Origin: Spiroplasma platyhelix PALS-1
GTDB lineage: Bacteria; Bacillota_I; Bacilli_A; Mycoplasmatales; VBWQ01
Reading direction: 5' to 3'
Length of the DNA stretch: 64,000 nt
Assembly (NCBI RefSeq): GCF_021496725.1
Contig: NZ_CP051215.1
Span: 310,001-374,000, forward strand
Within the stretch, counting starts at the first letter, position 1. The number at the start of each line of letters is the position of its first letter. Below the pieces are notes generated by a model that saw only the letters and a list, made by a program, of their open reading frames with translations, did not search any database and was not told where the DNA came from. This document shows positions 1 to 64,000 of the stretch, piece after piece. Position numbers and translations under genes: made by a program.

Positions 1-206
1 AACTCTTGAATTCTGGCTTCATTTTTTGCTTGTTCTTCACGAGCACTAGTATAATCAGCATTTTCTGATAAGTCTCCATCAGCACGAGCAGCCTTTAATC
101 TTTCTTTAATTTCTTCACGTTTGAAATTAATTAGATTATTTAATTCTTCTTTTAATTCTTGTAAACCTTGTTTAGTAATAATTATTTGGTTATTTTTTTC
201 AGCCAT
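1..206 (-). CDS. greA: Transcription elongation factor GreA, N-terminal part
   Basis: GreA enters the RNA polymerase secondary channel and stimulates cleavage of backtracked RNA. The 68 visible residues begin MAEKNNQIIITKQG and form the N-terminal coiled coil; the acidic tip GDLSENADY at residues 44-52 carries the expected Asp and Glu that place the catalytic metal. The start is ATG at 204-206, preceded by an AAGGAA ribosome site. The C-terminal domain lies outside the window. The gene follows the HPr-like gene on the same strand after a 15-base gap, so the two are probably co-transcribed. Confidence 0.93.
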   Translation of the reverse strand, partial: MAEKNNQIIITKQGLQELKEELNNLINFKREEIKERLKAARADGDLSENADYTSAREEQAKNEARIQE

Positions 207-221
207 TTTCAATTCCTTAAA

Positions 222-563
222 TTAAGCAATTAAGTTTTCGTCTTTTAAAACTTTTTTAATTGCTGTAATAATTTCTTTACAATTTGGTCCTTGAATAATA
301 AAAGCAATTTTATTTTCATTTTTAACAGCTAAGCCAATAAAACTTAGGATTGATTTCCCATTAGCTTTTGGTTCTTCACCAGTAAAGCTGATTTCATTGT
401 TAAGATCAGTATTGTCTGCTAATTTTATTACTTCAACAGTAGTATCCTGATATTTTTTGTCGCTTGTAATTGCAACAATTTTAGCTACAGGTCGAGCATG
501 TAACCCAACTTTAGCTTTATCTAATATTTGTACAGCATAAATTTCTTTATTTTCATTGTTCAT
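222..563 (-). CDS. HPr-family phosphocarrier protein with internal insertion
   Basis: HPr passes phosphate from enzyme I to sugar-specific EIIA proteins of the PTS. The motif GLHARP places the active histidine at residue 22, and GKSILS places the regulatory serine at about residue 71. Family members have about 88 residues and 31 positions between these sites; this one has 113 residues and 49 positions, so it carries about 18 extra residues between the second and third strands. The start is ATG 561-563 behind GGAGGGAA; an upstream in-frame ATG would place the ribosome site inside the gene. It could be the main HPr or a diverged paralogue, which the window cannot settle. Confidence 0.8.
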   Translation of the reverse strand: MNNENKEIYAVQILDKAKVGLHARPVAKIVAITSDKKYQDTTVEVIKLADNTDLNNEISFTGEEPKANGKSILSFIGLAVKNENKIAFIIQGPNCKEIITAIKKVLKDENLIA

Positions 564-724
564 ATATTTATTCCCTCCAAAAAAGAAAAAGTACAATATT
601 ATTTATAACATATTTTAAGCCAATATTAGCAAAAATAATCAAAAATTTTTAAAAAATAATATCATACTTAATAAAACTATGATATTATATATAAGTTGAA
701 AAGTGAAAGGAGCAAAAGACAAAC

Positions 725-901
725 ATGGCAAGAAAATGTGCAATTAGTGGTATTGGACCACTTTCAGGAAATAATCGTTCACACGCAATGAATGCAACTA
801 AAAGAAAATGAAACCCTAACTTACAAAAAGTTAGAATTAATGGTAAGGTAGTTTTTGTTAGCGCTCGTACTTTAAGAAGTTTAAGAAAAGAACGTATTTA
901 A
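725..901 (+). CDS. rpmB: 50S ribosomal protein L28
   Basis: A 58-residue basic protein beginning [21 protein letters not shown], matching bacterial L28, a component of the large ribosomal subunit. One UGA is read as Trp in KRKWNPN. The ribosome site AAAGGAG lies 12 bases before the ATG. It is a single-gene unit: it diverges from the HPr-like gene, has an AT-rich TATTATAT element about 40 bases upstream, and is followed by a hairpin terminator. The length is within the usual range of 58 to 78 residues. Confidence 0.95.
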
Positions 902-932
902 AAATCCTTGAATTAAATAATATTTTATTAAT

Positions 933-961
933 GATGACTTTAATTTTTTAGAGTCATTTTT
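933..961 (+). terminator. Intrinsic terminator of rpmB
   Basis: A stem ATGACT/AGTCAT with an AT-rich 12-base loop is followed by a run of T. It separates rpmB from the degV transcription unit. Confidence 0.6.
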
Positions 962-992
962 AAACATTTTGCTATTTTAATTAATAGAAATT

Positions 993-1001
993 TGTTATAA
1001 T
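993..1001 (+). promoter_or_regulatory. Extended -10 promoter for the DegV gene
   Basis: TGTTATAAT combines the TGn extension with a perfect TATAAT box (996-1001), 40 bases before the ATG. No good -35 box is visible. The same TGn arrangement recurs before the CPBP gene and the gene at 31127. Confidence 0.65.
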
Positions 1002-1041
1002 TTAAGAAAATTTGCTAGAAAGATTTAGCTAGGAGTGTTTA

Positions 1042-1917
1042 ATGAAAAAGAAAATTGGCATTATTACTGATTCATCAACAGGATTAAGTTTAGAAGAAAT
1101 TGAAAAATATTCTGATCTTATTGTTGTGCCTTTAGTAATAATTAATGAAGATAATCAAGTTTATGAGGATAATCATTTTGATATTAATAGTGAAAAAATT
1201 TATCAAGCAATGATTAAAGAAGATAAATTTTTAAAAACTAGTCAAACTAATCGAGAAAAATTACGTCAGTTTTGAATTCAAGCTTTAAAAGAATATGATG
1301 AAGTTTTATTTTTGCCAATTGCTCAAGCTGCATCAGGACAATATGATAGTGCTGTTGTTTTACAAAAAGAACCAGAATTTGCTAACAAAGTTGTTGTTTA
1401 CGAAACTGGGGCTGCTTCTGTACCTTTAAAAGCAATGGCTTTAATTGCTTTAAAACTAGCAAAAGAAAATCATAGTATGAAAGAAATTATTAAAGCATTA
1501 GATGAATTTCGTATTACTTATGAATGCTTCTTAACACCAGATAATTTATCATTTTTAGTTCGTGGTGGAAGAATCCCAAGTTCTTTGGCTAACATTGCTA
1601 ATTTCTTACGATTAAAAGCAATTATTGCTTGTAAAGAAAAGATTAAGAATCAAAAAATTAAACGTACTATGAGTTCTGCAATTAAAGAAATGTTGGAATT
1701 AATCATTGAACGAACAAAAAATTCTTTTGAACAAACTTTATATGTCATCAATGGATGATGTGATCAAAGTTTAATTGATAAAGCAGTTGCAACTGCACGT
1801 GAGTTAGGCTTTAAAAAAATTAAGATTGAACCATTGTGTAATATTTTGCAAACTCATACTGGTGACAATACAATTGGTTTTTCTGTTGTTGCTAATAAAT
1901 GAAATATTGAAGTATAA
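1042..1917 (+). CDS. DegV family fatty-acid-binding protein
   Basis: A 291-residue protein of the DegV family, two-domain proteins that bind a fatty acid; in Firmicutes the related FakB proteins present fatty acids to the kinase FakA. The N-terminal motif ITDSSTGLS (residues 7-15) and the later RGGRIP motif are characteristic. Several UGA codons are read as Trp (for example at 1273-1275). The start is ATG behind AGGAGTG. No fakA-like gene lies next to it. Family assignment is firm; the ligand and role are inferred from the family. Confidence 0.9.
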
Positions 1918-1952
1918 TATAGTTGTTTTAAAATTTAATAAAGGGGGAATTT

Positions 1953-2090
1953 ATGAAACGACTTTTGGTCTCGTTTTCTTTATTTAGATTAATAATTTTT
2001 TATGTTACATTTCTCTTCCACCAAGCGGGGGGGGGGGGAGAACATGACTGAAATTCAATTAAGATAACATTTGATTGAAAATGGAAATAG
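1953..2090 (+). CDS. Possible short ORF containing a 12-G tract
   Basis: An ATG behind a strong AAGGGGG site opens a 45-residue frame: a hydrophobic N-terminal half (LFRLIIFYVTFLF), then a Gly run encoded by the G tract, then an unrelated-looking tail ending at TAG. With 11 or 13 G the tail would be different and end sooner. I recognise no family. It may be translated, a gene remnant, or chance; the only real support is the ribosome site. Confidence 0.25.
2027..2038 (+). repeat. 12-base poly-G tract
   Basis: Twelve consecutive G in a very AT-rich background, inside or beside the short ORF at 1953. Long mononucleotide runs are prone to length change in replication and sequencing. Confidence 0.95.
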
Positions 2091-2151
2091 ACCCTAAACT
2101 TTTACACTAAAGAAGGAGCTTATTAATAGTTTGATAGTAAATTAGAAGAAT

Positions 2152-2191
2152 AAAAAAAGTATTTTTACATAATTGTAAAAATACTTTTTTT
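2152..2191. terminator. Bidirectional terminator between degV region and phoU
   Basis: A perfect 18-bp stem with a TAAT loop carries A runs on one side and T runs on the other, so it can work in both directions. The phoU stop codon (2190-2192) lies at its edge. Confidence 0.9.
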
Positions 2192-2870
2192 ATTGTTGTT
2201 CATCTGATAGCGATAAGTCGTAAAATTTACCTTTACTGATGTAGACAATTGTTTCACAAATGTTTACTAGATGATCACCAAGTCTTTCAATATACTTTAG
2301 TTGTTGCACACCTGCAGTGTACTGCTTGATTAGTTCTTTGTCTTTATTAATTTTAGTGAAGTTGTGCGTGATTTTTTTCATTGCATTTTTATAATTTTCA
2401 TCGATGACTTGATCTTTTTTTGCTGCTGCTAGAGCTGGCTTGATTTCTTCTTTTTCAATTGACTCAGCAATTAAGTCCATCATTTCAAAAGCTGTATCCA
2501 TTAAATTACTAATTTCTTTGACTAGTTCAGTTTCGGGTTTGTATCTAACATTAAACTTAGAGATATTTTTTGCATAGTTGGAAATACGTTCTAAGTCACG
2601 AATGATGTTCATATAGCCGATGATTATTCTTAAATCAGTAGCAAATGGTTGTTGCGATGCTATTCGTCAAATTGCAGTTGTTGTTAGGCTTTCAGCAACT
2701 TTTCTTATTTCTTGATCATTCTCAATAATTTGTTTTGAAATATCATAATCATGATTTTGAATGGCAAGTAAGGCTTGTTCATGTTCTTTTTTGACATTAT
2801 ATAATAGATCAAGTAAGTCTTCTTTTAATTTTTTAATTTGGTTATCAAAACGATTTTTATTTGTCAGCAT
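2190..2870 (-). CDS. phoU: Phosphate transport regulator PhoU
   Basis: PhoU links the Pst phosphate transporter to phosphate regulation. The 226-residue protein is helical, with the repeated PhoU pattern including DLRIIIGYMNIIRDLERISNYAKNI cut by acidic metal-binding residues, and ERLGDHLVNICE near the C-terminus. One UGA (2664-2666) is read as Trp. The start is ATG 2868-2870 behind AAGGGGG. It is the last gene of the pst operon, 23 bases after pstB. No PhoR/PhoB pair is visible in the window, so how it signals here is unknown. Confidence 0.93.
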
Positions 2871-2893
2871 AGTAGTGTTCCCCCTTTCTTTTT

Positions 2894-4093
2894 TTAGCCA
2901 AAGCGACCGGTGATATATTCTTCAGTTTGTTTGCTATCAGGACGAGAAAATAGTTTTTTTGTTTCATTGAATTCAATTAACTTGCCATTTAAGAAGAATG
3001 CAGTTTGATGAGATACTCTTGCTGCTTGTTGCATTGAGTGAGTGACAATAATAATGGTGTATTCTTTTTTTAATTGGTTGATTAGTTCTTCAATTTTAGC
3101 TGAAGCAATTGGGTCTAGAGCAGATGTGGGTTCATCCATCAGTAGAACTTCAGGCTTTAAAGCAAGTGCTCGTGCAATACATAAACGTTGTTGTTGTCCT
3201 CCTGATAGACCTAGAGCAGAACTATAGAGATGAGTAGATACCTCTTCTCATAGAGCAGCTTTTTTTAAAGAATCTTCAACAATTTGATTTAAAACTTTTT
3301 TATTTTTAATTCCTTGGTTTCTTGGCCCGTAAGCAATATTATCGTAAATTGACATCGGGAAGGGGTTAGCTTTTTGAAAAACCATTCCGACCTTTGTTCT
3401 TAGAGTGATGACATTTTTGTTGTTTTCATAAATGTTTTGGTCGTTAAATAGAACTTCACCATTAATTTTAGTACCTTCAGTTAGGTCATTCATACGGTTT
3501 AATGTTCTTAATAGGGTTGATTTTCCACAACCACTAGGACCAATTAGTGCAGTAACTTTGTTACGAGTTAATTCTAAATTGATGTCATATAAAGCTTGTT
3601 TGCTGCCATTTTCGTAATAAAAATTTAAATTTTTAATTTTAAAAACTTTATCGTCAAGAACTTTTACTTTGTTGTTTGTTTTTGGATTTTGTTTCTTAGA
3701 AGTTTTTTTATTTTTAATTTTAGTAATTAGAGCATGTCTTTTCTTTTGTTTTAAAGTTTTTGTTGTTTGCTTTTTATTTTGTTTATTTTTATTAGATGGT
3801 TTATTTTGTTTCTTTGCTATTTTTTTGCTACTTTTGTTAGTTTTTTTCGTAGAATGTTTTTTAGTTAATTTTTTATTTTTTATTTTGTTTGCTTTTTTTT
3901 CTGACTTCTTTGTTGCTTTCACTATTTTCTTAGCAGCTTTTTTGCTTTTTATTTCGTTTATTTTTATTCTGATCTGCATAATAAAATTGCTAATTTTTAC
4001 TGTTTCGGTTTTTGTGTTTTTTTCTGTTGTTTTTTTGTCGCTTTTTGGGTTTTTCTTTCGCTTATCTTTAGTTTTATTAAGTCGATTGTTCAT
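2894..4093 (-). CDS. pstB: Phosphate ABC transporter ATP-binding protein with Lys-rich N-terminal extension
   Basis: PstB hydrolyses ATP to drive phosphate import through the PstCA permease. The ABC domain begins near residue 150; Walker [10 protein letters not shown] is at 185-193, and Walker B with [10 protein letters not shown] and the downstream VTHSMQQA switch histidine are in the C-terminal half. About 145 residues before the domain form an extension made mostly of Lys, Asn, Thr and Ser, with no recognisable fold; total length is 399 against about 260 for typical PstB. The start is ATG 4091-4093 behind AGGAGG. The only other ATG in the extension is codon 39, so most of it is retained either way. 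The first 97 bases overlap the end of pstCA in another frame if UGA is read as Trp there. Confidence 0.93.
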
Positions 4094-6057
4094 CTTGTAT
4101 TTCCTCCTGACGTATTGTTTTTAGCATTATTAGCAAAATGTTTTGCTAAGAAATTTAGTAGATAAATTAAAACAATGGTAATGAAGGCTGTTTCATACAT
4201 TAAATTAATTTTATTTGGTAGGGGTGAATCTTTGTTAAGAAAAATAATATGAGTAGTTAGAGTTTGCCCTGAGCTTAAAAATCCTTTGTCAGGGAATTGT
4301 AATGTTGAACCTAATGTTAAGTAAACAGGAGCAGATTCACCAATGATTCTTCCCATTGTTAGGATCATACTTGTGATGATTCCTAGTAAAGCATTAGGGA
4401 TAACTACTTTTGTTATCGTACCAATTTTATTAGCTCCTAAAGCTAAAGATGCTTCTCTTAATTCATCTGGTACTGCTTTTAAAGAATCTTCAACAGCTTT
4501 AATAATTACTGGTAGAACAACAAGTGTTAATGTTAGACCTGTACTAATTATTGTAAAGCCAAATCCCAGAAAATCAATAAATAAGATTAATCCAAACATT
4601 CCATAGATAATTGATGGCGTAGAAACTAGAGTATTTAAAAAGAAGCGAATAGAGTTAGCAAATTTATTTTTCTTGATACCACTATATTCATTTAAATAGA
4701 TGGCAATCATAATTCCAATTGGCATAGCAATTGTAATTGCAACAATAACCAATAAGAATGTTGTGAACAAGAGAGACATATAGCCACCTCGTCCAGTAAG
4801 TGGATTAACTTCAGTGGTAAAGAATTGAGCTAAATGAAAGTTTCAGATGCTTTCTCCTGCAGCAGGACGGAAATTAAAAATACCTTCTAAAATAATGTCG
4901 CCAATAATTCAGATAATTAGACCCATTGTTAGTGCTCAAGCAAGTGACATAAAGCCAATTCTAATGTAGTCTCAAGTTTGACTGACCTTGCGATTGTTCA
5001 GTGTTTTTTGATAGATTAGTTTTTTCATTTTTGTGTCATTTAAATTCAATGTTTTTAAGTCAGGAGTTTTTTCCTTGCCAATTCTTTTTGCACGATAATC
5101 ATGAGTTTTATAAATTATTAAAACGATAACATTAATAATTGTCACAATTATGAATAAGAAAATTCCAACAGCATATAAAGCAGAACTATGAAGAGTACTT
5201 GTTGTTTCATTAATCTCAATTCCAATAATTCCTGCTAGCGTTGTGATTGAAGAAAAGAAAAATGCTAAGGGACCATTCATGGTGTCAGGAGAAAAGACGC
5301 TACCTCCAGCAATCATGATCACTGCCATTGTTTCACCAATTACTCGGCCAAAACCAAAGATAACAGCTCCAATAATTTTTGTTAGAGCAGATTTAAAAAC
5401 AATTCTAAAAGTAGTATTCGCTTGACTAATTCCTAAAGCTAGAGAAGCGTAACGGTGTGATTTAGCAACTCCGTTAATTGCGTTGACAGATAGAGAAATA
5501 ATTGTTGGCAAGGCCATTAAAGCTAAGATGAAACTAGCTGTCATCATATTTTCTTTGGTTGGTGCTCCCATTTTGACAAAAATTGGACCAATCACCATTA
5601 ATCCAAAAGCACCAAAAACAACTGAAGGAATTCCAGATAGTAATTCAATTAATGTTAGACTAGTTTTTTTAATTTTTTTTGGTAGAAATTCACAAATAAA
5701 TAATGAAGAAAGTATTCCTAAAGGGACAGCTAGAATCATTGAGAACAAGCAAACCCAAAAAGTTCCTGTGATGAATGGTAGAACACCAAATGATGGAGGA
5801 TCATCTGAAGGAGCTCACTTATTTCCTACTAAAAGATTTCAGAATCCATATCTTTGGAAGGCTGTAACTGATTGAGCAATCACAAAACCAATTAAAGAAG
5901 CAAAAAGCAATAAAGTAAGCAATAAAAAAAATCAAATGACAATTTTTGCAATTAAGTCATGTAAATTTTTTGTTTCTTCGCTAATAAAAGTATCTTGATT
6001 TCTACGATTAAAAAGATTGATTTTTTGCCAAAAGGCTTTTTTTGTTTTTATTTCCAC
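3997..6057 (-). CDS. pstCA: Fused phosphate ABC transporter permease PstC-PstA
   Basis: Both permease subunits of the phosphate importer are one polypeptide. Residues about 1-360 form the PstC half (EAA-type loop [11 protein letters not shown]) and residues from about 362 the PstA half ([14 protein letters not shown]), joined through a UGA-Trp codon at 4972-4974 with no stop or restart. The start is GTG 6055-6057 behind AAGGAG, 10 bases after pstS. At 4090-4092 the frame meets UGA overlapping the pstB ATG; read as Trp it adds a 31-residue Lys/Gln-rich tail ending at TAA 3997-3999 (686 residues). If UGA terminated there, the protein would have 655. Fused permeases are known in other Mollicutes. 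Confidence 0.9.
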
Positions 6058-6067
6058 AATTAACTCC

Positions 6068-6955
6068 TTATGCTCAACCTGATAATCACTCTTGTAATTG
6101 ATTATTAACGGGATCGCTAATGTCTATTCTTGGTCCATACTTTTTAAAAATTGCTTCTACTTCAGGAGGATTTTCGATATAAATTCACTTTAAAAGACCA
6201 GCAATTTCTGCACTATATTTATAATTTTTTTTAAGTAAACCAGTAAAAGGTCTTCATAATTCATAAAGTTTATTTTTAATATTATCTTCAGTTGCTTTTT
6301 TCTGATTTCAGTATCCTGAACTAACACGCATATTTTTTGCTTGATTGATATCAGCAAAAGATGTATAGCCAATACTTCCAGGTTCTAGATTTAACATCGC
6401 ACTACTAGAATCGACAGTGTTAGCTTCGTAGTAAGTTTCTCCTGAAAGAACTTTGTTATCAAAAACATCTCTTGTTCCTGAACCATTAGGTCTAGTAAAG
6501 AGTTTTGCTGGTGTATAGCTTTTAATTTGGTCAGGAAAAACTTCATCTCAACGCTTATGATTTAGATATAATTGCTTTACTGTTTCTGAATTGAAATTTA
6601 AAGGAGTATCAGGGTTTTCTAAATTAGGTAAATTGTAAACAATAACTAACGCATCACGCATTAATTGAAAAGAAAGAAGATTAGGATTAGTGTTAGTGTA
6701 ATCTTTTGAAAGTCAACCAATGGCAAATAAATCATTGTCAACTCTAATAGGAGCTCCAGATGAAGCTGAGCTAACATAATTGAAGTCACCTTTTTTATGA
6801 TTATTAGGATAATTATGTAATAATTCTTCCATTACAGGAGCAACTGAGCTTGATCCTCCTAATAGGAAGTACGGACTGTGATTTACTAAAGTAACAATAA
6901 AAATTGCTAATAAGGTTAAAAGCCATAAAGATATTCATATGCGTTTTCATTTCAT
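6068..6955 (-). CDS. pstS: Phosphate-binding protein PstS, membrane-anchored
   Basis: PstS captures phosphate outside the cell for the PstCAB importer. The protein has 295 residues: an N-terminal hydrophobic anchor (residues about 5-25) without a lipobox Cys, then the phosphate-loop motif GGSSSVAPVMEEL and FTRPNGSGTRDVF, both typical of PstS. Several UGA codons are Trp. The start is ATG 6953-6955 behind AGGTGA. It is the first gene of the pstS-pstCA-pstB-phoU operon. Most Gram-positive PstS proteins are lipoproteins; here a transmembrane helix appears to do the anchoring. Confidence 0.9.
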
Positions 6956-7124
6956 TGTCTATGTTCACCTGAATTGAATAAATCTTTTACTTATTTTTAT
7001 CATTATTTTATATTACACGGTAATTATAACAATATATTAAAAATAAATAATAAAAAAATATTTTTTCTTAAGTGCTCTTAGAAATTGTTGTAATTAAATA
7101 ATATTTTATTTAATTAATCCTTTA

Positions 7125-7133
7125 TGTTATACT
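7125..7133 (+). promoter_or_regulatory. Extended -10 promoter for the CPBP gene
   Basis: TGTTATACT (TGn plus TATACT) lies 32 bases before the ATG at 7165. No clear -35 box. Confidence 0.55.
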
Positions 7134-7164
7134 TATTAAAAAACTTTATCTTTAAGAAAGAAAG

Positions 7165-8199
7165 ATGATTTTGATGACTGAAAGTTCAACAAAAAGTACT
7201 AAAGCAAAGAAAATAAATAATGAATGAAAAAAGTATTTCACTAGTAAAGAAATTAGTTCTGATCATGACTATCCGTTTAATTTTAAAAATGCTAATTGAT
7301 ATGTAAGTATTGTTTATTTGACTACTTTTATTGCAATACCAATTATTTATAATTTAGTTAAAAATTATGCTTACAATGTTGTGTTGGTTGATGGTAAGTT
7401 ACCTAATCCATGAAATAATCTTGAGTTATTAATTACTATTGCGTTACCAATTATTGGAGCAGGAATAGCTTTTGCTGTTGATTGAAAAGCAATGGCTAAA
7501 AATGGAGCATGAGCAGCCTACACACATTTTCTTTTTGGAATTATTAGTTCTTTTTTTGTTAGTTTGTTTTTAATTGAAACAGGAGCGGTTTCAGGAAAAG
7601 TTGATGATGCAATTTATTTAGCTGTTGGTTTTTTAGTTCAGATAATTATTCAATTTATTGGTTCATTAGTAGTTATTTTTACTAATAAAGCACTAAGAAA
7701 ACAAATTATTGCAACTTTTAAAGAAGCTAAACTAGATTTATTAATTTGAATTCTAGTATTTTTAGCTCTTGTTTCAATTTTAAATTTTGCTTTTAATGCA
7801 ATTTCAAATTCTGTCAACACAAATATTCTTGCTGATAATACTGGTAACAGTAAAAATCAAAATCAATTGGTATTTATGGCTACGACACCTTTAGGAATTT
7901 TTGCGTTAGTTCTTGGTTCAATTTTCTTAGCACCAATTAATGAAGAGATTTCTTATCGCTATGGAACGTTTAGTATTGTCCGTCATAAATGAATTGGCTT
8001 TAGCGCTTCTTTAATTTATTTCCCTGCTATGCATATTATGGGTAGTGGTGATTGAAATAATATCTTTGGTTATTTAGGATCGGGAATTATGGCTCCATTG
8101 TTGTTTGTTTGCACTAGAGGTAATACTACATATACTCTTGGGTTACATATGTTGTTAAACACAATTGCAACAATTACTTTATTTGCCACAATGAAATAA
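7165..8199 (+). CDS. CPBP-family intramembrane metalloprotease
   Basis: A multi-pass membrane protein of 344 residues with the three CPBP (CAAX protease/bacteriocin-processing) motifs in order in its C-terminal third: EEISYRYG, then H in PAMHIMG, then HMLLNT. In this family the Glu and His residues bind a metal and cleave peptides within the membrane. The N-terminal half has additional hydrophobic segments. An alternative ATG at 7174 would shorten it by three residues; the purine-rich AAGAAAGAAAG upstream does not decide. It leads a cluster with rluA (gap of 3 bases) and the flippase. The substrate is unknown. Confidence 0.85.
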
Positions 8200-8202
8200 A
8201 TC

Positions 8203-9156
8203 ATGATTAAATTAGTTGTTCAAAAAAATGATAGCAATCAAACTTTAATTAACTTTTTAAAGAAGACTTTTAAGCATGAATCACTAGCAAAAATCTATCA
8301 TTTATTTTATAAAAAGAAAATTAAAGTCAACAATAAGAGAGTTACAAATTTTAAATATTTAGTACAAACTGATGATGTCATTTTAATTTATGATCATCAA
8401 TTAACTTTAGTTGATAAAGAAACTTTAGTTGATCCACAAATGAAACCAGAAATTGCCTATCAAGATCAACAAATTTTAGTTGTTGTCAAAGATCATGGTA
8501 TTGTTACACATAGTCCTACTAGTCAATCATTAGATAATATTGTGCGCTACTATCTTTTGCAAAAAGAACCAAAGTTATTTGATAATCAAACGTTTACTAT
8601 TAGTCATCAGTATCGTTTAGATAAATTAACTAAAGGATTAGTGATTTATCCAAAAACAAAAATAGCGCAACAAATTTTAGTTAAAGCTCAAGCAGAAAAC
8701 AATATCATTAAAAAATATTTGGTAGTTTGTCAAGGCAAGTTAACTAAAGAAATGCATGTTAGTGGTTTTATTTTTAAAGATGAAATTAATCAAAAAATGG
8801 TTTTTACTAAAAAACAAGTTAGAAATAGTAAAAATTGTCAAACAATTATTAAACCATTAAAAGTAATTGGTGATTTTTCTTTACTTGAATGTCAATTAGT
8901 GACAGGAAGAAAGCATCAAATTCGTGCTACTTTAGCATATTTAAACCTACCAATTATTGGTGATGAAAAGTACGGATCTGAATATTTTTTAAAAAATCAA
9001 ATTTTATTGTTTGCTTATTATTTGGGATTTCAAAACTTAGCAGCACCCTTAGAATATTTAAATAAGCAAAAAATTACTTTATTTGCTTGTAAAGCAGAGT
9101 TAGAAAAGATGATGAGAACAGGGTTTGATAAAAAAGTGATAAAATATCTTTATTAG
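8203..9156 (+). CDS. RluA-family RNA pseudouridine synthase
   Basis: A 317-residue enzyme that isomerises uridine to pseudouridine in RNA, most likely 23S rRNA (RluC/RluD type). An S4-like RNA-binding region occupies residues about 14-55; the catalytic motif YRLDKLTKGL places the catalytic Asp at residue 140. TGRKHQIRATLAYLNLPIIGD is the typical C-terminal motif region. It follows the CPBP gene by 3 bases and precedes the flippase by 21, suggesting one transcript. The target uridine cannot be read from sequence. Confidence 0.9.
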   Translation: MIKLVVQKNDSNQTLINFLKKTFKHESLAKIYHLFYKKKIKVNNKRVTNFKYLVQTDDVILIYDHQLTLVDKETLVDPQMKPEIAYQDQQILVVVKDHGIVTHSPTSQSLDNIVRYYLLQKEPKLFDNQTFTISHQYRLDKLTKGLVIYPKTKIAQQILVKAQAENNIIKKYLVVCQGKLTKEMHVSGFIFKDEINQKMVFTKKQVRNSKNCQTIIKPLKVIGDFSLLECQLVTGRKHQIRATLAYLNLPIIGDEKYGSEYFLKNQILLFAYYLGFQNLAAPLEYLNKQKITLFACKAELEKMMRTGFDKKVIKYLY

Positions 9157-9177
9157 TAATTTAGATAGGAGTGCCTA

Positions 9178-11046
9178 ATGTCAACAAGAAAAGGTGTTTT
9201 TAATACTCTAATTGGAGTAGTAATGACAATTATCATATCAGTATTCCAATTTACTTTTCTTTTTGTGATTAATACTCAATATCAAGGTGAATTTGTTGGG
9301 TTGATTAGAGTTATTGTTTCATTTCTAGCTTATTTATCGCTAACTGAAGGAGGACTTGGTTTAATAACCATGTTTTCTTTATATCGTCCTTTACAAAATG
9401 GCGACTACGAAACAGTTAATGATATTGTCAACACGACCAGAAAAAACTATCAGCGTACTGGAAAAATTTATTTAGTGATAGTAATTAGTATTGCTTTTCT
9501 TGTTGCTTTGGTAAATGGTTTAGTACCAGGAATTCTTGGTAGTTTTAGTGCTGATATTGCTTATTGAGAACTAGCTATTGTTATTTTATGTTTGGCCTCA
9601 AAAGAATTAATTTTCTTTTATTTTTCTGGAGCCTATCAAAATTTGATTCAATCTGATCAAAAAGGTTATTTAAATCGATTAGTATTTATCTTTAGTGAAA
9701 TTATTATGTACATTTTTTTAATTTCATTATTCTTAGTTCCTAACATTCCATTTTTTGTACCATTTTTTGCTTATTTGATTTGTGGAATTATCAAAACAGT
9801 TGTTACTTTTATTATTATTAAAATTGAGTATCCATGATTACAACATAAGAAATGAATCAAACAGAAACGTTTATTGAAACAATCATGATGAGTTGCTTTG
9901 AGTAGACTGCCTGAATTAGTAGTTTCTAATATTGATGTCATTTTAGTGACAATTTTTCTGTCACTTTCTTTTACCACAATTTATTCTTACTATTTAATTA
10001 TTGCAGCAACAATTAGAAGTATTGCGATGATTCTAATTAGTTCGTTTCGAGAAGTATTGGGTTATTGGATTGCTAAGAGTGGAAGAATTCGTTGGTCAAC
10101 TTATACTAGATTTGAAATGTATGCTTATATGGTTGCTGGGTTTTGTTTTATTTGTCAGTTTATTATTTCGCAATATTTAATTAGTTCAATTTATGGTACT
10201 CAATATCTTAATGCCAGTAATCAAGAAAATAGTCGTATCTTTTTTGATTTTTTCTTATCAAGTCCAACTTTTATTTTATTTTTATCATTAAAAAATGCTG
10301 TTGAAGTGGCAACTGAACCAGGAAAAGTTATTGTGAACGCAACAGTTAAGCATAAAGAAACAATTTGAGGTTCTTATATTCAAGCTTTAATTATTTTAGT
10401 GCTAGGAATTAGTTTAGGATGAAGTCTATCTGCAACAGGTCATCGTGATTGAGCTTTATATATGATTATGTTTTCTGTGTTCATTGGCTGAGTTTATCGT
10501 TTAATTTCTATTTGAGTTTATGTCTGAAAGAATTTAACTTACAATAGTGACTTACGCTATATTGTTCAAAATAGTTTAATTCTAATCCTACCAATGTTGG
10601 TTGCTGTACTCTTTAATTTCTTATATTTATTTAATGCTTATCCACCAGTTAATAATATTAAACAGCCAAAACTAACGCTATCAATTGCTGGCTACACTTT
10701 ATTAGGAAGTATTGGTTTGGTACTACTTTTGGCCATGATAATCAACTTTAAGCACTTCTGATTAATATTTGATATGAAAAAGTTCTTTAAAAGTTTATTT
10801 AAGAGTAAAAAAACAGACAAGAAGAAATATGATAAGGAGTGACAAGACTTATTTAACGACATGCCACCACCAAGTCAAATGAATAATTTTTCAAACACAT
10901 TTGATCTAACATCAACTTATCAAGTAAATCGAAATAACATTGATGATTTGTTGGAGCAAGAATTAATTAAAAAGCAAAAGTTATCAAGTAAGAAAACTAG
11001 TGAGCAAGAAAAGCCAAAAGTTGGAATTTATAAAATTAGGGGTTAA
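9178..11046 (+). CDS. Multi-pass membrane protein, MOP-type polysaccharide flippase-like
   Basis: A 622-residue protein with about 14 hydrophobic segments and a hydrophilic, Lys-rich C-terminal tail of about 100 residues (from FKSLFKSKK). The pattern of an early GLGLITMFSLYRPL segment, paired helices and a central loop fits MOP/Wzx-like exporters that flip lipid-linked saccharides. Many UGA-Trp codons fragment it under the standard code, but all pieces share one frame. The start is ATG behind AGGAGTG. No glycan-synthesis genes are adjacent, so the substrate is unknown. Superfamily is moderately sure; function is inferred. Confidence 0.7.
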
Positions 11047-11067
11047 AAATTGAGAGGGGTTTATTAA

Positions 11068-11832
11068 ATGACAATATCACAAACATGATTAGCAACAAAT
11101 ATTGTTGATGAAAAATATCTAGAACAATTAAAGAAGGTTTATTCTAATCATGATTTAGAAAAATTACTATTATTAAATATTGATCTGAGGTTACTATATT
11201 TAAAGCATCTTTTTATGATTGAAAATTCGTTAAAAAATATTTTATTGCATCAAATGTTCATCAATGAGTTACAAAATTTAGAAAATAGTCACTTTCTTAA
11301 TCAAGAACATTTAAAAAATTTAAGAAGAGCAAGAAGAGTCATTAGAGCAGGCTATCATAAATATAGTCGTAATGGAGTTTTAAAATCAAAAACAATTCGT
11401 AGTTTGATTGAGGTTATGTCTTTTGAATCAATTATGACTTTATTGCAAACTTTAAATGATGAAAATTTAAAAAAAGTGGCACAATATTTTGGTCTTAATG
11501 AACACAACAATCAAAATATTTTATTAGAACAATTAGAATATTTAAAAGATATTCGTAATTATTTATCGCATAACTTTAAAGTCTTAGGTGTTCATTTTAA
11601 TCAAAAGCGTAGCAATAATAATTCTTATCAACAAGAATTAAAAGCTAATAATGATCATCACTACTTACATTTATTAATTGAAAGATATTCTAGTAAAAAT
11701 CAAATTCTAGCAGTTTTTACTGATGAATATAAAAAATTATTTCAAAGCTATGAAGTAAGTCATAATGGTACTATTAGTAATAGTACTAACAACATTAATC
11801 CTAATGTGACTAATGGTAACGGAGCAAGATAG
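11068..11832 (+). CDS. Abi_2-family (HEPN-like) protein
   Basis: A 254-residue soluble protein resembling the Abi_2 (AbiD/AbiF-type) family of phage abortive-infection proteins. The early segment KHLFMIENSLKNILLHQ matches the family, and DIRNYLSHN contains the R-x4-H arrangement of HEPN ribonucleases. The C-terminal 20 residues are Asn/Thr/Ser-rich and low in complexity. It starts 21 bases after the flippase stop behind GAGAGGGG and ends 3 bases before ligA, so it sits inside a housekeeping transcript with no space for an upstream antitoxin RNA. Activity is inferred from the family. Confidence 0.7.
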
Positions 11833-11835
11833 AAA

Positions 11836-13857
<2,022 letters not shown>

Positions 13858-13890
13858 AGCCTTTTTTCTTTGCTTATTGATATTTATTAA

Positions 13891-13899
13891 TGTTAAAAT
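13891..13899 (+). promoter_or_regulatory. Possible extended -10 element for gatCAB
   Basis: TGTTAAAAT, a TGn-extended -10-like element 31 bases before the gatC ATG, lies in the 72-base gap after ligA. Confidence 0.4.
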
Positions 13900-13929
13900 T
13901 AAGCAAGGGAAATAAAGAAAGGGAAAAAT

Positions 13930-14247
13930 ATGACTAAAGAAAATCCTGAAATAACTTTAAATTTCTTACATCAATTAGCGCAAGATTTGTTTTTTGAATT
14001 AGATGATCAGCAATGTCAGAATTTATTATTAGAATTTGATGCAATTGAAGAACAGATGGCAGTTGTAAGAAAAATTGACACTGAAAATGTGGCGCCATTA
14101 GATTTTCCTTTTGAATTGAAAAAAAATTACTTGCGTAGTGATACGATTGAATCTGCATTAACAAGTAGCGCTGTTTTATCTGTCGCTGGACAGGTTGAAA
14201 ATGATTATATTGTGATAAATAAGGTGATTAATAATGAAGAAAATTAA
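13930..14247 (+). CDS. gatC: Asp/Glu-tRNA amidotransferase subunit C
   Basis: GatC stabilises the GatAB amidotransferase that converts misacylated Glu-tRNA(Gln) (and Asp-tRNA(Asn) in some bacteria) to the correct form. The 105-residue protein has the helical N-terminus and the conserved region NVAPLDFPFELKKNYLRSD (family pattern with P..LR.D). It starts the gatCAB operon, preceded by AAGAAAGGG, and overlaps gatA by 14 bases. Confidence 0.9.
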   Translation: MTKENPEITLNFLHQLAQDLFFELDDQQCQNLLLEFDAIEEQMAVVRKIDTENVAPLDFPFELKKNYLRSDTIESALTSSAVLSVAGQVENDYIVINKVINNEEN

Positions 14248-15712
14248 TTATCAACAACTTTCAATTATGCAATTGCATGAATTATTAGTTAATAAAACAC
14301 TTAGTGCTGAAGAATTATTAAACTTAGTGCTATCAAGATTAAAAAAATTTGCAGATCTTAATGCTGTGGCAACTGTTTTAGAAAAAGAAGCTACTGAATG
14401 AGTTCAAAGTTTAAAAGCAATGGAAATTGAAAAAGATAATCCTTTATATGGAATTCCATTTGTAATGAAAGACAACATTATTACGATTGGTCAAAAAACA
14501 ACAGCATCATCAAATATCTTAGCTAATTTTGTGCCGCACTATGATAGTACAATTAATAGTTTATTAAAAAATGTTAAGGCAGTTAATATTGCTAAGACAG
14601 CATTAGATGAATTAGGTATGGGTGGAGATGGTCTTTATGCTAACACAGGGTATGTTTACAATCCATGAAACAAAGCACATATCATTGGAGGTAGTTCAAG
14701 TGGTTCAACGGCCTTAGTGGCTGCTGGTGTTGTTCCTTTTGCTTTAGGGACAGATACAGGAGATTCAATTCGTAAGCCAGCTGGTTTTAATGGTATTGTT
14801 GGATTTAAGCCAACGTATGGTTTAATTTCTCGTAATGGTGTGATTCCTTATGCACCTAGTTTAGATACTGTTGGAATATTTGCTAATTATGTACAAGATA
14901 TTGCTAATGTTTTGGATGTACTAGTAAAAGAAGATAAGAATGATTTTACTAATACAAAAAGTTTAGAGTCAGATTATTTTAAGAACTTAAAAGAAGATGT
15001 TAGTAATTTAAAAATTGCAGTCTTGAATTATCAATCTTATCAATGAAAAGATGAAGTTAAATCTGCCTTTGATCAAGCAATGAAATATTTAGTTAATGGT
15101 AAGGCAAAAGTTGAATATATTGATTTTAATCAAGAATTGTTAAGTGCTTTACTACCAGTTTATATGATTATTTCTTTTGCTGAAGCAACAAGTTGTCATG
15201 CAGGTTATGATGGTGTTAATTTTGGTGTACAAAAAAAAGGAAGCAACTATCAAGAAACAATGATTAAAAGTCGAACAGCAGGGTTTGGTCAAGTAGTTAA
15301 GAGAAGATATGTTATTGGAGCGTATGCGCTATCTGAATTGCATCAAAAAGAATTATTTTTAAAAGCTAAAAGAGTAAGAAGAATAATTGTTGAACAAATT
15401 AATCAATTATTAGCTAACTATGATGCTTTTATTGTTATGCCTTCAGTTAGTCCAGCGCCAACAATAAAAGATGTTCTTGAAAAAAATAATACTTTGAAAG
15501 CAGAACATCAGTATATGGAAGACTTATTGGTGCTAGCAAATTTGAATGGTTCTCCTTCAATTACTATTCCTCTAACAATAGTTGATGAACTACCAATCGG
15601 ACTTAACATTAACACTGCACCATTTAAAGATCAAACTGCACTTAATATTGCTAATTATTTAAGCAAACAAATTAACTTTAAAAATAAACTACTAGGTGAA
15701 GATGATGAATAA
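14234..15712 (+). CDS. gatA: Asp/Glu-tRNA amidotransferase subunit A (amidase)
   Basis: GatA releases ammonia from glutamine and passes it to GatB. The 492-residue protein has the amidase signature: catalytic Lys in FVMKDNI, the Gly/Ser-rich GGSSSGSTALVAAG, and the nucleophile Ser in TDTGDSIRKPAGF, completing the Ser-cisSer-Lys triad. UGA-Trp codons split it under the standard code, but the frame is continuous from ATG 14234 to TAA 15712. Its start overlaps gatC and its end overlaps gatB by 8 bases. Confidence 0.96.
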
Positions 15713-17147
15713 TTATGATGTAACAATTGGTGTTGAAGTTCATATTGAATTAAAATCAAAAACAAAAGCTTTTTCATCTGCTGCAAATAGTTTTGCTGCA
15801 AAACCTAATAGCCAAGTTAGTCCTGTTGATGCAGGTTATCCAGGAGCAATGCCAAGTTTAAATCAAGAAGTAGTAGTTAGTGGGATTAAATTAGCACATA
15901 CTTTGAATATGAAAATTGATCCGCTTTTACGTTTTGATCGTAAGAATTATTTCTATCCTGACTTACCTAAGGGCTACCAAATTACTCAATTTTATCATCC
16001 AATTGGTAGCAATGGTAACTTACAAGTTACTGTTGCAGATAAACCATTTTTAATTGAATTTGAAAGAGTTCATATTGAAGAAGATACAGCAAAACAAATT
16101 CATCAAGGTGATTTAACTTACTTAGATTACAATCGTGCTGGTGTGCCTTTATTAGAATTAGTAACAAAACCAATTTTTAATAATGCAGCACAAGTTCATG
16201 CTTATATTGTTGCTTTAAGAAGAATCTTAATTGCGTTAGATATCAGTGATGCAAAAATGAACGAAGGTTCATTACGTTGTGATTTAAATATTTCTTTAAA
16301 GCCACAAGCAAGTGAAACTTTAGGAACAAAAGTTGAAATTAAAAATCTTAATTCGCTGAATAATATAACTTTAGCGATTAATGATGAAATTATTCGTCAA
16401 AGTGAACTATTGTTAGCAAACAAACAAATTGAAGAAGAAACTAGAAGATTTGATGAAAAAAGTAATCAAACAGTTTTAATGCGAAAGAAAACAAGTGCTG
16501 TTGATTATAAATATTTTACTGAACCAAATATTTTTCCAGTCCAGTTAGAACAAAAATGAATTGATGATGTCATTAGTAAACTGCCGATGCTACCTAATGA
16601 GATTGCAGATATTTTAAAGAATAAATTTAGTTTAAATGATAGTGAGATTAATGTTCTTTTAGATCGTAGAGATTTATTGTTAGCATTTGAGGTTATAGTG
16701 AAAGAAAATAACTTATCTAAAGAAACAGTTAACTATCTTTTAGGACCAGTGCTAGGTTATCTTAATACGCAGCAGATAAATGATCTTAGTGTAACAAAAC
16801 TTAACTATCAGCATCTAGCAGAATTAATCACAATGATTAAAGAACAAAAAGTAAATGACAAACAAAGTCAAAAGATTCTAACAACAATTTTTGAGTCGGA
16901 TGAACACAATCCAAATGAGTTACTGAAGTTATGAGATGTTAGAGTTATCACTGATGAAAAAGAACTATCAGAAATCATCATCAAATTAATTCAAGACAAC
17001 CCACAAATGGTAGAAGAGTACTTTAAAAATCCTTTTAAAGCGAATAAATTCTTTATCGGTCAAGTGATGAAGCAAACGAAAGGTCAAGCTAACCCTAAAA
17101 TTGCTCAAGAGTTAGTTGATAAATTGATTGTTGAATATAAAAAATAA
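15705..17147 (+). CDS. gatB: Asp/Glu-tRNA amidotransferase subunit B
   Basis: GatB binds the misacylated tRNA, phosphorylates the acyl group with ATP and completes amidation with ammonia from GatA. The 480-residue protein opens with TIGVEVHIELK and contains FDRKNYFYPDLPKGYQI and EGSLRCDLN, all characteristic. The preferred start is ATG 15705, six bases after AGGTG; the GTG at 15696 lies inside that ribosome site, and ATG 15702 is also possible. The C-terminal YqeY-like tail is present. It is the last gene of gatCAB, followed by a terminator. Confidence 0.96.
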
Positions 17148-17172
17148 AAGCTCCAATAAATTTGGAGCTTTT
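17146..17172. terminator. Bidirectional terminator between gatB and the repeat lipoprotein
   Basis: An 11-bp perfect stem AAAAGCTCCAA/TTGGAGCTTTT with a 5-base loop lies between convergent genes, with T-rich sequence on both exits. Confidence 0.85.
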
Positions 17173-17190
17173 ATTTTAATAAAATTATTA

Positions 17191-19329
17191 TTATTGCTTA
17201 TTTAATTCATAAAACATTTTAAAGTCTTTAAGTTGAATTACATGAGTAGAATTATCTCAAAATACTACAGTATAGGTTCCACTATGTAGTACAGTTTCTT
17301 GATCTTTATCTCAAACATTTTTTGAATTACTTACGATTTTATCAAGGTCTTTATAATCCATTTCAATATCTTGATTTATTAATTCTTGTCTTTGATGAGC
17401 AAGTACTCAAAAGATGAATCTTCATACATTTTCGTCGGTTGTTCCATCTAGATCTGCGATTAATAAACCATTTCCATAAATTTCTATAAATTGTTTTTCT
17501 TTATAATCAAAGAAAGCAATTCATGCATCTTTTTTTGCTGCTGATTTTGTTTCAGCATTTTTTAGATTCTCAATTATGTTATTGTAAGCAGGATCTATTT
17601 TGCTAATTACAATTGCAACTTCACCTTCAATTGTCTTATTTGGTTTAGTAATTATAGTTGCTGAACCAAAGTTTTCTTTGGTTGCTGCTTTGAAATCTTT
17701 AATACTAATATTTGCGCTGTTTAATTCGGAATGTTGTTTTTGAACTTCATTAAGAACAGATTGTTCGGTATTATTAGTATTACTATCAATTACTCTATTT
17801 ATAATGATACGATTTAAACCTTTTTTTGTTGCTGTCAATTTTGTGATTGTAATTGAAACTTCACCAGTAAAATTGCTTTCTGGGATGGCAGTAATTTTAG
17901 CTGATCCAGACTGACTTATTGTTGCTGCTTTGAATTCTTTGATTTCAACATCTTCAATTGTTACATCATTATTTAAAAAAATAATTTGATTAAGAACTCA
18001 TGTTTCATCGTTATACAAATCACCTTCAACTTCTTTATTTTTGATTACTGTGTCTAGGTTGATTTTGTCTGCTGCTTTGATTGTGATGTTTACTTCGCCT
18101 GTGAATGTACTTTCTTTTTTGGCAGCAATTTTAGCTGATCCTTTTGTACCAGGTTGAGCTGCTACAAAAGAGTTAACTTCAAGGTCTGTTTTATTTACTT
18201 TAGAATCTGGATTTAGTGCTAAAACTTTGTCGATGATTGTTGTTTCAGTAGCATCACTAGCAACTTCAGTAATTTTAATTACAGAACTTAATTGAGTTTT
18301 GTTGAGAGATTTAATAGAAATGTTTACTTCGCCAGTAAACTTAGTATTTTCTTTTGCAAAAACAGTTGCTGATCCGTTTGCTATTTGTGTAGCTGCTTTG
18401 AAGTTTTTGATTTGGATGTTACCTTTTACTTCTGGATTAGCTGTTTCGATTGTTTGAAGTACTTTAGTTTCATTATTAGAAGTGTTTCCATCAACTTCTT
18501 TATTTTTGATTACTGTGTCTAGGTTGATTTTGTCTGCTGCTTTGATTGTGATGTTTACTTCGCCTGTGAATGTACTTTCTTTTTTGGCAGCAATTTTAGC
18601 TGATCCTTTTGTACCAGGTTGAGCTGCTACAAAAGAGTTAACTTCAAGGTCTGTTTTATTTACTTTAGAATCTGGATTTAGTGCTAAAACTTTGTTGATG
18701 ATTGTTGTTTCAGTAGCATCACTAGCAACTTCAGTAATTTTAATTACAGAACTTAATTGAGTTTTGTTGAGAGATTTAATAGAAATGTTTACTTCGCCAG
18801 TAAACTTAGTATTTTCTTTTGCAAAAACAGTTGCTGATCCGTTTGCTATTTGTGTAGCTGCTTTGAAGTTTTTGATTTGGATGTTACCTTTTACTTCTGG
18901 ATTAGCTGTTTCGATTGTTTGAAGTACTTTAGTTTCATTATTAGAAGTGTTTCCATCAACTTCTTTATTTTTGATTACTGTGTCTAGGTTGATTTTGTCT
19001 GCTGCTTTGATTGTGATGTTTACTTCGCCTGTGAATGTACTTTCTTTTTTGGCAGCAATTTTAGCTGATCCTTTTGTACCAGGTTGAGCTGCTACAAAAG
19101 AGTTAACTTCAAGGTCTGTTTTATTTACTTTAGAATCTGGATTTAGTGCTAAAACTTTGTCGATGATTGTTGTTTCAGTAGCATCACTAGCAACTTCAGT
19201 AATTTTAATCACTGTGTCTAGACTGATTTTAGCTGTTGGTGCATCTGAACCACAAGATACAACACTTAACGAAGTTGGAACTGCAATAGCTAATAAACCA
19301 ATTGATGCTAACATTTTTTTAAAATTCAT
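17191..19329 (-). CDS. Surface lipoprotein with tandem repeat domains
   Basis: A 712-residue exported lipoprotein. The signal peptide ends at a lipobox (LSVVSCGSD, Cys about residue 26). The body is seven domains of about 77 residues, each ending in a pattern like GSA...FTGEVNITIK. The first five alternate two types (A-B-A-B-A) and are nearly identical between copies at DNA level; the last two are diverged. A unique C-terminal part of about 110 residues, with several UGA-Trp codons, closes it. ATG 19329 is preferred; a TTG at 19335, closer to AAGGAG, would add two residues. A 13-G tract lies about 134 bases upstream. Function is unknown; copy number of the repeats could vary. Confidence 0.85.
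18026..19209 (-). repeat. 465-bp tandem repeat, about 2.5 copies
   Basis: The same sequence recurs at a fixed 465-base spacing (155 codons); for instance TTGATTACTGTGTCTAGG begins at 18041, 18506 and 18971. The copies are almost identical; one visible difference changes Asp to Asn in the IIDKV segment. The array lies wholly inside the lipoprotein gene and keeps the frame. Confidence 0.95.
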
Positions 19330-19462
19330 TTTCAATTTCTCTCCTTTTTATTTCTATTTCTATTATATTTAAAATTATAATTAATAAATTATAGCATATT
19401 CCTCCTTTTATTAAAAAAACTTTATTAATTTTACTTTTTCAAAATTATTTTATCATTTTCTC

Positions 19463-19475
19463 GGGGGGGGGGGGG
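19463..19475 (+). repeat. 13-base poly-G tract
   Basis: Thirteen G in the spacer between the divergent repeat lipoprotein and ruvX. It is poly-C with respect to the lipoprotein gene and lies 57 bases upstream of the ruvX -10 box. Confidence 0.95.
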
Positions 19476-19531
19476 CAAGAATTATTTAAATTTTTAATTA
19501 TTTTAATAATTACTACTTAAACAAATTAAGG

Positions 19532-19537
19532 TATAAT
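19532..19537 (+). promoter_or_regulatory. -10 box directly upstream of ruvX
   Basis: A perfect TATAAT ends 6 bases before the ruvX ATG, so transcription would begin at or beside the start codon. No good -35 box is visible. Confidence 0.6.
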
Positions 19538-19543
19538 AAAAAT

Positions 19544-19996
19544 ATGAAATATTTAGCAATTGATTTAGGAAGTAAGACTTTAGGATTAGCTCGCGGAACA
19601 GGGCTAATTGCTTCACCATGAAAAACTTTAAGATTTAAAGAAAATGATTTTGATCAGGCTTTGCAGGGACTTTTGTTAGCAATTAAAGAATATCAGCCCG
19701 ATGAAATTATTTTAGGCTATCCACTAAATATGAATGGTTCAATTGGAGAAAGTGCTGAGACTGTTTTACAATTTAAAAAAATGTTAGAAGAAAAAATTGA
19801 TAGTGAAATTGCTATTGTTCTTTTAGATGAAAGAAGAACAACTTTTAGTGCGAATCAAGTTTTAATTGCAGCTGATTTGAGTAGAAAAGCGAGAAAAGAA
19901 AAAAAAGATCAGGTTGCAGCAACAATTATCTTGCAAACTTATTTTGACAAGATAAATTTTCAAAAGCAAAGAAAGGAAGAAGATAATGACAAATAA
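19544..19996 (+). CDS. ruvX: Holliday junction resolvase-like protein RuvX/YqgF
   Basis: A 150-residue RNase H-fold nuclease, the family implicated in Holliday junction resolution and rRNA processing. AIDLGSKTLGLA, LGYPLNMNGS, DERRTTFSA and the C-terminal KDQVAATIILQTY are the family motifs with the acidic metal ligands. One UGA-Trp lies at residue 26. There is no clear ribosome site, and a -10 box lies six bases upstream of the ATG, so the mRNA may be leaderless. It overlaps udk by 11 bases. Confidence 0.92.
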
Positions 19997-20615
19997 AAAT
20001 CATAAAGTTAATTTAGTTGCAATTGCTGGAGGAAGCGCTTCAGGTAAGACAACAGTTGCAAAAAAAATTGCTGAAGCATGTAAAGGCAAGGATGTTATCT
20101 TTATTGAAATGGATAACTATTATAAAGATTTAAGTCATCTAAGTAGAGAAGAAAGAAAGAAAACTAATTTTGATCATCCTAATGCTTTTGATTTTCATCT
20201 ATTAATTCATAATTTAGAACAATTATTATTAGGAAATGAAATTGAAGAACCAATTTATGATTTTAAGGTTAATAGTCGTAGTAAGAAAGTAAAAATTATT
20301 AAGCCTGGCGATGTGATTATTTTTGATGGAATTTTTGCTTTAGAAAATCAAGAAATTCGTAATAAAGCAACAATTAATATTTATGTTGATACTGATAGTG
20401 ATATTAGGTTAGTAAGAAGAATTGCTCGCGATGTCAACACTAGAGGTAGAACATTAGATAGTGTTTTAGAACAGTATACTGCAACTGTTAAGCCAATGCA
20501 TGATGCTTTTGTTGAACCAACAAAACGTTTTGCTGACATCATCATTCCGTTTGATTTTCATAATATTGTTGCAATTGATATTATTGCAACAAAAATTAAA
20601 GCTTTAATTAAATAA
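19986..20615 (+). CDS. udk: Uridine/cytidine kinase
   Basis: Udk phosphorylates uridine and cytidine for pyrimidine salvage, which Mollicutes rely on. The 209-residue protein has the P-loop GGSASGKT at residues 15-22, the substrate region MDNYYKD, FDHPNAFDF and the LID-like RRIARDVNTRGR segment. The ATG follows AAAGGAAG inside the end of ruvX, with an 11-base overlap, so the two genes are translated from one transcript. A strong palindromic terminator follows. Confidence 0.96.
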   Translation: MTNKNHKVNLVAIAGGSASGKTTVAKKIAEACKGKDVIFIEMDNYYKDLSHLSREERKKTNFDHPNAFDFHLLIHNLEQLLLGNEIEEPIYDFKVNSRSKKVKIIKPGDVIIFDGIFALENQEIRNKATINIYVDTDSDIRLVRRIARDVNTRGRTLDSVLEQYTATVKPMHDAFVEPTKRFADIIIPFDFHNIVAIDIIATKIKALIK

Positions 20616-20620
20616 AAGTA

Positions 20621-20656
20621 AAAAAGTCTGATCAAATGCATTTGATCAGACTTTTT
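20621..20656. terminator. Bidirectional terminator between udk and the secreted protein
   Basis: A 36-base perfect palindrome (AAAAAGTCTGATCAAATG and its complement) lies between convergent genes and can terminate both. Confidence 0.9.
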
Positions 20657-20671
20657 AGTTGATAAAGTTTT

Positions 20672-21106
20672 TTAATTGAAATTAAATGTTAAATTTAGAC
20701 TAATAGTTTCATTTTTTACTGAACCATAATTAAAATTAATCTCAGTAACTTTTTTTCCTTCTGTTTGTAAAATTTCATCAGTTATTTCTTTACCATCTAA
20801 AGTGATATTGTTAGTTTGAACTAAACTAAGATCAAATTGATCTAATAATTCTGAAGGTAGAACTAAAGCCATAAGAAATGGAATTGTTGAAGCAATTTCT
20901 TCTATAAATTGGTTTACTGTTAAAATTTCATAAATTGTTAGTGCTTCTTCTGGGATTCTACCGATGTTTGCTTTTACTGCTTCTACTATTTGTTCTTCAA
21001 TTGTAGCTTGTGTAGAAACTAGTGTAGTACTATTTAAATTAGTAAGACTTACTGATGCAGGAGTTGCAATTGCTAATACCCCCATTGTTGCTAATAATTT
21101 TTTCAT
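20672..21106 (-). CDS. Small secreted protein related to the 53-55 kb lipoproteins
   Basis: A 144-residue protein with a signal peptide (MKKLLATMGVLAIATPASVS) but no Cys after it, so it would be released or held by the uncleaved peptide rather than lipidated. The C-terminal part, GKEITDEIL then EINFNYGSV and a final NLTFNFN strand, resembles the GQEITDEDL...EISYNYG and GNELNNDHL...EINFSYG regions of the lipoproteins at 52923 and 54201, suggesting common ancestry. The ribosome site is weak (AAGG). Function is unknown. Confidence 0.8.
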   Translation of the reverse strand: MKKLLATMGVLAIATPASVSLTNLNSTTLVSTQATIEEQIVEAVKANIGRIPEEALTIYEILTVNQFIEEIASTIPFLMALVLPSELLDQFDLSLVQTNNITLDGKEITDEILQTEGKKVTEINFNYGSVKNETISLNLTFNFN

Positions 21107-21263
21107 ATTTTTATACCTTAATATCTTTAATTAACTTAAAGATAACCCTTTCATTAAAAATATGCTTGAAACAAAAATATATTAAATATATTTTTATATT
21201 TCTACCCTTTTTATTTTAATCTCAGAAAATTATTTTATCTAGCAATAATTAAAATTTATTTAA

Positions 21264-21291
21264 AAAACCTAGTAAAAATTTACTAGGTTTT
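21264..21291 (-). terminator. Terminator of the M60-like lipoprotein gene
   Basis: A perfect 13-bp stem AAAACCTAGTAAA/TTTACTAGGTTTT with a 2-base loop lies 35 bases beyond the stop codon of the minus-strand gene. Confidence 0.75.
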
Positions 21292-21325
21292 AATATTTTT
21301 AATTTGAAGATTATATTTTAAATAA

Positions 21326-23363
21326 TTATTTTACAACAACTAGTTTATCATTTGAAATTACATATTCGCTGTATTTTTTATTATTACTTACTCAAGTATT
21401 TTTTTCAGAATTAAAAATTCTGGCTTTGTTTGATAAGTGAGTATTAACTTCAATTATAAAACCTTCTTCATATGGAATTTCTCATAACTTATTAGCATTA
21501 AGAACATTATTAAAATTATCTCCAGCTTTTAAAGTAATATTTTTAACAATTTCACGGTTTTGATTTTTAATAGTTATATCATAATATTCTGTTTCTTTAT
21601 TTTGGCTTGCATCAATCAATGTACCAGTACCTCTAAATAAAATTGTTTTTGTTGCTTGATTTAATCCAATTAATCCACGTTGATAATAAGCGTACCCAAT
21701 AAAACTGATTGTATCTTCAAAAGAAACTGGTATGAAGTAGATATAAGAATTAGATAATAAATTATCATCTTTTACAATAATGTTTGTTTGGATATAATAT
21801 TGATTTTCTTTAATATAATAGTTCATTCAATTTAATTGTATTTTATCGGCTAGGATATTATTATTTTCTGAAATATCCAAAAATTCATTTATGTTAGTAT
21901 CATCAATTTTTGTTCCAAAATTAACTGCTTTTTTTGATGTAATTTCATATTTAAGTGTTGATAATTGATATTCTGGTAATTCTAACTCAACAACAGGTTC
22001 TTTAGTGCCATTAATTATGTTTTCTCAAATATTTTTTTCTAGTGAAGGCAATTGTTCAATTGTTTTTTTAGTGTCATCATTTATTTTAATCCCTCATTTT
22101 TGATAAAAAGGTGTTAGATTTCGATTTGTTATTTTTGATGTTATCTTAATAAAATCTTGTTGCATATTGCTGATTGATAAATTAGTTCGATAAAACTGTG
22201 ATAACGTTGGATAGAAGTTATCTCCAAAAGCCATTTGTAATTGTCAAAACATTGTTAATTTTACAAATCCGTCTTTTTCGTTATTGAAATCTTTATTTGG
22301 ATCATTTGAATTTAAAAATGCTTTTACTTTTGCGATATTACTTGCACTTTCTAAGTTATTTGTTTTAGCAATAAATTTTTGTACATATAAAGCGCTTATA
22401 TTAACTGTAACTTCTGTTAAATTAGATCATTTATATTGTGGAGTTTGATAAGTATGACCGATCTCATGTCATAATCCTCATTGATTATCAGGTTTTCTAA
22501 CAAATAAATTTTTACCTGCACCACTTTTATTTTGAAAAGTAATTCGATAACTAGTTGCAGAAGCATAACCAACACCATTATCAGGATTAGTAATATGAAT
22601 AAATTGGTTATACTTTTTTTGCTACTCCTGAATATTTTTCATTTAGTCCATATAGTTCACTTGAATACTTTCAAATTTGATCTCAAGATTCAACAGTATT
22701 ACTTATATTTACATCTTTTGCATTTATCACATCTTTTTTAAACATTTCAGTTTGAAATGTTCCAAAAACATGATTACCAACAACTTCAACAAAAGGTGAA
22801 TTTGTTTCTAGTATTTGATTAAAAAAATCTGTTTGATTAGATTCATCAATAATAAATGTTGGAACTTTTATTGGCTCATTTTTACTAATACTTACGATTG
22901 ATACACTATTAGTAAATCGGTAATCTTTTAAGTATAGCATTCCAGAAATTTTTGGAGTAACAGTTAAATTTTCTCCAACAATTTGATAACTTTCGAATCC
23001 AACATTTTTGCCATCATTTAAATTTTTGTAGTCGCCATATTGACCAATAGCAAGATATAATAAATCATTACTATCTGCATTTTTATTAATTTGAATCTGA
23101 TATTCTTTATCTTTTTCTAAAAAATAACCAGTTGGTCTAAGAAATGAATGTTGAAGACTTCGATTTTCACTTGCTAAAATATTCTTTTCAATGCTGGCAT
23201 AATCATTAAATTGATTTGTAATATCTTGATTTAGTTGATTGACTTTTACATTTTCAGGATTATCAATTTCACTAGGTACTTCTTTGTTACCACAAGCTAC
23301 AACACTTAATGATGTAGGAACACTAAGAGTAACTAATCCAATTGTTGCTAATAATTTTTTCAT
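21326..23363 (-). pseudogene. M60-like zinc metallopeptidase lipoprotein, frameshifted
   Basis: Two frames together describe one lipoprotein of about 678 residues. The first begins MKKLLATIG with lipobox SVVACGN, reads through a UGA-Trp (22683-22685) and hits TAA near 22605, just after a run of seven T on the plus strand (22614-22620, A7 in the message). Losing one A restores a long frame that continues SATSYRITF and contains WGLWHEIGHTYQ (HEIGH at 22454-22468), the zinc motif of M60/enhancin-type peptidases, and runs to TAA 21326-21328. M60 enzymes cleave mucin-type glycoproteins. The break may be a sequencing error, a real inactivation, phase variation, or transcriptional slippage on A7. 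Confidence 0.75.
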
Positions 23364-23408
23364 AAATAAATCCCCCTTTTTTTGAGACAAAAATTGCTTA
23401 TACTTATA

Positions 23409-26400
23409 TTATAGACTATTAAGAACTTTATTCAGAACTAATTTAATTTTTGATTGATAATTTTCGACTTTTACTTCCATTAAAACAACTTTATTAGTTT
23501 GTAATTTATCTTGATAATATTGATAGACATTATTAAATACAGTAACATCGGCCATGATATTATTATTTTCAACCATTAAGAATGCCATAAGTTGATTGTT
23601 TTTTGTTTTGATTGTCTTGACAGAGATAATTTTTGAGATTACTTTAACTGTTTGGTTAACATAATTATTAACATCAGTTAGACTAATTGTTTGATTCTGC
23701 TTGTCTAGTTCTGCTTTTCATTTTTTTTCTGGATTGTATTTTAAATAAAGTCCTAAAGCTTTATATTCATTGATACTGTTAGCATTTCAATTATTAGGAT
23801 AACTTATGAGAATAGGTGCTTGGAATTTTAAGTTTAAACTGACTATTTTTGTATTTAAATCTTTAATTTGAACAATATTAGCATATTTAAAAGCATTATC
23901 TAAATTTTTTATTAGCGTTGTTCGATTATTATTAAGTTCATCAAAGGCTCCTGCAGCAATTAAATATTCAATATTTTTACGATTAAGGCCAACAAAGATT
24001 GCTCGTGCACAAAAATTAAAGAAATCAGTGAATAAACCATTTTTTTCACGTTCAGTAACTAAAAGCTGACAAGCATTTAGACTCATTTGTTTAATTGCTT
24101 GTAAACTGTAAATTAGGGCATTATTTTTTTTATCAATCATAAATTCAGCATTTGACTTATTAACATCAGGTGGAAAGATTTTGATGTTGTATTTTTGACA
24201 TTCATGTAAGTATTGAATTAATTTTTGATCATTACCAATTGCACTAGTTAGTAAACATGACATAAATGCTAGAGGATAATTAGCTTTTAAATATCCTAAT
24301 CAGTAACTAATTAAGGTGTAAGCAACAGCATGAGAACGATTGAAACCATAACCAGCAAATTGTTTAATATCATCTCAAATTTTGCTTACAGTTGTTTGAT
24401 TGTAACCTTGCTTTAAAGCGCTTTCAATAAATAAAGTTTCTTGTTGATTCATTACTTTCAGATCTTTTTTACTAATTGCTCTTCTGATTAAATCAGCTTT
24501 AGCTAGTGTAAATCCTGCAATTTTTTGTAAGATTAACAAGATTTGTTCTTGATAGACAATAATCCCATAAGTTGATTTTAAATAAGGTTCTAAATCTAAA
24601 GTAACGTAAGTTACTTTTTCTTTTCCTAATTTTCTTCTGATGTATGTTTCAATATAGTCTTGTGGACCAGGGCGAAATAAAGATGTTGTTGCAATGATAT
24701 CTTCTAGGTTATTTGGCTCCATTGCTTTTAAAATTTCACGCATTCCTTGCGATTCTAGTTGAAAAATACCTGTTGTGTCACCATTGGCAATGATTTTAAA
24801 AGTTTTTGCATCATTCAAAGGAATTTGATTTAAATCTAATTTGATATTATAGTATTTTTCTACTTGCTCTAAAATTTTATTTAAAATTGTTAGATTTCTT
24901 AAACCTAAAATATCCATTTTAATCAGACCAATAGATTCTAATTCTTGCATTGCATATTGAGTTTGAAAAATATTATTGAATCCAGTTTGTAGTGGAAGTA
25001 AGTTAACTAAAGGTTGATTAGCTAAAATAATCCCTGCAGCATGAGTACTTGTTTGTCTTGGGAAACCAAGAATTTTTTGAGCAACATCAAACATCATAGG
25101 ATACTTCTTGACATAAAGTTGTAATTTTGGTGAAGCAGTAATAGCTTGCGATAAATCAAAATTATATTGCGTTAGAATTAATTTGCTGATTTCATTAATT
25201 TCTTCTAGGCTAATGTTAAAAACACGGCCTAAATCTCTTACTGCCATTTTACTAGCAATTGTTTGAAAAGTAACAATATGGCTAACATGTTCTAGACCAT
25301 ATTTCTGACCTAGATATTGGATTACTTCTTCTCTTCTTTCATCTTGAAAATCAATATCAATATCAGGTAATGAAGTTCTTTCAGGATTTAAAAAACGTTC
25401 AAAAATTAAATCATATTTAATTGGATCAACATCAGTGATTTCAAGTACATAAGCAACTAAACTACCCGCAACACTTCCTCGACCAGGACCAACGATAATT
25501 CCTTGCTTTTTTGCAAAAGTGATGTAATCTTGCACAATTAAAAAATAATCATTAAAACCCATTAAATTGATAATAGCTAATTCTGAAAGAAGTCTTGTGA
25601 TGTATGCTTGATTAATTGTTTTACTTTTGAAGCGTTTTTCTAAACCTTCTTTGCATAATGCTTTTAAGTAACTAGTACTAGTACTGTTAGGAGTACTAAA
25701 TTTTGGAAGTTGCTGTAATTTTTCTTGATTTGTTAGTTTGGGCAGGTCTAGGTTACATTTACTAATTACTATTTCGTTATTTGCTAAAATTCAATCAGGG
25801 AAAACTTTTTTTAGTTCTACTTCATTTTTATAATAATTAGAACCAGATTTAACTAATTCATTAGTTTTCAAAATTTTGTTATCTTTAATTGCTGTTAGAA
25901 CTTGAAGAATCTCAGCATCTTCTGAGTTGATATACTCAACTAAATTAGTAGCAAGAATTTTTTTTGTTAGCTTAGTTAGATCAGATATTTTTTTAATATT
26001 ATTTTCTGTCACACCAAAATAAGTTTCATCATCTGGATTTTTAGTTATAATATTTCAAGTTTCTTTTAAGAATGTTGGTTCTAGTTCATCAACTTTAATA
26101 ATAACAATTAGATTAGAGTTAGCAACTAATTCTGCTGCAATTTCTAAATCAGTTAGAAAAGGACTTTTAGTATTTAAAAAAGTGCTGATTTTAATTAAAG
26201 TTTTGTAACCTAGATAGTTAATACTTAAAAGACTAAGGTTAATTAGTATATCTTGATGTTTTCACTGACAATCAAGGCCAATAATAGGTTTAATGTTATG
26301 TTGCTGACATAGTTGATAAAATTCGTAAGCACCATACATGACATTGCTATCTGTGAGAACTAAGCTTGCTAAATTATTTTTTTTTGCAAAAGAAAGATAG

Positions 26401-26471
26401 TCTTTTAGTTTGATACTTGAAGATAAAAATGAATAATTAGAATGAACATTTAAATTAACTAGATATTTCAT
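23409..26471 (-). CDS. dnaE: DNA polymerase III alpha subunit, DnaE type
   Basis: The 1020-residue protein is a bacterial replicative polymerase of the DnaE class. The N-terminal PHP domain begins LNVHSNYSFL; the palm has PGRGSVAGSL and the catalytic PDIDIDF near residues 369-375, followed by the finger and thumb regions (IFQLES, TSLFRPGP). No exonuclease insertion is seen, separating it from PolC. Many UGA-Trp codons fragment it under the standard code, but the frame is continuous. The tail beyond residue 900 is short compared with long DnaE forms. Start ATG 26469-26471 follows GGAGGTAAA. Confidence 0.95.
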
Positions 26472-26545
26472 TTTACCTCCAATATATATAATATTATTAT
26501 TCCATAAATATTAAAAATAAGTGCTAATAATTATTTGTTTGTTGC

Positions 26546-27733
26546 TTAGCAAATAGTTGTAGCAATAATTTTGTCAGTAGTTATTTTAATTAATTCTTCT
26601 AAGTTAATTAATTCTTGTAATTCTTGTTCTAATTTTTGTGCTATCTCTAATTTTGGTTGGGTAGTTGGGTTTTTTGGAACAAATAGTGAACAACAATCAT
26701 CAAATGGTAGAATCGAAGTTTGATAGGTATTGATTTTAGTAGCAAGATTAATGATTTCTAATTTATCATCAGTAATTAAAGGTCTTAGAATTGGTACATT
26801 AGAAACTTGATTGATGACATTGATGCTAGCTAAAGTTTGAGAGGCAACTTGACCAACTGATTCGCCTGTAGCAATAGCAATGATCCCAAGTTTGTCTGAT
26901 AGTTGATTAGCAATTTTAATAAACATTCTTCTCATTAAAGTAATACGATAACTAGATAGAGAGGTATGCATTAGTTCATTTTGCAGTGTTAGAAAGTCAC
27001 ATATGTATAAATTAGATTTATTGTTGTTATAAGGTTTTAAGATTCTGATTAAATCTTTTACTTTGTTTAAAGCTTCTTCACTTGTTACTGGAGGTGTTGC
27101 AAAGTGTAAAAAAATTACCTCTAATCCTCTTTTCATAAGTTTTCATGCTGCAACAGGAGAATCAATTCCACCACTAAGTAGTAGAAGAATTCGACCAGAA
27201 CTACCAACAGGTAGACCTTTTGCCCCTTCAACTTTGTTGGTATAAAAGTAAATTGCATCAGTGTTGACAGATAAAAATATTTTTAATTCTGGATTTTGGA
27301 CATCAACTTTTAATTTAGTGTTGGTTAGAATAATTGTTGCAAGTTCTTCAATCATTGCTCTTGAAGAAAAATTAAATGATTTATCATTTCGTTTGACCAT
27401 TAATTTAAAAGTTTTTACTTGCATTGCTTCTAAAGCAATTAGATCAAGAATGCTGCTTTTAATTAGATCAAAATCTTTTGGAAACTTTGAGACTAAAGAA
27501 AAATTGCTGATACCAAAAATTTGACTTAATTTTTCTTTGATTCCTTCTCATTCACTAATTTTAAAATTGCTAATTTCAATATGAGTAAAAGAAGATTGAT
27601 ATTTTAAACTATCAAATTCTTTTAAACTGTTACTGATATTATTTTTTAATTGTTTAATAAAGTTAAATCGTACTACTTTACCTTTTAATACTAATTCATC
27701 GTAATGAATAATAATTACTTTTGTTACTTCCAT
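26546..27733 (-). CDS. thiI: tRNA 4-thiouridine synthase ThiI
   Basis: ThiI adenylates U8 of tRNA and transfers sulfur to form 4-thiouridine. The 395-residue protein has an N-terminal ferredoxin-like and THUMP region, then the PP-loop LLLSGGIDSPVAAW (with the Trp from UGA) and the later GESVGQVASQTL segment. It lacks the C-terminal rhodanese domain found in enteric ThiI, as is usual in Firmicutes, where a cysteine desulfurase delivers sulfur. It lies 74 bases upstream of dnaE on the same strand; a short AT-rich spacer follows ezrA. Confidence 0.93.
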
Positions 27734-27783
27734 GAAGACTCCTATTTAATAGTTAAATTAAATAGCATAATTAGATAATTATG

Positions 27784-29469
27784 CTATTGAATTAAATTTA
27801 TTAAGTTAACTAAAGCTTGCTGATAGTTTTGTTGCTTTAAGTTTTCTTCAATGTTTTGAAATTGGAAATTAGCTTGTTCATTATCTTGACGATAGCGATT
27901 AGCATAAACTAAAGTTGCATTGGATAATTGATAAAAAGTAATGGCAATTTTAATTTGTTGATATAATTGAAAACTTTGATTTTGTAATAAATTTAATTCT
28001 TTGATAACTACATTTAAATCTAAATCAACATTATTTTCAATAGTATCAGTTAAATTTTTAATTTTATCTTCTAAATTAAGAAACATTTGATTGTATTGAC
28101 TTGATAAATATTTGTATTTAAAGTTAGAAAGAATGTTTTCAACTTGTAACATTGTTGAATTTAATTTGTTAAGTGAAGAAGAAATAATTAGTTTAGGTTT
28201 AATTTCTTCAATTAGTAATTGATTATATTTTGTTAGACTATTAAAAGCAATAATATTGTTTTCTAGTAAATCTCTTAAAAGCATTAGTAGTTGTTGATAA
28301 GTTAAATCCTTATCGGTTTTTTCTATTTCAATCGTGATTTCATTCTGGATATCGGTGATGATACTAATTTGTTGATAAATAATATTTTTTAAATTATTTA
28401 CCTCGTTACCATTTTGGATGCCATTTTGTGTTTGATCAAGATCGTCAAAGTCTTGATTAAGGTTATCGAATACGTGATTAAGATTTAATGATAAATCTAA
28501 GAATTGTTGATAGTATTGTGAAAAAATGTTATTAAAATTGTCTTCTTCTTTTAGATCAGTATTAAATTTGTTTAAAGCAAAGAGAATTTCTTTAATTTCG
28601 TTTTTTGATTTTTTGTATTGTAAGTTATTGATTAATTTTTTAGCTACTTGTAACTTATGATTGATGTTTGCTTCTAAAACACTAAAACTAATAATTAAAT
28701 TGTGATCATAAGATTGGTATTCTAATTGCTTTTTAATGGCATTGATTCGTGCTGGAATTAAATGATAGACTTGATGGCTTAAGTTTGGTAGGTTAACTAA
28801 AATTTCTGCTAGTACTGTTGTTCCGATAGCAATTTCACTTAAGGTACTGATAACAAAAGAAAATTGTGCTTGGTTGACAAAGTTTTCTAAATCTTTAAAT
28901 TTAATTTCTAAAACATTGATAATTTCTGTTAGTTGCTCTTGGTTAATTTCACTTTGTAAGTTGATTTTAATAATTTCACTTTGTAAGTAGTTAAAGTTTT
29001 GTTTGAAAAATAATTGATACTCACGAATTAATTGATCGATACTAATAAAGTAATCAATTTCAATTAGTAATTTTTTAGTTTGTTCTTTAGTTTTGTTGCT
29101 AGCAACAAAAGTTATTTTAATTAATTCATTTCGAGCAACATAATCCTTATTTTTTTCTAAGTCAATAATTTTTCAAAAATCCTTAACAATTTTTTGACAA
29201 TCTTGCTTTAATAGTTTTTGATAGCGATTAATTCATATATTAAAAATATTTTCATATTGGGTATTTGTTTTGATGATTCCATTGATACGCTTTAAACGAT
29301 CTTTTAGATTAATATTTTGGCAGTATTCTAAGTTTTTTAAGATTTGATTTTTTTTATTTTTAATATTACTTATGATAATAAGAATAATTGTGGATGTAAT
29401 CAAAACAATGAAAAGTAAAATTATTACTGTTAGAAAAAGAATTTTAGTAGTAGTAAAATCAATTATCAT
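27784..29469 (-). CDS. ezrA: EzrA-like septation ring regulator
   Basis: A 561-residue protein with one N-terminal membrane helix (residues about 8-33) followed by long helical, coiled-coil sequence rich in Gln, Asn, Leu and Ile. This architecture and length match EzrA, a spectrin-like protein that restrains FtsZ ring assembly at the membrane. The segment after the helix (NLEYCQNINLKDRLKRINGI) fits the family start. The start is ATG behind GGAGG. Identification rests on architecture rather than sharp motifs, so a related coiled-coil cytoskeletal protein is possible. Confidence 0.7.
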
Positions 29470-29489
29470 AGTGCCTCCAATTAAATTTA

Positions 29490-30257
29490 TTATTTAAGTT
29501 TATTATTTTTCTTTAAGATTTGGTAAATAATAATCAAACCTTGCAGAACAAGGTTATCTTGATACTGATATTTGAATGTTAGAAAAGGTTTTAATTCTTC
29601 AAAACTACCACCAGTAACAATTACTTTTAAATTTGTTTTTAATTCTTTATTAATTACTTTAATTGTATCATCAATCATGTAATTAAATCCGTTACCATAA
29701 CCAATACTTAAAGCATGTTTAGTTGAGTTACCTAAAACTGATTGATATTTAGCAACTTGAAAGGGTTTAATTTGTGCAGCAGCATTAGATAGAGATAGTT
29801 TAGCACTAGTGAAACCAGGGCCAATAACTACGCCTTTTAAGATGCTATCTTTGATGATGCAATAAGTTGTAGCTGTTCCTAAGCTAATTGTGATGGCACT
29901 ATCAAAGAGATGATGACTAGCAATTGATAACGCAATTAAATCACTGCCGATTTCTGTATATTTTGCATCAACTTTTATTGGTAGGAATTTAATTGTGTTG
30001 TAGTTAAGGATAATTGGTTTAAATTTAAAAATTGTTGTGATTATTTTGCTAATGATTGGTAATTTTTTTGGTACAACACTACAAATAACAACATTTTCAA
30101 CTTTTGTCTTTTTACTTAGAGAAATTTTTTGCATTGTTTTTTCTCAATTATGATTTTGAGTATCAATTGCTTTGATGAAAGAAAGTTTATTATTGCTTTC
30201 ATCACCTAAAGCAATTTTTGTTAGTGTATTGCCAATGTCAATTAATAAAATCATCAT
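29490..30257 (-). CDS. coaX: Type III pantothenate kinase
   Basis: CoaX phosphorylates pantothenate, the first step of coenzyme A synthesis. The 255-residue protein has the ASKHA-fold motifs LLIDIGNTLTK at the N-terminus, GSDLIALSIAS, and SLGTATTYCII with the phosphate-binding GPGF. Two adjacent ATGs (30257 and 30254) follow AAGG; the first is given. It lies 15 bases after the diadenylate cyclase gene and 20 before ezrA, so the three are likely one transcript. Confidence 0.93.
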
Positions 30258-30272
30258 TTCAACCTTATTTCT

Positions 30273-30935
30273 TTATTGTAGTTGGTTGGCCATTTCTTTA
30301 CTTGATGCAAGTTCATCAAATAATGTTCTTACTAAATTATTAAGATTTTCTACTTGCAAGAATTTACCATCTCGAGCAATTGAAACTGCGCCAGTAGTTT
30401 CGCTAACAACAATTGAAACTGAATCAGTTAGTTCAGATATTCCTAGAGCAGCACGATGTCTGCTGCCATATTGACTAGAAATTTTCTTGTTAGTTAGAGG
30501 AAAATAAGTTGAAGCACATTCAATTCTTCCTAAACGAATAATTACTGCTCCATCATGTAAGGGAGATTCTTTGTAAAAGATTGATTGCAATAATTGAGGA
30601 CTAACCTCACTATCAATTTTAATTCCTAAATCAACGTATTGATTTAGTGGCATGCTTCTTTCAATTGTAATTAAAGCTCCAGTTTTTTCTTCTGATAGTT
30701 TAATAATTGCTTCAGACAATAAACTAGATAACATTCTTTTTTCTGAAGATCCAAGAACGGTCATATGAGATTTACGATTGATGATTCATCAACCTTTTTT
30801 ATTTTTAAAAATTACTAGAAAAACCACTAAAAGTAAAATAATTAATTCTAATGCAATTGCAATTCCTGCTAAGATTGCTACTTCTTTAGCTATGTAATTA
30901 TTGTCAACAACTAAGATTGGTAAAATAGTATTCAT
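30273..30935 (-). CDS. Diadenylate cyclase with a single membrane helix (CdaM/CdaA type)
   Basis: This enzyme joins two ATP to make the second messenger c-di-AMP, which controls potassium and osmotic balance in Firmicutes. The DAC domain has the catalytic DGA in SPLHDGAVII and RHR in SRHRAALGIS. The protein has 220 residues with one N-terminal helix (LAGIAIALELIILLLVVFL), shorter than CdaA, which has three helices, and like the CdaM form of Mycoplasma. The preferred start is ATG 30933-30935. The frame is open further upstream (KLFKKWWQS) but without a start. A KtrB-type potassium channel, a plausible c-di-AMP-controlled system, is encoded at 62 kb. Confidence 0.93.
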
Positions 30936-31070
30936 TGATTGCCACCATTTCTTAAATAATTTTTCATTATCTTTCTTAATTATAAAATAAAAAATAAAAA
31001 ATAGATAAAGAAAACAATAAATAAATCTTTGTTATCATATTTTCATATTAATTAATGTTTTTTTGAAGAA

Positions 31071-31079
31071 TGATATAAT
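31071..31079 (+). promoter_or_regulatory. Extended -10 promoter
   Basis: TGATATAAT (TGn plus TATAAT) lies 47 bases before the ATG at 31127. Confidence 0.6.
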
Positions 31080-31126
31080 TGAAACATATTGAAAAATTTA
31101 TTTTAAAAATAGGGGGAATTTAACTA

Positions 31127-32368
31127 ATGGGTAAAAATAAAACTGCTAGTGATAATGCGATATTTAATATCCATTCACCAAAAGTTTTGGGACTACAATA
31201 TTTTATTTTAAGCTTTTTTTGATTAATTTTTATTGCACTGTTAGTTGCAGCTGTTGTTATGTTTAGTGTTGAACGAGCACGAGTTAACAGTGATAATAAT
31301 GTTAATGCTATTTTGGATCAAATTGCAAATAGTAATGATCAAGCTCAAAAGACCACATTGTATAAGCAATTAATGGATATTAAATATCCTTTGATTGACT
31401 TTTCTTTAATGACTTTTGTTGTTTTTTCTGCTTCAAGTGCACCAGTTTCTGATTGAGGAGCTGCTTGAACGCAAAGATTAAATAATATTAATTTGGCTTA
31501 TTCTTATATCTTTATTACAGCACTAATTGCAATTATTGGTTTTGTTTTTTATATCATTGTTATTGTTAGAATTTATCATCGTGCACACTTTGAAAAGCGT
31601 CATGGTTTAGTTATTAAATATCACAATGATTATGTAATTTATGATATTAAAATGTATTTAAATTTTATTGTTAATTTAGCAATTGTTTTCAGTTTCTTTA
31701 ATTTCTTATCAACACTTGTTGCTTTAGCATATGGAACTATCTTAGTTCTAGTTTCTTATTTCTTCTGATATGTCTTAAGAATCAAAACTGAAGTTTTAGT
31801 AAAACATAAATGATGAAAGGCACCTAATTTTGCTTTATTTGCTATTATCATAATAATTCAAAATACTTTCAACATTTTGAAAGTTGTTTTTGCCAACGAA
31901 TTTGGAGTAAATTTAGATTTAATTCTATCAGTGCTATTCCCAATTGGAACAATTACAGTAATGTTAACAATTTTAATTCGTAACATGTTGAACACTCAAG
32001 TTAGTGCTATTATGAAAGCAATTAAAACAATTAATGCTCGAGTTACTGCTTATCGTATCTTCTATTACTCACAAAAACAAAAAGGTTTAGAAGATTATAC
32101 TTTTGTTACACAATTACCTACTTTAATCAAAGTACCATTTGCAAAGAATGCAATTAACACTAGTCAGGCTTATAAATTGATGACAGAAATTGATGAAGCT
32201 ACAACGTTTTTTGAACAACATTATGAAAAAGAAAAAGAAAAAAAATATATGCTTTATCACTTATTTAATATCATTACTGATGTTGCTGAGATTGAAGAAA
32301 TTAAACGTAATAAATTAAAACTTGAATCACAAAAAGCGCAGAAAGAAAAAAAGAAGAAAAAGAAATAA
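31127..32368 (+). CDS. Membrane protein of unknown function, C-terminal Lys-rich tail
   Basis: A 413-residue protein with about six hydrophobic segments in two groups: one near residues 25-48, several between about 85 and 260, then a soluble C-terminal domain of about 150 residues ending in a Lys-only stretch. The soluble part (QVSAIMKAIKTINARVTAYRI cut at Tyr) is helical. The start is ATG behind AGGGGG. It is a single-gene unit with its own promoter and terminator, divergent from the c-di-AMP cyclase. I do not recognise the family; the Lys tail faces the cytoplasm if the topology is as it looks. Confidence 0.8.
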
Positions 32369-32380
32369 GTATTGTGAATT

Positions 32381-32412
32381 AAAAAATTCTTGAGTTAACT
32401 CAAGAATTTTTT
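32381..32412 (+). terminator. Intrinsic terminator after the 31.1-kb membrane protein
   Basis: A perfect 14-bp stem AAAAAATTCTTGAG/CTCAAGAATTTTTT with a TTAA loop is followed by T-rich sequence. Confidence 0.85.
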
Positions 32413-32470
32413 ATTTATTTGAGGAATTAGATATTATAATAAATAGTATTAAAACTAAGGGGGTTTTATT

Positions 32471-32947
32471 ATGAAAAGAATACTAACTATGATAGGAGCT
32501 GCTGCTTTAATTACTTCTGGTGTTTCAACAACAGTAGTAATAAATTCACAAGTTCAAAATAATATAGTAGAAACAAATCATATAGGAGTTTTAAAAGAAA
32601 CTAATATTTATGTTTCAGAAAATTGAAAAGTTAATGCTGAAGGACCTAAAACATTAGCTGAAAAAATTGGTGGAGTTTGAAGATTAGAATTTAATCATGA
32701 ACTAACACAAGATATTATTTCTGGTAGTGCAAGTGTAAATGATATTTTAGATATTGTATCTGATGTTATAGAAAAAATTCCAAGTTTAAAAGAAAAAATT
32801 GGATCTATTTCAGATATTATTAATGTTATTTTAAAATTAGAAGTTCATATTCTTGATAAAGCAGATGAAGGAAATGGTATATTAATTAGATTTGGTGGAT
32901 GAATTATGCCAACAAAATTAACAGCTTCAACTCATAGTTGAAATTAA
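32471..32947 (+). CDS. Small secreted protein of unknown function
   Basis: A 158-residue protein with a signal peptide (MKRILTMIGAAALITSGVST) and no lipobox Cys. The mature part contains ENWKVNAEG, GGVWRLEFNHEL, a helical middle (IPSLKEKIGSISDIINVIL) and ends in HSWN. Four UGA-Trp codons hide it under the standard code. It has a GGGGG ribosome site and a TATAAT box at 32435-32440. It is flanked by the terminator of the upstream gene and by a candidate structured RNA. I recognise no family. Confidence 0.75.
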
Positions 32948-33035
32948 TTAAATAAAATATTTGTATTTTGTTTAATAAACATTTAAAATAATTTTGTTAT
33001 GGTTATATGTGACACTTTGATAGCTATAATAAAAA

Positions 33036-33205
33036 TTTAGATTCTTTTGGGATTTAGGTCATTAATTGCTAAGAGGAAAGCAAATTTAATTTACGTTTAA
33101 TAAGTATTAGTATTGTATTATTGCTTGTTCTTCCGTGTATTAATGAAACTACTTAACAAGTAAATGTAAAATTAAACTGCTGCAAATAAAAAATGAATCT
33201 CAAAA
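33036..33205 (+). ncRNA. Candidate structured RNA
   Basis: A TATAAT box at 33025-33030 precedes about 170 bases that fold well and lack a long frame: an outer stem AGATTC (33039-33044) with GAATCT (33195-33200), a small hairpin TTGCT/AGCAA (33066-33083), and a long arm in which TTTAATTTACGTTTA (from about 33085) pairs with the AAATGTAAAATTAAA side near 33161-33176 with one bulge and one G-U. An intrinsic terminator follows directly. It does not show the landmarks of tmRNA, SRP RNA or RNase P RNA. It could also be a degraded gene. Confidence 0.4.
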
Positions 33206-33206
33206 T

Positions 33207-33240
33207 AAAAGCATCGAATTAATCGATGCTTTTATTTTTT
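33207..33240. terminator. Bidirectional terminator next to pcrA
   Basis: An 11-bp perfect stem AAAAGCATCGA/TCGATGCTTTT with loop ATTAA is followed by eight T on the plus side and lies at the edge of the pcrA stop codon on the minus side. Confidence 0.85.
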
Positions 33241-35457
33241 TTAAATTACTTTTTTAATTAACGGATGACTAGCACTAAGGATTTTAATTCCTCCAGTTTT
33301 TTTATGAAATGCAACTTCAATTTTGTCACCAATAATTTTTGTTACCACACCACTACCAAAGATTTCATGAGTTAGCAGATCACTAATTTTTCAAGGATTC
33401 TCTGAGTTTGTTGACTGATTTAACTCTTTTGAATTTATTCGTGAAACAATTTTATTAAACTTATAGTTTTTGGGATAGAACTTTTCTTGATTCTCTTCTT
33501 GAGTTCTATTAGAAGAAATGACCTTTAAATATTGAAAGTCTAGTTCTTCAAAAAATCGAGAAGGCACACGATGGTTATTTAAAACGTAAGAATAGCCACT
33601 AGCACTTGAAACAAATAAAAATCTTTTTGCTCTAGTGATGGCAACATAAAAGAGTCTTCTTTCTTCTTCTAGTTTAATTTTTTCTTTTGTTGATAAATTT
33701 ATTGTTGGATTAGTAAGTCCAGGCAGAATACCTTCATTCAATCCAATGATGAAAACAACTTCAAATTCTAATCCCTTAGCACTATGAATTGTCATAAAGT
33801 TAATTGCTTCAATGTCATTATCTTCATCTAAATCAGTGTAGAGACTAATTTCTTGTAGAAAAGTAGTGAGCAATAGTTCACCTTGTAAATTTTCATTTTT
33901 ACTATCAAACTCAACTATTTGTTCTAAAAATTGTTTGATGTTTTCAATTCTTTCATTTTCAAATTGATCTTTTAATTTTTTTAAATATTCAGTATCTTGC
34001 AATAATTTAGAAACCATTTGATGTAATGAAGTTACTTCATTAGTTTTTTCTTTAAAATCGGTAATTAAATTAATCAGAGGTTGCAAATAAAGTTTATGAT
34101 TTTTTGTCAGATTATGTTGGAATAAAAAGAGATACTCACTTAATGTTAGGTTATTTTCGTTAGCTTGAGATAATAGACCTTCAATTGTTTTAGCACCTAT
34201 TTTTGGTGTTGCATTTAGGATTCTAATCATTGATAAGTTATCATTTCAGGCAATTACTTTTAAATATGCGATGATATCTTTAATTTCTTTTCTTTCAAAG
34301 AATTTAAAACCACCAACAATACGATAATTTAAATTATGATTGATAAAAGCTTGCTCTAAATCTTTTGATAAATAATTGTTACGATATAAAACAGCAATTT
34401 GGTTCAATTTGATATTTTCTTTTAAACTAATTTTTTTAATAACATTTGCAACTCAATTAGCTTCTTGTGTACTATTTACTGCATGATAAACAATAATATC
34501 TTCACCAAGATTATTTTTAGTAAATAAGTTTTTGGCAATTCTTTGTTCATTGTTAGTAATTAAACTATTGGCAACATTTAAAATTTTTGATGTTGAACGA
34601 TAGTTTTGATTTAAAATGAATGTTTCAGCTTGAGGAAATTTCTCAGTAAACTTTAAAATTAGATTAATATTAGCGCCACGTCAAGTGTAGATTGTTTGAT
34701 CTGGATCACCGACAATAGTTAAGTTTTGTTTCTTTGATACTAAGTTTAAAAGAATTTCATATTGTAAATTGTTAGTATCTTGAAATTCATCAACTAAAAC
34801 AAAGTCAAATTTGTTTTGTCATTTGCTAGCAATATTAGGGAATTCTTTAAAAAGTTGAGCAACTAAAAGTAGTAAATCATCAAAATCAAGACAATTATTT
34901 TGTCTTTGGTATTCTTGATATCTTTCATAAACTTTAGCACGAAGTACTCAAGTTTCTTGCTCAGTATAATCATGGATTACATCTTCTTTTGTTAGATGAT
35001 GATTTTTTCATTCTGAAATAAAGTGAATTAGCATTTTTATTTCACTTGCTTCTGGTTTATGATTAAAATCACGTTGATAGATATCTCTTAAAATTTGTCT
35101 TTGATCACTGGTATCAATAATATTATAGTTGTTATTAATATTTAGATTCTGACTTTCTCTTCTTAAAATTTGAGCACAAAGTCCATGATAGGTAAAAATT
35201 CTGACATTATTTCTGTCATTATTTAATAGTTGACTAACTCTATTTTTCATTTCTTTTGCTGCTTTGTTAGTAAAGGTTACAGCTAGTATTCTTTCACTAC
35301 TAACATTTAATCCTGTAATTAAATAAGCAATTTTATGTGTTAAGACTTTAGTTTTTCCTACACCTGCTCCAGCAACAATAATTGAAGGTCCTTCATTATA
35401 AAGAATAGCTGCTAATTGGCTATCATTTAATTCTTTTATTAAACTATTTTGCTCCAT
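33241..35457 (-). CDS. pcrA: UvrD/PcrA-family DNA helicase
   Basis: A 738-residue superfamily 1A 3'-to-5' helicase acting in repair and replication restart. The N-terminus has the Q motif (LNDSQLAAI) and Walker A GAGVGKT at residues 30-36, with Val where most PcrA proteins have Ser. Motif Ia is [10 protein letters not shown], and the C-terminal half holds [16 protein letters not shown] and [12 protein letters not shown] (motifs V and VI). The tail, about residues 690-738, has the Tudor-like [12 protein letters not shown] segment that PcrA uses to bind RNA polymerase. Several UGA-Trp codons are read through. Start ATG 35455-35457 behind AAGGAGTAAC. Confidence 0.94.
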
Positions 35458-35554
35458 TGTTACTCCTTAAGTGGTCTATTTTTTTATAATTTATCATAGT
35501 TATAGCAAATTATAAAATGATATTTAGTTACTTTTTAGTTTTTATTTTTATCAA

Positions 35555-36244
35555 TTATAAGTTTTTAATTTCATCTAATTCTTCTTGACTGATATTTCCT
35601 GGTTGTTTTGTTCCTAAATGAATGTGAATCAGATTAGGATTTTCCTTAGTTTCTTGAGGGCTAGGTTTTTTAAGTAATGGATTCTTATTAATTGCGTAAA
35701 GATTAAATTTACGATCATAAAATAATTGATGTTTTTTATCAACTTTTGTTGTAATCATGATTCCTAAGTATCAAGCAAATATAAAACTATAAATAATGCG
35801 TACTAAAACACTAATTCAAAAGCCAGAAGTTGTCTTATCATCAATTTCTGCAACATTACTTTGTAAGAAAATACTGCTTAACAAAATAGCTACCATAGTT
35901 AGTGTAATTGGAATAAAAACTAAGATTGCTTCTCTGATTAAAATATTTTTTAAAGAAATTTTGTCGTTATTTTCTTGAACTAATTTAATGGCAAACATTT
36001 TTTTTCCTAATGTTTGGCCATTAAATTTTCATGGGATAATAACAAAATATAAAGTAAAAAGAAGATAATTAAATAGCATCATGATTAATAATGCTTTTCA
36101 ATTATTAACTGAACTTTTATCAATCAAAAATCAAATTAAAGTAATAATTCCAGGAATTAAGCTAACAATGATAATATCAATTATTCGTGCTGTAATTCTT
36201 TTTCATGTCTTAGCAAGATAATAAGTTTCAAACTCTTTATTCAT
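35555..36244 (-). CDS. RDD-family membrane protein
   Basis: A 229-residue membrane protein with the RDD arrangement: KTWKRITARIIDIIIVSLI near the N-terminus (conserved Arg and Asp entering the first helix), a second pair of helices, GQTLGKKMFAIKLV and further helices, then a hydrophilic tail of about 70 residues. RDD proteins are of uncertain role; some act in ion transport. It follows the glycosyltransferase by 28 bases on the same strand, with a weak ribosome site. Confidence 0.8.
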
Positions 36245-36272
36245 AGTTAATTAATAATACCATATTTTTCAA

Positions 36273-37280
36273 TTATTCTCAAAAGCGTGAGTCATCTTTT
36301 AGTTTGTTATCAGTGAAATATTTTTTAAAGAATTTGCTTAAATCTCTAGCAACCATTGGAAAATCATCATCTTTTGCAGCTTTATCTCTTAAGTAAGGGT
36401 TAGTAGTAAAATTTTTATATCTACGAGTAATATAATCCTTAACATAATCATACATTTTTTGTAATAGTTGTGGATTCTTACTACTAGCAAGACTTAGTAG
36501 AAAACTAAATAAAGCATAGCGAACAAAAGCATATTCTAATTCTTTATTTAGTTTTTTCTTCAATTGATTATTATTATAGTAATTTAAAATATGAACTCAT
36601 TGATTTACTAATTCAAAGCTATTGTCGTACATCATAATATTAACTTCATTGTTGATTAAGATTTTGTCAACAGCATAAAAAGTTTCAGCATGTGCTAAAA
36701 ATGCGTAAACAAAGTAACTATCAAATTGTAATGATCGACGAAAAGTAATATCATTTTTAGTTATGATTTCTTTTTTAAATAGTTTTGTTGAAAGTAAAGG
36801 AGAAGTTAAGGCATAAACTTCTTTATCTTCTGTAGCTTTAAGATTATAAATTTTATTTGGCTTTAATCTTACTGTTGATTCAAAAGCATACTTTAATCCT
36901 CAAAAATAACTAACAGAATATTCAATACAATCTAAACTATGATTCTTTTTTAAAATTTCTTTAATAGTTGAAAAAAAGTTGGGACTTATTAGTTCAGTTG
37001 GATGTAAAAAGACTAGATATTTTCCTTTGGCAATTTTAATTGCTAAATTTCTACTTGCTGAAATATCTAATGGTTTGTAGCTAGTGATAATTTGAATTTG
37101 ATTAGGATACAAAATGAAATATTCATTGATTATTTTTAAAGAATCACTGTAATAAAACGAATTATCAACAAGTACTATTTCAAAATTTTTATCATTGATA
37201 TTAAAAATATTAGATAAAAATTGTAAGACATATTTTGATTCATCATTATTATTTGTTGTAACAATAAAACTAATTTCCAT
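36273..37280 (-). CDS. Glycosyltransferase family 2 protein
   Basis: A 335-residue GT-A type transferase. The N-terminus MEISFIVTTNNNDES, VLVDNSFYYSDSL and the run ISASRNLAIKIAKGKYLVFLHPTE follow the family 2 pattern, in which the last element normally ends in the DxD-type metal site; here it reads HPTE, so the usual second Asp is absent. The C-terminal half is helical and specific. UGA-Trp codons at about 36897 and 36279 are read through. It likely decorates a glycolipid or surface glycan; activity is uncertain because of the altered DxD. Confidence 0.75.
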
Positions 37281-37374
37281 GGTTTTTACACCTTTCTTTA
37301 CTATATGTAGATAATTATAACATTGAACTAAAATCTTTAATTTTTATTAATTTTAAAATGATAAATAAATAAAA

Positions 37375-37401
37375 AAAGCGATATTAGAATAATATCGCTT
37401 T
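37375..37401 (-). terminator. Terminator overlapping the end of the Pr6Pr-like gene
   Basis: A 12-bp perfect stem AAAGCGATATTA/TAATATCGCTTT with loop GAA is followed on the minus strand by seven T. The stop codon 37384-37386 lies within the stem. Confidence 0.85.
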
Positions 37402-38205
37402 AAGTAGTTCTTTTTTATTTTCTATTTTTTGAGCATGGTTTTTTTGATATTTTCAATTATTGTAAAAATAATAAATGGCAAAAAGAAATAAAAATAAAAT
37501 TAAGATGATAAAGAAGTATAAAAAGAAAGTACCAAGATTTTCTTTAATATTCAAGAAAAAATATGGATAAGAATAATCAACAAAAGTAGTATCTTCTTTA
37601 ATTTTAATTTGGCCAACAAAACTACCCTTGATTAAAGCATATGCTAAGTAAGCAAACATATAACCAATAGTTGCTGGTAGAGCTTTAATAACAGTAGTTC
37701 TTCCCGCTCATTTTTGATTTCCTGCTGTTAGAAAGTAAAAAACAATAGCAAGAACAGGTGTAATTAGATGTAATAAAAATGTATTAATAAAATTAAGGAC
37801 ACCAAATGTTGTTTGAAAGTTAGTTGTTTCAAGTAGGGGTTTAAATAACGCTACTCAAAAGATAATCATTGTAATTGTGATGTAAACAGTTGTAGCAAGA
37901 TTGAAATAACTATTTACTCATTTAACTTTTGTTTTCATTAGATAATTAACTAAAACTAAAAGAAAAAATACTAGAACTAAGATATTGCTTTGGATTGTAA
38001 ATGTTGATAAAGAGTTTCAGATTCTTGCTCATGGTCCAGAAGCAACTCATAAATTGTTAGGATTTTCAACTGCTGAATTTATTTCAACAGATTCAACTGC
38101 TGAACTAATAAATTGAATTATTAAAGCAATGGATGTGATAATAATTACTGAAAACATTAAGGTAAGGATTAAATAATGTTTTCTTTTGTTAGTATGTAAT
38201 TGCAT
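37384..38205 (-). CDS. Pr6Pr-family-like membrane protein
   Basis: A 273-residue membrane protein with about six helices. The first large hydrophilic loop and STFTIQSNILVLVFFLL, then NTFLLHLITPVLAIVFYFL, resemble the membrane proteins annotated as Pr6Pr family in Spiroplasma and relatives, where QSN and HxITP are conserved. The start is ATG 38203-38205 behind AAGGAGATAG. It is a single-gene unit, divergent from tsaB, and its last codons form part of the terminator stem. Function is unknown. Confidence 0.65.
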
Positions 38206-38429
38206 AGAAACTATCTCCTTCTATATGTTAAAAAATAAGAGGAAAAATTATTTAGTAAATTATAAATTTAGATTCGTAGGAACTATTTTAACATTTTTTA
38301 ATTGAATTAGAGAGAATTTTTTATGTTAGGAAAAAATAATAATGATATGATTATAAGAGAAATTTTAAAATCCTTAGTAAGGATAAAATGAAAACGAATG
38401 ATTTTTATAACTTCGGGTTGGAGGAAAGA

Positions 38430-39005
38430 GTGTATAAGTTATATTTGGATTCATCAGGGGCTATTTTAACAATTGTTGTGACAAAAGATGATCAGGTTTT
38501 AGCAAGTTATTCAAAACCTGCTTTTCAAAAGCAAACTGAATTAGCTTTAAAAACAATTGATGAAATTTTAACAAAAATAAAAATATCTTTGAAAGAAATT
38601 GATGAAGTGATGATTACCAATGGACCAGGTAGTTATACAGGTGTCAGAGTTGCAATTACTTTTGCTAAGACGCTATCAGTTTTAAATCCAAGAATTAAAA
38701 TTTTTGTAATCAACAGTTTGCTGCTACAAGCTGGATTACAAAAAACAATTAGTATCCTTAGTGGATACAACAATAAAAGTTATTTAGCAGTTTATGATCG
38801 AGGTAAAGAGATCATTACTACTCAATTAGTAACTGAAGATGCTAAGCAAGGGATTATTAGTGACTTACAGGGATATCAGGTAGTTAGTGACTTTCAAGAT
38901 GTTGATATTGTTGCTAATTTTTTAGTTTTGCAAGAAAATGCAAAAGATATAAATAAACTTGAAGAATTGCAACCTTTATATCTGGGGGATAACTTTATTA
39001 ATTAA
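38430..39005 (+). CDS. tsaB: tRNA threonylcarbamoyladenosine complex protein TsaB
   Basis: TsaB partners TsaD in making t6A37 on ANN-decoding tRNAs. The motif NGPGSYTGVRVAI is diagnostic. The GTG at 38430 is chosen because GGAGG precedes it by five bases and the product then begins MYKLYLDSSG, where the family has its first strand; the upstream in-frame ATG at 38388 (AAGGAT before it) would add 14 residues that do not fit. The product is 191 residues, somewhat short at the C-terminus like other Mollicute forms. It leads a plus-strand run with rpiR and EIIA. Confidence 0.9.
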   Translation: MYKLYLDSSGAILTIVVTKDDQVLASYSKPAFQKQTELALKTIDEILTKIKISLKEIDEVMITNGPGSYTGVRVAITFAKTLSVLNPRIKIFVINSLLLQAGLQKTISILSGYNNKSYLAVYDRGKEIITTQLVTEDAKQGIISDLQGYQVVSDFQDVDIVANFLVLQENAKDINKLEELQPLYLGDNFIN

Positions 39006-39055
39006 TTTTCAATAATTTTTATATACAAAAGATAGATTTAAGTAAGGGAGAAATT

Positions 39056-39898
39056 ATGTCTATATATAATAACTTTTGAGTACGGGTATCAAAAGAACAA
39101 AGTAGTTTTACTAAGAAAGAGAAAATTCTTATTAACTATATTACTGCTAATAGTCAAAACATGAATAATGTTACAATTAGCGCTTTATCAAAAGCAAATA
39201 ATGTTGGCTATAGTGTTGTTTACAATTTGATTAAGAAACTTGGTTTTAGTGGTTATCATGAATTTATTATTAACATAGCTGCAGAAGAAAACACATACAA
39301 AGCATTAAATCAAGAATTCTTTGGTGAATACAGTATTCTAAAAGAAACTTATCGTAGATTACTAGATTTAAACGATGCAACAATTGACTATCAAAAACTT
39401 CAAAAGTTTATTTTTTGAATTAATAAAAATCAGCAGTCAACAATTTATGTTACTGGCGTTGGTCAATCTGCTTTAGGAGCAGAAGATTTAGCTGGGAAGT
39501 TACATCGTTTAGGATTGAAAGCATTTTGTTTGAATAAAGATGATGATAGCCTTTTAATTCATTGTTCAGTTTTGCAAAAGAATGATATTTTGGTTGTTTT
39601 TTCTTTATCAGGAAAAACAGAAGTAATTAGAAGAGCAGTTCAAATTGCAAAAGATAATCAAGCAGTTGTTGTTGCGATTACCTCACAAGAAAAGTCAATC
39701 TTAAATGACTATGCTGATTGAATTTTTACAATTATTTCATCGGGTTTATATGAAGAAAAAGAAGTTTTAATTTCTCCTTTATTTGCTATGGCCTATTTCA
39801 ATGATCTAATTGTTACTTATTTCTTAAAATTACCAGAGAAAGAATGATATTTAAATAACCACTTAAAGGCTAATAAAGTTATTAAAAAAATAAGTTAA
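39056..39898 (+). CDS. RpiR/MurR-family transcriptional regulator with SIS domain
   Basis: A 280-residue sugar-phosphate-responsive regulator. Residues about 1-77 form the helix-turn-helix domain (TISALSKANNVGYSVVYNLIKKLGFSGYHEF); residues about 110-250 form a SIS domain with TGVGQSALGAEDLAGKL and VFSLSGKTEVIRRAV. The start is ATG behind AAGGGAGAA. It lies between tsaB and a fructose-type EIIA, so it probably controls sugar-uptake genes here, perhaps the EIIA gene or manA; the ligand is not readable from sequence. Confidence 0.88.
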
Positions 39899-39959
39899 TT
39901 TAATGATTTTCAATTATAATTAGTGTGTAAAAAGAAAAAAATTAATAAGGAGAATATAC

Positions 39960-40409
39960 ATGGAAAAGAATCAGATTTTAAAGCCTGAACAAATTTTTCT
40001 TGATATTGATGAAAGTTCACAAAAAGAAACTTTTATTAAAATTGCTAGTGTAGCAAAAGAACTAAATTTTATTAATAAAGAAAAGAAATTAATTAAAGCA
40101 TTTTATAAAAGAGAGAAAGAATCAAGTACAGGTTTTGGTGACGGATTTGCTATCCCTCATGCTCGTAACAACGATATTAAAAAACCAGGTATTTTCTTCC
40201 TTCGTTTAAAAGATGGCGTTGAATGAGATGCTCTTGATGGTAATCCAGTTAAGATTGTTATTGCCTTAATTGTACCTTTAGATAAAGCAAGTGATACTCA
40301 CTTAGAATTACTTTCTAAAGTTGCACAAAGAATTATTAAACCAGAAGTACAAAAAGTATTAAGTACTTCAAAAGATAAAGAAAAAATTTTAAAGGAACTA
40401 ATGGGCTAA
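39960..40409 (+). CDS. PTS sugar transporter subunit IIA, fructose/mannitol type
   Basis: A 149-residue EIIA domain that takes phosphate from HPr and hands it to an EIIB domain. The active site GFAIPHARN places the phosphorylated His at residue 67, as in fructose/mannitol-type EIIA. Length is that of a free-standing domain. The start is ATG behind AAGGAG. No EIIB or EIIC gene is nearby, so it serves a permease elsewhere or acts in regulation. One UGA-Trp. A terminator follows. Confidence 0.92.
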
Positions 40410-40475
40410 GAAATTAGGCTATAGTAAGTAATGAATCATTCTTTAAATGAAAATGTTAATGTAATATAAAAAATT

Positions 40476-40502
40476 AAAAATGTCTAATTATTAGACGTTT
40501 TT
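40476..40502 (+). terminator. Terminator after the EIIA gene
   Basis: A stem with TGTCTAA/TTAGACG flanked by A and T runs, 67 bases after the stop codon. Confidence 0.7.
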
Positions 40503-40592
40503 AATTTAAAAAATATAATCAAAAAAATGTCAAAAATCTCTAATTCACGCATATAATAAATATAGTTTTTAAATTAGGAGGTAAGGTTAAGT

Positions 40593-42026
40593 ATGAAAAT
40601 TGAACTTACTAATATTGGTCCTTTTAAAAAAAGTGAAATCAAATTAGAAGATTTAACATTAATTGCGGGTATAAATGATACAGGCAAAAGTTTTTTAAAT
40701 AAAGTTATTTATTCAATCATTAAGATAATTAATGCAGATAAAATTTCTTTGGCGCTTAGACCATTAACAGAAATTTTAGTTAATTGAGATTCAAGATATG
40801 AATATTATTTTTATAGAATGCATAAAACAATTAAAAGAGATGATAAAGAAAATAAATTTTTTTTGGATATAAATAAAAAATTTGAAGAACTAAAAAATAT
40901 TTTAATTCAAAAAGAAAAGAATAATTATGATGAAACAATTAAAAAAATAAAAGAATTAAATAATGAAATTGAGAATATTCTAAAAACATTAAATAATACG
41001 TTTAATAAAGAAGGCATAAAAATTAATAATCCAACTTTATTAATAAAAGATAGGAGACAAAGATTAATTGAAAATATTCAGGAAATATCTCAATTAATGT
41101 CGTCTACAATAAATTTAATTAAAAAAAATAATTTAGAATTTATTAATCAAGCAATTTTAAATGTAAATTTTAAAAATGAAACAATTAAAAATAAATATTT
41201 TTTAAATGATAAATCTAAAATTTTTATTAAAGATAAAAATAAAAATATTGAAATTGAAATTGATGATGAAAATATATCTAAAATTACTAATGAAACAATT
41301 TTTAGAGAAACAATTAGAGATATTACATATATAAATAATTTAACAAATCTTATTGATAATAAATTTTATCATAGATTTCATGATGATAATTTATATTCAT
41401 TTTCAGATTTTAATTTTAATATTGATGCTAATTTTAAAATTAGAAAATCAAATGATTCTATTTCCTCAGATAAATTTACAATAGCAAAATTTTCTGAATT
41501 AATTACACAAATTAAAAAGGAATTTAATACTAATTCTCAAATTAATTATTCAAAAGGAACAGTGGAAAAGGATGGAATAGAATTTAAGATTGTAAATATG
41601 TCACAAGGTTTAGTAAATTTAGAAAATTTTAAGTTATTAATTTATTCTGGAATTTTCGACGAGAATAAAATAGTAATTTTTGATGAACCAGAAAATTCTT
41701 TTCATCCCAAATGACAACATTTATATATAAAAATGATATTTGAATTAATTAAATTAACAAAATGTAAAATTATATTAGCTACACATAGTCCTTATATTAT
41801 TGAATCAGTATATTCATATATTAAATATAATCAAGAACTTTTTGATTTAAAAGTAAACTTCAATCTTTTAGACTTAAAAAGTAATGGAAATTCTGTAATA
41901 AAAACTTATAAAAGTCCAGAAAGAATTTTAAAATTGTTAATTGAACCATATGATGAATTAGATAGACTAAAGTATAAATGATCTACTAATAAAAATACAA
42001 ATAGTTTATTAAAAAATGAATCTTAA
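40593..42026 (+). CDS. AAA/ABC-type ATPase of the RecF/SMC-like class
   Basis: A 477-residue ATPase. The Walker A GINDTGKS is at residues 26-33, an extended charged, coiled-coil-like middle spans about residues 75-200, an ABC-like signature MSQGL occurs near 340, Walker B is VIFDEPENSFHP near 363 and a switch motif ATHSPY near 393. No TOPRIM domain follows, unlike OLD or GajA proteins. Codons are more AT-rich than neighbouring genes, with frequent ATA, suggesting transfer. The start is ATG behind AGGAGGTAAGG. It overlaps the next gene by 11 bases, so the two form a unit. ATPases of this kind are common in phage-defence pairs; that role is inferred. Confidence 0.85.
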
Positions 42027-42570
42027 TTTTGATTTTAATACATATGATAGTTTATTTAATAATTTTAAAAAATCTATGGCTCAATTATCACGAAGTAAAC
42101 ATTCTATAACAGGCGAAATAACAGAACCACTACTTAATAATGAACAATACGCATTATCTGGTGATGACCTTGCTATAAAATATAGTAAAGACAAATCTTG
42201 TTTGCTTCCTGCATCTCATGATGCTATAACTTTATCTTATGATTTAGTTAAATCTAGTTATCGATTAAATTTAATAGAATTTAGATATAGAAATGAAAAA
42301 AATTTAAAACCAAGGAAAAGTATTCCTGATATGATTAATAAGTTTGCAGGTATGAAAAAAATTTTATCTCATTTTCATATATGATATGAAAATTATTTAA
42401 CATTTCTTATTTTTGAATGTAATCCAATTCCATCAAATAGACAAAGAATAAACTTATTAATCTATAATATTGAAAGTCAAGCAAAAAGAAAATGTCCAGA
42501 AATTAATTTACAATGTCAAACAATGAGCTTATTTAATGAAAAAATAAATGAATTTTTAAATTATAAATAA
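42016..42570 (+). CDS. Partner protein of the ATPase, unknown family
   Basis: A 184-residue soluble protein translated from an ATG inside the end of the ATPase gene. A central segment, DAITLSYDLV followed by RLNLIEFRYRNEKN, has an Asp then E-x-R spacing vaguely like PD-(D/E)xK nucleases, with Arg where Lys is usual; this is suggestive only. The C-terminal part contains several Cys (FECNPIPS, KCPEINLQC). Codons are AT-rich like those of the ATPase. I do not recognise the family; by position it is the likely effector or adaptor. Confidence 0.75.
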
Positions 42571-42590
42571 AAAGATATAAAGAGGATTGT

Positions 42591-43520
42591 ATGAGTCACT
42601 CTGTTAAAGAAATAATATTTTTAAAGCCAGCTTTTGTTGAAAAGATTTGAGGTAATCAAAAATTAAAGCAACAATTTAATTTTGATTTCCCAGAAAATAT
42701 TTTAATTGGAGAAGCATGACTAATTAGTGGTCTTGAGCAAGGTATGAGTTATGTTTTGAATGGTGAATTTCAAGGTTACAGCTTAAAACAATTGTATCAA
42801 GATCAACCACAATTATTTGGTTTTCCAACAGAAAAAGAGTATCCTTTACTAACAAAAATTCTTGATGTTAGCGATAATTTGAGTGTTCAAATTCATCCTG
42901 ATGATAAGTATGCTAAAAAGCATCATCTAAGTTATGGTAAGACAGAATGTTGATATGTTTTAGATTGTTCTTCAGGACAAAAAGTAGTTTATGGTCATCA
43001 TGCTCAAACGAAAGAACAATTAATGCAATGGTTAGATGAAAATAAATTTGATCAATTACTAAATTATCTAACAATAGCAAAAGATCAATTTATTTATGTT
43101 CCTTCATTAAAAATTCATGGTTTACTAGCAAATACATTAGTCTTTGAACTCCAACAATCCTCAGATATCACTTATCGTTTATACGATTACAATCGTGTTG
43201 ATAAAAGTGGTGACAGTAGAGACTTACATTTAAAAGAAGCTAAAGATATAATTGTTTGTCCTGATCAAAATAGTAGTGAAGCAAATGGTCATGATGATTA
43301 TTTAGTTGACAACCAATTCTTTAAGTTAGTTAAGATTGCTAATCAAGATAAGCAATCTTATCACTTTCCAGAAGCAAAATGACTACAAGTTTCAGTCTTA
43401 AAAGGACAAGGAACAATTGATACAACTAATATTAAACTGGGTGATTCATTTATTTTAGTTAATGGCTACAATAGTTTTGAGTTACAAGGTGAAATGTTAG
43501 TGATGTTAAGTTACTGTTAA
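42591..43520 (+). CDS. manA: Mannose-6-phosphate isomerase, class I
   Basis: ManA interconverts mannose 6-phosphate and fructose 6-phosphate. The 309-residue protein opens with FLKPAFVEKIWG, carries the zinc-binding VQIHPDD and GKTECWYVL, and has RLYDYNRVDKSG, all class I features. The start is ATG 42591 behind AGAGG. With EIIA and RpiR upstream it fits mannose or mannitol-type sugar use, although the ATPase pair lies between them. UGA-Trp codons split it under the standard code. Confidence 0.92.
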
Positions 43521-43526
43521 ATATTT

Positions 43527-43561
43527 AAAAAATTCTAAGAATTAAATTCTTAGAATTTTTA
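43527..43561 (+). terminator. Terminator after manA
   Basis: An inverted repeat AAAAATTCTAAGAATT with its complement, ending in T, lies 8 bases after the manA stop. Confidence 0.8.
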
Positions 43562-43621
43562 TTTATTGCAGATTAGTTTATAATAAAATAAACTATCTTA
43601 AAAAAGAAAATAGAGGTTTCT

Positions 43622-44440
43622 ATGATTAAAATAATTTTTACTGATGTTGATGGTACTTTATTAGATAGTTGAGGCAATGTAAGTCAAGATAACATTAATG
43701 CTTGTATGAAAGCTCAACAAGAAAATATTCCCGTTGTTGTCAACACAGGTAGATATGGTACTAATGCGCTAAAAGTAGCAAAGATAATTAAAGCTGATCA
43801 ACATCACGGTTACTCAATTGGAAATGATGGAGCAGAGATTTGATCATTTAAAGATAACAAATGAATTTATCTTTCGCAATTAAATCATGAAGTTGCTAGT
43901 AAATTAGCAGAATGATTACTAAATTATCATCCTGATTTATTACTAAATTTTGGTGCTTTGAATCATATGTATGTCAACAGATTGTATTCAAAATGAGGTA
44001 AGTGATTAGAGCATTTAGATATTTCAATTAAACAAATTACTACTTTTAATGACATTGAAGAAAATGTATCAAAAGTTCTTGTGATTTTAGAGCAATACTG
44101 AGATAGTAACAAAATAAAACAATTCATAACTGACTTTGAAACAAAATTTCCTGACCTAACAATCGTACAATATCATACTAATGTTTTCTCAATTGGTAAT
44201 AAAGACATTAGTAAAGGAACTGCCATTAGTTGATTGTGTCAGCATTTAAAGATTGACGTGCAAGATGCTTTAGCAATTGGTGATAGTTTTAATGATTTGA
44301 CAATGTTTGAAGTTGTTGGTCATCCTGTTGTGATGGATAACGCTCATGAAGCAATTAAAAGTTATGGTGAATGGATTGCTCCTAATAATGATAATCATGG
44401 AGTTTGTCGAGCAATTGAACATTATATCTCAAAAAGTTAA
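43622..44440 (+). CDS. HAD-superfamily Cof-type phosphatase
   Basis: A 272-residue hydrolase of the Cof/IIB class, which dephosphorylates sugar phosphates, nucleotides or flavin precursors. The nucleophile Asp is at residue 8 in DVDGTLLD, motif II is VNTGR, and motifs III-IV are SKGTAI and IGDSFNDLTMF. A cap domain lies between. The TATAAT box at 43579-43584 and AGAGG ribosome site precede it. It is a single-gene unit with a strong terminator. The substrate cannot be predicted. Confidence 0.9.
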
Positions 44441-44442
44441 AC

Positions 44443-44476
44443 AAAAAAGTAGCAAAATATTTTGCTACTTTTTTTA
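44443..44476 (+). terminator. Terminator after the 43.6-kb HAD gene
   Basis: A perfect stem AAAAAAGTAGCAAAAT with its complement, followed by T, immediately after the stop codon. Confidence 0.9.
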
Positions 44477-44543
44477 GTTTTAAAAAAAATATTATTATTT
44501 CTTTATTTCTGTTTTTTTTATGTATAATTTATTTGTTATAAAA

Positions 44544-44567
44544 CTAAAAGTTTAGAATAAGTAAACT
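44544..44567 (+). promoter_or_regulatory. Candidate operator upstream of the XRE-cupin gene
   Basis: Inverted repeats CTAAA/TTTAG and AGTTTA/TAAACT overlap in the leader downstream of a TATAAT box (44523-44528) and 20 bases before the regulator ATG. The position suits autoregulation; binding is not shown. Confidence 0.35.
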
Positions 44568-44586
44568 AAGTTGAGGAATTAAAAAA

Positions 44587-45123
44587 ATGAAAATTGGAAA
44601 AAAGTTAAAAAACTTAAGAATTAAACATAATTTAACAATGCAAGAATTAGCTGATCGTTGTGACTTATCAAAAGGATTTATCAGCCAGTTAGAACATGAT
44701 TTATCTTCACCAAGTATTGACACTCTGATTACAATTTTAGAAGTTTATGATTTGAGTTTGTCTGATTTTTTTAATGAAAATGAAATTGAAAAGAAGTTTG
44801 TTTTTAAAAATCATGAAGTTAGCATTTTAGATGAAGAAAAATATCAAGTTAAGTGGTTAATTCCTAATGCACAAAAATTAAATTTAGAACCAATCATTAT
44901 GACTTTAAAACCTTTTGGCACCTCTCAAATAATTAATCCTTTTCAAGGACAAATTTTTGGTTATGTTTTGACTGGTCAAGTCATTGTTCATTATGGTCAT
45001 CAAAATAGTAAAATCAATGAAACTGAATCATTCTATATCAAAGGTGATGCTAAGCATTATCTAGAAAATCCTACTAATAAACATACTGAAATTCTTTGAA
45101 TTTCAAATCCACCAATTTTTTAA
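44587..45123 (+). CDS. XRE-family regulator with C-terminal cupin domain
   Basis: A 178-residue protein: an XRE helix-turn-helix at residues about 6-60 (LTMQELADRCDLSKGFISQLEHD), then a cupin domain (PFGTSQIINPFQGQIFGYVLTGQV, GDAKHYLENP). This architecture is typical of regulators placed at the head of potABCD operons in Firmicutes. It precedes potA by 10 bases and so is probably the first gene of the polyamine operon and its sensor. The ligand, likely a polyamine, is inferred from context. Confidence 0.9.
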
Positions 45124-45133
45124 GGAGACTTAG

Positions 45134-46186
45134 ATGGCTGATAACATTCTGGAACTACGTAATGTTTCAAAAGAATATGATGGGAAAATTATCCTAAAAG
45201 GAATCAGTTTAAATATTCATGAAGGAGAATTTTTAACAATTTTAGGCCCAAGTGGTTGTGGCAAAACAACATTATTGCGTTTAATTGCTGGTTTTGAAAA
45301 ACCAAATAATGGTCAAATTCTTTTCAATGGCAAGGATTTAATTAAAATTCCAATTCATAAGCGACAAGTAAATACTATTTTTCAAAGTTATGCTTTATTT
45401 CCTCATTTAAATGTATTTGATAATATTGCGTATGGTTTGAAATTAAAAAAAATAAATAAAGATAAAATTAAAAAAGAAGTGATCAAAGCTTTAAATTTAG
45501 TAAAATTGGAAGGTTTTGAAGATAAAGATATTAATGATTTATCTGGTGGTCAAAAGCAAAGAGTAGCTGTAGCTAGAGCTTTAGTGTTAAATCCAAAAAT
45601 TTTATTGTTAGATGAGCCTTTTGCTGCATTAGATTTAAAGTTACGTCAACAAATGCAATTAGAATTAAAGAAAATTCAAAGAGAAGTTGAAATTACTTTT
45701 ATTTTTATTACTCATGATCAAGAAGAAGCTTTCACTATGTCTGATCGTGTTGTAGTAATGAATAATGGACAAATTCAACAAATTGGAAGTTCACAAGATA
45801 TTTATAATGAGCCAGAAAATAAATGAACAGCACAATTTGTTGGTAGTTCTAATGTGATTGAAAATGCTACTTTTTTAAAAGATTATTGAGTTGAATTTGA
45901 TGGCAAGAAATTTAAATGTGCAGATCGTGGTTTTGGTAATGATGAAAAAAATATTGATATCATCATTCGTCCTGAAGATGTGGATTTAGATAAAGAAGAT
46001 CATGGTTATTTTAATGGTGTTGTTAAGAGTATTATTTTTAAAGGTGTTGTTTGAGAAATTTTAGTAGCAGTTAAAAAAAGAAGATGATTAATTCATTCAA
46101 CTGATTATTTTGGAGTTGGTGAGACTGTTAGTTTAAAATGAAATGTTGAAGACATTCATGTTATGTGAAAGGAAATTGACGAGTAG
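45134..46186 (+). CDS. potA: Spermidine/putrescine ABC transporter ATP-binding protein
   Basis: PotA powers polyamine import. The 350-residue protein has Walker [10 protein letters not shown] at residues 39-47, signature [15 protein letters not shown], Walker [16 protein letters not shown], switch THDQEEA, and a C-terminal TOBE-like regulatory domain ([10 protein letters not shown]). Start ATG behind AAGGAG. Its TAG stop shares a base with the potB GTG. Confidence 0.95.
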
Positions 46187-47133
46187 TGAAAAAAAATACT
46201 GATAAAGTAAAAAAAGAACCAAAAAAAACTACTAAAAAACAACCTAGCAAAAGAAAAAATCATAAGTTAATGCGCAAATTAAAGAAATATGAAGCTAAAA
46301 TTAAAGCTCAAGCAACTCATTTTCGTTTTAAATCTTGAGCTAGTTTAAGTTATCCATATATTATTTTGATGATTATTTTAATTGTTTTACCTTTATTAAT
46401 TGTTCTTCTATATTCAATAATTCAAGCAACAAATAATGCTTTCATTTTCCGCTTTACATTTGATAATTTTAATGATTTCTTTTCTGAATCTAGTTTTGTT
46501 CTAGTTTTAGTTAATTCCATTATTTATAGTTTTTTTGCTACTGTTCTTGCTGCTTTATTAGGTTATCCAGTTGCATATATCATGGCTTTTAAAGTTAGTA
46601 AGTTAGTTTCAAAAAATGTTTGAATTTTAGTGACACTACCAATTTGAATTAATATGTTGCTTCGAACAATTGGTCTTTCAATTGTATTTGCAATTGTTGG
46701 TGAAGATATTTTAATTGGAACACCAGTAGGAATTATTTTAGCTCTGACTTATATGTTTTTGCCATTTATGATTCTACCAATTTATAATTCATTAGAAAAA
46801 ACTGATCATAATCTTTTAGAAGCAAGTCAAGATTTAGGGGCTTCTTCAACTAAAACATTTTGAAAAGTAACATTTCGTTTTTCTCTTCCTGGAGTATTTT
46901 CTGGATTTACTTTAATGATGTTAAGCGCCATGACTTCTTTGATTGTTGTTAAATATATTGGTGGTGGCAAGAGTGTCATGATTTCTAATATTATCGAATC
47001 CTATTTCTATCGGGGCGCCAATTTTGCGCTTGGTGCAGCAATATCAGTTATTTTAGGAATTATTGTTTTAATTATTATTGTTGTTTTAAAACTATTAGGT
47101 CGTTGAGCAACTGGAAAGAAAATTTGGGACTAA
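46186..47133 (+). CDS. potB: Spermidine/putrescine ABC transporter permease PotB
   Basis: A 315-residue permease with six helices, the first after a Lys-rich cytoplasmic leader of about 55 residues. The EAA-type loop is LLEASQDLGASSTKTF. The GTG start overlaps the potA stop by one base and lies about 11 bases after AAAGGAAA; an internal ATG at 46273 is a possible alternative that would remove most of the Lys-rich leader. Several UGA-Trp codons and a few rare UGG codons occur. It is followed by potCD after 3 bases. Confidence 0.92.
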
Positions 47134-47136
47134 GTA

Positions 47137-49578
47137 ATGAAAAAGTTTTTTCAAAGTAGCTATTTAGCTATTATCTTTTTAATTTTATATCTGCCAATTG
47201 CTGTTTTGATGGTCTTTTCTTTTAATACCGGTTCATCAGTTCGAAATATTCAAGGATGAGGTTGATCAGCATATGCTGATTTATTTAGCCAAACAGCTTT
47301 GTGACAATCACTTAGTGTTACTTTGTTAGTTGCTTTCATTTCAACCTTTGTTGCAGTAATTGTTGGAACATTTGCTGCTTTAGGTTTAAGTAGAACAAGT
47401 AAATTAACTCGTAACATGACTTTAGGAATTACAAATATTCCCTTAGTAAATGCTGATATTGTTACTGCTGTTTCTTTAATGTTGCTATTTATGGCTTTTG
47501 CTTTTAATTTTGGCATTGTAACTTTAATATTAGCTCATATTTCTTTTAATATTCCTTATGTGATCATCACTGTCATGCCTAAAATTAAAACAATTAATAA
47601 TGAGCAATTAGAAGCAAGTCAAGATTTAGGAGCTTCATCATGATACACATTAAGAAAAGTTGTTTTTCCAACGCTTAAGCCAGCAATTATCGCAGGAGCT
47701 GCGATAGCTTTTGCTATGAGTTTTGATGATTTTATTATTTCTTATTTTACTGGGGGTAATTCTGCTAATCTTTCAACTTATATTTATTCTTTAAAACGAA
47801 TTAAACCTTATATTAATGCGTTTTCAACAATCATAATCATTATTATTGCGTTAATTATTATTTCTTGAAATGGTTATAAAGTTACTAAGAAACAAATTCA
47901 TACTCGTAATGAAAGAATTATGAATGAAACTTATCGTGATAAACGTATTATCAAATTAGAAAAAAATTTAAATAAAAATTATCTATTACTAAATAAAGTT
48001 AAATTAAGCAAACGAAAATCAAAGAAAAATATTTTATTTCGTCCAATTTCTGATGCAGAAGAATTTTATTATATTAATTATTATGAAAACCTTGTCAACA
48101 AAAATAAAAATATTGTTAAAAAAATTCTTAGTTTAGAAAAAAAATTGAATAAAGAACAAGTTTGAGTTCATCAAATTAAAAAGCGTATTATCACTAAAAA
48201 ACGTATTAGTGAAAGACATTCAAGAATTAGAAGAGAAAAATTTCGTTTTTTACGTTGACCATGAAAATTAATTTTAGTTAGTTTTTTAGTTGTTGGAGTT
48301 TTTGCTGGAACTTTAGCCTTTTATATTGAAAGTAATACTTATGATTTATCAGTTGCTAATTGAGGTGAATATATTTCTCCTGAAGTTTTAAAAGGTTTTG
48401 AAGATGAATATGATGTTAAGGTGAAATATACTACTTATGAAGATAATGAAACATTATATGCTAAATTAGCTACAACTGACTATGATGTTATGGTACCAAG
48501 TGATTATATGATTGCTCAATTAGCAAGTGAAGATCGTTTATTAGAATTAGATCAGAGTAAATTAGGTGATTTAGAACTTAACACAACTTTAGTTGAAATG
48601 ATGAAAAATTATAAATTTAGTCTTACTAGTGGTCCAGAAAAAGGTCAAGAAAAAGATTTATCACAATATGCCATTCCATATTTTTGGGGTGATTTAGTGT
48701 TAGTTTTCAATACTGTGCAAAATCCTAATTTACTAACAGAGTTAGGAGTTTCTGATCCTACTAAGGTTAACTGAGATATCTTGCAAACAGCTGTCAACCA
48801 ACAAAAAAGAATTGTTCTAAATAATGATATGCATAATCTTTTCATGTTAGGATTAGTAACTTATCACTATCAAAATCAATGAGACGAAAATACTGGTACA
48901 GGTGCTATTAAGCAAGAAGGTAATGATTTTACTGATTATGTTAATGCTCACAGCAATAAAGAAATTGATGATGTCGCTGAATGATTAAAACCAATTATTC
49001 ATAGTCCTAATACTAAAATTCAAAGTGATGAAATTGTTGATACAGTAGCAATTCCAAGCAATTGAGACATTGCTTATATGTATAATGGTGATTTACTAGC
49101 AGCAATGAGTCAAGATTTTGCTAACACTAACTACACTATTGCTCGCCCTTATATGGGTGTTAATGTTTGAAATGATGATATGGTAATTAGTAAAAGAAGC
49201 AAAAATCAAGATTTATCTTATAACTTTATTAAATATATTCTAAAACATGATGTTCAAATTGAGTTAAGTGAAGAATTTGGTTACACTTCTCCTGTTCAAG
49301 CAGTAATTGATGAAGTAAGCCAAACTCATCCAGGAACAAACTGAGAAAATGTATACAAACCTGGAGCTACACAAATTGCTCCTGTAGACAATTCATCAAA
49401 ACCTGCTGGATACTATAATGGCCTGTATCGCCGTGGCTTTGATCCTTACATGCAAGATCAATATAATAAATTGTTAGCTCGACAAGGATCAAATAATATT
49501 ACAGTCTTACTAATTGAATTAGCAGTAGTGCTAATAATTATTATTCTCTTCATTGTTGTGATGATGTGACTTAGATAA
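47137..49578 (+). CDS. potCD: Fused permease and polyamine-binding protein PotC-PotD
   Basis: An 813-residue fusion. Residues about 1-255 are the PotC permease (EAA-type loop LEASQDLGASSWYTL). A very basic cytoplasmic linker of about 110 residues follows (repeated Lys/Arg segments around IIKLEKNL and KKRIITKKR). A helix near residues 375-395 (LILVSFLVVGVFAGTLAFY) leads to a PotD-like binding domain (SVANWGEYISPEVLKGFEDEY, YDVMVPSDYMI, PYFWGD), ending in one more helix. The frame is continuous through UGA-Trp codons. The binding domain is thus held outside by helices on both sides. Such fusions are known in other Mollicutes. Confidence 0.93.
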
Positions 49579-49600
49579 ATAAAAAAATTATAATTTAATT

Positions 49601-49630
49601 AAAAAGGAGCAATTCAAATTGCTCCTTTTT
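49601..49630. terminator. Bidirectional terminator after potCD
   Basis: A perfect 14-bp stem AAAAAGGAGCAATT/AATTGCTCCTTTTT with a CA loop between convergent genes. Confidence 0.9.
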
Positions 49631-49632
49631 AA

Positions 49633-50343
49633 TTATGATGAATGAAAATATTTTTTAATTCGTTCTAAATCATGTTGATCATCTAAGTCTCAAAAACTAT
49701 TATATGCTAATAGATAAGGTTTCAAACTTACTTTATCTTTTAAGCTACGATTAATTAAATACTGACCAATCATAGTTCTTCTTAAAATTGCTAATTCTTG
49801 TTCATTGTTTAAATTACTAGCAATTCTTTTGCTTCATTCGTGATTGATGTGACTTCATTCACTTGCTAATAAACTATTGAATTCGGTATTCTTTTCAAGA
49901 CCAACAATGTTGCCTGATTGATCTAACTTGTAGCTTCAATCTTCTTTTGTGTTAACTCTTTTCAAAGCTGCCATAACATTATCATTAATTTGATCACTAA
50001 AGCAGTTTTCTTTCATGACAAAGTCTCCAGAAATAAAGAATAAATCATGTTCAAAGATATCTTTTGGTAGTAAAGATAAAACATAAGCACTATTATGTGT
50101 TTGATAGTCTTGATTGATTATTATTTTTAAATTAAGATACTTATCTTTTAAATATAAAAAGTCTTCATGGCGATATCCTGTCACAACAATAATTTCTTTT
50201 AAAGTTTTTAAAGTTAATAAATTATTGATTAAGTATTCAATTAAAGGTAACTCATCAATTTTAATTAGTGACTTATGAATTGTTTGAGTTAGTGGATTTA
50301 ATCTTCTTCCTGCTCCTGCAGCAAAAATAACAGCAACTTTCAT
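49633..50343 (-). CDS. Sugar-phosphate/choline-type nucleotidyltransferase (LicC-like)
   Basis: A 236-residue nucleotidyltransferase. The N-terminus VAVIFAAGAGRRLNPLTQTIHKSLIKIDELPLIEY broken at its Lys is the signature of sugar-phosphate and phosphocholine nucleotidyltransferases, and ISGDFV matches the metal-binding Asp. The C-terminus WDLDDQHDLERI is typical of LicC-like forms. The start is ATG 50341-50343, six bases after GGAG; an in-frame ATG at 50355 overlaps that site and the leuS stop. It follows leuS by 11 bases. No other choline or capsule genes are adjacent, so the substrate is uncertain. Confidence 0.85.
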
Positions 50344-50354
50344 TTTTTTCTCCA

Positions 50355-52793
50355 TTATTTAACAACAAAGTTAACAATTTTATTAACAATACAAATCTTT
50401 TTGATGATTGTTTTCTTTTTCAAGTATTCTTGTACTCTAGGGTTATCTTCTACTAATTCTAAAGTTTCTTTTTGTGATAAATTATTATTTATTTCTAGAG
50501 TTACTCTTGTTTTGCCATTGATTTGAATAGCAATTGTTACTTTTTCATTTATTAAGAATTTCTTATCATATTTTGGTCACTCAGCATGTGAAATGCTATC
50601 TTTTTGATTTAGTAGTGATCATAATTCTTCACTTAAATGAGGAGCAAAAGGATTTAATAGTTTTAAAAAGTTAACTAAATAGTCTTGATAAATAGTACTA
50701 CTCTTGTAGCAATGATTGATAAAAATCATTAATTGAGCAATTGCTGTATTAAAATCTAAGTTCTCAATATCTTTTGTTACTTTAGCTACTGTCTGATGAT
50801 AGATGTAATCTAAAGTATGATTATTTTCTTGACTAATTTTTGTTTGATACTGTTCATCAGTAAATAAACGATAAATACGAGTTAAGAATTTATAAATTCC
50901 AACAAGACCATTTTCTTGTCACGGTAGAGACGCAGTGATTGGACCCATAAACATTTCATAAACTCTTAAAGTATCAGCACCATATTTTTCAATAATGTCA
51001 TCAGGATTGATGACATTTCCTCTAGATTTAGACATCTTTTCATTATTAGGTCCTAGAATCATCCCTTGATTGACTAATTTCATAAAAGGTTCAGCAACTG
51101 GAACAAGTTTTAAATCATATAGTACTAAATGTCAGAATCGAGCATACAACAAATGCAATACCGCATGTTCTTGTCCACCAACATATAAATCAACTGGTAG
51201 CCAATGTTTGAAACGTTTTTTTGCTTCTTTACTATTAAAATCATAATAACCATTATTATCTTTTTTTAATAAATAAGCTAAATAGTATCAGCAACTACCT
51301 GCTCATTGTGGCATAGTGTTGACTTCTCTGCGACCCTTAACTCCATCTTTTCTTACTACTTCTAATCATGAAGCTTTAGCATTAGCTAAAGGAGCTAATC
51401 CGTCTTTAGATGGTTTGATATTAGCAATTTTTGGTAGTATTAACGGCAGTTCTTTTTCATCTAACGTTGTGATGGTGTTGTCTTCTCAATAAACGATTGG
51501 AAATGGTTCACCTCAGTAACGTTGACGAGAAAATAATCAATCTCTTAATTTATAACTAATATGTGGTTGAGCTACTTTTAAAGTTGTTAGTTCTGCTAAC
51601 ATTTTGGGTTTTGCTTCTTGTTCTGATAAACTATTAATAAATTTAGAATTAATATAACTTTTTTCGCCTGTAAAGGCTTTTGTTTTATCGTTTGTACTAA
51701 AAATTCATTTAATTTCTAATTTATGATTCTTTGCAAAAAGAAAATCTCTTTGATCTCCACATGGTACAGCCATAATTGCTCCTGTACCATAACTATTTAA
51801 AACATAATCACCAATTCAAATTGGCAGTTTTTCTTTTGTTAGTGGGTGAATTGCATAGCTACCAGTGAAGACACCAGTTTTTAAAGTGCTATCTTCTTGA
51901 CGCATTAAATTAGTTTTACTTTTAGCAGCTAAGATATATTTTTCGACATCTTTATAATATTTTGCAGTTGTTAGATGGTGCACTAATGGATGTTCAGGAC
52001 TGATGACAAGAAAAGTTACTCCAAAAATAGTATCTACTTGTGATGTAAAGACTTGAACAATCTCATTTTGATTAGCTACTGGAAAATTAACAATTGCTCC
52101 ATTACTTTTACCAATTCAATTTCTTTGTAGTTCCTTAACTGAATTTGGTCAATATAATTTATCTAAACCTTTTAATAATTTCTCGGCATAATGAGTAATT
52201 TTAAGTACTCATTGACGCATTGGTTTTTTAATCACTGGAAAATGTCCACGTTCAGAAACCATCTTACCATTAACATTAATAATTTCTTCGTTAGCAAGTA
52301 CTGTCCCTAACTCAGGACAAAAATTTACTTCAACATCTTCTAAAGAAGCTAAGCCTTGTTGATATAGTTTAATAAAAATTCATTGTGTTCAACGATAGTA
52401 ATTAGGATCAGTTGTATTTACTTCTTTTGTATAATCAAAAGTAAAACCAATTTTTTGCAGTTGCTTACGAAAATTATCAATATTTGTTTTCGTAAAAGTT
52501 TCAGGATTATTGCCAGTATTTAAAGCATATTGTTCTGCAGGCAAACCAAAAGCATCTCAACCAATTGGATGCAGTACTTGATAACCTTGCATGATTTTAA
52601 AGCGACTAATAATATCTGTTGCACAATAACCCTTAGGATGACCCACATGTAATCCATTCCCTGAAGGATAAGGAAACATATCTAACAGATACATTTTTGG
52701 TTTTTTAATGTCATCAAGATTGCTAAGAAAAGTCTTGTTAGCACTTCAATACTTTTGTCATTTTGCTTCAATTTTTTTATAGGGATAACTCAT
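50355..52793 (-). CDS. leuS: Leucyl-tRNA synthetase
   Basis: LeuRS charges tRNA-Leu; a tRNA-Leu(UAG) is encoded at 60.7 kb. The 812-residue class I enzyme has the HIGH-type motif HVGH at residues 49-52 and KMSKS near residue 584, the CP1 editing domain between (including [14 protein letters not shown] and [16 protein letters not shown]), and the anticodon-binding C-terminal region ending NKIVNFVVK. Numerous UGA-Trp codons make it nearly invisible to standard-code searches. The start is ATG behind AAGGAG. Confidence 0.96.
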
Positions 52794-52848
52794 TAGTACT
52801 CCTTAAATATTTCTATAAAAATCATATCATAATTTTTTAAGGGCTTTT

Positions 52849-52887
52849 AATTTAAATCTAGAATAATTTTAATAATTAAAAAATGTA
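52849..52887 (-). repeat. Downstream repeat, copy 1 of 2
   Basis: The same 36-40 bases (AATTTAAATCTAGAATAATT and onward) lie downstream of each tandem lipoprotein gene, here and at 54116-54155, differing by one A. They mark the duplication unit. Confidence 0.9.
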
Positions 52888-52912
52888 TTCTAATGAAAGA
52901 ATACATTTTTTA
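52880..52912 (-). terminator. Terminator of the first tandem lipoprotein gene
   Basis: A stem AAAAAATGTATTC/GAATACATTTTTT follows the minus-strand stop codon at 52923. Confidence 0.85.
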
Positions 52913-52922
52913 AATCAATAAA

Positions 52923-54002
52923 TTAGCGTTTTACTACATCAAAGATAATATTAATTGGACCAGTTGATAATCCATCATATTTTGTTGAACCTATAGCATT
53001 GAAATATTTTTCTTGATTAAATCATGAATTGCTAAATCTAACAGGATTCATTTCATCACTATGGATGTCTTCCATTTTTAACTTAGTAATATCAACTCTT
53101 AATTGATAAGTATTTAAAAATTCAGTATAAATTGCAGTTCTCATTATTTGTAACACTGCTGGTAAATAATTATAATCGCCAGGCTGTTTAGTTTTAATTG
53201 TAAACACTATTGGATCAGTTTTACTTCGTTCTTCTGCAATTTTTATAAATTCTTCTTTTGTTACTTCAGGTAATTTTTTACTAATTTTTAAAGTAGTAAT
53301 TTGATTTTCAATCATGCCATAATTATAACTAATTTCAGCATTAATTAACCCAAATTCATTTAAATCTTCATCTGTTATTTCTTGTCCAGCAATAATAATT
53401 TTATTTAAATGAAATAAACTAGCATTAAAAATAATTTGAATATTACTATTTAATGAACTCTTAATAAAATTAAAATTAATTGCTTCTTGCAATTTTTTTA
53501 CTGTTGTACCAAGTACAACACCTATACCATAAGTAACATGATTAATTGCAGTAACAACTTCTCTTTCTCGATTAGTAATAGTTACAGGAACTATAGCATT
53601 ATTAGTTTTATTAGCATAACTAAATTGAAAATAATATGTTGTAAGTTCAATTTTCTGATCTTCTTTTACTTTATTATTTCTTTCTATATCAGTGTAAATA
53701 TTTTCAGTATCAAGTTTAAATAAATTTTTGTCAAAATTAATAATATCATGCTTAGCAATTGCTATTGAAAGTCCTTTGTCAACATTATTTAAAACATTGA
53801 ATATTGTTTCAGTTACTTCATTTTCTGAAATATTGATTTTTAAATCTTCAATATTATTGATAGTTTCAATCACTGTATTGCTATCAACATTTTCTAATGT
53901 TTTACTTGCTCCACAAGCTACAACACTCAATGATGATGGTACAAAAACACTTATTAATCCAAGTGTTGTTAATATTTTTTTAAAATTGATATTTATCTTC
54001 AT
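52923..54002 (-). CDS. Lipoprotein of unknown function, tandem copy A
   Basis: A 359-residue lipoprotein with signal peptide and lipobox SVVACG (Cys at residue 30). It seems to hold two or more related segments; the region GQEITDEDL...EISYNYGMIENQ recurs in the neighbouring lipoprotein and in the 20.7-kb secreted protein. The C-terminal 100 residues (RSKTDPIVFTIK to INIIFDVVKR, with a UGA-Trp at 53022-53024) match those of the gene at 54201. The start is ATG behind GGGAGA. Function is unknown; surface exposure is expected. Confidence 0.85.
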
Positions 54003-54115
54003 CTGTTATATCTCCCTTTAAAACAAACTCTATATTTTGTCCTTTTTTATTATATAGATATTTTTTTTATTTAAATGAAATATGATATCGATGAAAAATT
54101 TTGAAATATGACTCT

Positions 54116-54155
54116 AATTTAAATCTAGAATAATTTTAATAATTAAAAAAATGTA
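54116..54155 (-). repeat. Downstream repeat, copy 2 of 2
   Basis: Near-identical to 52849-52887 and in the same position relative to the second lipoprotein gene. Confidence 0.9.
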
Positions 54156-54177
54156 TCTCTTTTATAAGATACATTTT
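54146..54177 (-). terminator. Terminator of the second tandem lipoprotein gene
   Basis: A stem with ATGTATCT/AGATACAT flanked by A and T runs, 23 bases beyond the stop codon. Confidence 0.85.
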
Positions 54178-54200
54178 TAATTTAACATTTAAAAATATAA

Positions 54201-54965
54201 TTATTCTACTACATTAAATATAATGTTAATATATCCAGTTGATGTGCCATTATAGAAAACTGCACCTGTAGCATTAAATGTTTTTACTTCTTGAAATCAT
54301 TTATAACTAAATAATGGTTCGTCTTGTTCAGAACTAGTTATACCTTCAAGATTTAATAATTTAATATCAACTTCTAATCCATAAATTCTTGAAAATTCAT
54401 CATAGATTTGAACAGCCATCTTTTCTCTAACTTCAGGTAAATAATTGCTAGCATTCTTTCTAGCTTTAATTGTAAACTTCATTGGATCAGTTTCACTTCG
54501 TTCTTTTGCAATTTCTACAAATTCTTCATCCGTTACTGCTCTCATTTTAAAATTAATTATCAACTTAGCTTTTTCAGTAATATCACCATAACTAAAATTA
54601 ATTTCAGCATTAACAGATTCAGGGTTTGCTAAATGATCATTATTTAACTCATTACCTTCAACAGTAATCTTTTCAAACTTAAATAAACTATCTACAAAAG
54701 AATTTCTAACATCTTCATCAGTCAATCCAGCTTTAATAAAGTTTAGCTCTTTAACTTGATTAACAATTTCCTGTGCTTTAGTTCCTCTAGAAAAATCTAC
54801 TGAATATGAAACTTCACTAATTGCTTTAGCTATTTTTTGTTCAGTACTTTCTTCAACACTTGTTGTTCCGCTACCACAAGCTACTACGCTTAATGAAGTT
54901 GGAACTGCAACTGCAAGTAATCCAAGTGTTGCCAACATTTTTTTAAAATTCAATTTTGTTTTCAT
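54201..54965 (-). CDS. Lipoprotein of unknown function, tandem copy B
   Basis: A 254-residue lipoprotein, signal peptide MKTKLNFKKMLATLGLLAVA and lipobox SVVACGSG (Cys at residue 30). It shares with copy A the RSETDPMKFTIKAR segment, the YLPEVREKM segment and the end INIIFNVVE, but lacks about 100 residues of copy A's N-terminal half. One UGA-Trp at 54297-54299. The start is ATG behind AAGGAAAAAA. It is separated from copy A by 198 bases. Function is unknown. Confidence 0.85.
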
Positions 54966-55052
54966 ATTTTTTCCTTTTTTCCTTTCCCTAAATTTTAAAA
55001 ATCTATAAGTACATTATACACTTATAGTATATATTTTGCAAATTAATAAGTC

Positions 55053-56042
55053 TTAATGATAGCGATTTATATAGTAAATTCCTAAATTACGATAAAGCAC
55101 TGGAACTATTGCTTGACTAATTGGATAGCTAAAAATAAAGATATGAATAAAATTGTAAACTAACGAATACAAAATGGCACTGTAACCAGTTCAAACACTA
55201 TTTGGAAAAGCAGTAGTTCAAAGAAAGTATCCTGATAGAAACTGTCAAAAGTAAATAATGAAAAAAACTAAAAAACAATGTAAAAAATAATTAATATAAG
55301 TAAAGATTGATTTTTCAGTACTAACTTTATTAGGTAAAAAAGCAACCACAGCTGGAGTAGTCATAGGCAGAAAATAATCTAATAAAAAACTTCATGGACT
55401 AATAATGTTACTTGCTGGAATAAATAATAAAGACATTAATGCAGTAATAAAACCTGTTAGTCAACCTGCTAGAAAAGAAGTTGAAAAACTAATAATAATC
55501 AAAGGAATATATTTAATTGCAATTCCACCACCAAAAGGCATTCTCGGCAATAAATTTTCTTCAATATAAGCAAACGTTAAAGTTAAAGCACAAAAGAAAG
55601 CAATTAACACATAATCAACTGTTAGTCATTGTTTGATTCCTAAATTTGCTTTAAATTTAACTCAAAACTTATTTTTTTTAAAACTAGTTTCTTTACTCTC
55701 TTGCATAGACCTAACAACAAAAAAACAACCATAAAAATTTAATGTTAAGATAGTTAGTAAAAAACTAATAAAATAGTTCTCTTTAATGGCATCAATTGAA
55801 CTATGTTTGAAACTAATGGCAACTCATAATCCTGCAGCAAGTAAAACTAGCAGTCCAATTAAAATTAAAAAAATTTTCAAACTATAAAATTGTCACCCAC
55901 TTACTGTCGAGTTGATATTAAAGATGCTATTTAAAGTAGTACTACTAACTATTGTGACTACTAAAAACAAGCTAAAGAAAACAACCATATTAAAAATGCT
56001 AGTAATTTTTAATCAATAGTATTTAGGATTTTGATCTAACAT
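55053..56042 (-). CDS. thiT: Thiamine ECF transporter S component, ThiT-like, with N-terminal extension
   Basis: The S component captures thiamine for the energy-coupling factor (ECF) transporter. The C-terminal part, residues about 145-329, has the ThiT features: MPFGGGIAIKYIPLIIISF, SPWSFLLDYFLP, the Trp/Tyr-rich YFWQFLSGYFLWTTAF and LYSLVYN near the end. The first 140 residues hold three or four more hydrophobic segments not found in typical ThiT (about 190 residues). A TPP riboswitch precedes it, supporting thiamine as substrate. The start is ATG 56040-56042 behind AAGGAG. The ECF energizing module is encoded elsewhere. Confidence 0.85.
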
Positions 56043-56083
56043 AAAAAACTCCTTTATTTCAGCATAAAGAAGTCTAAAAAATA

Positions 56084-56160
56084 TTAAGACTTCCTACGCT
56101 AGTGTCAACTAGATCAGGTTCGAAGGGTTTTTCTCAAGCGAATTTGCTACCCCTGCTTAA
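56084..56160 (-). promoter_or_regulatory. TPP (thiamine pyrophosphate) riboswitch
   Basis: The minus strand reads AGGGGTAGC, then GCTTGAGAAAAACCCTTCGA with ACCTGATCTAGTTGACACTA and GCGTAGGAAG, matching the conserved THI-box elements including CUGAGA-like (here CUUGAGA), ACCUGAUC and GCGUAGGRA. P1 can pair TTAAG (56156-56160) with CTTAA (56084-56088). Downstream, GAAGTCT/AGACTTC (56087-56093 with 56069-56075) shares bases with P1, and CTTTAT/ATAAAG (56064-56069 with 56052-56057) covers part of the ribosome site AAGGAG (56049-56054), which suggests translational control. Confidence 0.9.
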
Positions 56161-56178
56161 TTAGTTTAATTTTGTTGA

Positions 56179-56991
56179 TTAAGAGAAAAGATATTTCTGA
56201 ATTGCTTTAGCAACTCCTGCTTCAGTGTTTGAAGCTGTGATGCCATAAGCAATTTTTTTTAATTCATCTGGAGCATTGTCCATTGCAATGCCATACTTAA
56301 CTCATTCTAATAATTTATAATCGTTCATCCCATCACCACAAGCAAGAATTTCTTCTGGCTGGATATTTCATTTTTTTGCTAGAAATTCTACTGCAGTAGC
56401 TTTATTAATTCCAATTGGATTCACTTCAATTACTGAATGTGAAGATGTTGCTAGTTCTAAATCTTTTTCTTGATCTAGATTTTCCAACATTTTTGGAACT
56501 TGTTTTTTATTCTTACAAAATAATAAAATTTTATAAAATGAAGGTAATTCATTGTGTTTAATTTTTTTTACTTTTAATTTATTGAAATATTCTACGAATA
56601 GAACTTTTAGCGATCTATGATTAATATAAGCAGTTTGATTATCTGTTGCATAACCTCAAATGTTTAACTTATTTTCCTTTGCAAAATTAAGGATTTTTTG
56701 TCCTTGTTCATTTGAGAGTGCTTTTTCAAATAATATCTCTTGCTTATTATTAAGAAGGTCGATGATGCTACCACCATTGTAACAAATGATGTGGCCTGCT
56801 TTTTCATTTATCAAACATGCTCGTGCATGTGGGATTGTTGAAATTGGTGCTCTTCCTGTTGCAATAACAACCTTAACTTCTGGTTTTTCTTGATAGACAC
56901 GTTTAATCATTGCCACATTTTCAGGATGAACTTTTCATTTTGATTTTAATAAAGTTCCATCTAAATCAAGAACAATTAATTTAATTGACAT
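56179..56991 (-). CDS. HAD-superfamily Cof-type phosphatase
   Basis: A 270-residue HAD hydrolase, a paralogue in class of that at 43.6 kb. The nucleophile Asp is at residue 9 in VLDLDGTLL; motif II is VIATGRAP, and CGDGMNDYKLL is motif IV. A Cof-type cap lies between. It is 18 bases upstream of the TPP riboswitch on the same strand and 39 bases downstream of trxA. A role in thiamine or flavin phosphate metabolism is possible from position but not shown. Confidence 0.9.
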
Positions 56992-57030
56992 AATAATAAA
57001 TAGCTCCCTTAATAAGAAATTTTATTGAAA

Positions 57031-57363
57031 TTATTTGTTGTCACTTTTTAAATTATTAACATTATTTAACAAAGTTGGTTTTGGAATGAACCCAAAAGTT
57101 TTATTAACTTCTTGTCCATTTTTAAAATAAACTAATGTTGGAATTGAACTAATTTTAAATAGGTTTTTTAATTCTTCTGCATGATCAACATCAATTTTAA
57201 TAAAAGTTACATCATCTAATTCTTTTGATACATCTTGGATTACAGGAGCTAGTGCTTTACAAGGACCACATCAATCAGCATAAAAATCTAGGACAACATA
57301 TTTGTTTTCTTGAATTGCTTTATCAAGTTCATCATTTTTGCTAACTTTTAAAATATTACTCAT
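57031..57363 (-). CDS. trxA: Thioredoxin
   Basis: A 110-residue thioredoxin, reducing disulfides in cytoplasmic proteins. The active site WCGPC has Cys at residues 32 and 35, and SSIPTLVYF supplies the cis-Pro. The start is ATG behind AGGAAGGAAA. It lies 41 bases after glpX and may be read with it. Confidence 0.96.
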
Positions 57364-57404
57364 TCTTTAATTTCCTTCCTTTTATAGTTACATATAATTT
57401 TACA

Positions 57405-58445
57405 CTATATATCATTTTTTGGATTTTTTTTCTCATAGCTTCTTTGATACTTATCAATTACTGTTTTAATTTCAGGACGTAATTTTTTAATTTGCTCAAT
57501 ACTATATTTAACTTGCATATTTCTTAAAATTCCATGTGAAGCAAAGAAAGTATTAAGATGATAAATTCCATGTTGATATTTAATTGGTTTTAAACTACCT
57601 CCAGCAGTTAAACCAGTAGCAATAAAGCGTACTGCTTCATCATTAATTAATTCTTCACTGGTTAGATACTGATAGTTTTTTAAACCACATTTAAGTAGTT
57701 GCTCTGCTTCAATTCTCATTCTTGTTGGCGTTTCTGGTTCATTAGGCCAAATATCTTGATAGGGTAGTAATCTGGCATGCATGTTGCCACAACTACTAAT
57801 TGCTAAAGCAGCCATTAAAACGCCTTCTGGAGCTCCACCAATCCCATAGACAAAATCTGCTTCTTGATTGATAACATCAATTGCTGCAAGCACATCACCA
57901 TCACCAATTAATCTCACAATCACACCATATTCTCTTAAAAGATTAATTGCAGCTTGATTTCTAGGTTTGTCTAAAACAATTGCAATCAAATCATGATAAG
58001 ATTTTGCTTTTTGCATTTGTTCAACATTTCATGCTAGACCTTTTTCTAAATCGATTACATGAGCTAATTCTTGATTAACAAATAACTTATCCATATACAT
58101 TTCTGGTAGATACACCATTGTTCCAGGTTTCGCTGCTGCAAGACAAGCAATGCTGCCTGCAATATTATAAGCAGCGGGGTAAGTTCCTTCAATTGGATCA
58201 ACAGCAATCTCAAAAGTAACATTTGGCGCTGTACCTAACTCTTGACCAACATACAACATTGGCGCCTGATCTAATTCACCTTCACCAATTACAACTTTAG
58301 TCTTAATTGGAGCAACTTTTAAAATTGTTTCTAATGCTTGAACTGCTGCATCATCAACAGCATTTTTATTTTTAGTACCAATATATTTATAAGCAGCAAT
58401 TGCAGCCATCTCAATTGCTCTTATTAAATGCATATCTTTATTCAT
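57405..58445 (-). CDS. glpX: Class II fructose-1,6-bisphosphatase
   Basis: GlpX hydrolyses fructose 1,6-bisphosphate in gluconeogenesis. The 346-residue protein has VVIGEGELDQAPMLYVG, the metal-binding DPIEGT, and GIGGAPEGVLMAAAL-like region GGAPEGVLMAALAI, all characteristic. Start ATG 58443-58445 is seven bases after AAGGA; a TTG one codon upstream is less likely. One UGA-Trp near 58019. With manA and EIIA it belongs to sugar-phosphate metabolism. Confidence 0.95.
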
Positions 58446-58651
58446 CAATAATTCCTTTTATTTTCTATTCTAAAGTAATTATACTATTTTTAGTAAAAAA
58501 ATAAAAATTTACTAGCAGTTCTGTATAAATTAATTATTTTTTTACTTCTCAATATTATTAATAAATTTATGTGAAAAAAATTTTACTTTTTTTTAAAAAA
58601 AGATAGAATATAATATTAAATTGTATATTAGTAAAAACAATTAGAAATTAT

Positions 58652-59155
58652 ATGAGAGATATGACTATACAACAATTAAAAAGAACAATTTTCTGATCAG
58701 ATATTTTAAGTTTTACATTTGGTTTCTTAGGTGTTTGTTTTGGTATTTTAAGCGTTTTAGCACTAGAAACATTTTGAAATAAAAATGATAGTATTCGTGA
58801 TTTTCATTCTTTTACTTTCACAGCAACAACAATTTGTTGTGATAGTTTAAGTGTTTTAAGTGCAATGACTGCTTATCATTATGGAATTAAATTATATAAA
58901 ATGACAAAAAATATCAGACAAAAACATAAACCAGAAATTTTAAAATGTGAACGTTATTCATTTCTTTATGACTTTTGAAGTTTTATATTTGGGATTGTAG
59001 GGTTAATCTTTGGAATTATTAGTTTTATCACATTATTTCCAACATTTTTAAATGAATATATTTCATGATGAGCAACAATAACTTCTGTTTGCTTTGATGC
59101 TTTATCTTGTACTTTAGTATTAATGGCAATGTATTATTTCCATCGGGGGAGCTAA
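58652..59155 (+). CDS. Small four-helix membrane protein with internal duplication
   Basis: A 167-residue membrane protein with four hydrophobic segments. Two halves look alike: FWSDILSFTFGFLGVCFGILS and then a Cys-containing helix CCDSLSVLSAMTAYHYG, against FWSFIFGIVGLIFGIISF and CFDALSCTLVLMAMYYF. A charged loop (KMTKNIRQKHKPEILK) separates them. UGA-Trp codons hide it under the standard code. No clear ribosome site precedes ATG 58652 or the alternative ATG 58661. I do not recognise the family. Confidence 0.7.
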
Positions 59156-59205
59156 TAAATAGCATAAAATTTTTATTTTGTTTCTTCTTGTGATTTGAAT
59201 AATTA

Positions 59206-59233
59206 AGCATGTTTTAAAGTTATAAAACATGCT
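59206..59233 (+). terminator. Terminator after the four-helix membrane protein
   Basis: A stem AGCATGTTTTA/TAAAACATGCT with a 6-base loop is followed by T-rich sequence. Confidence 0.8.
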
Positions 59234-59289
59234 ATTTTATTAAATTCATATTATACTTTATTCAAGTATGGTAAAAGGAAGTTTAAATT

Positions 59290-60312
59290 ATGGAAGTTAA
59301 AGTAACCAAAACAAATTTTTTTATTGTGAGTACAATTTTATTTATCCCTTTAATAGCAATGATGCTAAGTTGATTTATGATTGTCTATGTATTTTTTACT
59401 TTAAAATATTATCCAATAGACATTAATGAACGATTGGTGATGAATCAGTACTACTCACACTATCAAGAAAGTAAGGATAATCCATTAAAATATAAAGTTC
59501 TAGTTTTAGGATTAGATGGCATTCTAGAAGAAGAGTTAAATGTCAAGAACAGTCCTGATATTATGCATAAATCCTTAAATGCTGAAGCAACTAATTATTG
59601 AGATTCAGTTAATCGTTTTGCATTGCCTGATCATTTTTCAAAAGCTAATGTTAAAGCTGCTGTTCGTGGAGGTAGTATTAATTGAGATGCTAGCGAATAT
59701 CAATATGATAGTACCTCTTTTTTTACTAGTGTTTTAAATCAAAATGCTAATTATAAAACATCTAGTATTCAATTACACTATCCAGACGAAATCTTAGCAA
59801 TTAATAATCTCTATATTGAACCAGAAACACTACAAAAAATAGATGCAAAAGAATTAGCTTGAGATGCTGCTGTAGGAGTTAATGATGCAGCAGGTATTTA
59901 TAATTTATATCTAGAAATGATTAATGCTATTAACATGAATCAACAACTTGTTTTTGGCTTTGATACTTTATCTGATGAGGTAGCTCATTTTGGATGAACC
60001 GTACATAGTAAAAAATACCAATATTCTTTATGAATCCAAAATCAATATGTTAAAGGGCTTCAAGATTTGCTAGCAAAAAGAACTGCAGAATTTGGTGAAA
60101 AATGAATGTTTCTTCTCTTTACTGATCATGGTCGAGATAAAGGTTTAGACGGCCAACATCATCAATTAGATAGTAAATCTTTAAAAGCATGATTCTATAC
60201 TAACCAACCGCAAAGTCAGATTGAACAATGAATTAATAAACCAACTGATAGCAATCAAAGAGGTTTAATTGATATTAAAAATGTAGTCACTGGTTATTTA
60301 GGACAAAATTAA
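59290..60312 (+). CDS. Membrane-anchored alkaline-phosphatase-superfamily protein
   Basis: A 340-residue protein with one N-terminal membrane helix (residues about 10-37) and an extracytoplasmic domain of the alkaline phosphatase/sulfatase superfamily: first metal site in VLVLGLDGIL, further FGFDTLSDEVAHFG, and TDHGRDKGLDGQHHQ, which supplies the Asp-His and final His ligands. The nucleophile Thr/Ser region is not obvious. Such proteins act on phosphate, phosphonate or sulfate esters; the substrate is unknown. The start is ATG behind AAGGAAG. It precedes a small membrane protein by 21 bases. Confidence 0.75.
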
Positions 60313-60333
60313 TTGAATTAAGGAGAAAAAATT

Positions 60334-60660
60334 ATGGAAACTACTGCTTACATCATCTCTGCAGTCACAATTGCTCTTACTCTAATGTTACTAACTCTTA
60401 CTTTAATGCCATTATTTAAGAAACAAATTAAAATCAATCAGAACAAAAAAACAAAAATTTGATTTTCTGTCATAGTAATTATTCTTATTTTAGAAATTCT
60501 TTCAATTAGTGTTTCTATTCTTGGTGAATCTAGTCAGTACATCACACCAGCACCAAGCTATATTTGAATAATTTTTAAAGTCTTTAGTTTACTTTTCTTA
60601 TGAGTTTGAAGTTACTGCTATTTCTTTATTTGAATAAAATTACAAAATAAAAAAGCATAA
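60334..60660 (+). CDS. Small membrane protein of unknown function
   Basis: A 108-residue protein with three hydrophobic segments, Trp-rich at the C-terminus (WVWSYCYFFIWIKL) through UGA codons. The start is ATG behind AAGGAGAA. It forms a two-gene unit with the phosphatase-like gene. Its stop codon lies in the terminator stem. No family recognised. Confidence 0.75.
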
Positions 60661-60676
60661 GAAATTATGCTTTTAA
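60651..60676 (+). terminator. Terminator overlapping the small membrane protein stop codon
   Basis: A stem AAAAGCATAA/TTATGCTTTT with loop GAA(A) contains the stop codon 60658-60660. Confidence 0.8.
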
Positions 60677-60678
60677 AA

Positions 60679-60763
60679 TGGTGCGGGACAAGGGACTTGA
60701 ACCCTCATGCCGTTAGGCGCCAGATCCTAAGTCTGGTGCGTCTGCCAGTTTCGCCAATCCCGC
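60679..60763 (-). tRNA. tRNA-Leu (anticodon UAG)
   Basis: An 85-base class II tRNA with long variable arm, encoded CCA and anticodon stem CCAGA/TCTGG around loop CTTAGGA. The acceptor stem GCGGGAT/GTCCCGC pairs fully, with one G-U. Confidence 0.97.
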
Positions 60764-60775
60764 AGTATTTAATTA

Positions 60776-60852
60776 TGGTGCCCCGTATAGGGCTCGAACC
60801 TATAACCCCCAGATTAAGAGTCTGATGCTCTAGCCAATTGAGCTAACGAGGC
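60776..60852 (-). tRNA. tRNA-Lys (anticodon CUU)
   Basis: A 77-base tRNA with encoded CCA, acceptor GCCTCGT/ACGGGGC with one G-U, and anticodon loop CTCTTAA. It reads AAG; the UUU-reading tRNA must lie elsewhere. Confidence 0.96.
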
Positions 60853-60898
60853 AAAAGAATTAAAAAACAAGTATCAAAAATTTACTTGCTAATAATTA

Positions 60899-60973
60899 TG
60901 GTGACCCGAACGGGGATCGAACCCGCCATGCTGGAATGAAAATCCAGTGTGTTCACCAGTTCACCACCGGGCC
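60899..60973 (-). tRNA. tRNA-Glu (anticodon UUC)
   Basis: A 75-base tRNA with encoded CCA, anticodon stem CTGGA/TCCAG around TTTTCAT. With GatCAB in the window, the glutamylated product of GluRS on tRNA-Gln would be amidated. Confidence 0.97.
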
Positions 60974-60995
60974 TTTTATCTAATTTTAATAATAA

Positions 60996-61071
60996 TGGCG
61001 CCTGCTGTAGGCATCGATCCTACGACCTTTCGGTTAACAGCCGAACGCTCTACCGTCTGAGCTAAGCAGGC
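60996..61071 (-). tRNA. tRNA-Asn (anticodon GUU)
   Basis: A 76-base tRNA with encoded CCA, anticodon stem TTCGG/CCGAA around CTGTTAA and acceptor GCCTGCT/AGCAGGC. Confidence 0.97.
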
Positions 61072-61146
61072 ATTTATTAAACCTTATTCATTATAAAAGC
61101 AATAATCATTTTTTGCAATAAGTATTTAATAATTTTATTAATAAAA

Positions 61147-61992
61147 TTATTTATCGTGATATAGCAACATTAAGTTTTCTAGTAGCATTGCAATAGTCAT
61201 TGGACCAACTCCACCAGGAACAGGTGTTATTGCTTTAACTTTATCTTTTACTGATTCAAAATCAACATCGCCAACAAGTTTTTTATCCTTACTACTATTA
61301 ATTGCTACATCAATAATAATAACATCTGCTTTAATATTTTGACTAGTAAATAATTGATAAACTCCTGTTGCAGTTACAATAATATCAGCATTGCTTAAAT
61401 AATTTTTTAAATCTTTTGTTGCTTTATGGGTCAAACTAACTGTTGCACCCATATTATTTAGTATCATTGCTAATGGTTTGCCAATGATATTGCTATTATT
61501 AATTATTGTAATATCTTGGCCTACAACTTCTAAATTATATGCTTTTAGTAAAGCTATAATCCCTTTGACAGTACAAGGAATAACGGCTGTAGCATCACCT
61601 TGTAGTAACTTACCTGCATTGATATTAGTTAAACCATCAACATCTTTGCTAACAGCAATAGTGTTAAGAATCTTAAATTCATTTAAATTTTCAACTAAAG
61701 GTAATTGAACTAAAATTCCATCAACTTCAGAATTTTGATTTAATTTTTCAATTGCTTGAAGAACTTCTACTTCTGTCACTGATGTAGGGAAATGAATTAT
61801 TTCACCCTGAATTCCTACTTCTTGACAAGCTTTAATTTTATTTTTGACATAAAGATGAGAAGCATAATCATCACCAATCAGAACAACAACTAATTTTGGA
61901 ATTCGTTTTTCTTGTTTAATAAGTTGATCAATTGTGAGTTTAATCTCATCTTTTATCTTTTGACTAATTTTCTTACCATCAAGTAGTTGCAT
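61147..61992 (-). CDS. folD: Bifunctional methylene-THF dehydrogenase/cyclohydrolase FolD
   Basis: FolD interconverts 5,10-methylene- and 10-formyl-tetrahydrofolate, supplying one-carbon units. The 281-residue protein has the catalytic YASHLYVKNKIKACQ with Tyr and Lys, GILVQLPL, DVDGLTNINAGKL and the C-terminal TPVPGGVGPMTIAML, all diagnostic. Start ATG behind AAGGTGG, directly after ktrB (11-base gap), and upstream of the tRNA cluster on the same strand. Confidence 0.97.
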   Translation of the reverse strand: MQLLDGKKISQKIKDEIKLTIDQLIKQEKRIPKLVVVLIGDDYASHLYVKNKIKACQEVGIQGEIIHFPTSVTEVEVLQAIEKLNQNSEVDGILVQLPLVENLNEFKILNTIAVSKDVDGLTNINAGKLLQGDATAVIPCTVKGIIALLKAYNLEVVGQDITIINNSNIIGKPLAMILNNMGATVSLTHKATKDLKNYLSNADIIVTATGVYQLFTSQNIKADVIIIDVAINSSKDKKLVGDVDFESVKDKVKAITPVPGGVGPMTIAMLLENLMLLYHDK

Positions 61993-62003
61993 AAAACCAC
62001 CTT

Positions 62004-63533
62004 CTATCCAATTTGTACGTCTTCTTGAATACGATTAATATTACGCTTGCGCTTACTATCACTTCAAGCTAAAATCGTTGTCGACACTCCTAATTGTCCC
62101 ACAAACATACAAATAATTAAACAAATTTTACTAACAACTCCTAACCGAGCATTATCAAATACTGATAGTCCTGTTGTTCCAAATGCACTTGCTGCATCAT
62201 AAAGACTTTGAACAAAGCCAATATCACCATTAATATTATTGAATAAATTTTCAATTAAAATCACCATTGATGTGAAAATAACCATAAAGCCACCAACAAA
62301 AGCTACAGCAAAAGCCATTTTGATAGTTTGTGGTGCAATTTTACGTTTAAATATGTTGACATTCTCTCTTCCAGAAGCAAGGCTAAAAATTGACATGATA
62401 ATAATTGCTAAAGTTGTTGTTCTAATTCCCCCAGCAGTTGAAGCTGGTGAAGAACCAATTCACATCATAAAAGATTGAATCACACCAGAAGTAGCATGAA
62501 ATCTAGTTAATTCAATGGTATAAAATCCAGCATTTCTTGTTGACATAGTGTTAAAGAAAATTGCCATTAAGGCATTACCATTACTCATATTCCCTCATAT
62601 TGATTGACTATCTATTGGTGAAACTAGTTCAACTAAAACAACACTTCCAACTCCAAGAATGGCGACAATAAAATAAGTTGATACCGTTAATTTGGTAAAT
62701 AAACTAAATCTAAAACGTTTACCTTCTGTCTTTGATCTAATATAACTAAATAAATCATAAAACACTGGAAATCCAATCCCACCAATAACAAATTCAATAA
62801 TAAAAACTCATTGCACAAAATAATCAGTTTGAAATGGAACTAAAGAATTTTGTCCAATAATATCAAACCCAGCATTGTTAACTGCAGAAATGGAATGAAA
62901 AACACCTGCTCATAAAGATAATCAAAAATTATTGTTATAAATCATATCAGCATTAGTTCCATAGGACACACCAGAATTAGGAACAAAATAAAAATATAAA
63001 GCTAAAGTTATGGCACCAAGAAATTCAGTCAATGTCATCACAATGATTCCAACTTTTAAAACATTGACTGATGTTCCTAATTTTGGTGACCCTCTTTCAC
63101 CTTGAATTAATAAACGTTCTTTTAAATTACTATTGTGTCCAAATTGAAATAATGACAACAAAAATAATTTAACAGCAATTAATCCAATCCCACCAAATTT
63201 AATTAATAAAAGAACTACTAGTTGACCAAAAAAAGTAAAATCATTCGCAGTGCTCTTAACAGTTAATCCTGTATCAGAAAAAGCACTAGAAGCAGTAAAT
63301 AAAGCTTCAAGAAAATTTCATTGACCTTTTACTGTTGCTAAAGGAGTCATCAACAAAATTGTTCCAAATAACAAAAAGTATAAGTATAAATTAAACATTT
63401 GTCTTGGTCTTGTGTTACCAACAAAAATAGTTTTAAAAATTTTTTTTATTCCTAAAAAAAACCTATTTCAACTAAAAGGCTTTAATGGTAATGCTGTTGA
63501 GTCTTTTGCTTTTAAAAACATTAAAAATCCCAT
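62004..63533 (-). CDS. ktrB: KtrB/TrkH-family potassium uptake channel
   Basis: KtrB is the pore of the Ktr potassium uptake system. The 509-residue protein has four pore-loop repeats, with selectivity Gly in FSDTGLTVK, VNNAGFDII, TRNAGFYTI and FGTTGLSVF. UGA-Trp codons split it under the standard code. ATG 63531-63533 is chosen; the ribosome site is weak and a second ATG at 63521 is possible. The gating subunit KtrA is not adjacent. In Firmicutes Ktr is controlled by c-di-AMP, which the enzyme at 30.3 kb would make; that link is inferred. Confidence 0.93.
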
Positions 63534-63621
63534 TCAAAATTTATCTATCTTGTATTATACATTTATTATTATATTATAACCAATAATATTTTCTCACTAT
63601 TAGATTTTAATAAATTAAATC

Positions 63622-63651
63622 AAAAAAATTAGGCAAAATGCCTAATTTTTT
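63622..63651 (-). terminator. Terminator overlapping the dipeptidase stop codon
   Basis: A perfect 13-bp stem AAAAAATTAGGCA/TGCCTAATTTTTT with loop AAA contains the stop codon 63642-63644. Confidence 0.85.
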
Positions 63652-64000
63652 ATTTTTTCAATTGTTCCCAAAGTTTCAATTGCTCTTACATAAATCAACA
63701 TTGAATGTCATAATTCTTCAATCTTAATTGATTCATTGTATTGATGTTCAGTTGATGTTGCTTCATTAAATATAGCTCCAAAAGCTACACAATTAGGCAT
63801 TGCTCGGGCATAAGTGCCACCACCAATTGCAATTGGTTTACTTATCTTATCTTTTGTTACTGTTTGATAGATAGTCATCAATTCGGTAACAATTGGTGAA
63901 TCTAAAGGCATATGCAATGGCTTATCATAGTGCTCAATTCTAGTTGTTAACTTATAAGGTGCTAAAATTTCTGTTAGTTTATTTAAAACATCATCTTTTG
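63642..64000 (-). CDS. pepV: PepV-like M20 dipeptidase, C-terminal part
   Basis: The last 119 residues of an M20-family dipeptidase, which cleaves imported dipeptides. DKPLHMPLDSPIV and KPIAIGGGTYARAMPNCVAFGAIF match the end of PepV, including the conserved Gly-rich segment with Tyr-Ala-Arg. One UGA-Trp at 63705-63707. The gene starts outside the window. The family could also include related Xaa-His dipeptidases. Confidence 0.85.

Follow-up and report, generated by a model that had tools for sequence, protein, structure and literature searches.

The features found around the lipoprotein gene of Spiroplasma platyhelix PALS-1 are reported in Table 1, where positions refer to the window, i.e., the whole stretch of 64,000 nucleotides that was analysed. 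The gene encodes a predicted surface lipoprotein of 712 amino acids and lies between what we take to be, from their sequence families, a gatB-type and a ruvX/yqgF-type gene. A second possible start of the same table 4 frame is the TTG at 19335. In its own genome, the gene at 17191-19329 is the only full-length match to the lipoprotein, and a first scan of the whole 712-aa protein against named genomes gave no match. The signal, judged by eye, is of the lipoprotein type and ends in VVSC; the NCBIfam signal models match the protein only below their cut-offs, and a pair of further lipoproteins from this genome that begin in a similar way reach 23.9 and 22.7, where LP_plasma has its cut-off at 24. 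Three terminator-like sites were found in the region 17100-19700, compared with a mean of 0.9 in shuffled sequences. The window, whose GC content is 27.2%, sits in a single contig of 744,499 bases; the genome of this cultured bacterium is described as having 739,863 bp and 26.7% GC (PMC7679083).

Table 1. Features of the lipoprotein locus and its flanks, with positions in the window, strand and basis of each assignment.
Feature	Position	Strand	Basis
gatB-type gene, left flank	15705..17147	+	open frame
Hairpin, possible terminator, between gatB and the lipoprotein gene	17141..17177	.	terminator scan
Surface lipoprotein gene, 712 aa	17191..19329	-	open frame in table 4 from ATG 19329
Unique C-terminal part, 132 aa	17194..17589	-	inferred farthest from membrane
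Domain D, diverged	17590..17820	-	domain profile
Domain C, diverged	17830..18060	-	domain profile
Tandem array, period 465 bp, 2.55 copies, one substitution overall	18026..19209	-	repeat finder and copy count
Domain A3	18064..18294	-	domain profile
Domain B2, DNA identical to B1	18298..18525	-	domain profile
Domain A2, bearing the sole substitution	18529..18759	-	domain profile
Domain B1	18763..18990	-	domain profile
Domain A1	18994..19224	-	domain profile
Predicted lipoprotein signal peptide MNFKKMLASIGLLAIAVPTSLSVVSC, lipid-bearing Cys26	19252..19329	-	sequence
TGATAAAAT, extended -10-like site, 7 bases past the C run	19447..19455	-	sequence; putative promoter element
13-base C run (G on the + strand), candidate slippage tract	19463..19475	-	sequence and genome count
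TTCTTG, -35-like, abutting the C run upstream; 23 bases to TAAAAT (hand count)	19476..19481	-	weak consensus match, inference
ruvX/yqgF-type gene, divergent right flank	19544..19996	+	open frame

The 465-bp repeat of this gene is real. Tandem Repeats Finder reported it at 18026-19209 with period 465, 2.5 copies, 99% matches and a score of 2361, the next best of the 11 rows in the window scoring 82, and the length and identity of the array rule out chance. By direct count the copies measure 465, 465 and 254 bp; copies 1 and 3 are identical over their shared part, and copy 2 is one base off, which changes D to N. The first-pass annotation had described about 2.5 near-identical copies of a 155-codon unit made of two alternating domains in a Mollicute lipoprotein, and both the array and its division into A and B domains (41% identical to each other) agree with that description, as do the lipoprotein nature of the product, judged from its sequence, and the assignment of the bacterium to the Mollicutes. 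The recent in-frame homogeneity (one substitution in 2.55 copies) and the possibility of 155-codon steps without a frameshift were also supported. The idea that the gene is built from repeats holds for the array and not for the whole gene, since the near-identical part covers 1184 of 2139 bp (55%). Similarly, the outer domains were said to have diverged: this is true of C, D and the unique 132-aa C-terminus, all on the C-terminal side, but the membrane-proximal copy, from codon 41 on, shows the same degree of identity as the inner copies. The genome encodes a RecA (E 1.3e-118) that could recombine the copies, in keeping with the recombination that had been suggested, and their number may be changing at present. 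RecA was matched in eight of the nine family genomes, three of these matches being fragmented or interrupted by stops.

After the signal, the domains follow one another in the order A-B-A-B-A, each of about 77 residues, and then come C, D and the unique C-terminus; at the protein level, C and D share 31-51% identity with one another and with the other domains. The domain is present in 21 of the 298 genomes of the order (E<=1e-6). The A2-B2 pair, modelled together with 15 natural sequences (pairs picked from 35), gave a pLDDT of 96.7 and a pTM of 0.73, and each domain is predicted to consist of a short helical turn, a helix and three strands. The best Foldseek match of this two-domain model was the tandem Rib of group B Streptococcus (6s5y; E 3.2e-4, probability 1.00, TM 0.43). 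The VIA-align Z scores were 5.0 for InlK, 4.1-4.7 for the Siglec-plus-Unique constructs (SrpA, Hsa, SK678) and 3.8-4.2 for the Rib entries, values of 3.8-5.0 also being common among unrelated folds. Atypical Rib domains, including that of 5eq2 (SrpA), comprise a helix and a three-stranded sheet (PMC6936399), a layout similar, by the order of its elements, to that of the window domains.

Rib and aRib were absent among the 16 Pfam families listed at E<=1 for 22 domain sequences (picked from 54 found), a comparison whose filters drop weak matches, and the search of solved structures with the domain profile gave no match below E 0.68. Spiralin (PF05215) was a weak match in 10 of the 22 domain sequences (best E 5.4e-5); its gathering score was not reached (A1, 12.9 bits vs. 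a cut-off of 25), and the family did not come up at E<=1 when the whole protein was compared. The likeness extends to length (81 positions in the family, 77 here) and to the fact that both are Spiroplasma surface lipoproteins. A search through the open frames of 17 sources yielded no relative for the C-terminal part, whose single-sequence model was poor (pLDDT 46.6); a resemblance, noticed by eye, to the C-terminus of the lipoprotein on the ftsZ side was dropped, there being no BLASTP or phmmer match.

The interval between gatB and ruvX contains one gene in the window and is about 16 kb long in two congeners, Spiroplasma sp. JKS002669 (G001) and G002; the former is one of the S. attinicola strains, was isolated from a fungus-growing ant and has been cultured (PMC12239587). 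Six large minus-strand frames occupy it in S. attinicola and five in G002 (an extra 145-aa plus-strand frame of G002 was taken as spurious), and by eye four of the six and three of the five begin like membrane-anchored proteins. On the basis of these frames the locus, which the first-pass annotation had not considered in this light, is read as a surface-protein island, and from the sequences it appears to be one in the two congeners, with a single gene here. The window-type domain occurs in two genes of the S. attinicola interval (in four copies and one copy) and in none of G002, and the S. attinicola interval contains no G/C run of 7 bases or more. In the S. platyhelix genome, a lipoprotein paralogue of 482 aa (L022 6280-7728) repeats itself exactly over 246 bp with a period of 231; in G004, which belongs to the genus of S. 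ixodetis SHM, the L075 gene does so over 146 bp with a period of 234. Expansion of this type appears, on sequence grounds, to be present elsewhere in the family, with single-domain steps there and a two-domain step here. The ftsZ-side lipoprotein of S. platyhelix has three domains, and its likely congener counterpart, recognised by eye from the flanks, has four. Elsewhere in the window, at 21326-23390, Peptidase_M60 weakly matches a lipoprotein frame (23.7 bits vs. a cut-off of 25.8); additional frames in different phases come after it, as expected of a broken M60-type gene.

The C run, which the first-pass annotation did not record, lies 133 bases upstream of the lipoprotein start codon and 68 bases upstream of the ruvX start. 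It is one of two G/C runs of at least 8 bases in the 744,499-base genome, and all those of the window besides the two long ones reach at most 5 bases; Markov models of orders 1-3, fitted to the window minus its two long runs, predict 5e-7 to 6e-5 runs of at least 13 bases per genome. The position of C13 upstream of the gene suggests on/off switching as a second layer of variation. The putative promoter around it is unusual, in that the 23 bases between TTCTTG and TAAAAT are longer than the usual spacing. A promoter scan of the region gave seven sites compared with 11.4 in shuffles, i.e., fewer than by chance, and the sole site on the gene strand in the intergenic stretch (19456-19428, ATGATA-17-TAAAAT) starts after the C run and excludes it. 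Other TATAAT-like sites are closer to the lipoprotein gene than the run, which is absent from the 260 bases upstream of all eight other lipoprotein-type genes examined in the genome. The second long run (12 G, window 2027-2038) falls within a 45-codon frame starting at 1953 with a Shine-Dalgarno-like sequence, and no surface gene follows it; the frame is flanked by genes which are presumably degV-like and phoU-like, and PHROGs gave no match at E<=0.01 for 1953-2063.

In S. attinicola there are six G/C runs of at least 9 bases, two upstream of surface genes, three in CRISPR spacers and one in a methyltransferase gene. Of the two surface genes behind C runs, one encodes a lipoprotein of 266 aa and the other a membrane-anchored protein of 683 aa that contains three window-type domains. 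All three surface genes, including that of the window, share the same setting, in which CTTG or TTTG precedes the C run and TGATAnAAT follows it after 1-7 bases (1 and 3 bases in the two S. attinicola cases). At the window-wide rate this motif would occur by chance with P ~0.0007 per tract, a value that refers to a motif picked after the sites had been seen and to intergenic DNA richer in such sites than the window. A common -35/-10 spacer was sought and rejected: the distances from CTTG/TTTG are 23, 15 and 15 bases by hand count, and one gene would have a spacer of 17 if TTGTCT were taken as its -35. Since no value is shared by the three genes, no on/off state was assigned. In S. attinicola the run is absent upstream of six of eight lipoprotein-type genes. 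At the level of the family, G/C runs of at least 9 bases are present in three of nine genomes and absent from G002 and from five of the six genomes other than these congeners and S. platyhelix.

The pattern of TTG, at least seven C and TAnAAT was matched nine times in 8 of the 298 genomes of the order (the reversed pattern, three times); the S. platyhelix genome is not among them, its gap being longer than the pattern allows. Five matches fall inside open frames of 144-907 aa, and four precede surface-type genes, i.e., the two of S. attinicola and two in genomes of another family; a 165-aa frame downstream of the match in L097 was ignored as antisense to a longer frame. The two matches in the other family are C9 and C10 runs at position 1501 of L092 and L093 (G162, G231), followed by TGTTATAAT and a lipoprotein-type gene, a layout like that of the putative window promoter with a differing run length; an antisense frame of 132-133 aa runs through the same regions. 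In a further genome, G008, two C9 runs (L073 2119-2127, L074 2105-2113) fall in related small membrane-type frames of 95 and 93 aa, which adjoin a repeated gene of 634-642 aa. Pfam and PHROGs (E<=0.01) gave no match for the frames scanned around them, and the idea that the neighbours of these runs are plectrovirus-like was abandoned as unsupported.

The methyltransferase gene of S. attinicola, of the N6/N4 type, carries G13 (4101-4113 of G001:C1:613500-621000) and overlaps a frame with a helicase-like start (by eye), on the basis of which it is read as type III-like; judging from G13, it is a candidate for phase-variable methylation. Type III genes have been reported in this species (PMC12239587). 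The CRISPR array of JKS002669 (G001:C1:402000-413500) has 79 spacers, 74 of which are 30 nt long, with two of 29, one of 31 and two of 35 nt; G12 and G13 occur precisely in the 35-nt pair (Fisher p 0.0003, the test having been chosen after the data were seen), and in the sequence these G runs look expanded, as if they had grown, which lends slippage indirect support. Five spacers (4151, 5739, 6993, 7191, 7521) are alike by eye and have a G run of 6-13, as if directed against one foreign sequence. A search for exact 17-base stretches of the G-run spacers found no foreign match, and with up to two mismatches in the 298 genomes only three places were found, all in the array itself; matches of a loose pattern in six viral contigs were rejected as chance (33-59% GC, other flanks).

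The interpretation that we somewhat favour is that the gene encodes a Vlp-like, membrane-anchored lipoprotein with two contingency layers, i.e., promoter slippage switching its expression on and off and recombination of the repeat changing its length. The near-identical A-B units beside the lipid anchor might undergo in-register recombination or slippage, with a gain or loss of 155 residues, and such a change would move the distal part out or in, as in a stalk of variable length; the position of the repeats, membrane-proximal beside the N-terminal lipid with the unique part distal, suits a stalk with 155-residue steps. Expression might change through slipped-strand mispairing in the 13-base C run between the -35-like and extended -10-like sites, altering promoter strength. 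From one assembly of the species, which lies behind all the claims on variation, we infer the promoter function, the variation of either element, the surface position and the geometry of the stalk. In favour of this reading are the near-identity of the array beside the diverged C and D, the similar repeats in the paralogue and in G004, the RecA gene and the failure to find MutS_V in the nine family genomes, as well as the rarity of the run in the genome and its recurrence in the same setting before two surface genes of the congener. The poor promoter scan, the differing spacings, the lack of the run before most lipoprotein-type genes and the lack of runs of at least 9 bases in most family genomes argue against the switch, and the C run could be inert.

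It is possible, though less likely, that the repeat alone matters, the lipoprotein being length-variable and constitutive and the C run a neutral product of slippage in cells without mismatch repair. MutS_V was found in none of the nine family genomes (compared with 11 of 14 in the control), the second G run sits in a 45-codon frame with no surface gene, the G runs in the congener CRISPR spacers look expanded with no promoter role, and a promoter-like site excluding the C run exists. Neutral runs should, however, be common, yet the genome has two, and three of the eight runs of at least 9 bases in two species directly precede surface genes with an extended -10-like site. The run might instead belong to the promoter of the divergent ruvX, as its 68-base distance from that start would allow; this is highly improbable, since the regions upstream of ruvX in the two congeners lack such a run and have TATAAT directly before the start, as here, and since two congener runs precede surface genes.

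The array might also be a snapshot of ordinary domain gain, produced by recent duplications or gene conversion and now fixed, rather than part of an ongoing contingency system. Slow gain and loss would suffice for related lipoproteins that differ in domain number (three vs. four), and a single assembly is at hand; this explanation is nevertheless rather doubtful, as a single simple duplication would not yield 2.55 near-identical copies, which call for further events of that kind or for homogenisation time and again, similar runs exist in a paralogue and in a relative, and RecA is present. It is very unlikely that repeat number or tract length is a product of the assembly, such as a repeat that was collapsed or wrongly joined. 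An array of 1184 bp is beyond the span of short reads, but copy 2 has its own substitution, the edges of the array lie inside unique diverged sequence, the 712-codon frame is intact, and a collapse hides copies rather than creating them.

If a lipoprotein with both layers is accepted, its advantage has to be considered in the light of the host. Surface variation for immune escape fits the mycoplasmas of vertebrates, and insects have no antibodies; since they lack them, the selecting force may be phage and contact with host tissue rather than adaptive immunity. Candidate benefits in an insect-associated Spiroplasma might include the reach of adhesion, exposure to phage and the innate immunity of the host. 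It may be proposed, quite tentatively, that this clade of insect Spiroplasma uses G/C runs for contingency, with poly-C promoter switches before stepwise, stalk-type surface proteins and a phase-variable type III methyltransferase. Should both layers be kept in an insect-associated wall-less bacterium, this would open the way to asking what purpose surface variation serves without antibody, and the tracts of S. attinicola, which has been cultured (PMC12239587), can be measured directly. Switching and size-variable lipoproteins are well known in the mycoplasmas of vertebrates (PMC10502178); among the titles and abstract openings surveyed in an open-access library, none was described in Spiroplasma.

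Several known systems resemble the window gene in part. Periscope and Rib-domain proteins of streptococci consist of tandem folded domains of more than 50 residues with near-identical DNA (PMC8201768, PMC9704523, PMC6936399), and recombination has been proposed to change the reach of the distal head of Periscope Proteins (PMC8201768, PMC9704523). The 155-codon unit of the window is likewise a tandem repeat of more than 50 residues with high DNA identity, made of predicted folded domains, and the tandem Rib 6s5y was the best Foldseek match; unlike those proteins, the lipoprotein has an N-terminal lipid anchor in a wall-less cell, a two-domain unit and no Rib sequence match seen. The words Mycoplasma, Mollicutes and lipoprotein do not occur in the text of PMC9704523, nor do Mycoplasma and lipoprotein in that of PMC8201768. 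Among Mollicutes, Vsa (M. pulmonis), Vmm (M. mycoides), MBA (Ureaplasma) and vlhA (M. gallisepticum) are surface lipoproteins variable in size or phase, whose switching depends on rearrangement of DNA, on a dinucleotide tract, on inversion or on GAA repeats (PMC10502178, PMC3047005, PMC6258824). Moreover, a poly(G) run in a methyltransferase gene of M. agalactiae varies in culture (PMC9465063). Expression of the Vlp lipoproteins of Mycoplasma hyorhinis is switched by a homopolymeric A tract in their promoters, and their size changes through coding repeats that keep the frame (PMC10502178). Vlp has an A tract, a gene family and known switching, whereas the window has a C tract (C13), one gene in the interval, another genus and a record from one assembly, and its repeat units are longer folded domains than those of Vlp. 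Since the tract is C13 and not A, the lipoprotein may at most work in the manner of Vlp and is not classed with it; what the two have in common is a Mollicute lipoprotein, a predicted one in the window, with a homopolymer in the promoter, a candidate one in the window, and tandem repeats in the coding region that are in frame and, in the window, near-identical.
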